64,000 nt of DNA, taken from Nymphaea colorata (lineage: Eukaryota; Streptophyta; Magnoliopsida; Nymphaeales; Nymphaeaceae). This document shows positions 1 to 64,000 of the stretch, piece after piece. The position numbers and the translations under genes are program-made. The DNA lies in the NCBI RefSeq assembly GCF_008831285.2, contig NC_045143.1, positions 16,218,464 to 16,282,463 of the forward strand, in the 5' to 3' direction. The notes under the pieces were generated by a model. That model did not search any database. It was not told the origin of the DNA and saw only the letters and a program-made list of their open reading frames with translations. Within the stretch, counting starts at the first letter, position 1; each line of letters opens with the position of its first letter.

Positions 1-1676
1 AGGTAAGATACGCTTAGATTGTCTAAAGTATGTGAGAATACATATTAGACGACCAAAGTAAATGTTTTAGACAAACAAACTGTTGTGATCTGTTAGTTCA
101 TCTCTTGATTAAAGGTCACCCTTAGACATGAAAGTGGGAGATTCATCAGCAATTTCGGAAGTTTTGGTCCAACTCAGGTCACTTACCCAAACAAAGCATG
201 TTTGAACTTTCAACTACAAATTCTATGGCAGCAACCATTTCTTTTTAAGAATAAAAAAGGATGGCACACAGTGTGTGCACACACAGAAGAAAAAGAAGCC
301 ATTTTCTGAATTCGTAATAGCAAATAACTAAGTTTAAAGTATAATAAAAGAAATCAACAATACATCGGTGGCCTTTGTGTCAACTAAATTGTCTATTTTT
401 CTCTATGTCAAAAAAAAATATAAAAGCATTTGTTTGTATTTTGAGAATAAAAATAAAAGGACCTTTACTTGGTCAGCAAATGGACAAGTCATGAACTGCA
501 GACACCAAAGTAGTTTGTCTGCCCTAGTCTGATACCATTCTCAGAAAGTGCTTCTTTGTATAGTCACAATTCATGATTCAATCTTGGAGCACGGAATACC
601 AATTCCTTCAAGCAAGACAGATAGAGAGTCATTATGCCATCCAATTTAAAGGTACTCACAGGAAAGGAGGTAGAGAAATATCACACATGGCAAAGAAAAG
701 TAGTTAAAAAAACCATCCCTATAAGCCCAACCACTACATATCATTATGACTACAAAACATAAACATTTTAAATTTAGTGAACTACCAGCCTAACATAGTG
801 TTGCATCGTGATGCATGTGCACATACATATGCAAGATACAATGGAATTGCCAAGTAATGCCTAAAAAAATGCCTTTATTATATATTTATCTTTCATGAAG
901 CTTTATTTGCAATAGTAAAAATAACTAATTTGTTACCGAATTGAATGGATGATGAGAAGTGAGAAGCCTGATTAATCATTCCCAGATCCAAATTTTTTAG
1001 ACATTGCCTGCAGTCAGCATTTAAGTATGCAAAACTTCATTTACAAGCTTTTCATCAAGGTAACCGTCACCATCAAACCCTCATCAGAGTAACGTTGATA
1101 TTGATAACAAAATCAGTTTGCAAATGACTTTCAACATACTGGCTGATACTCTATTCAGAATATCAGAATCAGAATAGGTAATAAAGCACATTACACACGC
1201 GCACGCGTGTGGGGTGCAGATGTGTGAGCCTGTCCACATATATGCACGGAAGGAGAGACGGAGAGAAAGAGAGCAAGCAAGCAGTCTCAACATCAAGTAT
1301 GGAGTAAATGGGAAAGATAAAAGTGACAAACTGCACAACAATATGAATCACTCACTCCATAATTGCCAATTTAAAAAAAAAAAAAAAGGCAGGTTGTCTA
1401 GTAGTAGTATAATAGCCAGAAACGGAACATCACATAACAGAAAGAAGAACAACTGTTTAGAAAAACAAAAGCAAAATGGATTTAGCGTGTAATATTAAGA
1501 AGCAATAACAGCAGATGAAATAATTTTCAATGCTGTAAATGAAAATAGAGAACATTCAACAACCTGTCTAAGAAGATATTCCATGACAAGAAGGATCTAA
1601 ATTACAATGGTGTTGTCATGGAAAAGCTCCGTTAACGCCCAAAAAAAAAAAAACAATAATCATCTGTATGAAGTAC
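1..1676. other. Probable intron or downstream part of the leftmost gene
   Basis: This stretch is AT-rich, with homopolymer runs and no convincing exon on either strand. It is most simply intron 2 of the minus-strand gene that starts at 3022. ORFs on both strands near 1084-1492 are short and low-complexity. Confidence 0.4.
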
Positions 1677-3022
1677 CTTGTAGCCGTTGGGCATAATAAA
1701 GGCCCTTGCTTAATAACTTTTCCAACACGAACGGATGCCAAAGGAACACACAAACACCGAGCCAGCTTATTAACCTCTGAAACCTCAAAATGCTGCCAAG
1801 GGATTCCAGAAAATAATGTCAAATATTACAATTTGGCAAACTAAAAAAGAAGGAATCATATGAGAACCGATATAGAACATGTTGAACAACAAAGATCTTA
1901 GGAACTCAAACCTGAAAAGATTTCACCACTCATTGGATATGAATTTTAGGCACATAATTGATCACATATGACATTGACATTTGGAATTAGAAATAAGTAT
2001 TCTTTGGGTTTGATGCATATGGTGAAAGTAAATTAGCACAGACAGTAGCCAAACAAGTACATACGGATAAATAGTGACACCGGCCATTCTACAAAAGGAG
2101 AGGCATTGATGCATTTGGTATTCATCCATGTGTTGACTTCTTTTTTAAGGATCGTTGTAACAGTGCATTCAAAAATTAATCTAAAATTGAGCACGAAATA
2201 TAAAGACAACGGAAGCTTAGATCCACGTTCAGAATCTTCCAGAAAATATAGGCATCAACGATAGGATTTAATGCCGACAGCTGTACGTACCAAATTTTAG
2301 TTTCTAATTGTCCAGACATTTTTTTTCTTTTTCTTTTTTTTTCCTTCTTTTTTTTTTGTCCTGTTCGTCTTGACAGTTTGTCTCCCAACAATCAGCTATT
2401 ATCAACTATGGGAGATGATGATAGCTAAGACATTTAGCGCAACGTAACAAGTCCAACTGTGGACAGAAATAAGAATATAACTGACCTGTCTCAGATGAGC
2501 AAGGAGGCGATCCTCCACCACCCCACCAGAAACATTCAGCTTAAACAATGGCTTCAGCCTCTCATCTGCTCGACAACCACCTATTGTCTGCTGATCCAAA
2601 GCTTGGAGCCACTGCAGTATCTTGCGTCCAGCGCTGTCCAGCCGAAACAACAAATCTCCTTCACCAGAATTGCCAAGAATATTTGCCAGCCTCTCCGCAA
2701 GGCTAAGGTCTCTATAAGCCCCTGAACTGGAAGCACTTCCCACGGCAGAAGATGCTGAGGAAGAAGCTGAAAACCCTATCCTGGGACTCACGCCAGAAGA
2801 AGAAGACGATGACGATGATGATAGATTTTCTGAAACTGCGTGAGAACAAGGAGCCAAGTACGATCCACAAGCATCTTCTCCAGGAGATCCACCCGTATCA
2901 TTCAAGTCGGCACTCGACTCGCCAGAAGATGTCCCAGTAAAACGATCTCCTTCTTCCGTCGTCTTGTTCTCGAGATGAGAACCGTCGGCCCTCGATCGAT
3001 CTTCTTCCCCATTCGACGCCAT
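1677..3022 (-). CDS. Uncharacterised plant-conserved protein, 5' exons only (partial)
   Basis: Exon 1 runs 3022-2486 (179 codons) and ends CTGAGACAG before a GTCAGT-like donor. Exon 2 runs 1792-1677, after a TTGGCAG acceptor and before GTACTT, and ends in phase 2. The protein opens with a low-complexity acidic and serine-rich segment (about residues 1-105, with a run of 10 or so Ser near 70). A conserved-looking helical part follows, around ADERLKPLFKLN, and exon 2 adds HFEVSEVNKLARCL and CPTATR. I remember this arrangement from a plant-specific family of unknown function, so no role is assigned. The reading frame is continuous across the junction. Exons 3 onward should lie left of 1677; I could not recognise them in 1-1676, so they may be beyond the window. 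A TATA-like box sits about 255 bases upstream of the ATG. Confidence 0.7.
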
Positions 3023-3277
3023 CCCCGATACACCAAAGACACGCGATCGATCGGCCTCAAAAGCCCTGACAGTTGTATCCGATCAGAGGCTCACGAATAC
3101 CAAAAGTGCAGAAAGCAACCAAGAGATCTGAGCGGGAGACGAAACACTGCAGGACAACCTGTACCGGCCGGAGATCCCTTCGATCTCGCGGGGAACGATG
3201 AAACCCTAAACACGCAGGGGAAGACGCATAGATCGGGAGGAAATGGCCACGCGACGCCCCGGCCGGGGGAGGCCCGC

Positions 3278-3292
3278 TTATATAATATAAGC
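3278..3292 (-). promoter_or_regulatory. TATA-like box of the leftmost minus-strand gene
   Basis: A TATATTATATAAG-type element on the minus strand sits inside a near-palindrome, GCTTATATAATATAAGC. It lies about 255 bases before the ATG at 3022. The flanking DNA is GC-rich, so the AT-rich island stands out. The position is plausible for a core promoter with a long 5' UTR; this is inferred. Confidence 0.4.
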
Positions 3293-3309
3293 GACGGACC
3301 GGATCCGTC

Positions 3310-5577
3310 TCCGCTTTATGAGCTGCATCTTAAAATTGTTTGGCGTCCGTCCACGTCACTGTTCCACCCCCACCGTCCAATGTACGGTGGGTGCCGATTG
3401 CATGGATGATGGTGCGGTGATAGGTGGGCTCCGCAACGGCAACCACCCTTCTCCAACGCGTGGCAGCAGACAGGAATCGGGCTGCGATGGAGAAAAAGAG
3501 CCGCCACGTAGTGTGACGGATAATGTTTATTGCTTCCTTCCTCGATTAAAAACTATATAAATCTATTTAAGTTTCTTTTCTTTAAAACAAATATATATAT
3601 ATATATATATCCTTTTAAATATATGCGAAGTTCTACAATCGCCTGATGTTCGGTAGCAAATGACTCGTACTCGACATGTCAACGCTGCTGCGTATGCGAT
3701 CTTAATCCAGCTTTTTTCGGGTATTTAGTTGTGTGATATGCAGCCAGCCATCTTTAACATCAAAAAATCGGAGAGCGCTCGTTCACACATGTCGTCATCT
3801 ATCTACTACTATATGACGAATATCCTCCAACTCCAACCATTAAACTTGGGCTGCTCTTGTTTTATGTGCCCCTCACTCACTAAGTGAGTACCACCGGTCC
3901 ATATATTAATCAGTTTCGCGCTCAGTATACAGTTTCAGATTATGGCACCGCCAGGTTTCAGATTCAATCTCAAATCTCATAGTAGTCCGATCGAGTTCAT
4001 GTTCTAGACAAATAAGTGATAATAAGAGATGGATCCATCCCAACTTCCAAGTCTACATGGCCAATGATATGTTGTCATGGGCAACCATGGCCACCTGGTA
4101 GTTGTTATTGATGACGTGATCAAATATTTCATTTATCAAAATTTTGACTATTATTTTATTAGGGCATCTGAATATCTAATTATGTTTTTAATGTTCATGT
4201 TTAGTCATAACCAGTTTCAGTTTCCGCATATTTGCTCGTATACGATGAGAATACGAGCCCTGAGGTTAAACAAAGCCATGTGTTTGAATTTTATAAATCA
4301 ACATTGCAGACAAAAGCAAGGGTTGGCAACTTTGCAATGAACATCTATGTCATGCTCTAACCCGTAGGTATCGAGTTTAAAAAAGAAGGCGACGTTTCAA
4401 ACTGTTGAGTGAGTTTAAGATACAAAATTTGCAATTCATGCCTCAAAGCCATTAATCGCATGCGCGCGCATTTTAAAAAGATGCACCAAGGTTGGGTCTA
4501 AAGCAATATGTTGCGCTGTTTATTGGGTGATCTCATGTTTGGTTGTGAGTCATCCAGTTCTCGTGATATCTATCAAGTTTGGATCATATTAATAAACCAT
4601 TTGGGTAGACGAACAGTTGTAGTGGAGATAAATTTAACCGGTCGTTTGGCAATGGAAATAATAATATATTGTTTCATGTACCTACCATAGATTGGGGCAT
4701 AGTCATACACGTAAAGATGTATGTTGCTATTGTGATATTGTTTATATTGTCAAACATGTGCTTGATCAGTATCACAAAATCGTGTTCTAGATACAAAAGA
4801 CATTCACAACACCATTTTAGGTGTATTTTGATGATGACATTGAAAACCAGGTTTACTAAGAAACACAAGTCAACAAAATAACATTTTAAAAAGAGTGTGA
4901 ATGACTTAACCTAACATCCTACATGTTGTGTCGTCAGCCCAAAAACATAAAACAAGTTTGCCTAAAATACAAGTTTTAACAAATTTTTGATTAAAAAAAC
5001 TATATATTTTTTTGTGTCATCCAACCGCTAGCCCAGAAGCTGAATGCACATATTATTTCGTAGATTTTTTTTTTTTATTACAACCTGAGAGAATAAGCAA
5101 TGTAAAAAGGAAAAAGATTGCCTGATATTCCTTCTTAAGCTGTGCTGGAGACAGCAGACAACTTGACGCAGAAAAGAAAAGAAAAACAAAATACGTGCTA
5201 CTTCATTTTTTTTTTTGTTCTCTTCTCAACGAAGGGTGGAAGTATGTATATTTATCCCGTTTCCCACCAAACCCAAAGGCCTCAACGAACGTTCAAAAAG
5301 AAAAGAGGCTATATTCGTCAATTTTCACGAAGGGATAAAGCCTGCTTCTGGTTTCCGACCATCATCTCCGAACCAGTCACACTGACGAACCCGGGTCGTC
5401 TCGCCTTCTTTCTCCTTCCTCCTCTTGATCTTCTTCTTCTTATCCATGTAATCCGCAGACGGAAAATTTTGGATTTTTTTTAAAGTTCATTCACTCTTCC
5501 TTGTATAATCGCCAATCTATTTATAGCTTGTTGTATTCATTCGCTTTCCGAAGAGTGGAGTTGTGTCCCATTTATTA
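3310..5577. other. Intergenic region between divergent genes
   Basis: This region separates the minus-strand gene (start 3022) from the plus-strand FtsH gene (start 5578). It contains a short (AT)n tract at about 3591-3610 and otherwise AT-rich DNA with short spurious ORFs. The last 200 bases are pyrimidine-rich and probably hold the FtsH 5' UTR. I see no gene. Confidence 0.5.
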
Positions 5578-7457
5578 ATGTCGACCATCGGATCCGTGCA
5601 ATCCGCGAATCCGAGCAGTTGGGCGAAGCAATTCAGGAAATCAGGGCTCTCGTTGGAACTCAGCCGGTCGAGGGTCCTGCCATCCGCGCGGAGGGTTCCG
5701 GCTCCGGCAAGGTGTCGTGGAAATCTCCGGTGCTTGTCCCCGGTTTTACTTTCGAAGCAGATTAGGATCTCGAGGGTCGGAGATGGCGTGGATGTTTGGG
5801 GCAGGTTTCTCATCGGGCCGCGATGGAGAGGCGGAACGAGCGCCCAGGCAAACGGAGGAAAGGACGGTGACTCGACAGCCGCGGCTGGCGAGAAGAAAGA
5901 CGGGAAGCTCGGGCTGAAGAAGGCACCGGCAGGAGGCAACGACAGCAAGGGCGAGGACAAGCCAGTGAGTTCGTCGCGGCGGGAAAAACAGGGGAGGAGC
6001 GCTTGGTGGCGGGGGCGGAGGTGGGAATGGCGGCCGTTGATTCAGGCCCAGGAGATCGGTATCTTGCTCTTACAGTTGGGAATTGTGATGTTCATCATGA
6101 GACTGCTTCGTCCCGGAATTCCTCTCCCGGGGTCGGAGCCGAGGGTTCCGACCTCGCATGTGAGCGTCCCGTTCAGTGAATTCCTTAGTAGGATCAACAA
6201 CAACCTGGTGCAGAAGGTGGAGGTGGATGGAGTGCACATCATGTTCCGGTTGAAGTCCGACGCAGCAGCTCCTGAAGGAGAAGTCGATAGCAGGGTGAGA
6301 GATACTGAGGCCTTAGTCAGGATGGTATCCCCGACGAAGCGGATAGTGTACACCACCACTCGCCCAAGTGATATCAAGACGCCTTACGACAAGATGTTGG
6401 AAAATGATGTCGAATTCGGGTCGCCGGATAAGCGGTCGGGTGGATTCTTTAATTCTGCAATGGTAAGGGCTTTCTTATAGCCCTTTTGTCTTTCTTATTA
6501 ATAAAATTGTGCCCCTCGGTGTTTCAAATTGGAATATGTACATGCCACTACCAATTGTTTTCAGTCTTGCTAGATGTTGATTTCCCTTTTTTATTGTCTG
6601 AAGTCATCTTCTTTTGATTCCTACACGGTGTTGTGATTAACATTGTTTCGTGAATGATAATCAAATGCATGCCAATCGAGAACACAAAATGAACTTTTTG
6701 TTTGTTTTGGAACGTGCTCTAGTGCTCAAATGTTAAAAAGCTGCCGATGACTGTGAAATTGTAAGTCACCATCTGGTGCACAGTTAAACCATCTATTCCT
6801 TGAAGAAAATTAATGGCCAATAGCAAGTATTTCTCTTCTTTGAATGCCTATGCGTGTGTCCTCTTTTAATATTAGTTCTTTCGAAATGTTACTGAACTGC
6901 AACAATTTCGGTCTAAGTTATGAAGTACCGAATGCTATTGAAAGTATATGCACTTAGAAAGCAGCTTAATCATTCTCAAGGGTCATGGTGTCCCGGTATA
7001 AATGGTAAGTATTTAAGGAGGAAGAACTAAGTGACGCTTACATTTTTTTTTTCTCAGGATCACAGATGATCTAGTGTGCCACCCTTTTCAATTGGACGGC
7101 TTCAGTTCTTTGAATCGTTTGTAGTTATAGGGTGTTGAGTGCTGACTGTTTACCAACTTTTCTTTACGTACCTCACAAGCTAGCTTGAATACTGGTCTCC
7201 CTTTGACCAACAATAGACAAAATCTATTAAAGTACTTGTTGTTGTTTAAAATGGGTCATGGTTGAACATTTTTAGTGTCGTGCAGGAAGTTCTTTAGTTT
7301 CTATTATTAGCACTTAGAAGTGGTTGTGCAGTCCAGGTTTGGTAGTCAATGTAAGTATCATCAGGCTTTCCATTTCTTCACATTCGTACAATGACAAAGT
7401 TCTTGTTCTCAGTGTACCTGTGCTTCTTGACAGGAATGGTCATGTTGTGTGTGTGTG

Positions 7458-7515
<58 letters not shown>

Positions 7516-10500
7516 TCACACACATTAGCAGTTCTCATAGTTGAAAACATTATGCAGAAGACTATTTCATAAGTGTGGCTTGCTGATCATGAGTGCCTTT
7601 TGAACTTTAAGAATGATCTTGGCTCCTCATGGATGTTGAAATGATCTGAAGAATTTGTTCTTTATCTGCATTTTAAATTTCTGCCTTTGTTTTGCAGATT
7701 GCCGTCTTCTATGTTGCATTACTTGCAGGCCTGCTCCACCGTTTCCCAATGAACTTCTCCCAGGTGCTTATGAAAATCTTCCCTGTAACTTAAGGTGTAT
7801 TTGGAAATTTATAGTTTTCTGATGCAAGAATTTATGCTATTGTAGCAGACAGCAGGCCAGATACGAAATCGTAAAACTGGGGGTCCTGGTGGGGCAAAAG
7901 TGTCAGACCAAGGGGATACAGTCACATTTGCTGATGTTGCTGGAGTTGACGAGGCAAAGGAAGAACTTGAGGAGATTGTGGTATGCATGATATTGTTTTC
8001 AGCCTTGTCTGATATAGTAAAGATATAGCAAAATGGTTCATGTGTTTGATCAAGGGACTTCAAAAGGAAACTAGCTGTAGAGGCTTGTGCTTAGTCGAAA
8101 GCTTCAGCACTTAGTACTTCTTTATATCTTAGAAGTTCTTTTCTTCAGTGTGTATATAATGAATAACATTGTTTCAGTGAATTAATGAAAGATGATTGGT
8201 GACTAAGATCAGTTTCTCATGCCGACGTTTCTAGGAATTCTTGAGGAACCCGGACAGGTACATAAGGCTAGGTGCCAGACCTCCTCGTGGAGTTCTGTTG
8301 GTGAGTGTTCTTTCATTTAGTGGAGGGAAAAGAAACCCTAGCTTAATTCATCTCAGTGCATCTAGGCAAGTTTAGAAAGTTAACTCTACTGTATGATTAA
8401 TTATGGATACAGGTAGGCCTGCCTGGGACAGGCAAGACTTTGCTGGCAAAAGCTGTAGCTGGTGAAGCTGAAGTTCCGTTCTTCAGCTGTTCTGCAAGTG
8501 AGTTTGTGGAACTATATGTTGGCATGGGTGCATCTCGTGTGAGAGACCTTTTTGCAAGGGCAAAGAAAGAGGCACCGTCAATTATTTTCATAGATGAGGT
8601 AGCAGACTGACTACAATAAATAAGTTATTCTCTTAGGAAGTTTATTGCTGAAAGCCTGAGAGATTTTTTAATTTTATTTCGATATTCAGATTGATGCAGT
8701 GGCTAAGAGTCGTGATGGACGATTCCGTATCGTTAGTAATGATGAGCGTGAGCAGACACTGAACCAGTTGTTGACTGTGAGAATTCTTTGGGAAACTCAT
8801 ATTTTTTATCACAGTTGACTATAATTTAATTCTTCAAAATTAATGCATTTGAATTGATGCTTCCAGGAAATGGATGGTTTTGATAGCAACTCAGCTGTGA
8901 TTGTTCTTGGAGCGACAAATCGATCTGATGTCCTGGACCCTGCTCTTCGACGGCCTGGAAGATTTGATCGCGTAGTTTTGGTATCTTTCTGTACATTTCT
9001 CCTGAATACTACCTATGCATGTAGTTCACTACATTGGGACAATATGCATGCAGTTCACTACATTGGGACAATCTTGTAAAAGCCATAGCGATGAGAATTT
9101 AAAGATGATGAAAAATGAGACTGAATTTGAAAAAAGTAATAAGAAAGGTCTGACTTTAACTGTTCTTTCATGACAAAAAAAGTACAATTTTCAGGAAATG
9201 TTAGAAGATGAAAACGGATCTATCTTGGCATTGAACAATTAGTAGGGTGAGTGCTTGCCAGGCCCAAAGTGCTTCAATCCACATGTTGTGAAACTTTATT
9301 TCTGACCATGTATCAAAGAATGTTTTAATTTGACATTAAACAATTTGCAGCAAAATTGCTTGCAGGGTCCTAAGTGTTTCAATATATTTTTTGGCTACAG
9401 GAAGAGAGCAGCATATTATGTTGTTGTAGTTTGAGTATGTGTGAATGTGTATTTAATCATAAATATCCGCATACTGGAAAACAGAGAAAAGGAAATTTTT
9501 TGCAAGAAGGTAGTTATACCTTCCAATTGCTTTTCTCATAATAAAGATCCTCACTGTCGAGCCTGTGAACAATTTTTTGGCCCTTAATGGCATAAAGCAT
9601 ACTTGCTTGACATGAACTCCAAAATCCCTATATATTATCATCAAAATTTCCGTTGCAATGAAGTTTTCAAAGTAAAGTTTTAGTTCCTTTTATTCAGATT
9701 CCTTTGTGCGGTACCTCCTTTAGGGGCCAGGCTATAAGCTTTGGTGCAGAATATTTTTTTCTTAATGTTTTTCTTCAAATTTTGTTTCTTTCTGTTTTCA
9801 CCTCTGTAATGAAAAATTCAGTAACTAAAAAAAATCATTTTTTTTTTTTAATTTTGGATATCTTCATTGTAATGTTTGTATGATTAAATGGATCACCTTA
9901 TTAATGACATATAAAAATTAATTGATCAATGTGCTTTTTGTAGACTGCAGTGAACTGTTACTTATAACTGCCATTCTTCTTTAGGTGGAAACTCCAGATA
10001 AAATTGGCAGAGAGGCCATTTTGAATGTTCATGTTACTAAAAATGAACTTCCTTTGAGCGATGACGTGGATTTGAGTGAAATTGCTACTGCAACCACTGG
10101 CTTCACTGGGTCTGGTTTAATTTATGGTTTTCAGTTGATTATCTTCCTGTTGAAGCAAAAACACTTTGGTGGATTTTAATATTACAATTTGGCCTTCTTT
10201 CAGGGCTGATCTTGCAAACTTGGTAAATGAGGCTGCTTTATTAGCTGGGCGACTAAATAAAGTTGTTGTGGAAAAAATTGATTTCATCAAAGCTGTAGAA
10301 CGGTTAATAGCTGTAAGTTCTTATTATTATTTTTATCCACTGTCTGAATTAAATTTATATGCGGTTCTAATCCAACTTGAATGGAAAGATTAAAGAGAGG
10401 TGTCAAATTCTCCATGTTGTTAGTATTTCCCTAAGTACTCAACAGAGTTTGCATGTGTAGTAGCAGTTTTGTAATATCTGGGCAATACACTGCTTTTATG

Positions 10501-13500
10501 TTAGTTTTATATTGCAGTGGCAATAGTATCTGGTCACACATACTGCTTTTCATATTAATCAATGTTTTAGCTTATGTCCTCTTTTGCTGACATAATGTGA
10601 AAAATCAGCGTAAGTTGATTCTGATGATGTTGGCCATTCATCTAGTTCATGATTGAAGGCAGACAGGGAGGACTTTAAACTTCCAACTCAGTTGAAGATT
10701 AGAAGCATTCTAATTTATTTGTAGTGTTGTCAGCTTTAAGTGTTATCCACTTGTCGGTTTGGTAAAAGAATTTGAATTCTTTATTGAATAAGTTAAATGC
10801 AGTTCAATATGGAGAACCTACTGATTTTGTCTACAAAATCTGTAGGCTTCTAATGAACTTTCGTTGCGCCTTTCAGGTTTAATCCTGAGACGTGGCCTCA
10901 CTGGAACAGCTTCCAGATGGAGTGCATAAAGCCACATCCCACCTTTCTTTTCTCAATGCATGGGAATGTTTTTCTGACAACCCTAGTTATATCCCAATTG
11001 TCTATTTGTGCAAACTTCTATTTGCAGCCTGCATATTCCTTTCATGGTCAGACCCATATTTGAACCCAAACTGGGATTCATAACCAATTACAGTGTATTT
11101 GTCTAGTTGGTTGGATTTGGTACTACCCACATCTGAATAGAATCTGACCATATATTTCAGGGGTGGCTAAGAAAATTAGGCATGTAAAATTAGACATGTA
11201 TCGACGAGGAAGGTACTTTTACATGAAAAGGAAAAACTTTTAGATTCCTGCGTCAGCATTATGTTATTACGAATTCTGCTTGAATATAACAGTTTCTTAT
11301 AAATAGTCTCATTGTGACTTGATCTTCTAAAGGGAATAGAGAAGAAACATGCAAAGTTGCAAGGAAATGAGAAGGGCGTTGTTGCAAGGCATGAAGCTGG
11401 CCATGCTGTTGTCGGTACTGCTGTCGCAAATTTGCTCCTAGGACAGCCTCGTGTTGAGGTAGTTTGTAAAGGCTACTAGTGCTTTTCTATGAGAGTTCTC
11501 TGACTCAGATCTGTCCAATGCATGGAGATTTCTATTTAAATCCTTCGCATGTGTTTTCTTCAAAAACTGAAACATTAGTTTGCTCTCAATGCTTGTTTCT
11601 CATCAGAAACTGAGCATATTGCCCAGATCAGGGGGGGCATTGGGTTTTACTTACACTCCTCCAAATGAAGACCGCTACTTGCTCTTCATTGATGAGCTAC
11701 GGGGCCGCTTAGTTACTCTTCTTGGAGGACGTGCTGCAGAAGAAGTTGCTTTCTCAGGTCGTGTCTCTACGGGTGCACTAGATGATATAAGACGTGCAAC
11801 AGACATGGCGTATAAAGCAGTCGCAGAATATGGTCTAAACCAAACAATAGGTCCAGTTTCGCTGGCAACATTGTCTGGTGGTGGCCTCGATGATGCTGGA
11901 GGAGCTGTTCCTTGGGCAAGGGATCAGGTTTAATTACTGCATCTTATGTATGTGTTTCCTCTATGTTCTGTAAACCATCTGACAACAGGCTAATCTAGAG
12001 ACTAAAATTGCAGGGCCACTTGGTAGACCTTGTTCAAAAGGAGGTGAAAGTACTTCTGCAGTCTGCGTTGGAGGTTGCACTTTCTGTTGTGCGTGCTAAT
12101 CCTAGTGTGGTAGAGGGACTTGGGGCCCAACTTGAAGGTAACAAAGAATGTGAATAAATTTTGGGTACTTTTCAAGTGAATCATTGGCTTTACTTTTGAT
12201 GTGAATTGTTGATGCACCCAGGGTAGAAACAAAATGTTGAAATAAATTTTGTTTATGTTGTTAGACTAGCTTGTGTTACGGAATTTCAGTTGGATGATAT
12301 CTTTCTTCTTCAAATGATAATATTTCTCGAAAATTGGAAAGAAGAAAGTGCAAAGTGCATAAGTTTTGTAGAAAAGTTGAAATATGAAACTTTTGACAAT
12401 GTTGTGAATTTCAGATGACTGATGGTGGAAGCTTATGAAAAGTTATAATCATATTCTGATATGTTTTGCTTTTGCATAATTTTTGTTAAAAAGCACATGG
12501 TAATGTGAAGCACCAAGGAATATTTGGATCCAAAGTTGTTCTTAGGAGCTTTTCTTTTTAATCACAAAAAGGAAACAAACGTTATGCTTATGCACCCTGT
12601 CCATCTTCCCAAGTGTCCTTTTAAACTTATATTTGTGTTTTGTTATGTCCCTTACTAATTACTTCCCTTTGATATTTTAAAACTACCAAAATATATCCTG
12701 ATTTCATAGAACACTAAATCTTGAAAAGTATCAATGCCATAGAAACTCTACCATATTCCGACCATACTTTAAAAGGCACATAAATTAATGAAAACTTTTC
12801 TTGGAAATCCTTGGTTTTCTAAATCTAAAGAAAAGACATTCCTTTTTGGTGCTTCAACAAAAAAAAGTTGGTTAGTGTTCTCCATTTTTGTTGTCTCTCA
12901 AAACTGTCACCATTTTCCCAATTTTTCTTTTCCCATGGAAAAAGTGTCTCTATTTGGTCTCTTCATAGTCCTTTACTAGTAAACTTGTTCTTGTCTATGT
13001 GAATAGTTGATGGCAACAACTGTCCATGCATCAAAAGCTGAACCTTATGCAAGACTTTCTCTGTTTGATTTTATGGTCTAGCAGGATAAATGACTTTCCC
13101 AAGTCGTCTGAACTGGATTTAGCAAACTTGACAGTTCCTAAGTTCCTTTCTACTGGATCTAGCTAACTCAACAATACTGTCCTTGCTTGTATATGCATTT
13201 GAATATCCTTTAAAGTGTATAAAATTCCCAGTTCTCAAAGAATGTCTATTTATTTAGCATATTTAAAAAGATTTTAGATGGTAATACAATTTCTATTAGA
13301 AAATTACCCCAGTACCTTTTTTGGTAGGAAAGGGTTTAATCAACTATAGCTTTCTACTCGTTTACAATATTTCATGCCAAAGCAGCTTAACCTGGTAAAA
13401 CCCTTCTAGTGGCAGACTTGCAGTTTTGCCCAATGTACGGGGGGCTTCTTTCTGGAGATGCTACAAGCCTGCAAGTCTGCAACCACTGTGTGCCTGTAAA

Positions 13501-14272
13501 TTTTGATTCTCCTGCTTCCATCTTTTAATCCTCTATTAAGCTGTTTTACTCTTTTATATTTTAGTTTTTTTAATTAAATAAAATGGCACTAAAATATTCG
13601 TCTTTTTTATTGGAATCTCCATAATCTTCTAGCTGAATTTTTGCCCTTTAGGCTGCTGTATTTCTCCTTTCTTAGTATTTCCATTACCATTCTGCCTCAT
13701 GTTTCTGTTTTTGGAGCATTTCTCCAGTATTTGCTATTTGTTCTTTTACTTAAATGTTATTTACTGATTGTTTGTTATGATATTTTTTTATGCTGTATTA
13801 GCCTTTTGAAACATCGTGTTTGTCTCTTGGGAACTGAGATTGCATCTGTGCATAAGTGAACATGGAAAGCACCTTGTATATTTGACTAATAGCCTTCACT
13901 AACTCATCCTTGGATGGTTGTTACTTTTTGTTTGTCAGTTGATATTCCTGCTCCATGCTATTGTTGTTAGGTTTAGTTAGGAACTTAGGGTGGTTAATGC
14001 TTTCTCTCATTCATATAATCGATAAAACTTGTGATGGTTTTTCTTCAGTGTCTGGAACTCTAAAGTTGTTTATTTTGAGGTTGAGTTATTGAGGCAATGT
14101 GATTGATGATTATATCATTCCAATTGTATTTCTGATGCAACCAGAAAATGAAAAGGTGGAAGGAGAAGAACTAGAACAGTGGTTAAAGCTGGTTGTTCCC
14201 CCTGCAGAGCTGGCATTGTTCATAAAAGGCAGCAACCAAAGCCTTCTTCCTCTGCCTGCAGAATCTGGATAA
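5578..14272 (+). CDS. FTSH9-like: ATP-dependent zinc metalloprotease FtsH, plastid type (FTSH7/FTSH9-like)
   Basis: Membrane-anchored AAA protease of the plastid. Thirteen exons keep frame: 5578-6462, 7698-7763, 7849-7980, 8235-8300, 8413-8598, 8690-8776, 8867-8980, 9985-10109, 10204-10312, 11333-11458, 11607-11927, 12014-12137 and 14145-14272. They give 822 residues, close to the roughly 800 of Arabidopsis FTSH9. Features in order: basic, Ser/Arg-rich transit-like N-terminus; membrane segment near 160-178; second near 296-317; Walker A GLPGTGKT (385-392); Walker B IIFIDE (440-445); second region of homology with arginine finger near 490-509; zinc site HEAGH (610-614); and the DDIRRAT segment near 691 that supplies the third zinc ligand. 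I chose ATG 5578; the in-frame codon at 5563 is GTG. The exon 3 start could be 7846 (one extra Gln). The exon 8 donor (GTCTGG) is weak, but the frame and the conserved GFTGADL support it. All catalytic motifs are intact. Confidence 0.95.
7445..7512. repeat. (GT)n-(TA)n microsatellite in FtsH intron 1
   Basis: A short GT run passes into about 26 TA dinucleotides. It lies in the first intron of the FtsH gene. It creates a spurious ORF rich in Tyr-Ile. Confidence 0.95.
9015..9072. repeat. Two-copy tandem repeat (about 29 bp) in FtsH intron 7
   Basis: The phrase GTTCACTACATTGGGACAAT occurs twice in direct succession, preceded each time by ATGCATG. It sits just after the exon 7 donor and extends a spurious ORF there. 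It is probably replication slippage. Confidence 0.8.
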
Positions 14273-17216
14273 TTAGTAGCTTGAGTTTAGATCTATGCGT
14301 AGCATTGAAGATCCAGCCTCTGAAACTTTATTTCTAAAGGCAGTGCCTCCGGTTAGCAAATCTTCAGATGCCTGCTTTGGAGATGGGTTTTGTCGTAACA
14401 CACCAAGTAATATAATTGTCTGCCTGTTTCATTGGTTCCTTCTAAAGTTCCTGCTTCGGATACACAGAACTGCCTGCGCTCGGCAAAATTGATGTCCAAA
14501 AATGGCTTAGATCATGATGAACTGAAGGCTAGTGGAGATGCTAGATATTAGAGCTTCAAAGATAGGGCTGTGGCTAGGTGATTGACCAGGATAATGGATC
14601 TCTTGATACAGTTATGTACATTAAACAAAATAATTGTGTAAGTTCCCATGGATTGTAAATTTGGTTACTGTACAAATCCCTTGAGATACCCAGTGGAAAG
14701 TCTGGTGTCCAATACAACTTGACGCTTTTTAAGTTCTTATATAGTACGAAGAATGTCCAGTGTACATACTCTGACTGTTCAGTTGATTTTTAAGATCAAG
14801 TCCAATCATTCAATATATTGAAGCTGGCACTACTATAATTTTTTTTTTATGAAAGTTCATATGAAGTTCGAGTAGTAGAAACTGCAGGCAAAATGATCAA
14901 CTTTTGGTTCTTTAACTTCACAAATTTGGAGGACGACATTGGTGAAATTGTTAAGCAGCTGGCCAAGGCTCTATTGTAGGGGGACTTGTTTTAAGCAAAA
15001 GTTCCAATTTGTACGACACTTTTCAGTATATGTGATTTCACTGGCAAGGTTGAAAGTGACATGCCAAATTCCCTCGGTCACGAGGGTGCAAACCAGTGTT
15101 GTTAATATCGGATGGGATGGAATCGGCCTGGTTCGAATTGAATCAGCTCGTTACCGATTCAAACAGGTGCCAATTAGAAAGTCATCAGAAGGAAGCCTAT
15201 TTTGCCTTCGAAGAAAACGAAAACAAAATCGATGCCTGCAAGTGTTTCTCATTGACTCCTCAGAAGTTTCATTTCAGTTTTCACAGTCACCGGATTTGGC
15301 AGTTAACAAGTGACAAGTTTCATTTCAGTTTTCATAGTCACCGCATTTGGCAATCCGTATTGCTGCCAGGGTTCACTGGCCCTCGACATCAACCGTCAAC
15401 AGCCACGTTGCCTCCTTTTTACCGTAATGACCCAACTTACTTTCACATTTGGTTGGGATTCTTGGTTTGATGGATTTCTAACCCAACCTCTTTAGCAGTT
15501 TCAGTTTCTCAGACAAAAGAGTTATGAACTAGGACAATCTATCAGTTAGTTGTCCTCTTCATAAATCTCCATGATTCCTCATCATCTTATACAGGAGACC
15601 AACGTTGCATACTAGTCATGAACTGGACAATCTATCACTTAGTTGTCCTCTTCATAAATCTCCATGATTCCTCATCATCTTATATAGGAGACCAACGTTG
15701 CATACTTCATCCTCTCCAAGGTACATACATTCACGCATGTGGAACCTATACATTCACGTGTGTGGAACCTAGGTCGAAGTGTTGAACCTATTATAGTGTC
15801 AATTGTAATGACCCGACCGACTCTCACACCTAGCTTAGACTCCCAGCTTGACGGACCAAATCTGCCCCTTAGCGACTTCGATTCCTCTACAAAAACAGCT
15901 AGAAACTAGAACGATATTATCACTTAGTCAAACTCTTTATAAATCCTCTAAGGTTCTTTACAATGTTAGGTACAGAACTAAACTTTCATACTTCACCTTC
16001 CCTCATGGAATGAGCTTTCACCTGGTGTTTGCATCCACCGTCAAATTCCACTACTCCCTCTTCATTTCCACGCGATGCTCGTCACACTCTCACGTCGCCG
16101 CCCTCATCTTTGTTCTTTCATACCCTTCCCCTACGAAGAGGTGGACAACAAGGACAGCTCCTAGGTTGCTCTAAAGAGTTATGAGCCAAACTCGTCTCTA
16201 ATCGCATCTTATGGTTGATAATTTAAGGGTTCGCATTGTGAATCTAATAAAAAAGATTAATCGCATCTCCGAATGAATTTTTCCATAATCTCCGTTCAGG
16301 TTGAATAGCGTTCATCCATAATTTACCCAGTCCAAATGTCTTTCTGTGGCTCTGTGATTTGGTGTAATGACAAACATACATCTTGGCAATTATTAGTATA
16401 ACTTAGGCTGAACTTATCAGCACCATTATGTTTAATAGGCTTCAGGCCTAGTAAAATTTTCATACCTCGCAGGTCAATCTTCTATTAATTTTAATTTTTT
16501 TGGACATATTTCGTTTTCTCTAGTATTTTTTTATTTTTTTCTGATTTTGATTTTTTTTATTTTATTTTATTTCTAAATCGAGAACACATTTTCTAGTCCT
16601 CCTGATTCCCAAATGATTCTGCTTCCCATTCGACTCACTAAATCATTAACCTTACCAATTGAATTCAGAAATCGATTTTGATAAAATAGGTGTTAACCAT
16701 CATCAGCTTCGTGCAAATCACTCGACGTTGCAGTAGGTAGATTGGATGTAACCAACCTACATATCATACTTGAACACTAAGACTTGCCTCCGTGTACATC
16801 TCCACATAGAGTAATGCAGTTTTGGAAAATATACACTACAGGGCCCCATATGCCTTATAGAATCAGGTTACTAACGCCTTTATTCGGATGGCTAAACAAA
16901 CAAACATGCAAAGGTTAGCAGCAAAGGAATGTAACACTGTTGTCTAGTAAGAAGGCCAGTAAGGAAAATATAGTTTTGTCAGCTACTACCTCACAATCTA
17001 CATCCAAAAAATAATAGTTGGTCAGCTTTAAAGCCCACACTATCTCACAATCTACATCCAAAAAAAAAGTATGGATCCCCAGGACTTGGTTCTCTTCTCT
17101 TCCCAGCAACATGTGATTCCATATTTAAAAGGTTCCATGCAGCTGTCATTGTTTTCAAACTCATGCAAATGAAACGACCAATGTGATACAGAGAGGTCTC
17201 CTCGGTGAGCTTCAAA
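14273..17216. repeat. Repeat-derived intergenic DNA between convergent FtsH and SPC25
   Basis: The first few hundred bases are the probable FtsH 3' UTR. Further on are two local direct duplications: about 51-bp copies at 15264-15314 and 15315-15353, and 94-bp copies at 15524-15617 and 15618-15711. The phrase TAATGACCC followed by a CT-rich block recurs near 15426 and 15808, as expected of decayed LTR-type repeats. ORFs of up to 124 codons here look like by-products of the repeats. No retroelement domain is recognisable. The part from 16.2 to 17.2 kb holds nothing I can name. Confidence 0.6.
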
Positions 17217-20200
17217 TTACTTGGTCTTTCGACCATTCTTTGCATAGTCATTAATCAGATCCACCACATCTTTCCAGAAGTAGCCCTCAACTAAAACCCC
17301 ATCTCTAGTGAACCTGTCACGTTGCACACAAAACTCAAGATACATAAAAACGAACTAGAAGCAAAGATGCACACAAGGTGATGAATGCACAAACCATTCG
17401 GCGACACTCTTGGCGAGCTGAACAGATGCATGAGCAGAGACAGACTTTGGATCTGAACTGGCTACTGTCAGAGTGTATGTATCAGAAAATCTTGGCAGCT
17501 TGGAGGAGACCACTAAACCGGTGCTGTTGAAAGATCCCTGACCATAAAATCAAAAGCAACAAAACATATCAATATTATGACTTGCACAAGGTTTTGTATA
17601 GGAAGCATAATACTATTGGAACTTCCAGCAAACAAAAAACATAAAACATGAGGAGATGCAAGCACAATCAGCAACATCACAGGGTCATTTGTTAGTTATG
17701 CAATAATGACGACATCTGTCAATCTCTTATTAAACTTGGCATATCCATATTCACTTCCTATCCAACTACAGAATCCATTAGAATATACGGTGAGTTCATT
17801 TCACATGTATCAACAAGATTGAGCCAAAAAAACCAACAGCATCTGCTACAGCTTGAGTTCCATCTTGCCCCAACATATTCACGGAAACACCAGAAAACTA
17901 CGGAGAAAGATCAGGTGACCCAAATTCAAAAGTGACCTGAATACCCGTTTGTACTTTGTTGCATTCCATACAACTGGTTTGAAGGTCATCATCTTAGGTG
18001 AACAAATAATGACCTGATTACCTGTTTGTTGCACCCTACAACGGTTTCTGTATAACTGGTTTGGAAATCAAGATCTCATGCTTCCCATTGATTTCTTCGT
18101 CGCTTTCTGTGAAAAAGAAGCTACTTCCTAGTATTATCAGTGTGATGCTCAATGAAACCATGACATCAATCTCTGAGAAAAAAGCAGTTCTCCCAAAAAT
18201 TTCTAACCTGCGTCCATACAAATGTACTTTTGCCCAAAAAACTCTGACAAATTTGTCCTTGAACAACCTATTTTTTGTAACAGATGAGTCATCTTTCCTG
18301 AAAATAATAATTATCAGCAACCAAAGGAAACACATTTCTTTTATTTCCAGCCACACAAAAGAAACAGTCAACTAATTAGTCTACTGTCTAATCCAATACA
18401 ACTCCCTCCCCCAAACATAGACATCCTCGAGCTTTTGCTGTAAATGTGAACAGTGTAATACTGTTTTCCATTGGAAACAAAAGTTAAAGGCCTTAAATCT
18501 GTTCTCAAGAAAAGTATTGATATCTGCTTCTAGTCAAAGTAATTGACAAGACCAGCATTATCAACTGCTAATCAGAAATCACTGGGATGAACAACCTAGA
18601 CATACAAGTGGACTAAAAATGCTTTCTGAGAAGCCATTTTCACAAGTTTTACAATAGCAGCCTTCACTAGCTAATGATTATTAGGGTTGTCAAAGATTCG
18701 AGCTATTTGAGATCAACTCATCTATGCTTGACTCATTTATTCAACAGTTTGAGTTCCACTCAAAATCTCAAGAAGTTTATTTTAACGAGTAAGGTGAGCT
18801 TGACTCGCCGAACTCGTTATATTGAATCTTTCCCAACCTTACCACAAATGGTACTGTTGGCGTACCGGAAGACTTATTTAACTCATTAGGTAGGTCTCTA
18901 CTTCAAACCCACCTATTGATCCTTGAAAAAGAAACATTTTCAATGCTCAGCTCAAGGTGGCTTGAGCTTAACCAAGCCAAGCTTGAGATCTTCCAGGATG
19001 AGTTTAGCCGAGCTCGAGTTGGTGAATTTGAGGCCACGTCGTCGTTGAGTTAAGCTAGATCTGGCTCAACTCGGCCCCTGAATGCCTCTAAAGAGGCTCA
19101 ACAACACTTCAGAGTTGTACTTTTCATTCACCAGCAGCAATTTCAGGATTCATTCACAACCTATACTCAGTATAGCTCAGGAATTCTCTTCCAAATACAT
19201 AAAGAAAGTTAGGAAGCAACAAAAAGACTCAGTAGACCCAATTTAATTACAATGCATCTCGACTTGACTGCAAGTGACCCACGCATGCACAATCAGAATT
19301 TTGTATAGCCCTATTTCTAGAGGTGATTTTATCCACCTGAGCCAGAATAATATGAATCAACCTAATCCAACTATCCCATCTGAGCTACCTACAGGCTACC
19401 TATTATCTCAGATGAGGCTGATCATAATCACAACTCACAACTATCATTTTTGAAATCTTGGGTTATTCTAAGAGGAAGTGTTCTCATTGGAACAAATTGA
19501 GAATATACGGAAATCACACGAGGGAATACGAGATGCTGCACATAACGTGCTTTCTTTGAACCCACTGCCTCCCAGTTTCCGAAACTCCCTTTTTGAAGTC
19601 CTCATTCAGGCCTTGTTTCCTGTTTTGACTATCATGTACACTTGATATGATTGATAATCCTAACCAGATCCATATGTTGTGTTTTGAATCCTTTGATTCT
19701 CAAATTTCAATTATTTGAGATCTTGATTACACAGGGATAATTACTTTCTAATTAGAAAAAGGAAATTTCCTCCCTGATTAATCTGATATGTGTGCATTTG
19801 CATTTCCAAAAAAAGCTTTTCGAGATCAAGAGTCAAAGTATTTTCTGGTGAGTGACCTTTGCAATGCATATGCTTCCAAACCACTAATGTTATCCTTCAG
19901 GTGTTACACACCTACCGACAACCAGTACAAACATTTTTTTAACACTCATATCCCCAACAGGTGTCAAAGAAAAAAAAAGGAGATAGCATGATGATGGCAT
20001 CAAAGAACTTGTTTTGACATTCTTGCTTGAGGATGATGGTGGTCGTTGTGACAGTTAGGACATGAATTTTGATACCAATGATTTTGTATTTGGTATAACA
20101 AGACCGAGAATGGAGGCGACAGTGGTAGCCAACCTACGTGACTATTTTTTTGAAGAGATCTCATGTTTGGGTGACTGAACAGCCGCAATTCTCTCACGTA

Positions 20201-21748
20201 AGATTGCAGCCATGTGGTTGACGGAGAAAATCCAACTCATCCCCATACATGAACTGAGCAAAACGATACACTTGAACAGCATGTTTTGAGTTAGTAATTT
20301 TCAAATAAGAAACAATACATGAAGTTACACCTGATAGCTTAAGAAATGACATGGTAAACATGCTTAAACTACGTCATTGCCAGTACATTGATTTACAGGA
20401 ATGTTCTTAATAAAGGGCAACATGATAATTATGTAGGCCACGAGCTCTAACCTGCAGGTTGAAGATTTTCCTGATAAAAATATCTGCCCCATTTGCAGAG
20501 TAACCCCCTCCCCCACCCCCAAAAAAAAAAAAAAGTATCTCTTCTGAGACAAGTCTTTGGTTGCACTGGACCGAGAGACTCTACCTATATCTGGCTTAGT
20601 CAGAAGTTTGTCCTCTATGACCGGAAACCCAGCATAAAACAAATCCATTCCAACTTACTTGACAAAGGTATATCAGCAAGACTAAAAACCCAACATAAAG
20701 CAACTTATATTCCACCATATGTGACAAACGTATACTATCTGGGACCAAAATGCCCAACATAGAACAAATCCTATTCCACCTTATGTGACAAAGGCGTCAT
20801 CATCTGGAAACAAAAACCCCAACATAGAACAAATCCTATTCCACCTTCTGTGACAAAGGCATCTTGACTGAAGATAACAACTGTCTAAACTGTACAGTGA
20901 GATCCAAGATACTGTAATATGCAATAATAGCATACAACCATTGATTGATTTTTCATATCAAGTTGAGAAAAGGAAAAGCAAAAGACATCATATATATAAA
21001 TACAAAACTTAAGTCCATCAGAATCATTATTCAAAAGATAGAAAGCATCGCACATTTTCAAAACATATGAGTCGTCTTCCGATCAAAATCAATTCAAAAG
21101 ACTTACGGTCGGGGGATATGTAAAAAGTATCGCATTCTTCTCCTTGGTGTAAATGATCAACTGCAACAGACCGTTGAAGATCACATACTTGCCAGAGTCA
21201 AGCTCCACAAAAGCTAGTTCAGACCAAACACGAACACAAGTACATAATACTTTCACAAAACACGAATATAGTGAATTGACGGAATGGGCCGCAAAAAGGA
21301 TATAATATGATGCAAACAATGAGAAAATCCCGATTGGCCGGGAATTTCTTAGGATAGAACTGTGCAGCCAGCGCAATGGCTATGATGATTACGCCGATTA
21401 ACAGCTTGATGTTACTCAACCGCACATCCTCCGCATACCCTTGGCTCGTCACGATCTACAAATATGCAAATCGAAATTTCTTTTTGTCATTCCAATCTCA
21501 CCAAAAGAACGCCTAGATAGTCTAATACAAGAGAATCACCACAAACCCTACAGATCTTGCAGACAAGAACCCCGATCGGGAAGATGACGATCTAAGGAAA
21601 CACAAAACCCTAGATAGAACGAAACCTGAAAATGAAATAGATTTCAGGTTACCTCCGTGACGGTCTCGTCGAGGACGTGCTTGATGGCGTGAGGATCGTT
21701 GAGATTTGCTTTCTTAGGGGTCTTGGAGGGAGAGGGCTTGCTCGCCAT
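17217..21748 (-). CDS. SPC25: Signal peptidase complex subunit 2 (SPC25)
   Basis: Non-catalytic subunit of the ER signal peptidase complex. Five exons on the minus strand: 21748-21653, 21455-21304, 21188-21107, 17537-17395 and 17313-17217. They total 570 bases (189 residues plus stop), matching the usual length of about 190. A short lysine-rich cytosolic head is followed by the conserved IKHVLDETVTEIVTSQGY, two membrane helices (about 50-66 and 75-97), then TKEKNAILFTYPP. The C-terminal domain includes GSFNSTGLVVSSKLPRFS, WFTRDGVLVEGYFWKD and a lysine-containing tail, as in the plant family. Exon 2 does not end at a GT donor. It ends at ATATCCTTTTT, and frame and family sequence force an AT-AA intron (see findings). 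Intron 3 is 3.6 kb and holds the repeats. The gene is convergent with FtsH and divergent from SERRATE. Confidence 0.95.
18670..19090. repeat. Degenerate GAGCTTGACTC-rich repeat in SPC25 intron 3
   Basis: This stretch reuses short words such as GAGCTTGACTC, GAGCTCGAGTT, CTTGAGCTT and CAAGCC in both orientations. A similar word set recurs in SERRATE intron 2 (about 28130-28580), which suggests two copies of one dispersed repeat. I could not define termini or a target-site duplication. Confidence 0.45.
20627..20872. repeat. Four-copy tandem repeat (about 61-64 bp unit) in SPC25 intron 3
   Basis: Four diverged units begin near 20627, 20688, 20749 and 20813. Each contains a form of CCCAACATAGAACAAATCC, then ATTCCACCTT and GTGACAAAGGC. 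Units 3 and 4 are the most alike; unit 1 is the most diverged. No coding role is seen. Confidence 0.8.
21189..21303 (-). other. Probable U12-type intron (AT-AA) of SPC25
   Basis: This 115-base intron begins ATATCCTTTTT, a full match to the minor-spliceosome donor consensus. It carries GCTTGAC (branch A about 21198), resembling the U12 branch site TTCCTTRAY, only 9 bases before its end. The end that restores Leu-Tyr-Val-Ile-Phe-Asn-Gly is ...GGCAA, giving AT-AA termini. There is no usable GT donor in the right frame. It is phase 2. Confidence 0.75.
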
Positions 21749-21810
21749 CGTCAATCGCCCGGGGAATTATGACAGAGCTCTATCGGGCGTTCGACTTCCC
21801 GAAGACTGCG

Positions 21811-21821
21811 CTATATATATG
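21811..21821 (-). promoter_or_regulatory. TATA-like box of SPC25
   Basis: ATATATATAG on the minus strand, about 63 bases before the ATG at 21748. Spacing would allow a short 5' UTR. Confidence 0.5.
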
Positions 21822-22554
21822 CCCCGAGGTCCCGGGATGTAATAAGGTGGGACTGGGGCTCGGAAAATTCATCCAATAGTCGGGTTTTTTCGATTTTGGA
21901 CCCGAACCTAACACTCCACCTGGCGTTAAAATAAGGCGATGAGCCGAACCCACGTAACTGGACCCGAAAAAGAGTTCCCTTTCCCCAGATGGAACGTATT
22001 GTATAAGATTGAGAAGATTTCATCATAAATTTTACATAATACTAAAGATTTAGAACATTTCACCATTATCTTTTATATAGTATTAAATGTATTATCGAGG
22101 ACACTGGTAGTGGTAGCTACCAGACGTTCACACGACACCTGAGGCATGATAAGAATTTTTCAAGCCATTAATTTTAAGAAGATCGTATAATGGATATTAA
22201 ATTCAAACTAATAGAAACACTGTACTGCTTTCAAGATACTAGAATACCCTTTAATGGAGAAAATAACTGAGTTTCTTTTAAACAAGAATCTTTATCTTTT
22301 TTTTAAGGGCATTTCAATATCTTAAAAATACAGTTAGGTTTTTATTTTTATCAAGTTAATTTTTAAAATATTATCTATTTAAAATCAAGTGCATTGAGAG
22401 TTCTCATCAAGTCTAACATACGAAGGTACTTTCCACATTATCAATTATGGCATAATACATAAAGGTCAACGACAGGAAATTCATATTTTTATCAAGACTA
22501 TATATGTACTCCACTTTATTTGTTGATCAAAAAGCATTTTATTTTAAACGGATC

Positions 22555-22915
22555 CTAGGCATAGTGCTCCAACATTTGGATGCGTTGGTCATTGAGATAG
22601 TTAGGATGAGTGACAGACTTACAATCCATTTCCCATAAAAATGGGCCAAAGGTTCCCACTTTCTCACGGCCTTGCCTTTGAGGTATGAGCTCTGTTACGG
22701 TTAGCAATGGCATCAGCGTGTTATTCCAACTTAAGATACAGTGACATAGCATCCTCAATAGTCAAATTAAAAATGTATCTCTTCATATATTGTTGGGCGG
22801 ACGGAAGAGAAGAGGTCAGCTGTCTAAATTGTGAAAGCGCAATGTACACAAAAGCTTTACGACCCTTTTGGGTTGGATCAAATGTTACGAATCCAACATG
22901 AATGAAAAGGACCAT
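22555..22915 (-). pseudogene. Possible Copia-type gag remnant
   Basis: Two overlapping minus-strand frames (22915-22721 and 22758-22555) read like one interrupted protein. The first contains LSQFRQLTSSL, QQYMKRYIFNLT and EDAMSLYLKLE, wording I associate with short regions of plant LTR retrotransposon gag proteins. The frame is broken and no protease, integrase or reverse transcriptase follows. The assignment is weak. Confidence 0.3.
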
Positions 22916-23257
22916 TTACGACGTTCGTAGAGCGCGGCGGCTTCGATTGCCCATGCGTCGATGCGGCGCCTCGCAGCCCTCTGGGTACGTCCAACAAACC
23001 TGGAACATAAGAAGGGGAGAAGATGATGAGATAAGCCGCGGGGATTTTTGCAGGGCAGGCGTTTCCATTTTCTTGTTTGCTTGGGCGCTTTAGGGTTTGT
23101 TTCATCCCCTGTTTTATACCCGTGGGTGGCGGCCTCGGTGCGTAGGGTTTAGTCGCTGCTGGTTTTCTTCCGCTTCGGCTTTCAGATCGTTCATCTTGTC
23201 CTGTCCCATTTTTTCAATCCGTTGCTACGATTGCGGTTCCTCGTATAGCCTCTTTAG

Positions 23258-26200
23258 ATGGCGGAGGTTATGGATATGCCTGCAGAAGCCCTAGATCGTG
23301 GACAGGAGAGGCAGACAGACCGGAAGGATAAGACATCCGAGGAACTACCGAGGAAGAGGGACAGGGACTCGAGGGAGAGGAGGGACGAGCGGGACTCTAA
23401 CCGGCGAGGCGAACATTACGAGCGGAACCGGTCTCCGTCAAGGGACCGAGACAGGGAGTACAGGCGGCGGAGCAGTCTTAGCCCTCCACCTTACGTCTCA
23501 CGGGAGCGCTGGCATTCTCCTTCTCGTCATTCCCCTCCACCGTTCAAGCGTGGCCGGAGGGGTGATGGACACGATCATCGTCGGAGTAGCCCTAGGGGTG
23601 GTTTTGGTTCCGACGACGGGAGGTAGGATTTTCTTCGATTAATGCCACCTGATTGAACGTTGATCGGTGGTGCAATGGCTCAAATTGTGATTATGATGTC
23701 CCTCTGTTTCCATTTCGATTATAAGTCCTGTTTTTTTAAGTTACTGCATATTATTTTGGTTTCACTAGGTATGGCATGCTCCTTCTTCATAGAGTGTTAA
23801 ATTGTTGAGGAAACTGGAAAAAAGGACACCTCAAGGACATATTATGAGTTAGAATTGTACATGCTACTACTGGTTCAAATTGTAAGCGATAAAATGATAT
23901 ATGTGATAGAAGACTAAAAGTTTTAGGAAATGCAAAAAACAAGGATCAATAATTTTAAGAATTTTGTAGTTAAGTACGTAAATCATGAGAAACAACTACA
24001 AATAAGGCGAATGAAACACACTAGTAATCGACAATGGCCTATTTTCATCATTTTAACATAGTATAGTCAAGAAAATATTAGGAATAAACAAGTAATTAGA
24101 TATCTAATATCTTGTAGTCCAAAGGATTTGGCGGTTGTAAAATGATGGATATGTATAAGGATAACAAATGAGTGTTTAGCTACTGAACGTTTGGCGTTTG
24201 CTTTCTCAAGATCATTTTTGTCTTGTTTGAATTTCTATTAGAAAAATTATGAAAAGCATTTTTAATTTTTTGAAATAATTCAAATGTTTATTATACCTTT
24301 TTTATTAATATATTATTTATTCTTTATGTTTTTGCTTTTTCACTTCAAGATTTTGTTTGAAAAAGCCATGTATTTCTATACCGTGTTGTATGTATCTTAT
24401 GATACAACTTTTTACCTATTTTAGAATAGGTAGAAGCTGTATCTTACGTTACAGATTTATGATATAAAAAGCTGAAAGTTTTTTTTAATAATTTGAACTT
24501 CATATTAAGTCTGCCATGAAAGCGATTTTTTTCATTTTCTTTAACACTTAAAGTAAAGAAATAAAATTTAGGGCTGACTTGTGCAATTGCACTGGACTGG
24601 AGCCTTCTTGTTTTGCCACATAAGAGCCTATGACTGTCCTCCAAAACAATAACTTTCAAGTTTGTGACTATTAAGTTACTTTGGTGGAAAAAATAACCAC
24701 TCACCCGGAAAAAAAAGGAAAAAGTCGTGTTCACTAAAAACTTACTTATTGTGACACCCATTCAAGTGCCAATAGTAATTTACTTATTGTGATACCCATT
24801 CAAGTGCCAAGAGTAATTTAAGTGGTCAATTTTGATTATTGTTAGTGAAAGTCCCTATCATCCTTTGTGCAATTTTTATTGCAGATTTGGTTATGATTAT
24901 ATTGGAAGAGGCTATGATAGAGGAGGCGGGAGACCTGGGTACCATGACGAAAGGGCCCATGGGCGGCATGGTTATCAAGGTAAGTGCTGTTTGGTTTAGA
25001 AGTCAAATGATAATTGGTTAAACCGTTAAAATGTAGGGAATTTGTCTTCATAAGGTGACCCTGTATGTATACATCACTGAAGCAAGAAAATACTTGTGTC
25101 CAACTTTCATAATTCGGCGTAAAAAAATGTTGTGATGCTGTTTGTTTCCTACAATGCTGAGAACAAGTGTTTGCTATGCTATGGAGGATTCACAGAGTCC
25201 TCCCTGTAATTAATTATGCCTAATATTTAACAGATAAGATTTGTTATCTCTTCATAAATAGTAACTTTATTGATCACACCTTTTCCCAATTCATTCAGCA
25301 GGCTTCATTTTGAATATGTAAACAATAAGCGAGCTAACTTAAAATCTTGGTTGTCAAGGCGCCCAGGTGCCAGGCAGCACCAAGCGTCTAGGCAGGACTA
25401 GGCTTGCCTAGGCAAAGAAGGCGACTTTTTTTTTTTGGTTTTTTTAGCTATGTTAGCCATTACATAATAAAATTATGTAGTTGCTGACTGTATTGTAAGC
25501 TTCTATTCCAAGTAAAACTTGAAAAACTGTTATGTTCTGTTCTAATTGAATGATTATACTTTGTAAGTAAAGCCAAAAATTAAAACATAAAAAACTGTTC
25601 TGTTCTTGTTTACATGACAGATTGACAGAGCTTGTTTACATACTGGAAAACTGTGCTGTTCTGTTCTAGCTGATGCCTTAGTTTGATAGACAAAAGAAAA
25701 CACGTCATTCTTGTTTACATGCTGGACAATGCTTGCATTTCTTATAGACTAGTTATAGACCTTATATACTATTTCATTTGAATCATTCAAACAAAAATCA
25801 TATCAAATCTGTACATATAAATACATTACAAGTTTACAACAGATTGTACATGTAACATATAATATACATATAACACACAAAACACCCTCACAAATGAGAA
25901 AATAAATCTGTATTCAGGTTGCAAAAGTGAGGTCTGCATATATTTGTCTGATTACTAGACATGCACTAAACAAGATAAACTGGTGGTCTTTTTTACCATA
26001 AACTTAGGTTTTAACATGGGGTAAGAAGGCTGGCATAGGTTCTATAAAATATGTTTTAGAGCACACAAGATATATACAGAAATTCATTGGTTTTATAGAA
26101 CATGTACTTAACGTATGGTTGGAGCTTCTGCTTGATGAGTTGATATAGAATATGTAATTAACGTACAACAAACTGTACTTAAAGAACAGAAGTTATATAA

Positions 26201-29200
26201 TATAACTGCATATAGTATAAGTATATATGGTATAACAGTGTACAAGAAAATTACAGGACTTAATTTGAAGGGAAGGTGATTTTTCACTTTCCCATGGTCT
26301 AGGCGCACCTAGGTGCGAGTCTAACACATGTCACCTAAGTGATGGACTTAGGCAATGGGTGTGGACTCACGCCTGGGCGACGCCTAGGCGTTCACTAGTG
26401 CATGCCTTAACAACTAAGCTTAAAATAGATGAAGGAATCCTGAAAAAGACAATATGTATAATATAACATTTCTTTGTCATATTTGCATGTGCTATTCTAT
26501 TTGCATCATTTATATTTTCTGCTGATGATCAAGATGATGAGTGGTCATTTGATTAGTCAACATGTGGGAGAATAAGTGGGATTTTGGTTCGAAAAAGTCA
26601 TGGCACTGCAGTATTGTTGCTGGAGAGTTTTGACATGTTCAATCTTCTGCTGAGTGCTACTGTTGGGCAGTTGCCTTCAATAACTCCCAGTTATGTTTCC
26701 AAAGCTTACTAATTTCTGAATTATCATTCTCAAAAATTAATGTCCAACATGCTCTTCTTGTTATCCTAATCAGAAGAGGTAATTCATGAACTTTTGACAA
26801 TCTTTTGCTGCTCCATTGAGAATAAAAAAAGAGATAGAAAACTGGTGAAATCAGTAAAATAAGAAAACAATCAAGCTCAAGTCCTATTGTAACTTTCTGT
26901 TCAATACAAACACACGTTGGTCATTATGAGCACATGATATAATAAATTAATAACGCTTTGCTTGTGTTCTGGGACACAAATGTACTCTGTCTTCTCCCTG
27001 ACATACCTAATCTTTCACATCCTAAACTATCTGTTGTCTGCTAGTTATGAAAACTTATCCCATTTTTACTTACTCAGGCAAGACAAACTAGAGAAATAGG
27101 TGGAAAAACATGTAACAGTGGTGGAACTGCTGCTGACCTAGTTGGATGGACAAAAAATGGTAAAATAAGAAAACAATCAAGCTCAAGTCCTATTGTAACT
27201 TTCTGTTCAATACAAATACACGTTGGTCATTATGAGCACATGATATAATAAATTAATAACGCTTTGCTTGTGTTCTGGGACACAAATGTACTCTGTCTTC
27301 TCCCTGACACACCTAATCTTTCACATCCTTAACGATCTGTTGTCTGCTAGTTATGAAAACTTATCCCATTTTTACTTCTTACTCAGGCAAGACAAACTAG
27401 AGAAATAGGTGGAAAAAGATGTTAAAACAGACAATGGTGGAACTGCTTCTGACCTAGTTGGATGTTAAAAAAAAAAGTTGTTGCATCACCTGCTAAAACC
27501 TCCAGGTGTAGGTACCTGCTATTCTATGTCAGTTGCTAAAGCAAAATCCTTTACCTGGTTCTCACCTTCTTTTTGTGGCTAGTGGTGATGGTTTCTATGG
27601 TTTAGGACCTTAGGTTACATAAGTTTCATCCATTCGCCATGTACAGTTTTACTGTTTGTGTACACATCCGATTCATCTTGCATTAATAGTGCATCAAGTC
27701 ACAGAAAACAATTACTACATGAAGAGCTGGTTTTATTTGCTATATATGGTTAATTTTGTTGAGCTTTATGTATACATTATATTTCATCCGTATAAATTTT
27801 CTCTTCCTCTGTTCATTTTTTTCTTTCATTTCATTTTGCATCTACCAAAGTATTCGACCAGTTGGTCTTTTATATTGCCAAAAAAGTTGCTCTTAGCGGT
27901 TAATAATCTTTTGAAAGGTTGCATATATATGATCACTAGTAGGTACCTACATATGGTTGTTACTTGTTATTGATCATGCACATAACTATTCAACCTCAAT
28001 TTCGTATAAAAATTTTACTGCTTTTTGAATTGATGGTGTTTAGGTAGGGATGTGAATGGCTAAGCTTTTGACTTTTTTTTTTCTGTTTTTTTCTTGACAA
28101 TATTGAATTCGGCCAGATTAGATTGCTGATGTACTTAGATGTAGCGATCTACATGATCCAAGTTCGACTGATTGAGATCAAGCACAGCTTGGTCAATCTC
28201 AACAAATCTTCATTTAAGCCCAAGCCAAGTATGAAATGTTCGATATCTTAAAATTGCACATCCAGAATTCTTACAATAAGCTTTGAAATCCAAACCTTCA
28301 ACTTGGAAACCTTTAAGAATGACTCTTAGGCAGAACTTATTTTATGTGTTAGTTATGTAACACATATTATATAGAATTGTATGTTCTTAACAAGCGTGTG
28401 TTCTTAACAATCGTGTATAAGTCGGGCATAGATGAGTTTGGCTTGACATGTTAGTTTCTTGAGTTTAGTCATTGACTCAAACTTCACTCGTTAATAAACG
28501 AACTGTCTGAAGGCGAGCTTGTATGAGTCAAGCTTGAGTTGCTTGGCTCATTTTGTAGCCGTACTTAGTTTATCTAATCTGAGCAGTTGGCATGCCTATG
28601 TTTGAGTGCATTTTTCACTTTTGGAATGTAACTGAGTATGAATAATTATTTATTTATTTATTTGTGGTGTTACTTTTTGCAGACTGGTCTGATTCTCACT
28701 TTGTTGATCGCTCAAACACAATGGGTGGCCCACAGAGGTTTGGTTCCCCTTTTCTCCTTTGGAATAGATAGCTTGTGGTGGTTCTTTTATTTTGCCATTT
28801 GCATCTGAATATTTGTTTATTCATTAATTTCATAGATTGTATGTTCACCAATGGTCTTTATTTTGGCCAATTTTCTGTTCCTCTCGTCTGTATATTTCTG
28901 ATGACTAGTAGAGATGTGAGATATCTTAGCATACAAAGAAACACCACATTCTTGGTTCATGCGATTCAGACAACTTGTAACATATGGAAACTTACCTTAT
29001 TCAAAAATCTTTTAGAGAAACGATTGAGCAGCTCGTACAAAGTCTTCCATTATACAGTTAAAGCAGGCATAGAGCAGCCTAGACAGGATACAAGGTAACT
29101 GGTTGGGTGCCCTCAAACAAAAGTAGTCGCTTTTAATTTGTAACTCTTAATATATCCTTTTCTTGTTCTAATTTGTAATGTCTCTCTTGAGGTTTTTCCT

Positions 29201-32200
29201 TTTTTCTCTATGTGTGTTTGGTGGGCTAAAAGGGAGGGGCATGGTTTTGATGCTACCTTTTTCCGCACCTTTGTACCGAGAGGACCACTATTGCTGCCTT
29301 GGCCCTTTAGGGTTTTTATTTTCTAAGTCTCTCTCTTTCTTTTGGCTGTGTTTTTCTTGTTTGTTCAAGCATTTAGAGTCTTGATTCATGATTTTAGGAT
29401 GTTATGGGGATTTGTAGTGTGTGGTTCACTAAGGTGACTGTTAATCTGCTTAAATTAAATGTCTATTTGGTTCTTGATCATTTGGCTGTTGGCTAGTGAA
29501 AACTCTGTATAATTTCTGTGATCTCATGCTGCTGTTTTGCTTCTTCCGTGTTAGGAGCACAATGAACTTAATAGTGTTCCTGCATGCTTAAATGCTGGTA
29601 GCAAGTTTCCCATATATACTGCTGGAGACTTGCTTCATTATTATAGTGTGGTAAAGTGAGACCTGTTTAAAACAAGTTTTCTCATGAGAAATGGTGCTTT
29701 GTATCATTAAATCAGTTTTTCTCTTTTCCGTTGCATATCTGAAGCTTTTTCTCATGCTCTTTAGAGTTATTTTGTTGGTTATACTTTCTGAAATAAACTT
29801 TGTATTAGGAGAACTAGTTCTTATCTCTAAATGACTTTTTTTGTTTTGAGTTTTATTTTACTGGTTGCACTTTGTGAAATAAACTTTTTTTTTTGGTTGC
29901 TTCCTATCCATGTTTCATTATACTTCCCCCTATAATTTTGTATCTGGGAAGGGCAAGATTCTAACAGTGGGGGCTGGTACATTATGGATTAGAATTTTGT
30001 CCCTGTAGCGTGGCAATTGATTAGACTGCATTTCCAGGGAAGGTTTGATGTCTTATAAGCAGTTCATTTTGGAGCTTGAAGATGATATTCTGCCTGCGGA
30101 AGCTGAGAGGAGGTATTAGGCGATTAATGCATTTTGTATACAAGGAATACAACATCGCCCCTTTTCTTCTGATTCCTTTTGTATTTATCATTATTTTATT
30201 TTGACTTCATAGAAGTTTTTGTTTTAAGTATCTATTGCAATTGTCCAGGTATGAAGAATACAGGTCAGAGTATATCTCAACTCAAAAGTGTACCTTTTTC
30301 GACACTCACAAGGATGAAGAATGGTAACTTTTCATATGCTGCAGCAGCATTTTGGCGATTGTATGCGTTCCAGACTCTTATGGTTTATTTTCTTGTTAAA
30401 ATACAGGCTAAAAGACAAATATCATCCAACAAATTTGCTGACAGTCATTGAAAGGTTAGCTTCTGTTGTTGAGCATTTGCACTACTTTGTTTTTTCTTTT
30501 AGCCAGTGGTAGCCTTGTCTCTTCTGCTATCAAGTGAAGAAGTTGTATATTCTTGCACGTGACAATCTTCAGCCAATTTTGTGCTCATCAATAACCATCT
30601 CTGGGGCCCCTATGGATTGAGAAACTTGAATGCAATTACTGTTGCATCTTACTGTGTTCTGCTGATGGTTCAGGGAAACAGTTTGAGTTGAATGCTCAAC
30701 ATACTGTTTCATAGCCTTACCTTTCAAGTGATACATATATCAAGTTTTTCCTGACCATTATGATATAATTCTGAAAGTGTTTCTTTCGTTGACAGGAGAA
30801 ATGAAAATGCAAAGGCTCTTGCAAAGGAGTTCTTGTTGGATTTGCAGAGTGGAACAGTGGACCTGTAAGATATCTATTTTTCTGGTTTCTTCACGAGGAC
30901 TGTATTTCTGCCTTTTCTGACTATTGTTATTATGTGTTATGTAACCAGCGGTCCAAGTGTCATTGCTTTATCAGCTAAATCTGGGCCAGGAAGTGAGCCT
31001 AATTCAGAAGATGAGGCAGATGCCACTGGCAAAAGAAGGCGCCATGGTAGAGGCTCTGGCAAAGAAAATGAGCTTCTTTCAGCCGCTCCAAAGGCTCATC
31101 CAGTTAGTGGTGAACCAAGGAGGATTCAAACTGATGTTCTACAGGCACAGGCTCTTGTATGGAAGCTTGATGCTGAAAAAGGCATTGAAGACAATGTCCT
31201 TAGTAGTGTGGATCAGGACAAGTTGGACGCTGAAAAATCTCATGGTGGATCCATGGGTCCCATTGTGATTATACGTGGCTTGTCAACGGTCAAGGGATTA
31301 GAAGGTGTTGAGCTATTGGATACTATTTTGACATATCTGTGGAGGGTTCATGGCCTGGATTATTATGGTATGACTGAAACCAATGAGCCTAAAGGTCTGA
31401 GGCATGTAAGGGGAGAGAGTAAGAGCTACGGTGGGGCAAATGTATCTTCTGCAACAGAGTGGGAAAAGAAGCTTGACACTTTATGGCAAGGAAGATTGCA
31501 AAGGCAGGATCCTCTGGTAGAAATGACAGCAAAAGATAAAATCGATGCTGCTACAATTGAAGCGTTGGATCCTTTTGTTAGGAAAATAAGAGATGAGAAG
31601 TATGGATGGAAATATGGATGTGGAGCAAAAGGCTGCACAAAACTATTTCATGCAGTAGAGTTTGTGCACAAGCATCTAAAATTGAAGCATTCTGACCTTG
31701 TAATGGAACTGACTTCTAAAATTCAGGAGGATCTCTATTTTCAGAACTACACAAAGTAATTGCTAGCTTGTTACCTCGTGGAATTGTATATGGAAGTATC
31801 CATTTTGAACTTTTCAGAGATTGATAATTGATTGTCTTTGGCATTGCAGTGATCCCAATGCACCCGGTGGCATGCCTGTACTTCAACAGCCGGGAGTGGT
31901 ATGGAACTATGTAATTAATGATCTTATCAATTATCATGCATAGCTGAGCATGCTTTTTTGCACATTTTATGTGAATAGATTGTGGTTGCTGGCAATTTTT
32001 TGCCACATGCATGTTCGATTCATTATCCATTTACCTGTGGATACGTTGGCCCCATCTGGTAGAATGTTCCAAGTTGCAAGACAGTAGCTCATCATTGGGA
32101 TACATGTGCTTCTCTGATATGATAGATTTTGGAGATTTTTCATGACCTTGACTTTTGAACAATATGTTTATGCCTTGTGTATGTGGGTTTTTTATAGGTT

Positions 32201-33213
32201 TCCCTATGGGCATCTCTCTATTCAAGTTGTTGTTATATGAGATTCAATCTCCTTGTTTTTTTCATCCAAAATTTATGTTATGTGTGGGATATTGTTTTTC
32301 AAATTCTTCAGGATTCATCTTTGTACTTGCCTTTTGTGGTTGGTCTCATTTATTCGGGCATGACGATTGAGGTGAATGGTCAACCATCGTTACTGAAAAC
32401 TTATGGTTTTGTTTTTGCATTTTGTCTTCCTCCTTGTGCAGAAAAACAGACCACACAGGCGAAGGCTTGGTTCAGATGGGATGGGTCGTCCAAGAGAGGA
32501 GCGCAGTAGTAGGAGGGAGCATGACAGGGCTGATAGGGTTAGTGGAAGAGAAAGATATGATCGAGGTGAAAACTCACCGTCTCATGATTATCAATCTGGT
32601 GAACATCCTGATTCTCCGCTTCGTGATGCTTATGGTGGCCCTGGAATTCGTGGTGCACCCTTCAGCTCTGATGCGCCTCCTCCCCCGCCTGTCTTAATGC
32701 CAGTGCCTGGTGCTGGGTATGTTTTATATTTCTTCTTTTTGCATTTTCTCATCACTCCTTGTGCTTTTGTATGTGAATTTCACGAACTGGATACTTTCGT
32801 AGTCCTCTCGGTCCATTTGTTCCTGCGCCACCTGAGGTTGCAATGCGAATGTTACGAGATCAAGGTGGTCCAGGTCCCTTGGAAGGAAATGGTGGTGCAC
32901 GAGGTAGGATAGGGCGTCCAGGGCCTTCTGCTATCGGTGCAGGTCCCATTATTGCTGCTGTTCCTCCAGCTTTCGGTCAGGACCCAAGACGAATCAGGAG
33001 GTGGGTTGCAAAAACATATGATTCTTCTAACGTCTAGGTTTTGCAGTTGAACTCTTTGGTGCTTCAGTTGCTGGTTTTCTTGTTTCCTGGAATTTTTAAT
33101 CTTACGAGTATGTTCATGCTTTTCCAATGCCCATCTCTTGTTGTTGATGCAGTTATCAAGATCTTGATGCCCCCGAAGACGAAGTTACTGTCATTGACTA
33201 TCGGAGTTTATAG
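23258..33213 (+). CDS. SE: SERRATE, zinc-finger RNA effector (ARS2 homologue)
   Basis: Nuclear scaffold for pri-miRNA processing with DCL1 and HYL1, and for cap-binding-complex-linked splicing. Twelve exons: 23258-23622, 24885-24979, 28683-28737, 30038-30112, 30249-30323, 30407-30454, 30796-30864, 30949-31755, 31850-31898, 32442-32716, 32803-33000 and 33153-33213. They total 2172 bases, 723 residues; Arabidopsis SE has 720. The N-terminus is Arg/Asp/Ser-rich and low-complexity with SLSPPPY, followed by a Gly/Arg/Tyr region. The core opens with SYKQFILELEDDILPAEAERR. The C2H2 finger lies in exon 8, with Cys near 485 and 490 and His near 503 and 508 (YGCGAKGCTKLFH). The Pro/Gly-rich tail contains LMPVPGAGPLGPFVPAPPEV and ends with EDEVTVIDYRSL. 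Every junction keeps frame. Intron 2 (24980-28682, 3.7 kb) holds a transposon and a tandem duplication. Confidence 0.97.
24742..24815. repeat. Two-copy 37-bp tandem repeat in SERRATE intron 1
   Basis: TTACTTATTGTGA followed by ACCCATTCAAGTGCCAA appears at 24742 and again at 24779 with few differences. It lies about 100 bases before the exon 2 acceptor. Confidence 0.75.
25346..26418. mobile_element. Non-autonomous DNA transposon (hAT-like) in SERRATE intron 2
   Basis: The left end reads CTTGGTTGTCAAGGC and the reverse complement of the right end reads CTTAGTTGTTAAGGC, 13 of 15 identical. The element of 1073 bases is flanked by a perfect 8-base direct repeat, CTTAAAAT (25338-25345 and 26419-26426). 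Subterminal DNA on both sides is rich in GCCTAGGCG-type words. The interior is AT-rich and shows no transposase frame. Eight-base duplications are typical of hAT elements, but the terminal bases are not the usual CAGGG, so the superfamily is tentative. Confidence 0.8.
26855..27464. repeat. 306-bp direct tandem duplication in SERRATE intron 2
   Basis: Copy 1 begins near 26855 and copy 2 near 27161, both with TAAAATAAGAAAACAATC. They stay nearly identical through CACGTTGGTCATTATGAGC, TTAATAACGCTTTGCTTG and GACAAACTAGAGAAATAGG. The second copy has small insertions and ends near GACCTAGTTGGATG. High identity points to a fairly recent event. Confidence 0.85.
28130..28580. repeat. Degenerate dispersed repeat in SERRATE intron 2
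   Basis: Words such as GAGCTTG, CAAGCTTGAG, GACTCAAACTTCACTCG and CCAAGCC recur here and resemble the repeat in SPC25 intron 3 (18670-19090). No termini could be set. Confidence 0.4.
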
Positions 33214-34252
33214 TTTATTTTGGATGTAGATCATCATGAAATTAGATCGATTCGCAGTTGGGGGGCATGGTGCATGCTGTTCACTGTATCGGGAATGATT
33301 GTGGCCTTGATTTTTTATTTCTTTGTCTCTGTATCATAGATGCTATGGTGCAGCTGGAAAATATTTGAATGCAATCATCCATTTTTGCCCCCTTGTCTGT
33401 TAATGTGCGTGAACATTGAGAACAATTCAACTGCCTGGAGCCTTGGCCCTCGAGCAAGTGCCTTGTACTTTCCTGCTATCTTTAGCTAATTATGTGTTGA
33501 CATCAGGGGTCCTGGTCTTCACGGTAGCATCGCTAGACGAAGACAACGAACTGCCAAACTTCATCTGCCCTAGTTAAGGATAACGAGGTTTAATTTTTTT
33601 TAGAAATTTAACTGTTCCCTTCACTTGTGATCAAAAGCGTGCTTTTGTGCAGTAGCTTATTAGGATGGCCAGTGAAATGAAAAAGGTTGAAGGACGAGCA
33701 AGTTTTTGTTATGTCCTTATCTTCCCAGTGTCTTTGCAATTTTTCTAAAAAAAATGCTCCCAATAAAAGGATAGCCTCCGCCGGGAAAAGAATGACAAAT
33801 AATATCATTTTTCATATTTCATCCGACAATCGGAGAACGTGCATTATGGATTTAATTAAGGGTACCACTTTAGGGATCCAGCAATCGCTACCACGCTACT
33901 TCGGGTCGCAGCAAATGATAAACTGAGAATCACTTGATTTGGTTAAGAAGCAAAGCTACTGTGCAGCAGTCATTGCAAAAAAGCTCATCTGGCCATGAAA
34001 TGATGAAACCGACTAATATATGGAACCAGATTTCTCTTTTGATCTTGCAGATGCATTTGGCTGCAAGATGGCAATTCAATTGTACGGAGATATAAGAGGC
34101 TCCTTATCAGCACAATCATTCTCTATTGGACAAAATACACGATCTTGTTATCAATGTTCAAATGCGTGTCACCTTAGATTGATGTCAATGGTTGGGGCTT
34201 TCATAATTTAGTGGTGATACCACTAGGTTGCGTTAAACACTGCGACTTAAGG
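33214..34252. other. Intergenic region between convergent SERRATE and PPR gene
   Basis: The first few hundred bases should be the SERRATE 3' UTR. The right part holds a degenerate copy of the 3' end of the neighbouring PPR gene (33993-34075). Nothing else was recognised. Confidence 0.5.
33993..34075 (-). pseudogene. Decayed duplicate of the DYW-coding 3' end of the PPR gene
   Basis: This stretch aligns by eye with 34285-34373, inside the last 40 codons of the PPR gene. GAAATGATGAAA, GATTTCTCTTTTGA, ATGCATTTG and AGATGGCAAT occur in the same order and similar spacing. Small indels break the frame. The copy lies about 290 bases downstream of the gene's own 3' end, in the same orientation. Confidence 0.7.
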
Positions 34253-36247
34253 TCACCAATAATCACTACAGGAGCACTTTCCATCCACGAAATGATGAAA
34301 GCGACTCACATCTCGAACAATGATTTCTCTTTTGACAATCTTAGAAATGCATTTGATAGCTAGATGGCAATCATCACAGACACGAAGATTTTTCATAACC
34401 CTGACTGGTGAATCAGCTGGAACATTCAGAAGCCCAAACACAATCGCAAGTTTCTCACTGTGATGTGCCAAACAGTATTCCTTCTCTTCTATGTCCATAT
34501 CATGCAAAACTGAACTTGTATCAGGCACGTACCCATATGCCTTCATCTTAACTGTCAGTTTCTCCAAATACTCATTAATCGCACTCCATTGAGGACTCGA
34601 TCTGTCACCGGCACAAAACTGATAAATTTGGTTCTTCATCTCCAGCCAACTTATGCCAGGCTCCTTCTTCACTTTGGATTCCCACATGGTTTTCCTAACC
34701 ATGGTAACATCTTCCCATCTCTTGGCATCTGCATGAATGTTGGAAAGTAAAACATATGGAGCAGAGTCTTGAGGATCCAGCTGAAGAACAGCCTCAGCAA
34801 CCCCCTTTCCGACCTGTGCGTTCCTATGAATCTTACAAGCGGACAACAAAGTTTTCCAAATGACTGTATCAGCTTGTAGAGGCATCGACCGGATCATGGT
34901 CACAGCTTCATCCAAATCACCAGAACGGCCAAGAAGATCAACCACACAAGTGTAGTGTTCTAGCCTCGGCGCCAACCCGTATTTTTCTTTCATCAATTTG
35001 AAGTACTGCTGCCCTTCCGCCTTCAGTCCACTGTGGCTACAAGCGTAAAGGACATTCAGGAAGGTTATGTCGTTTGGTTCCATTCCTCCCTTTTCCATCT
35101 CGTTAAACAGCTTAATTGCATCTCTTCCACGCCCATGGAACCCATATGCAGCAATCATTGAACTCCAAAGGACTACATCGGCATCAGTGGTTCCAGAAAA
35201 TGATTTGATCGAACCATCTAAACAACCGCACTTTGAATACATGCTGACTAATGAACTTTTTACTGATACAGATGAATCTGTACCAACCTTAATCGCATGG
35301 GCATGGACCTGCTGTCCTTGACCAAGCGTTGCAAGCTCGGAGCAAGAACTAATTACGCTCACGAAGGTGACACGATCAGGTTTGAACCCGTTGCTCCTCA
35401 TCCATTGATAGTGTTCCAACGCCTTCTCCGGGTACCCACTCTGTGCGCGCCCTGCTATAATCGTGTTGCAGGAAACGACATTCTGCACTGGCATGTCTCC
35501 AACCACCAACTCTCCCTCACGAACACACTGGCATTTGATGTACATGTGAGCTAGCGAGCTCCCAACGCAGACATCCGACTGAAGACCAGCTTTAACTGCC
35601 ATCACATGAAGCTGCTCCCCCTGCCTCAGTGCTTGCAGTTCAGCACACCCTTTAAGAACACTTCCAAGAGTGAACTGATCAGGCATGATGCCCATCTTCT
35701 GCATTGTAACAAGAAGCCACAGCCCCTCTTCATGATGTTCATACTGCACCAGCCCAGTGACCATCGCATTCCAGGATGCTAAGTTTCTCTCAGGCATTCC
35801 TTCGAACACGTCCAACGCGAGCTCCAGGCAGCCGTTCTGCACGTACGCGCCTAGCATGATATTGAAGGACATGGTGTTCCGATGAGGCATAACGTCAAAC
35901 AATTGGCGCGCGTATTGCAGGCCGCCACATTTTGAGTACATATTCAGAAGATGGTTGCAGAGAAACCGGTCCGAGGACAGTCCCCTCGTGAGTATGAGCG
36001 AGTGTACCTGCATTCCCTTCGCAAGGGATCCATTTGGAACGCACCCTTGAAGGAGAAGGGAAGCCAACCTCGGGTTCGCCCATAGCTCCGGTGGCGCTGC
36101 CTCTACTGCTTCCCTTAACCTCCCTTGCTGACAAAGATCAATGAATTCCTCTCCGTCCTTGGAGGAGTGTGGGGTGCTTCGAGTGACGAGAGTGCGAACA
36201 AGAAGGATATGGAAATTCCGGCGCCTGGACAGAAGGCTCAGAAACAT
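34253..36247 (-). CDS. Pentatricopeptide repeat protein, PLS class with E/E+/DYW tail
   Basis: Organelle RNA-editing factor by family. A single exon encodes 664 residues. The N-terminus (MFLSLLSRRRNF...) is basic and hydroxylated, like a mitochondrial or plastid presequence. PLS-type PPR motifs span roughly residues 75-470, with the usual FNIMLGAYVQNG, SWNAMVTGLVQ and CVVDLLGRSGDLDEA. The E/E+ region follows. The DYW deaminase domain carries HSE (about 596-598), CDDC (about 624-627) and the terminal Asp-Tyr-Trp. The order resembles Arabidopsis At2g41080 as I remember it. The frame is open further upstream to 36595, but that stretch overlaps the divergent C2 gene and looks non-coding, so I start at the Met at 36247. 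The C-terminus lies beside a decayed duplicate of itself. Confidence 0.9.
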   Translation of the reverse strand: MFLSLLSRRRNFHILLVRTLVTRSTPHSSKDGEEFIDLCQQGRLREAVEAAPPELWANPRLASLLLQGCVPNGSLAKGMQVHSLILTRGLSSDRFLCNHLLNMYSKCGGLQYARQLFDVMPHRNTMSFNIMLGAYVQNGCLELALDVFEGMPERNLASWNAMVTGLVQYEHHEEGLWLLVTMQKMGIMPDQFTLGSVLKGCAELQALRQGEQLHVMAVKAGLQSDVCVGSSLAHMYIKCQCVREGELVVGDMPVQNVVSCNTIIAGRAQSGYPEKALEHYQWMRSNGFKPDRVTFVSVISSCSELATLGQGQQVHAHAIKVGTDSSVSVKSSLVSMYSKCGCLDGSIKSFSGTTDADVVLWSSMIAAYGFHGRGRDAIKLFNEMEKGGMEPNDITFLNVLYACSHSGLKAEGQQYFKLMKEKYGLAPRLEHYTCVVDLLGRSGDLDEAVTMIRSMPLQADTVIWKTLLSACKIHRNAQVGKGVAEAVLQLDPQDSAPYVLLSNIHADAKRWEDVTMVRKTMWESKVKKEPGISWLEMKNQIYQFCAGDRSSPQWSAINEYLEKLTVKMKAYGYVPDTSSVLHDMDIEEKEYCLAHHSEKLAIVFGLLNVPADSPVRVMKNLRVCDDCHLAIKCISKIVKREIIVRDVSRFHHFVDGKCSCSDYW

Positions 36248-36526
36248 GAAGAAGGCCGTTGGCGGCGGCTGCCATGTAAGGGGAAATTCAGCAAAGGGAA
36301 GGCCTTCCAAACGCCCATGCGACGAGGGGCCACCTGAGTCATACGACCGAAGGCTGAAGGGGGCCAGATATCGGGTTGGATTCCTATTAGATATCCGAAC
36401 GCGTCCGGAGCAGGGATAGTGGTCGTTTGGTAACCTGAGACGGTTTCGTTTTACATCTCCGGTTGGGCTTTGACCTGTGACCTCCAAGAAACAAAACTCT
36501 CTTTCTCTCTCTCGTCGCCGGAAGCG
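36248..36526. promoter_or_regulatory. Compact bidirectional promoter (279 bp between two start codons)
   Basis: The PPR gene starts at 36247 on the minus strand and the C2 gene at 36527 on the plus strand. No TATA box is obvious. A CT-rich tract (TCTCTTTCTCTCTCTCG, about 36497-36514) lies just before the C2 start, as is common in plant 5' leaders. Confidence 0.6.
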
Positions 36527-37513
36527 ATGGAGTCGTCCCCTTCGCTGCCCAACCTCCTGTTGGACGTTGACCTGACGATCGTCTCCGCCAAGCACCTCAA
36601 GAACGTCAACTGGCGGCGCGGCGCCCTCGCACCCTACGCCGTCGCCTCCTGCTTCGACGATCCCAACTGCCGCCTACCCACCACCGTCGACTCCTCCGGC
36701 GGCACCAAGCCCGTCTGGAACCAGCGGTTCGCTCTCTCTATCTCTGTGTGCCGTCCGTTTCCCATCAGCTTCCTCACCTTTGACATCTTTCACTCCGACG
36801 ATGACATCCACCCGTCGTCCTCCTCCATCTCTGTTGCATTCCCGCTCGTTGTCGGCTCTGCCCGCCTCCCCCTCGACGACGCCCTCTCGGACTCTCCCCG
36901 CCTCCTGACACTCGAGTTACGCCGCCCCTCTGGCCGCCCGCAGGGAAGGCTCAAGATCAAGATCGCCGTCAGGAAGCGGCCGCTTTCAGCGGCAGGCGGA
37001 TATCCGCCTCCTGTCCCTGCCCCTGCCCCTGCCCCTGCCCCTGCCCCTGCCCCTGCCCCCCTGCAGCCGAGAGGCTATCTCCCCTTGCCGGAGCAATTGA
37101 GGATGCCCGTTGGCTACTCGGCTCCTCACCCCATGGATTTTGCACCGCCGAGCCCTAATTTCTTCTCCGATTGCCATTCCCGTGCTAAACCCTTGGCTCC
37201 TTCATTGCCGCTGTCGCCTCCGCCTCCGCCGAATCATTATTGTGACCGTGCAGGGTACGATTCCGGCCCTTCTGCCCCCCTGTATTCATCGCCGTCGGCT
37301 TCTTCGTCCGTCAATGGCGGGAATGGGGTTAAGAGGGGAAAGAGAGGGAAACTATTGCTGGGGACCGGGCCGCCCCTTGGGATGGTTGCAGGCGCTTGTG
37401 GTGGTATAGTTCTGGAGGAAGGGATGAAGAATGAGAAGAAGAAGGCCGGCGAGCGAGATGCAAAAAATCCTGCTGGAATGGGCAGGTGGCCAGAGCACTA
37501 TGGTGGTTATTGA
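36527..37513 (+). CDS. C2-domain protein with proline-rich linker (SRC2/BAP-like)
   Basis: A single exon encodes 328 residues. Residues about 9-150 form one C2 domain of the plant small-C2 type: LDVDLTIVSAKHLKNVNW at the start, YAVASCFDD, then KPVWNQRF and a final strand GRLKIKIAVR. Such domains bind membranes, with or without calcium. The linker has seven Pro-Ala repeats (near 162-176), then Pro-rich segments and LSPPPPPNHY. A short Gly-rich hydrophobic stretch, LLLGTGPPLGMVAGACGG (about 280-297), resembles the C-terminal part of SRC2-type proteins. The codons are strikingly GC-rich compared with flanking DNA. I chose ATG 36527 because the upstream in-frame codon at 36470 is TTG. A role in stress or defence signalling is family inference only. 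Confidence 0.85.
   Translation: MESSPSLPNLLLDVDLTIVSAKHLKNVNWRRGALAPYAVASCFDDPNCRLPTTVDSSGGTKPVWNQRFALSISVCRPFPISFLTFDIFHSDDDIHPSSSSISVAFPLVVGSARLPLDDALSDSPRLLTLELRRPSGRPQGRLKIKIAVRKRPLSAAGGYPPPVPAPAPAPAPAPAPAPLQPRGYLPLPEQLRMPVGYSAPHPMDFAPPSPNFFSDCHSRAKPLAPSLPLSPPPPPNHYCDRAGYDSGPSAPLYSSPSASSSVNGGNGVKRGKRGKLLLGTGPPLGMVAGACGGIVLEEGMKNEKKKAGERDAKNPAGMGRWPEHYGGY
37011..37060 (+). repeat. (CCTGCC)n hexanucleotide repeat coding for Pro-Ala
   Basis: About eight hexamers in frame inside the C2-domain gene, coding for alternating Pro and Ala. The exact repetition suggests length variation between alleles. Confidence 0.9.
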
Positions 37514-40500
37514 TCAGGGTTTCAGAGGGGGAAATGCTCCGTTTCATAGATCATGGTGGTTTCCTCAATGTACATAGTTACTGTGATACTGCATTGGTAT
37601 TATGCCTGTATTTCTATTTTGTTTCCTTGCCAGAGAAAGCGGCTTGTTTCCTCTCGAGTGATGTTGGTGAGTTTCTGAAATGATCAGAATTGTGAAGTCC
37701 ACGTTTGAGTTTGGTTGGGTTACTACAAAAGTATGACTATGAGTACTCGGGCAAGTATTCTTGTATTTGTGCATTTCTGGATGAAAGCTCATCTGTGCTA
37801 CCGGTTTTCAGTCTGTGACTTTCTTGTTGCTGGTTGCTGAATATCCCGAATGACGAAAAACTTCGCTTTACCGTAGGTTTCGACTTTGTTGGCAATTAGA
37901 AAAGCGGACAGGTGATTCTTAGGTTCTGGACGATGCGATGTTGGTTACGTGCAAGTGGGTTGGGAATGACTGTTTTCCAATCCCAAGTTTGAGTGACGAA
38001 TGTTTCGTTTTTGTAGAGTCAATGAGGACTTGTGAGGATTAGCTCCTGAACATCTCGCAAACTTGGATAGACGATCCAAGGTTAAGAGAAAGGGCACCAT
38101 CTTATTGAGTGATGCCTTGCCACTTGAAAGTTTGAAACATTCTAATGAATGCAGTGCTCCTTTATTGGTCGCAAGTTGGTAAACTGGAGTTTTTATTACC
38201 TTATGAGAGCAAGACCTGCTGTGATCCGAGCTAAGAAGTAAATTACTGATCAATACTTTTATAGAAAATATTGACATTTTAGTTTGGAGCTATATTTGAA
38301 GGCGTTGGTAAGAACATGGCAAGTTGGATGATTATTAGTTAAATCTACTAAAGCTTTGTGGACCTGATGTTGCTTTCTGTTAACTGCTATCTGGCATTTG
38401 ATATATGTTAGCCTTTAATGTCTGGCATCTGTTACTTGGCCTACTCAGAAAAATTGTTTTTCAGTGTTGTATTATGTAGTGAATTGAGTGAAATGAACCA
38501 AAAGTCTATCTGGATTCCTTTCCTTCCCTTTTCCGCTAGTATTGATGATTAGGGTCAGAATGAGAAGAAAACTGCGACCCTTGCTTTGGAGTTGGGTTGA
38601 TTGACTCGAATCAGTAGATCTAATGTCTTTCTCCACCTCTTCTTCGCCATTGTTCTTCCCCTGAGCGCCCTCCAGACCAAGTAGATGCGTTTATAAAGGG
38701 AGACTATTTTCCTAGATTTGCATGATTATTCGTGAGCTTTTGTCTCATAATAGTGAGTTGTTTACTACATATAGTTGCTTGCTTGTTCTTCGACAAGGAT
38801 AGCAAGGGTATTTCGGGTTGCCTTTATGCTTGTGTTGCCCTCCATTGTCAGTGATATATTAACCTCTGGAGGCTTTTTATAGTGGTTCAGCAGAAGGACA
38901 AGCAATGCCTTTTAGTCCCTTGCCATGCATGTATATTGCTGTAGAAAAATGGTACAGATGGTGTCTAATGCTCTCTATATGCTTAAGTCGCTCTTAGCTT
39001 TCCAGAGCCCTGTCGTTGAATCGATGAAGCCCATTGCATTGGCTACCCTAATGTAAGGACGACAGTCTTGAAGCCAAATTGGCGACGGCTCAGATATTTT
39101 AGATCTACATCGGTGCCAAAGTGATAGCTTATAATACAGTTGCAATAATTCAGTCGGCGAATTATACCGTGGACAACCCCGTCATCGAGTTTTCTAAATA
39201 CGGCACGATCAGGGAAGGAATTGGAAGCATAGAAAAGGTCCATCTCCACATGAGGTGCAATTTCATGATGATTTTTAGTAGCTTCTGCAGGCTGTCGTGG
39301 ATTCGCCCCTGCGTGTTGCAACTTGAAATTGGGGGTGGCAATTAAAGCCGTGGGCTAAGCATGTAAAACCTTCTTCCTCAACTATCTTTCTCGGTAGCTA
39401 ATGGTTCATTGGTTCGGTTTTGGTACCAGAATATATTCTCAACTTAGGTAATTGTAAGTGGGGATAAGGCCATCAATGAGTTTTCTGGAGAAACAAATAT
39501 GATCTGGCTCAGCAGGTTGGGCCGGACAGCACATAAAACTTGGCACATCTCCTTCCCTCTCTCTCTCTCTGAAATAAAAATATAAATATAAATAGAAACA
39601 TATATACATAAATGCAAAATAAAATCCAGCTACTAAGAGTTACGAGAACCCCATCGGAAAAAAACTTAAAAGACTGTAGAAGGGCAATGATGAGACTTGA
39701 TGCAGTGTTCTTCACTTGACAAGTTCCACTGACAGCTCTTTTTACCATACGTTCACAATCCTTATCTGTAATTGCTTTGAACTAACATTCGGCTACCGTT
39801 TTGTCATGTTTTGCACATCGCCGGCTGTAGGATTTTGACTGTAGTGATTGAGAACTCTAGTTGTAAAAAATCTCATTTTGAAGAAAAATCTTGTTGGGGA
39901 AAAAAAATCTTTCATAATGTATAAAATCATTTTTTTCTTCAATGTATCAGAAAAACAGTATTGGACTAGATAAGAATGTAATGACTGTAGAATATACCTG
40001 GGCGATCTACATTACATAAATATTATAGAAATATTAGCTTCATCTAAGGACATATTCTCCTTAGCTGGAAAGTAATTACAAAAGCGGAATACATGACTTT
40101 CTTCTAGAAATAGTCTTCCTCATTTGAAGTTGAGCGTGGCCACCGGATTTTTTGAGAGCACGAGGAAAAACTCAAGCAGCAGAACGATATATTTCTTTTG
40201 GTTCCTGATCTAGAGTTTTCAACCGGTGATCCTTCTATTTCCCGCTTAATTACCTCAATTTAGTTGTACAGATGATTATTGTGACCAGCAGTTGAAAGAG
40301 AGTCAATTATTTATCTTACAGGCAATATTCACTATATCCCACTGTTATGTAAAGCAGATTGCTTCCTCTGTTTGTGGTAGACGATAAGGATTCATCTCAA
40401 ACAAGGTTCTCATAGCTTACTATAAATACTGCTTAATTATTACAACACCGATTCGAACCTACCTGTTTCTAAATCAAACCTTTATAAGAAAGAGTTCTTC

Positions 40501-43423
40501 CAACACCTACAACTACAAAGATTGCTGCATGTTAGTTACTAGAAAGTAACACCTGATTCCATGGGAGGGAGGTCCACGTGCATTTTCCCTTTATCAATGG
40601 AGAAGGATCACAAGAGTGGTGGTTACTTGAATCGCCTTCTCGCTTCCTTGCTTGAGCTGAGATCGAAGTTGGTTCACATGTCCATCGATGTGGACTAGAC
40701 TTTTGGTAATGACCTTGATGGCACCTTTCCTTGTTCAGTAAAAGCAGTGGATGGCCTAACCCTCCACTTGTGAACCGTGTACCTTCGCCTGCAAAGAGCA
40801 CCATAGTGGCTGTCATGGCTGAAGCGAATCACGAATTCCAGTTGGGTATTGTAATCATATTAGAAACATGAGGCTTTGATTCTACTTTTTTCTGGACAGA
40901 AAAATCACATCTGCTCCTTTAGCCTTGCGAAAAAGGTTTGCTGTTGTGGAGATGTGCAAACTAGATAGGGCTCGTTGCACGGCCGTGTACAATAATGCTT
41001 CTCCAAGTTTAGTCTCCCAATCATGCTTTATGAAATTCTTTAAGCCTTATATATATTGATCAAAGTAATTTAGTTGGCAAGTGGAGCTTTCTTTTTCTTT
41101 GGCTCTCTTCTTCAACTCTTAAACTTCAATGCTTAATTAGTTGGGAGGTAACTGGCCTCAAAAAATTGGATATGAAGCATTCCTGTGGCGAGTTTAAGCT
41201 TAAACTCATGCCAAAACCTTCCAAGCTAATCAAATAATGCAGGGTCAAGCTTGTTATCCTAAACCCAATTTTGTAACAACGCCGTATCGATTTGCTCATT
41301 GATATAGACGTCACCCTCTTTTTTTATTTTTTTGAATTTGAAAACTAATTAAAAATATTTAAGGTTAGTTTTTTAAAAATAAAAAAATACATGCATAGTG
41401 CATGTTCGCAGCCGTCTTCAAGTCTAAGGGAGATAAATGCCACGAGCACATCATCTCGTTCCCCTGATCGATCCCCACAGTTTGGTAATTCCCAAAACAT
41501 AGGGGCCTGGAACAGACAATTTAAGAAAGTCAAAACACTCTATTGACATTACTGGCAAACTGAGATGGTCTCACTGAAAGTTTTCAAGCCCAGAAGGATC
41601 GAGCGGGGAAAGGGAGAGAGAGAGAGAGTATAAATAAAAGTGACGTGCCCAATTGATCGGCCCTTTCAGTCCACGTCTGGACAAACGGAAATAGCAGATC
41701 GAGTGGGGAAGGGAGCTTCTTCTTCCCCGAGGACAAATCTCCTCGCTATCTCGCGTTCCTTCCACGTTTCTCGCAAGAGCCAAACCCCCGTCAGCAATTT
41801 TGGCCACTTTTCCCCTCGCCCTCGCTTCTCCTCCGTTCTTTTCTCTCAGACTCCCTCTCACTCCCATTCTTGCTCTGTATTTATTGGCGCCTTTTAGCTG
41901 TTGAAACTTGAAACTTCATCGGCTTTCCTGCTTTCGAACGATAACTGTTTCTTGTCTTCCGCTTTTTCCTCGATCATCAAGGGGAAAACCGGAGACGCGA
42001 ATCAAATTAACCAAATGCTTGTCTAAAGATGAGCCTGTTGTGATTAACGGCTGGTGCTCGAGCAGAGAATCGGTCGTTCTGTGACTCTCGTCGGTGTTCT
42101 TTACTTTGCGGATCGCTCTCGTGGTAAAAAGCTAGTACTTTGGGCCCTTTTTGGGCAATTTTCCGTAACAAAATTGCGGCTCTACAGAAAGCCGCTTGCT
42201 TGGAGAGTCTTTGGGTCCTCGCTTTTCCTCACGTCGTCCATCCCGGTCACTCTTGCTTGTTTTTTGGTTTCTCTACAGCTCTTCCGACTAGGATTTGCTA
42301 ATCGCTATCTAGTACACGTTTTCTTTACTTGCCCAGACTTCTCCCAGTCGCGATAAATTCGGTGAATGGCTCTGGTAGCTCCGGCAATTAAGTGAAGTCT
42401 TCCTCATTGTTACGGCCGGCAGTAGTTCACTGACCAGCTTCACTCTGCGGATTCTAACAGCAGTAGTTTATTTTTTTAGCTCTTGAAGTCATCGGCAGTA
42501 GCACTTAATTATAATGGCCAGGTTTTAGTAGGTAAAATTTTCCGCGTTTTATTTTGTGCTTTATACAGATGACCTGCTGAATCTATTCTCCTTTCCCTCG
42601 CTCCACGTTTCGGGTGGCTTCCCCTATACAGAGGAAATTACCAAATGGAGAAGAAGTTTACGTGCTTTCTCATCAGAATCTATTCTACATGCTCCAAGTA
42701 TTTTATTACCAAAATAAGATTGCCAGTTGCCTACTGCCCGTGCTCTATAGTTTAACACATTTCTGCAAACTCGCACTATCGCTACAATAGATTTTTGTTG
42801 CGAAGGGGAAGGTTGAAGGCCTAGTCTGGTTAACTATGCACCCTTATCTGTGTTACGTGCAATGGTGCTTGGTTTCATGCTGAGGCCGTGCGTCTTTTTA
42901 GAACGTTCTGTTTCTGGAATTTTTTAAATTTGAGTTTTTTCTTTATTTCGTTAGTCTGAACTTTGAGTGGTGCTTTTTTCGGAAGTTATTTATCTGTCGA
43001 GATTGATTGTATTAACGTAAAGATGGTTTATTTAGGTCGATGAATTCTGATTTAAAAGTATTGGTGTAGTCTCCCGTTACATTCAAAATGTTTAAATTTG
43101 GTTCCAAAGCTGAAGATGGTGCCACACCGTGTATCTACTTTTTATCGTATCTATTTCATTCCATTTAGTTGGCTGTTTTTTTTTTTTTTTTTCCTGACGA
43201 GCTTGAACAATTGAGTTGGCATGGGCAGAATTAATGACTGACTGCTGTACTTTTTGTAATTAAATGAGATTGATTGTCTTACTATTTTAATAACGCTTAT
43301 AGGAGAAGGTGAATTTGAAATGGTTATTTGGATGTGGTTCTGATACGATTTATACTAACACTGACAGTTTTACCTTCCTAATTCTTTCTAAGGCTCCGGT
43401 GAACCTGAAGGTAGTAAATTAGA
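37514..43423. other. Gene-poor region, ending in the phosphorylase promoter and leader
   Basis: About 37.5-41.6 kb shows no gene I can defend. Frames at 39043-39321 and 40532-40816 (both minus) are isolated and match nothing I know. A CT-rich tract at about 41830-41870 and a TATA box at 41628 suggest that the phosphorylase transcript starts near 41660. Since the ATG is at 43424, a 5' UTR intron is likely, with an acceptor near 43391 (TTCTTTCTAAG). This intron is inferred. Confidence 0.45.
41628..41640 (+). promoter_or_regulatory. TATA-like box, probable phosphorylase promoter
   Basis: GTATAAATAAAAG follows a GA-rich tract and precedes a CT-rich leader. It lies 1.8 kb before the ATG, so it fits only if the 5' UTR contains an intron. 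Confidence 0.4.
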
Positions 43424-46400
43424 ATGGCTGCACCTAGTGAGGTTAATGGGGATCCAATTCATTGTCCTGCAAAAGTTCCGGCTATGGCTTATCCCTTGTC
43501 AGAGGAGTCAGCTGAGGTGGCTGCGAACATCAAATATCATTCCCAATACAGCCCTCATTTTTCTCCTTTTAAGTTTGAGCCAGAGCAAGCTTACTATGCA
43601 ACTGCAGAAAGTGTTCGTGATTCATTAATTAAAGTAATTATTTCAAAATCTCTGTTCTCTTAATTGGACAAGCATTTTAGATCATTATTGATTTCAAACA
43701 TCTAATATCTATTTCCCATTTTGTATCTGAACTTTGGTTGGTTATTTTCTGATAAGCAGTTTCCTGTTCAAATAAATGATGTCGCTCTCAACTTTTACAG
43801 CGATGGAATGACACTTATTTATGTTTCCACAAAGTCGATCCAAAACAAACTTACTACTTATCCATGGAGTACCTCCAAGGCCGAATGCTTACTAATGCAA
43901 TTGGCAACTTAAATATTCTTGATGTTTATGCTGATGCCTTGCATAAGTTGGGGAGTGATCTCGAAAACATTGCTGAGCAGGTATGATCATCTGGAAAAAT
44001 TAATGTTAATCTGATCCATTTTGTATCCCCACCAAGTAAAACTCTAGCAGGTACTTGGTAAAATCTGATAATTGAGTTGACAGGTACTTGTTGGAAAAAA
44101 TATGATACTTGGCAAGTTATTGTTGGAAAAAAAATGATAACTAAATTGAGCAAAACTAGCGGTTGAGCATGCAGAACATGAACCAGAGGCCAACTTTTGC
44201 TTTTGGAAACAAGTCTATTGAATCACTGTGACTAAGTTATGTTAATTTAGTACCAGATTAGGCACCAAACGACAGTTACATACATATATAATTTTTCATT
44301 GTCTTTTAGAGGTTCTCAGATCATAGGCTTCTCACGTGCATGATTTTTATCTGACATAACGTAATGCTCATTGCATGTAGTATGTCATCTAGATTCTGAC
44401 TTTGGAAGCTATTGTGAATTCATGCCACAGGAAAAAGATGCAGCTTTAGGTAATGGAGGGTTAGGCAGACTTGCTTCTTGCTTCCTAGATTCAATGGCAA
44501 CTTTGAATTTGCCTGCTTGGGGTTATGGCCTGAGATATAGGTATGGACTTTTCAGGCAGCGCATTACCAGGGAAGGCCAAGAAGAAGTGGCTGAAGATTG
44601 GCTTGAGGTACAATCCAGAAGCACTTATGTTGCTAGGACTGGTATGTAGAAGCTGTTTATAATCGTTACTGATTTTGTCATAATTCATGTCTTCTGCATC
44701 TTTGTAGAAATTCAGCCCATGGGAAATTGTTAGACATGATGTCGTCTTTCCTATCAGATTCTTTGGTCATGTTGAAATTTGCAAAGATGGATCGTAAGTA
44801 CCTGTTAAACCATCATAATAGACCATTTACTGCAAGGGTTATAGTTATCCTGTTTGGCCCTTCAATGCTCTGATCCTTATTCATTTTGTAACTTGTCTGT
44901 GCTCTGCTGCATCTCAATTTGGAGGAGCAAAGAGGAGTGGACATTCTTATGCTATTGTTCCTCCATTTTCTGTTGCTCCTAGCAATTTGAACTTATGTTT
45001 TATGGTTATATACAAAAAAGAAATGAAAAAATCATAAAAAAAAAAAAACGAGTGACCTGCTATATCAGAACATAGGTTTGTCAAATAAATAGCTGTAAGA
45101 ACTGCTGATAGCTAACCATCTTTTCTTTTCTGTATATTTGTACATGCATCTTATTTATGTCTGTAGACCCATGCCAAGCATTCGTGCCGTCCCTTTTCAA
45201 ATTTGGCTTAATGAAAGAGACTAGAAATGGGCATGAACACAATTAACAATGCAAGAGAGTATTAGCATATCTTGTTCATCGATTCCTTGAAAAGAAAATT
45301 TCTCTGAAGACATCCAGATGGTATGACGATGTCGGAGCTTAGAAAAATATAACAGTAAAGAAAGTCACTATGTGTTTAAACTTTGAAGTACTCTTCATTT
45401 TTCTTTTTTTCTTTTCTTTTTTTTCCTTTTTAATTTGAATGAGTAATATCAATTTATTTTCTTTATGTCAAATTTTGATCCCTTTGAGTATCCCTGGAAT
45501 TTATTTACACTGGTAAAAGCAAAATATTCCAAAAACACATGTAATGCTGCCTTGTCAATTGGCCACTTTTATGGAATGATTTGTCTATAACATGCTGCAC
45601 TAATTCTGTACTCTTTTACAGTACCTAATTTTAGGATTCACTGGTTGCCGTTTGCTAATTTTTATGTTTAGCTATTATCATCATTGCCACGCCATTGCTG
45701 TTATTGTTGTTCTTGTTATTATGATTGTTATTCTTTTACTATGGTTGTTATTTATTGTTATTATTTTTAACCTTCTTATTAATAACTGTGTTCGTTTCTC
45801 TCTTTACAACTTTTATCCCTTCGTTTGTGCAGTCGAAAATGGGTTGGAGGAGAGGTGCTTCGAGCATTAGCTTATGATGTACCTATTCCTGGATATAAAA
45901 CAAAAAATACTATCAGTCTTCGTCTTTGGGAAGCTAAAGCTGGGTCAGAAGATTTTAACTTATTCCAGTTCAATGAAGGACGGCACGAGTCTTCACTACA
46001 TCTTCATTCTAAAGCTCAGCAGGTAACTCAGTCCTGTTGAAATTAAAGCCACAAAACCCAGTTCCCAAGTTGTGTTTCTTATGCCACAGACATAAGTATG
46101 TTATTTCTACATGGTCCATTTCACATGTCCAATGCAGTTCCTCTAATGTAAAAATGTGCCGAGTGTTTTTTTAATTTTAACGTGTCAACAAAGAAAGTGT
46201 CATTTATGTAGTATGCACTTGCATATTCTGGCAGATATGTGCAGTCTTATATCCTGGGGATAGTATCGAGAGTGGAAAGCTTTTACGGCTGAAACAACAA
46301 TTCTTCCTCTCCAGTGCCTCCTTGCAGGTGAGTGTCGAAGGTATATTGGCATGCATTTTTGGTGAAAGTGTCATGCTGAAGTTTGGGTGCTATTTTTATC

Positions 46401-49400
46401 TTCTCATTATTTCGACTGCTTATTATTCATGCCTTACATTACGGCAATATTCAAAGTGTGTATTTTCTACAATATTCTTTAATTTAGTTGGTCATATGAC
46501 ACATTCATGTCCTGGTGTATATGATTTTTATTTTCCCTTCCATTTTCTCTGTCTGATTGTGATTGTACCATTTCTAGGACATTATTTACAGGTTTAAAGA
46601 AAGAAGAGCAGGGAATGAATCAATCTGTTGGAATGAATTTCCCATGAAAGTTGCTGTGCAGCTTAATGATACTCATCCAACTCTTGCAATTCCTGAGTTG
46701 ATGCGTATTTTGATGGATGACGAAGGACTAGGTTGGGATGAAGCATGGGATATTACCACAAAGTATCTTTCTTTGCTATTAGTGATTTTTTTATGTGCTA
46801 GGATCTATCAAGTTGCCTGAAGTTCCTTTCTACTTTTTGGTGAGTGTTTTAGTTACCAACAAAAATTTTGGATCATATATGATAAGGAGTGTCTTCCATG
46901 TTGATTCAGGACAATTGCTTACACCAATCATACTGTACTTCCCGAAGCTCTGGAGAAGTGGCCACAGGATGTGATGAGAAAGCTTCTGCCTCGCCATATG
47001 GAGATTATTGAAGAGATTGACAAACGGGCACACAGTCCCCTCTGATCTCTTTCCCTTTCCTGATGTCATTGGACAAGTGCAAGCTAAGGATTTAACCTTT
47101 CTTGATATGTTAATGCAGTTTATGGCTTTCATTCATTCAAGTTGGCCTGACTTAGGGAGCGGGCTTGAGAGAATGCGCATCTTGGATAGTTCTAATCCTC
47201 ACAAGCCAGTTCTTCGCATGGCAAATTTATGTGTGGTGTCCTCTCATACGGTTAGGCAACCTTAAAATCTAAACATTTTGATCAATCTGAGCAGTGAATA
47301 TGTAACATGCAATAGACGTTTTTCTATATTATGATGTTCTGTTGGCACATAAAACTGAGATGATCTTTGAACTGGTTACCAAGGCCTTCTAGTAGCTATT
47401 GCTATAAGCTCTTCCTTAATCACAAAGGGAATGAGGATGAGATTCCAAAATAAATTGTGGAAGTAAAGCTTTTAAGTTCCCTTCATAACATCAACTCAAG
47501 AGAGAAGGTGTGCCAGAATATGATCCTTAGATAGTTGGAGCACGAGCACCTATCATGTTATTTTGTATATCATTAACACTTCCTTTATAATCCTTGATAT
47601 AGTGAAGCTACTGTAGTATGATTGGGTGTAATACATTAAAAGATCTTCTAATGATTACGTTTTTCATCTTCAGGTGAATGGTGTCGCAGAGCTACATAGT
47701 GAGATCCTGAAGTCAGAGTTATTTGCAGATTATGTCTCCATATGGCCCAACAAATTTCAAAACAAAACAAATGGCGTTACTCCTCGGAGATGGATTCGCT
47801 TTTGCAATCCTAGGTTGAGTGACATAGTTACCAAGTGGTTGAAAACAGATGAATGGATTACTAATCTTGACCTCCTTTCAGGTCTCCGTCAAGTAAGTGT
47901 TTACCATTTTTTGTAATTAATTTTATGGACAAGCAGCAAGTTTTTCTGAGAAACTTAATGATCTATTAGGAAGGGAATCCCGATGTCAGCTGTTAATTTC
48001 ATTTTGAGAATCCAGTGCTCTCTATCTTAGCACTCACTGTTCTGTTAAGGAAGAGAACTGGGTTGTTCCTTTTTCCTGTATTGTCTTCTTCTTTCTTCTC
48101 TGTTCAGGAACATATTTTTTTATTGCTTGGCGATTGCTACTAACTTGATGTGTTTATGCATAATTTTCTCTAATAGTTTGCGGATAATAAAGACCTGCAA
48201 GCCGAATGGGCATCAGCCAAGATGGCCAACAAAAATCGCTTAGCACACTTTGTTCTACAAGTGACAGGCGTAAGTATTGACCCCAGCAGTTTATTTGATA
48301 TACAAGTCAAGAGGATACATGAGTACAAGCGACAGTTGCTGAATATTCTTGGTGCAGTATTCAGGTATAAGAAGTTGAAGGTATGAAAGGTCTATCCGCT
48401 GACTTTTGTATTAACTGAATAGCTATTTAAGAAGTGGCCATCTTTAATTACAAGTTCTCCATATCAATGTTGTTAAATGTAACCAGGCAAAGCAAAGAAA
48501 GTGAAGCGATGCGTAAGCATCACGACCAAAACTAAATTTGTGATAATATCCATAGAAATAATGTGAAAATGAAAAACCAACACCCATGCCTTCAACTAAG
48601 TCGGTTGTTAATTTTCCATAAATATTAAAATTTACTTTTAAAATTAGTTACGGATCGCGGCTGAAATTTAATTTGTGAAGTACATAATATCCATAAAATT
48701 AATGTAAAAATGAAAAACCAACATCCATGTCTTCAACTAAGTCGGTTGTTAATTGGCCATAAATATTCAAAATTTACTTTTAAAAGTAAAGCATGCATAT
48801 ATATATATAAAGGTAGTTAGATCCATCTTTTAATTATTTTATGTTTTTGGTGCATTTTTGGAAATTACTCAAGTTTATTAAAGTTATAGGTAGAACTAGT
48901 AGTAAAGTTTAAGCACCAAACTAACAATTACCAGCAAAAGGAAAGCTTGTATCAAGGAAATAATAAATGTGAAGTAGTTGTGTTTATGGCGAATAGGTGA
49001 GAGTGCCCAAGCAGAAGAGAATTTCCTCTTTAGCAAAATTCTTGTGCCCTAAGTAGACAATGTTAGTCATTCACGTAAAATCTGATTCGATTTGAATACA
49101 TATTTTAAGCGATTAAATTCAAACTTCATTAAACTAGTTAGGAAGGTTTGGATCACTCTCGATCCAAGACTTCAAGTAGGTTCTATAATCAGATTGGATT
49201 TGGATAGCGCTTCTCAGATTTGATCTAGTTATCTGTGAAACAGTACAAAAAAGGAAAACAAACAAGATCTGGCATCCTGATCATGATTTTACAAGTATAA
49301 CTGAGTAAAGCTACCCATGGTCCAAAGTGCTGAAACGGGGAGTTCAGGAACTCATGATTTTACAAGTATAACTGAGTAAAGCTACCCATGGTCCAAAGTG

Positions 49401-52400
49401 CTGAAACGGGGAGTTTAGGAACTTGGGAGTAGGGATGTCAACGGATCGGATTCAGATCAGATACATCTTTAATCATATCTGTTTTTTCGTATATTCATAT
49501 ATTCGGATTTGAATACGAATAAAGTAAAGTCATATCCGAATTCGAAATTTGATTTTACAATCCGATTTTTATATTTATATCTGAATCCGAATTTTGAACT
49601 GGATTTTGCCATTTTTCAAGTATTAGAATGAGGATCTGTATCTGAATCTGATCCGATATTCATGTATATCCGAATCCGATCAGATATCATTTATTGAATC
49701 CGAATTCGATCCGATTTCTTAATCGGATATTAAATTTTTATTCATATCTGATTTTTTTTTTGGATCGGATCGGTTGGATATCCTATTCAAATTCGATATA
49801 TGAAGGAGGCACACGGGACCTTCCTCTGGCTAGGAGAAGATAGGACCGGTCCTTATGCTGCATGACATCTTGACATCCAGTCTTGGGTCCGCCTAGACGC
49901 GGCTGTGGATGTCGATCTGGAAGTGGTGCGTCCACCAGAGGAGGGTGACCAACCCCGTTTTACAGATTTCGGTGGAAATATCCATCTCGCGATGGGCGAG
50001 ATTGGAGGCAAGCACGGGTTGGTGGATCATCTCGAGGCCGCTCAGCGTCGCTGGGAGGTGGAGGATCCGACACCAGTTGCGCCGCCGCTTGCCGGCGCAG
50101 ACGTAAGCCTCACCGAGGGAGGACCCGCGGTAGAAGATGGCCATGGTGGGAGGGAGAGTAACGGATTCCCTCAATGTTGGGGTTGGTGGCGTACTGGCGT
50201 GAACGGCCCATGATGTCCCCTTGCTTTTTGAAGTACTTTGAAAAGCAGAAAAAATGAAGTGCACGCTTCAGGCACCAAAATGGTGCGTGCGTGCGTCTCA
50301 TCCTGTTGAGGTGCATTTCAGGTTTCTTTGCGCCTAACCACTATTTTCTGGTACTTGAAGGGGCTTGATGCATTACAGTGCGTGCGCACCACGCCTTGGT
50401 GCACACGCACTTAACAAGTATTTTCTGCTTGTGTTTAACTTTGGTTACATCTGTAGGAATGCAGTTTCTTTTGGCTTTCTTCATTATTTGACCTGTAAGG
50501 AATTCTCAGTTTCAGCATGCTATAGCATAAATGTCATCCCTTTCTATGGATGTCAGCTGACTCCATAGGATGTGCTATTCAAATTTGAATAGTTATTAGA
50601 ATTGGATCCTGCATAGGATTTTCTTACTGAATCCTAGATACCTGAATCTTTTTAGTGCAAGTAGAAACTTTGGTCTTCCACATCTTTGAATCCAAAGCCT
50701 GAGTTTTATAAGGCAATTGTTTTATCAGATGCTGTAATAGCAAGTCCTCGATTCATTTTCATCGCTCTCTCTTCCTCTTCCATCAGATTAAGCTACTGGG
50801 TTAAATGGATCTAACTGCCAATCAATAGGATACCTTTAGTTAAACTTTCTTTTAATCGGTTTATGAATTTCTCTTGCTAGCCGGTGTAACTGGATCTATT
50901 ACTTACCTTGATGCTTTATTAAATTCATTCTCGTCAAACAATAATCTCGCAAGTTGCTGACTATGATAAGGCTCTGAAGAACCCTTAGACAACACCCAAA
51001 TATATCCCCAAGAGCTACATCCAGATTTTGTTAAGTATATATGTCTACATATATATATCCAAATGTCCAGATCGATTAAGGCAGACCCAGGATCTTGTGA
51101 GCAAGAGGGCTTGCACGTGATATATTTTACCATGATACATTCCATATACAATTAGTGGAAGAAGCTCTGACAGACTTGGATACATATGTTCCTGCACTAT
51201 TGTCTGAATTTAATTCTAATGTCCGAAGTTAATTATTGCAGGAGATGAGCTCTGAAGAGCGTCAAACTGCAACACCAAGAACCATCATGATTGGAGGAAA
51301 GGCTTTTGCTACATATACAAATGCCAAAAGAATAGTCAGGCTGGTGAATGATGTCGGTGCTATTGTGAACAATGACCCTGAGGTCAACAAGTATCTGAAG
51401 GTACATGAATCTGAGATTTTAAGATGACAAGAAGGCTGGATTTACTGGACTAGATTTATCAGTCAGCCGTATTACCAGTGTAATATGGTGTTCGTTTTGT
51501 GTTTGTTATGTGTGTGTGTGTGTGTGTGTGTGCGTATGTGGTATAAGATTTTCATGTTCTTTAGGTATCAGATCACAAAAGCTATGCTGCATTCTAAGTA
51601 TTGAGGGGACATAATTGAGCCGGACCTCAGAACTGAGGACTAAAAGAAAAAATGCTTAGTTATTCTAATTTAGGAAATATGCTGACAGTAGACAGACATA
51701 GATGTGTCTAAGTCGAACTTAGAGACCATGCTCTTTATGAAAGTTCAATCATTTCAAGCTTTTAAGCTAAACCCTTTCTGTTGGGATTGCCTTTCAGGTG
51801 GTCTTTATCCCAAATTATAATGTATCTGTGGCGGAAATTTTAATTCCAGGCAGTGAGCTTTCTCAGCACATAAGTACAGCTGGGATGGAAGCAAGTGGCA
51901 CTAGCAACATGAAATTTGCTCTTAATGGGTGCCTCATAATTGGGACTTTGGATGGTGCAAACGTGGAGATCAGAGAAGAAATTGGGGTGGAGAATTTCTT
52001 TCTGTTTGGTGCTAAAGCTGAGGATGTTGCCAAATTGCGCAGAGAGAGGGAAGATGGCCTGGTAACACCATAATTTAAGCCCTCGTGTCCTGTTCTTTAT
52101 GTTGTCTTTGGATCAAAATAGTAAATTACCCATATTTCTTTTCATAAATGGCCAAGTTATTTCCTCTTTTGTTTGATGAAAGATGTTCGTTCACAATGGT
52201 GGTGGTTCACAACGGTGAATCCAAATTAGGGTTGTCTATGTACTGATGAAGTCAGGAAGGTAGCTTAATTTAAAGACAAGCGTTTTGGTTATATTTGCAA
52301 GCTTAATTACAAAGGTCCTAGTTTAATTTTGAAAGAAGCACAAGTCAAGATTGATTTAATGCAGTTAAGAAGTTAATAGTAGCTTACTCTGAAAATTACT

Positions 52401-53204
52401 GGGGAATGGCTTCCCTCCATTATGCAGATAAGAAGTTGATACTAGTTTATCTGAATGCTTGGTAGTAGCTTATGCTTAGTCAGATCTTAATTGATATGAT
52501 GTTTACTAATAAAATAGCTTCCTTCGTGAATATTCCTATGGAAACAAATTGCTGAGACAAAAAATATAAATTATCTGTTAAATTTGATTATTATTTTTCT
52601 CAAAGCTATGGACAGGGTCATTGATACTTGTCGGGTATTGGAATATTTAGACCAGTCTGACAGCTGCATTAGCCTAAAAGTTGTTTGGAGTCGTGTACTT
52701 CGTAGTGTGCAGCTTTTGCGTTCTCACCAAATTCTTGTGTTGTTCCAGTTCAAGCCAGATCCACGATTTGAAGAGGCAAAACAGTTTATAAGGAGCGGTG
52801 CATTTGGGACCTATGACTATGGCCCGCTTGTTGATTCCTTAGAGGGGAATTCTGGCTATGGTCGTGGTGATTATTTCCTTGTTGGTCATGACTTCCCAAG
52901 CTATGTTGATGCTCAAGCGAGGGTGGATGAAGCATACAAGTATAACATTATTCTCTTATTTTTTTCATTTTTTATTTTTTATTTCCATTTTCTGGGAGGC
53001 CCTAACTCCCTCCCACTAACTACTAACCATGTTTACATAATTTATTCACGGTGACGATTTTTTCAAAATCAAAACAGGGACCGCAGAAGGTGGTTGAAGA
53101 TGTCCATCCTGAGCACTGCAGGTTGCGGCAAATTTAGCAGCGACCGAACAATATCCCAGTATGCAAAGGAAATATGGAACATTGATCACTGCACCGTGCC
53201 ATAA
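43424..53204 (+). CDS. PHS2: Alpha-glucan phosphorylase, cytosolic H isozyme
   Basis: PLP enzyme that releases glucose-1-phosphate from cytosolic heteroglycans. Fifteen exons: 43424-43633, 43801-43980, 44431-44607, 44708-44793, 45833-46022, 46235-46327, 46578-46762, 46910-47027, 47119-47250, 47674-47892, 48177-48380, 51242-51400, 51798-52061, 52749-52939 and 53078-53204. They give 844 residues (rice and Arabidopsis about 841). It lacks a transit peptide and the roughly 80-residue insertion of the plastid L form, so it is the cytosolic type. Conserved parts: [53 protein letters not shown] and [14 protein letters not shown], whose Lys (about 690) binds PLP. The intron after exon 8 appears to start with GC instead of GT; reading through it meets TGA at 47043 (see findings). 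Introns 4 and 11 exceed 1 kb. Otherwise the gene looks intact. Confidence 0.95.
47028..47118 (+). other. Intron with GC donor (GC-AG) in the phosphorylase gene
   Basis: Exon 8 ends GAC AAA CGG at 47027 and the next bases are GCACAC. Exon 9 starts after TTAATGCAG at 47119 with TTT ATG GCT, restoring EEIDKR-FMAF, the junction expected from homologues. No GT in a usable phase exists before the TGA at 47043. The donor context is poor for a GC-AG intron, which usually reads AG|GCAAGT. Confidence 0.7.
48541..48790. repeat. Two-copy tandem repeat (about 142 bp) in phosphorylase intron 11
   Basis: ATGAAAAACCAACA followed by CTTCAACTAAGTCGGTTGTT and then CATAAATATT appears in both copies, near 48541-48645 and 48683-48790. 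They differ at scattered sites. Confidence 0.75.
49281..49422. repeat. Two-copy 71-bp tandem repeat in phosphorylase intron 11
   Basis: TCATGATTTTACAAGTATAA, CCCATGGTCCAAAGTGCTGA and ACGGGGAGTT recur at 49281 and 49352 almost without change, so the duplication is recent. Confidence 0.9.
49434..49800. repeat. AT-rich dispersed repeat (GGATCGGATTC type) in phosphorylase intron 11
   Basis: The stretch starts TAGGGATGTCAACGGATCGG and is built from variants of ATATCCGAATCCGA and GATCGGAT in both orientations. This word pattern is common in plant transposon-derived repeats. The ends were not resolved. Confidence 0.5.
49800..50330. other. GC-rich insert with long frames in phosphorylase intron 11
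   Basis: Composition jumps from AT-rich to GC-rich. Open frames of 102 codons (plus, 49905-50213) and 123 codons (minus, 50264-49893) overlap. Neither matches a family I know. The minus frame contains [17 protein letters not shown] and [14 protein letters not shown]. It may be a captured gene fragment or simply GC-rich repeat DNA. Confidence 0.3.
50380..50412. repeat. Inverted repeat (hairpin) in phosphorylase intron 11
   Basis: GTGCGTGCGCACCA and TGGTGCACACGCAC pair across a 5-base loop with one mismatch. A related GTGCGTGCGTGCG run lies about 100 bases upstream. Confidence 0.7.
51509..51533. repeat. (TG)n microsatellite in phosphorylase intron 12
   Basis: About twelve TG units, 108 bases after exon 12. 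Confidence 0.9.
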
Positions 53205-54336
53205 TCGGGAAGCTTATGGTTGCAAAATGATGGTCTAGCTACGGCCACTTGAAAGACATCTTAAGATATAAAATGAAAGTGGATCGTTGCCATGCTAGTC
53301 GCAGCACGCGTCCTTCTCTTTCAATTGTCATATCAACATGGGAATACGTTAATACAGTTATACAACAATAAGTGGCAGGGGTTCCTGTTACAGTAGAAGA
53401 GCTACTGAGTGCTATTATTTGGTTTAAAGGGTTTTCTTTCATTTTGGTGTGTTCTTAGTGTTGCACTTGATAGCCTGAAACCTGCATAAAAGGTATGTTT
53501 TGAGAGATCTTCAATTTAAACAAACTAAGGATCTTAATAGTATGAATTTTAAATCCATGCTATATATATGTTAAAAACCATGGATCTAAGATTGGATTGG
53601 AAAAGGGAAAGGGTGGGGAGGGAGTGATTCGATTGTAAATCCGTAGGATTTCAAATCACTGCAGATTTCAGATTTGTGCAGATTTCGTGAAACAAACACA
53701 ACCAACGTTATTTATTCTATGATTTTATGGAGCTAACACCCCAATCACCCGTATTAACATAATTTTAAATCTTTGATTTATAACAAGGATATGAATTAAA
53801 GTTTGAAATATCTAAGGATTAATACCATAGATTTGTAAATCTTGGTCTTCATCTTCGCATGCATAATTTCAAGTCAAATTCTCTCTTCTAAGTGAAATAT
53901 ATGGGTTTGAGACATAATGGAAATTTTGAAGTTACGTTTTTCAAATTCAGGGGTTGCAAAACCATGAAGTTAATCTAAGGTTTTCAATTTCGGAGTTTGT
54001 TAAAACCATTAACATTAAGCTGATGTCCTTGTTACTCCAGACCACCCGAATCCAAAGTAATCAACCGCACCTTTAGGTTGTGCACATGAGGAGGTAGAGC
54101 ACGTAATCTGTTTAAAAGCCCAATTGAAGTGGAGCTTTCCCTCATATTCAAGTTTTTGCCGTCTCGTTGTTCTTTGCCTAGAAAACTACTTTTGGATCAG
54201 TAAGTGCGCCACATCCAAAAAACAATTGGAAAATGCAAAGAAAACACAACATCCTCCAAACGCAAATTTGGAATCAAACGTGCTGTACGGAAAAAAGTAA
54301 AATGATAGGAACATCTTCGTGTCAAAAGGATGAAGA
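53205..54336. other. Intergenic region between convergent phosphorylase and SR45a-like genes
   Basis: This holds the 3' UTRs of both genes and AT-rich DNA between them. I see no gene or defined repeat. Confidence 0.5.
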
Positions 54337-57300
54337 TTAAGACCTAGAACGCGAGCTGACGCTTGGTCTTCGGCCGCGGCTCCTTGGTGAGAGGCTCCTT
54401 GAAGGGCTCCTGCGGTGGTCCCTCGAACTTTGCCGGGGTGAAATACTCCGGGAAGCAGATCTCTTATGCCTTCCATACGAAGTTGAACGGCCGCGCCGAC
54501 CATAAGAAAAACGTGACCGCTCCCTCCCTCCTTTGCGGTAGGGTGAATATGATCTTGATCGTTCTCGCCTGTCACGATCATATGGAGACCTGCTATCACG
54601 GGAGTATGACCTGTGTCGCCTGGCGTAGGGCGATCGGCTGCCTCCAGAATAAGACCGGTGGCGCGATCCATATGGAGAGCGACTGTCACGGGAACGAGAC
54701 GTTGATCTGTATCTTTCCCTCCCACGTCTGCTGTTAGGAGAATAAGAACGATCTCTCCCAGAATCATAACCAGAACGACCATAAGGTGAATAGCTTGGAG
54801 ACCGGCGCCTCACTGCATAATTGAAATGAGATGTCAGGCAAATCAGCATCTGAAAAACAACGCACGCTGTTTCCTCTTAGAGACACACCTCTGACTGTAT
54901 TTACACCCAGATATCGCCCAGGTGTTGGAGTTCTGCCTCGCTTTCGTCTTGCCTGTAAAGGTCAAATAATCAACTGGAACTGAGGATCAAACGCATCGTG
55001 CTATGAAGCCAAAAGAACAGTTAACTACAAACAACAGATGCCCTTAGCTTTAAAGAAAACACAAGAAATTTGCATGGCAATTGCTTAAAGAAAGAAATGC
55101 AGGGCATACAACCCTCTGGTTATATAGTCTGCGTTTGCTTGAGAGTTTGAGTTTGAAGTTTGATGTAGAGCTGCTACACACAGCTAATCTGCTGGAACAA
55201 GCTGATCTTTCAAACATCGTGTCATAGATTGTGCTTGCTGCTACTCATAATTTGACCAACATTAAGATACACCACCCCAAAAAGCAAAAAATATCTTATA
55301 AACAAGGACAGGAGAAAAATTAAAGCCGCAGGATGGTACCTTCTCCACAGTGATAACTCGACCACCAAGGACGGAACGGTTCAGATACTTGACACACCGA
55401 CCAGCTTCTGAATTCGTCGACATTGTCACAAACCCAAACCCGCGAGACTCTCTGGTGCGAGGATCAACAACCAGGTGGGTTTCCACCACCTGGAGAAAAG
55501 CAGAAAATTTGAAGAAAATCAGGCAGGCAAAGAATAAAGCCCAACAAAGATTTCTTGCATTTCATATAAGTACAAGGCATGTTTTCATTAACATGATGTT
55601 AAACCAATCAAATGGTTCCAACAAAACAAAAGACCCGTTACTGTGACATTGCCGTAGCTAAAGGTATGAGGAAAGACCTAGTCAGTTCCTTGAAAAGGAT
55701 TAATATTACGAACTATCGTTCTTATCCCAAAGATGCAGAAAGCAGATCAATTAAGTCAATTTTTTCATCCCAGCCATTTAGCCAAAGTCATAAGATCATT
55801 TTTTGAAGTTGATGGTTAACAGCGAGAAGCATCCTTCAAAGATTATCTGTGCAAATTAAAGGGCATTCTTGAGAGGCAGAAGCATCCAAAGAAGAATTAT
55901 TCGTCCATGACACGGTGCACTTTTTGGCAAACAATAAAAGAGAAAATAATCTTCAAGACTGATTTAGAAAAGGACAACGGTTTGAGCTTTCCAAGGAAAT
56001 CCGTAAAATTTAGGGTTTTGCATTTGGTAAGTAGGTGGGCGCTGTTTGTGGCCGCAGTTGCTTCATAATGGTCATTAACAAACAAATCTGTGATGCCTTT
56101 TTAGAATTCTACAGCAACTGGACAAGAGGACCCCTTGATTATTCTGAAACGACTCACTAGAAGACTCTGTCGGAAGAAAGTTAGAGAGGGACTGTTGTAA
56201 CGAATGCTTCAAATTTTAGTTGGAGTCACTCCTATATGCAGACAATACCCATTTTAAAGTGACTCAATAGGTAAGCTTCGTGGGAGTCATACTGAGTTAG
56301 TAAGTTGTCTCACTTCATTATAAGCAAAGAAAAATCTAAGTTCATTATTTTTTAACATTCCTCCAATATGCATCCCTCAATTGGAGAGATACTTGGTAGT
56401 AGACTGATGAAATTCCCTTCAAATACCTACAGATCAAATTAATAGCCATCCTGGATAGCAAAATGGATGCAAAGGCTTCAACACTATAAAGAACAAGTCC
56501 AACTCTATCAACAAAACCGAGTCATAGTCAGGGGTTATGCTCACTGCACTGTCCTCCTCATGGTACACAAAAAAAAGGGATATGGTTGTCTAAAAGAAAC
56601 TGATAGAAACGATGTCAAACTAAGTTTGTCAAATATCCATGTTCACTAAGCAACTGATGTACAACAAAACTTGATTCATAATCATGGGTTATGCTCACTG
56701 CACTTGGGAACCTAATGGTACACAAAGAAGAGGATATGAATGTCTAGAAGAAACTGATAGAAACAATGTCAAACTAAAGTTGGTCAAATATCCAAGTTCA
56801 CTAAGCAACTGATGTATTATAATCGTTATTACTAAATAAGCTATGAAACGCTATAACAGGTGGCTTTCTCAGTGTAGTGATCACTTATGCTTCGATGTCC
56901 TCTGGATTCTCTTAGTGTAGTTTTTTCTTGAAAAGCTTTTGAACTTTAAACAAAAATAAATAAATATTAAAAAGGCAGTAAAAATTATTAAATCATGATC
57001 CTCCTAGTTCAAAAGAAAAAAAAACAGAGGTATAAGGTTTTTCTCAAAGGGAAAACATTGTGATTTTATTGTGACAAGGTCATAATATTATTCCTAATAG
57101 TTATTCTTTGTGATATTTCAAAAATATTACAGGATTTTCCTAAACTTATCAACTGAAGACTTTTTGACGGAGGCTTCAACTTTAAAAATATCACCTTGAC
57201 AGACTTTGATTTTTGTCAAGGTATTATCATGTATATTTTACAGAACATGGATTTCTCAAGAAAATTTTGGAGGTCCTAAAAGCAAAGAAAATATGAATAA

Positions 57301-58129
57301 GAAAAAAGCATTGAAATAACATGTTTGTAGCATTCCTCTTTGAAAAGGATGGCAAAATAATATATATTTTTTTAAAATATGAACAGTAATACGTAGTTAG
57401 AATATACTAAGACTTTTTAGAAAAGGAATTGCAAAATATCATGATGCCACATAATTATATCATTAGTCATTAGACATCTTTTTGGCAGTATTTTGAAAAC
57501 ATTGGTATTCAGCCAATATTATTGATTGGCTGTACGATGCCAATATTATCAACACATTTTAGAATGCAATATATATTGTATTTTGATTAATACTGAAAAA
57601 GAAACTGCAATCTATTTCTAGCTGGCAACCCCATCATATTACAATATATTTGCTAACAAAAATAAAGGCCATAGTAATGATGCAACCTCTAATAACAGCA
57701 CAGTACCCAAAAAACAGAAGTTGTTATTTGCATACCGTTCCCCCTTCACTAGAAAAATGCTTCTCAAGTTCTTTCTTGGTGACTCGAGTGGACAGCCCAG
57801 TGACATATAAATTATTTCCAGGGTTCTCGGAATCACTTGAATCATAACTCCTGCAAAAAAATCCAGTCACATTTAACTACAAACAGATTTATTACTTTAA
57901 TATATGAAGAGCAGGATTTATCTTATGATTATATCCTGACAAAAGCCTACTGAAAAGAAGGATCGAACGACAATACTATGATAATCAGCATGAAATGTAA
58001 AATATAAGAAAGACAATGATCAAGCTATTTGAACAGATAGGACAAGATAACAATCCACCAAATTCACCTTGAACGGCTCCTTGATCTTGATCTTGAACTT
58101 GACAAGGATCTTCTTGACCTACCGGCCAT
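54337..58129 (-). CDS. SR45a: SR45a / Transformer-2-like RS-RRM splicing factor
   Basis: Nuclear splicing regulator with one RNA-recognition motif between two RS regions. Coding exons on the minus strand: 58129-58068, 57850-57736, 55489-55340, 54952-54889 and 54812-54337, giving 288 residues. A short RS N-terminus (SRSRSRSRSRSYDSSDSENP) leads into the RRM: RNP2 LYVTGL (35-40) and RNP1 RGFGFV (about 75-80), followed by GRVITVEK. The linker KRGRTPTPGRYLG is the Tra2/SR45a hallmark. The long C-terminal RS tail has many SRSPY and SRSYS units and ends in SRSRS. The start is uncertain. The exon stays open upstream in frame through YSTQASARSRSLSLY to an acceptor at about 58190, so an upstream exon could add residues. 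Intron 2 (55490-57735, 2.2 kb) contains diverged tandem repeats. SR45a in Arabidopsis is stress-regulated and alternatively spliced. Confidence 0.88.
56500..56818. repeat. Two-copy tandem repeat (about 154 bp) in SR45a intron 2
   Basis: GGTTATGCTCACTGCACT, GAAACTGATAGAAAC and TTCACTAAGCAACTGATGTA recur in the same order about 154 bases apart. The copies are clearly diverged. Confidence 0.75.
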
Positions 58130-58189
58130 ATAAAGTGAAAGGGACCTCGACCGTGCAGATGCTTGGGTAGAATACCTGATACATGCAAA

Positions 58190-59480
58190 GGCTACAAGCC
58201 ATAATCAGTGTCTGAAAGCAAAAAAGGCGAGGCGAAACATTGAGCCTACAAAGCAGAGCGCGAACCATAAAGCAAAGTATATGCTTCAAGTGTGATTATT
58301 TAAGAATTTCAAAAAAAGTAACAGGCGACCATAACGTTATCGCAGTATTTAGCAATGCTGGAGCATAAAGAATCCTGCTATTAGTCATCAAAAATGTCAA
58401 CTGGCGAGGAGAAAGATAAATGTAAGATAAACATATGATCAATACCCAAAAGTAATCAAAATGTACTATAAGTCAGAAGAAACCACATTAGTGAATTCAT
58501 GACACCCATCCGAACCAAATGAAGAATGAAATGCGACAAAAGAAAGAGACGACAACAGAGATAAAAGAGGGGCTGAATATGCGATGATCAAATTCGTGCG
58601 CCAAAAATAAAACATGGGCACTCAAAAAGTCCCAGGAAACTGGCCGTTAAGCGCATTTCAGTTGATCTTAGGCAGAGGCAAAACAAAATGCAACTCTTTC
58701 GTGCATGATTCCACCAATTTCAATTCAGCATTAAAAGAAGTTGTTCAACTTGACAGAAGCAAGCAAAGTGCCTGTCCTTGTTGCTGATTCCTTGTATCTT
58801 TGTGCAATCGTACGCAACAAGTAAGAACTGGTAGTTTCTGTAGCGTTTGGCGATTTTCTACAGTACGGAATGTTCGATGGGATGATTTCGGAAGTATGAA
58901 TGTAAGCTATTCAGAAAGAGAATAGAAAAAAGACCTCGTGAGAAACTCTATTTTCCCCATCGAAAGAGAAAAATTAAACCCTGTTTCTAAAGTACAAGGT
59001 TAATTCAATGGTGTACAGGTATGTTTTGGACCGTGGAGGGAGGAAAAGAGAGAAAGAGAGAGAGAGACCTTGCCGTGGGGGAGGTGGCCACTGTCTTTCG
59101 CCGGTCCGTCCGCAGACGGAGATAGTCGCCGAGTCGGCACCACTGCAGCTAGGGCACTCACTATTGCGTTGCAGCAGCAGGAGAAATCGATCGAGCTTTC
59201 GAAAGAAGCCCCCAGTCGCTCTGCGAATTATTAAGGAAAGGCACACTCTTTTTCCAGTATTTACAAAAAAAATAAAGGGGCCTCATATTTTATCGTACAA
59301 GCTAATAGCCTAATTACTTGCGTTTATTCAAAATACGCTCCCTCCAAAGATTGCAATTTGATCAAATATTGGACAGCTAAATGTATTACGCAATAACAAG
59401 CACCATTAATTTAAATAATCATAAGGCGAAGTCTGCGAGTCACACTAAACGAAGTCTCAAACACATTATTTATGTTTAAG
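58190..59480. other. SR45a 5' leader and promoter region
   Basis: A GC-rich patch at about 59069-59165, read on the minus strand, ends CCACGGCAAG|GTCTCT, a good donor for a first non-coding exon. That would make 58190-59068 a 5' UTR intron. This is inferred from the splice signal alone. Confidence 0.4.
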
Positions 59481-59500
59481 TGAAAGAGTGAGCAGTTTAT

Positions 59501-61166
59501 ACTATGCATACTATTAAATTACAAGTTTTTGTTATTAAAGAAATTGATGGCTTGAATAGAGATTTTTTTTGGGATCAACGGCAGAAAGAAAAAGAGAGTT
59601 CATTTTCCTTAATTGGGATAAAAGAGGGCTTGGTATTCGTAAGTCGCCTAATATGAACAAAGCTTTGTTTGCCAAGTTAGGTGAAAATTAGAAGATGGTG
59701 ATGAAGGTTTATGGGCTCGAGTTTTGCGATCAAGTATTTAAAACAATGTTCCTTTCTTCAAGCTCGTATACCGCATAATGCTTCTTAGACGTGACGGAGT
59801 ATAGTTTCAACCAAATCTCTTGTTCATCAAAGTTGTGCTCGAATTGTAGGTGATGGATCAATAACCTTATTTTGAAAAGATAAATGGCTTGGGGACGAGT
59901 CCTTACTTGAGCGTTGTAATGTTAATTTGTCTGAGGAGGAACACACTAAACATGTTAAGGACTATGTTTGTAATAACAATTAGAATGATCAGTTGTTAGC
60001 GCTTTTGCCGACTGATATTAAGGAGCAACTTTCATTTGTGCAGCTTCAACAGAATGAGCAAGATAAAAATTTTTGGCAAGCTTCAACTGATGGCAACTTC
60101 TTTGTTTCTTCTGCTTATAAATTGCTTACTGTTGGTGTTCACACACATGGCATCTGGTATAAATTGTGGAAACTAGATATTCTCCCTCAAGGTAAGTTCT
60201 TTATTTGGTTATTATTTCATAATCGTCTTCTTACTAGATCTGCTTGTGTACATCGAAATATTTTGACTGTAGTTTGTCATCGGTGTAGTGCTCTTGAGGA
60301 AAATACTTTGCATGTCCTCCGAGATTGTAGTTCTTCTCAAGTTATATGAGTTGGTTATCTTCATGGGGCTAAATTGTTGGAGTTTAATACAACTACTTTG
60401 GAGGTTTGGCTGAGGAATAATATTTCTAGGCATCGCTTTTTGGTTAACAATATGATTCTTTGGTCTATTTTCTTTTGCTTCGCTTGTTGGCATATTTGGC
60501 AGTGGCGAAATCGAGTTGTATTTGAAGAAAGTTTTTATTGGCCTAATAATGTTTTATTTCGCATAGCTGCTTCTATTGAGGAGTTTAGAAACCATATGAC
60601 ATAACTTCGATTATCCCAACGAAAAGTTCAAACCTTCATTGCATGGATGTCACATTCTTTGAGGTTTGTTAAGTTAAATGTTGATGCGGCTGCTAGAACA
60701 AATTCAGGAGACTTAGCGGCTGGTGGTTTATTTCGCAATGATAATGGTGAATGGTTATTTGGCTTCACTTGTCGTGCGGGTTATGGTCATATAACTAAGC
60801 CATAACTTATTGTTATTCTTCATGGTTTGCAATTAGCCTGAGAACGTGGCTTTCGTAAAGTTATTGTTGAATCATATTCTTTATTAGCTGTGAACAAGGT
60901 TCTAAAAGACCTCCAGCCTTGTGATCCTTTATTTCAAACAGTGAAACAGTGCTAAGAATTACTGAGACGTGATTGGAAGTGTGTCTTATGTCATACATAC
61001 AGAGAAACTAATATGTGTGCGGATTTTCTTGCCTCATGGGCTTTTCAAGGATCTTTTGAAGTGACCATTATTTCCAATCCACTTGGTCATTTGCATCGAT
61101 TGATTGAGGAGGATCTGATTGGTGTAACTTGATCTGGTAACCGTTCATGTGTACCAAAAAAAGAAA
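59501..61166 (+). mobile_element. 5'-truncated LINE (non-LTR retrotransposon) fossil
   Basis: Plus-strand frames broken by stops read as the 3' part of a plant LINE ORF2. First comes the end of the reverse transcriptase region (GLGIRKSPNMNKALFAKLG near 59620-59685). A zinc-binding RVT segment follows, with FWQASTDGNFFVSSAYKLL and PQGKFFIWLLFHNRLLT (about 60070-60240). Last is an RNase H-like domain from KLNVDAAARTNSGDLAAGG to ADFLASWAFQG (about 60670-61050). An A-rich tail ends near 61166. Flanking copies of AAAGAGTGAGCA (59483-59494 and 61167-61178) look like the target-site duplication. At least four in-frame stops show that it is dead. Confidence 0.85.
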
Positions 61167-61573
61167 AAAGAGTGAGCATTTTATGAACTTAGAGCTCAGC
61201 AAACACCCTATCATGAACGGGGAGCATCCCTTCAACCCTTTTTGGCCCGAATGGTATAACACCAAGACACGTTCGACAGGGACGTGTTCCATTGCTGTGC
61301 GTTGGCACAAGAACACAAACCCTTCCTTTCGGCTTTTGCATGATCGAACATCGCCCGTTTGGATCAAATCAAATGTCATCGGCATTAATCAAAGCCTTAC
61401 TTCAACTACGATCCAAATCCAGGACTTAATATTCGTTCCCTACGTATATAAAAATTTAAGACAAAAAGTGAATAGTAAAAAATCAATGTAAAAGGAAGCT
61501 TGTTCCCTCGGACTGCGGATTTCCTCTCGGTTCGGATATCCTAGCCCTGACTTGGATGCTTCCCCTAGCCATT

Positions 61574-61685
61574 GCATTATCAGCTTGGACCAGTCAATAA
61601 AATTTGGATCTTAGTCCTAGTCATCATCGGCATTATCGGTTTGGATCAGTCAGTAATATTTGGATCTTAGTTCTGGCTGCCGGGG
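61574..61685. repeat. Two-copy 56-bp tandem repeat upstream of alpha-CT
   Basis: GCATTATC, then CTTGGA/TTTGGA, CAGTCA and ATTTGGATCTTAGT repeat at 61574 and 61630. It lies about 220-330 bases before the start codon, possibly within the promoter. Confidence 0.7.
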
Positions 61686-61837
61686 TGGAGGGACGGAGAG
61701 AGAGGGAGGGGCGCGTGGCAAATCATGAAGGGAAGCGCATAAGAAATAACGAAGAACGGGGACTTTTAGCAGATCGGCTGATTTCAGCTAACCCACAATT
61801 GCCTCCTCCTTCGGAGCCTTCCCTTACTCGAGGAAGT

Positions 61838-61846
61838 GATATATAG
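61838..61846 (+). promoter_or_regulatory. TATA-like box of the alpha-CT gene
   Basis: GATATATAG lies about 65 bases before the ATG at 61908 and is followed by a CT- and GA-rich leader. Confidence 0.45.
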
Positions 61847-61907
61847 CCGCAGCCCTCCAGAGCTTCCACCTCACCACTCCCTCCAAGAAAGCGAGAGAGA
61901 GAGAGAG

Positions 61908-64000
61908 ATGTCTTCCTTGCCCCATTTTCCGGCGACGTCATCCGGCCGTCCCGCGTCGGATCTGCTGCGGAGTTCTTTCACTGATGGAATGCCCCTGAAA
62001 ACTTTAGGCCGCGCGTCGTTTTGGATCCGCCCGCGACGGCTGGAGCTCGGCGTTCTCTGCATGAAGAAGATGCGGAAGGTGAAGAAGCACGACTATCCCT
62101 GGCCGGATCCAAAGGACGTCGATCCGGACGTCAAGCGCGGGTTCACGACCTACCTCTCCGATTTCAAGCCGTTAGCTGAGAAGCCGAAGCCGGTGCCCCT
62201 GCCGTTCGAGAAGCCGCTGATGGATCTCGAGATGAAGATCACCGATGTGAGTCTCTTGACCCTTTTCCTGGAGAAACTTGGAAGTTCTGGTTGTTGTCTC
62301 GGGTGGATTTGCTGATAATAGGGGTCTTCTTCTTCTTATTTGTTCTCTGTGGTGAATTTCAGCTCCGTTAGCCCGCAATTGAAAGGATTAGCCCGACTTT
62401 TCTGGTCTGCATTTTGATTTTCGTCTCATTTTTAGTGCTTATATGGATTTTCATTTGTCAGCAATGACATTGTTGGGATCGGTCAACACGGATAGGGTTG
62501 CCTTTTTACTTTTTGGACTTTTGCTTATTCCTTTGTAAAATGTGGAGAAATTTACTCTCCGTTCGCTTTTCACCTAAAAACGTTGATTTCTGTTTTGCAC
62601 TTAAGTGCGTATTGGACTGGTGAACAAGTTCATGAAACGGAGCTTGTCAGGTTCAGGATTGCTTATTTTGACAAGGAGCTAAGCCAAGTTCAAGCCGATA
62701 AAGAGATGATGCCAAAAGAATTTGCTTCATAGTTCACTCAATGCCGAAAGTGGTAAAATTTGAACCCGATATTAATGAACTAACTTCTTTAGAAGAAAAT
62801 TTAATTATAGTCAAAATATATCTGTTAGTTAGTGGGCTTATACAAGTTAAGCTGTGCTCAACAGCTGTTGTTAATGCTACTCTTTCTGAATGACTCGAAA
62901 CAAACTCTTTACAACACGAAACAAGTTGAACTCTAAACATCGAGGTCTGTTTACCAGCCTAAATGCGTGCAAATTTAGCCTTGGTTGTTGCTGAAATTAA
63001 TGCTTGAGTTTTGCCAATGCTGCTTTATCTTTACATGATTATTTTTTGCTTCTCAATCACAGCTTTCCGACAAAGATAATATCTGTTTCGATCATTTGAA
63101 GAATACGAGATAAAGTTGGTAGGAACTGCGTCCACTTGTCTTAGTGCATCCGCTTAAGACCATCAAGTTTAAGTAAGTCAAGGGTTGGATATCTTGGGTG
63201 GCAGTTTAGTGAGGGGATTGCTTTGTCCCAGTTGTATGACCACAATGGAAAAGTCAAAAAAAGAAAAAAGGAGAGGAACTTTTGTGGAACAAAAATCATG
63301 AATAGTTGCCATACTAAATAAATCTTCAATGAGGTATACAGTGAGGAGCATGTGTTAGTAGAATGGGCATTTGCTCTGTTATGTCTGTCATGCTTTTGTC
63401 TCTAGATGTTTCTGTTGGTTGATGAAAAGCACGTTGTGAACATTTTCTTTTGTTTATGCTGTTTTGTTTTGGCTTTCCTGGCCTTCTTGCTTGTCTCGAT
63501 TCTTTTCCTTTCCTAAGTTCTAGTTGGAATCATCAAGGGAATGGTATAATGTGATGAAGCTACGGAGTCTTCACTCTGGAAATTCTAGCCTCAGTATCTT
63601 ACCAAGCTAGTGTGAAATTGTGAATAACCTAGAGATGGGAACTCCTTTAGGCCTGTGTCTTGTCGCTTTGAGGCTTCTACTTGCTTACTTGATTTTTGCT
63701 TTTACAATCCACAGGTAAAGAAGATGGCTGAAGAGACTGGCTTGGACTTCACTGATCAGATAAGTCTGTTGGAGAATAAGTACCAACAGGTGAACTCCTT
63801 TTCACATGTCGCAAGATAGTTTAACCGATTGAATTTGACATGCTTCAGTGCAAATTGAAATGAATTTTGTCACTAGAGTTTTCTAGAAAAATTCATGTTG
63901 AATTTTCATTGCAGGCTCTAAAAGATCTTTATACTCGTCTCACCCCTATTCAGCGACTGAGTATTGCTCGCCATCCTAATAGACCAACCTTTCTTGATCA
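61908..64000 (+). CDS. CAC3: Acetyl-CoA carboxylase carboxyltransferase alpha subunit, plastid (5' part)
   Basis: Nuclear-encoded alpha-CT subunit of the heteromeric plastid acetyl-CoA carboxylase, which makes malonyl-CoA for fatty-acid synthesis with plastid-encoded AccD. Three exons are seen: 61908-62246 (113 codons), 63715-63789 and 63915 to the window edge; the gene continues right. A Ser/Arg-rich transit peptide (MSSLPHFPATSSGRP...) is followed by KKHDYPWPDPKDVDPDVK, LSDFKPLAEKPKPVPLPFEK, ETGLDFTDQISLLENKY and ALKDLYTRLTPIQRLSIARH, then PNRPTFLDH, all typical of the plant AccA-like family. The carboxyltransferase core lies beyond the window. I chose ATG 61908 because upstream in-frame codons fall in the leader. 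Intron 1 is 1.5 kb. Confidence 0.95.

Follow-up and report, generated by a model that had tools for sequence, protein, structure and literature searches.

Minor introns have already been described in the SPC25/SPCS2 genes of animals. In the nematode Trichinella spiralis, SPC25 (EST ES570647.1) carries a U12 AT-AC intron that reads ATC/ATATCCTTTC...TTCCTTAAC...AC/GTA, with the splice junctions shown as slashes, and the 5′ rule given for U12 introns is RTATCCTT (PMC2846911). Intron 3 of human SPCS2 is likewise U12-spliced and is mis-spliced in RNPC3 patients (PMC3958305, PMC11039992). In land plants, exon 4 of CBP20, of 34 nt in the quoted lengths, is followed by a U12 AT-AC intron (PMC5932401). 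Furthermore, a survey of >3000 eukaryotes found non-canonical ends in ~4% of conserved plant minor introns, almost 75% of these being AT-AA (PMC10639083).

The SPC25 gene of Nymphaea colorata lies within the 64 kb stretch of DNA analysed here (the window). With a probability of about 0.87, its second intron is predicted from sequence to be a U12-dependent (minor) intron with AT-AA ends. This is the best reading because the SPC25 gene is intact, the donor is perfect and complementary to U11 and U6atac, no in-frame GT-AG pair restores the protein, and the nematode SPC25 provides a precedent. The gene model is as follows.

17217-21748, minus strand: SPC25 (signal peptidase complex subunit 2), complete gene, coding region in five exons
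21748-21653, 21455-21304 and 21188-21107, minus strand: SPC25 exons 1-3
17537-17395 and 17313-17217, minus strand: SPC25 exons 4-5
21456-21652, minus strand: intron 1, GT-AG, 197 nt
21189-21303, minus strand: intron 2, predicted U12-type with AT-AA ends, 115 nt, phase 2 (from frame, protein fit and donor)
17538-21106, minus strand: intron 3, GT-AG, 3569 nt
17314-17394, minus strand: intron 4, GT-AG, 81 nt

The joined exons encode 189 amino acids with the sole stop at the terminus. This product matches the Pfam SPC25 profile over its whole length (positions 1-159 of 159) at 144.7 bits, and human SPCS2 in 7p2p (chain C) with an E value of 3e-13, bearing out the gene identity given in the initial annotation. 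A second copy or retrocopy, from which the spliced sequence could be read directly, was sought throughout the 408 Mb genome and none was found, the matches coming from a single locus. Intron 4, at just 81 nt, has a weak GTTTGT donor, and intron 3 contains a tandem array at 20625-20858 with a period of about 65, 3.7 copies and 77% matches. A divergent plus-strand gene starts at 23258-23500, its first exon encoding many Arg, Asp, Glu and Ser residues (SR-protein-like).

21189-21190, minus strand: AA, predicted 3′ end of intron 2, followed by G

On the minus strand the intron 2 region reads ...ATC ATA TT/ATATCCTTTTTGCGG...GTGGAGCTTGACTCTGGCAA/G TAT GTG ATC TTC, exon 3 (G TAT GTG ATC TTC AAC) starting directly after ...GGAGCTTGACTCTGGCAA. 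The AT-AA join gives TTG (Leu) as the joined codon, followed by Tyr-Val-Ile. As the AA end is followed by G, an AG end lies one base downstream, the use of which shifts the frame. All joins between exons 2 and 3 were compared for donors 21339-21230 and acceptors 21309-21172, with the frame kept and no stop, and were scored against the corresponding segment of human SPCS2. Five registers (AT-AA, TA-AG, AT-GT, TC-TA and CC-AT) give an identical ungapped protein with a score of 63.5, and AT-AA alone among them has a known donor. Joins ending AT-GG, TT-GC and CT-TG score slightly above AT-AA through one changed residue; to our knowledge, such ends are used by no spliceosome. The best GT-AG joins reach 43.5 or lower, compared with 63.5, residues of the second hydrophobic segment being lost or replaced. 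Among all the frame-keeping joins listed, the GT-AG, GC-AG and AT-AC options were rejected, each damaging the conserved helix. AT-AA is the only join with accepted splice ends that fits human SPCS2 without gaps across the full set of frame-keeping joins. The proposal that an AT-AA end restores the conserved protein thus holds, and no GT-AG pair elsewhere in frame does the same.

21293-21303, minus strand: U12 donor ATATCCTTTTT, exact consensus

Position +1 of a U12 intron donor is A or G, and the border of exon 2 presents an RTATCCTT donor within ATATCCTTTTT. For the nine-letter form RTATCCTTT, 4 occurrences were counted over the two strands of the window, against 1.9 expected from shuffles; hence the motif by itself is not rare here and means little alone. 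The longer ATATCCTTTTT is found at a single place in the window, as the donor of SPC25 intron 2. The chance of RTATCCTTT falling at one of the five protein-allowed registers is about 7e-5 (1.88/128000 x 5; ~1e-4). In addition, the donor's UCCUUU finds a full complement in AAAGGA of this genome's U6atac, and its UCCUUUU can pair, with one G-U, to AAAAGGG close to the start of U11 from the same genome.

21197-21205, minus strand: candidate branch site GAGCTTGAC, branch A at 21198

The candidate branch A lies 9 nt before the last base of the intron, in line with the spacing noted in the initial annotation; the motif is weaker than was suggested there and provides no independent proof. GAGCTTGAC agrees with TTCCTTRAC in 6 of 9 letters (the class consensus being TTCCTTRAY, located ~8-20 nt from the 3′ end). 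Depending on how matches are scored, an equally good motif turns up at 10-23% of random positions, which is not significant alone. It was therefore not counted as separate evidence for the U12 class. The CUUG(A)CUC around A21198 can form 7 pairs, including one G-U, with GAGUAAG of this genome's U12. In the 30 nt that precede the final three bases of intron 2, 53% are pyrimidines; a polypyrimidine tract is thus absent, as in U12 introns.

The genome holds genes for U12 (one match, 88.9 bits), U11 (one match, 75 bits) and U6atac (five matches, the best 97.6), all above the Rfam cut-offs, together with CCDC84/CENATAC and a classic U12 intron in CBP20, showing that a minor spliceosome is present in the plant. 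The five U6atac-like loci (L003-L007) lie on five contigs, two being strong and three weaker; the latter may be decayed copies. Zinc fingers of the U11-48K type are also present, in a family that occurs outside the spliceosome as well. The Rfam model for U4atac had no match in this genome and was silent in the control too, and is uninformative. The minor intron reported for CENATAC itself was sought in L009, where no clear intron was made out. Intron 4 of CBP20 was found at L018:1763-2481, after an exon of 34 nt, with a ATATCCTTTC donor, a perfect TTCCTTAAC branch site and an AC end, the exons joining to read DYDPGRGGYGKL. As this intron was located by the same reasoning as that of SPC25, the reasoning recovers a known case.

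Frame, protein fit and donor together appear to require AT-AA; the TA-AG register yields the same protein. The same U12-type intron with both junctions moved one base downstream (TA-AG, 21302-21188), or spliced in any other register of equal score, would read TTA for the Leu codon; it fits human SPCS2 equally (63.5) and ends in the common AG, but has T at donor +1, a position occupied by A or G in U12 introns (RTATCCTT, PMC2846911). We consider such a shift very unlikely, in agreement with the initial annotation, which had observed that the slide still encodes Leu and breaks the donor consensus. Slightly less likely again is a major-spliceosome GT-AG intron giving a variant protein, for example 21317-21188 (GTTTGC...CAAG) or 21317-21203. 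Both are in frame, and the GTTTGT donor of intron 4 indicates that weak donors are tolerated in SPC25. However, 21317-21188 removes five residues (VCIIL) of the conserved hydrophobic segment and lowers the Pfam score from 144.7 to 123.9, 21 bits less; the fit of these GT-AG joins to the human protein is 33.5-43.5 against 63.5, the polypyrimidine tract expected of such an intron is missing, and the perfect U12 donor would have to be a coincidence.

The least probable of the alternatives is that most of the message is non-productive, either because splicing runs from the AT donor to the neighbouring AG, one base further (AT-AG, junction TTTATGTGA), or because the intron is mostly retained. The AG is adjacent to the AA, AT-AG minor introns exist (PMC8280824), and retention leads to an in-frame stop. 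The AT-AG join, however, shifts the frame so that the product ends after ...CIIFM, and the intact downstream frame of the sole SPC25 copy detected would be useless if the message were mostly non-productive.

For the predicted AT-AA intron, U11 with the 48K protein would read ATATCCTTTTT, the branch region at and around A21198 would base-pair with U12, and U6atac would take the place of U11 on the donor. A21303 would then be attacked by the branch A, and the second step would cut after AA, 9 nt downstream. In human cells, A-type introns, AT-AA included, are CENATAC-dependent and inefficiently spliced (PMC8280824), and in plants an A at the upstream purine of the branch site favours efficient splicing (PMC5932401). 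The SPC25 intron is A-type with a weak branch site, in which this purine is G, and is probably spliced slowly and dependent on CENATAC. On translation, a retained intron 2 runs into an in-frame stop after about 110 residues, and such a message would give a truncated protein of that length or be decayed. The supply of SPC25 would in this way depend on minor splicing. A further proposal, which we consider unlikely, is that splicing of this intron is tuned to be slow, through its rare AA end, the AG competing one base on and the weakness of its branch site, so that the amount of SPC25, and hence of signal peptidase, in the plant cell is set by the activity of the minor spliceosome.

The assignment of U12 class and AT-AA ends to 21189-21303 therefore stands, supported by frame, protein fit and the exact donor. 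The accompanying view that AT-AA is very uncommon is correct in that such introns are rare overall, but they make up the largest share of the non-canonical minor introns of plants (PMC10639083); as minor introns of SPC25/SPCS2 are also known in animals, that wording overstates the novelty. In practical terms, the outcome is a corrected SPC25 gene model in this genome. Intron 2 also illustrates clearly the kind of minor intron that would be misplaced by annotation programs expecting GT-AG or AT-AC ends. A literature search for At2g39960 with 'intron' gave no paper.

Among the described systems, the intron closely resembles that of Trichinella, being in the same gene with an A-type U12 donor (ATATCCTTT in Trichinella) and a junction of ATT/../GTA against ATC/../GTA. 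The Trichinella intron differs in its AC end and perfect TTCCTTAAC branch site, as opposed to the AA end and 6/9 branch site of Nymphaea. It would also lie in phase 2, splitting a Ser codon before Tyr, which matches Ser-Tyr in human SPCS2 and Leu-Tyr here. Human SPCS2, compared here by intron class, belongs to the same gene family and similarly has a single U12 intron among U2 introns. These parallels suggest that animals and plants share a U12 intron in SPC25; the common ancestor then probably had the intron, the 3′ end having changed (AC in the nematode, AA here). CBP20 intron 4 (PMC5932401) shares the donor class, genome and machinery, and differs in its AC end and perfect TTCCTTAAC branch site; the plant AT-AA minor introns (PMC10639083) share both terminal dinucleotides and donor class. 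SPC25 intron 2 is thus one more case of a known kind, in a gene family with known U12 introns in animals.
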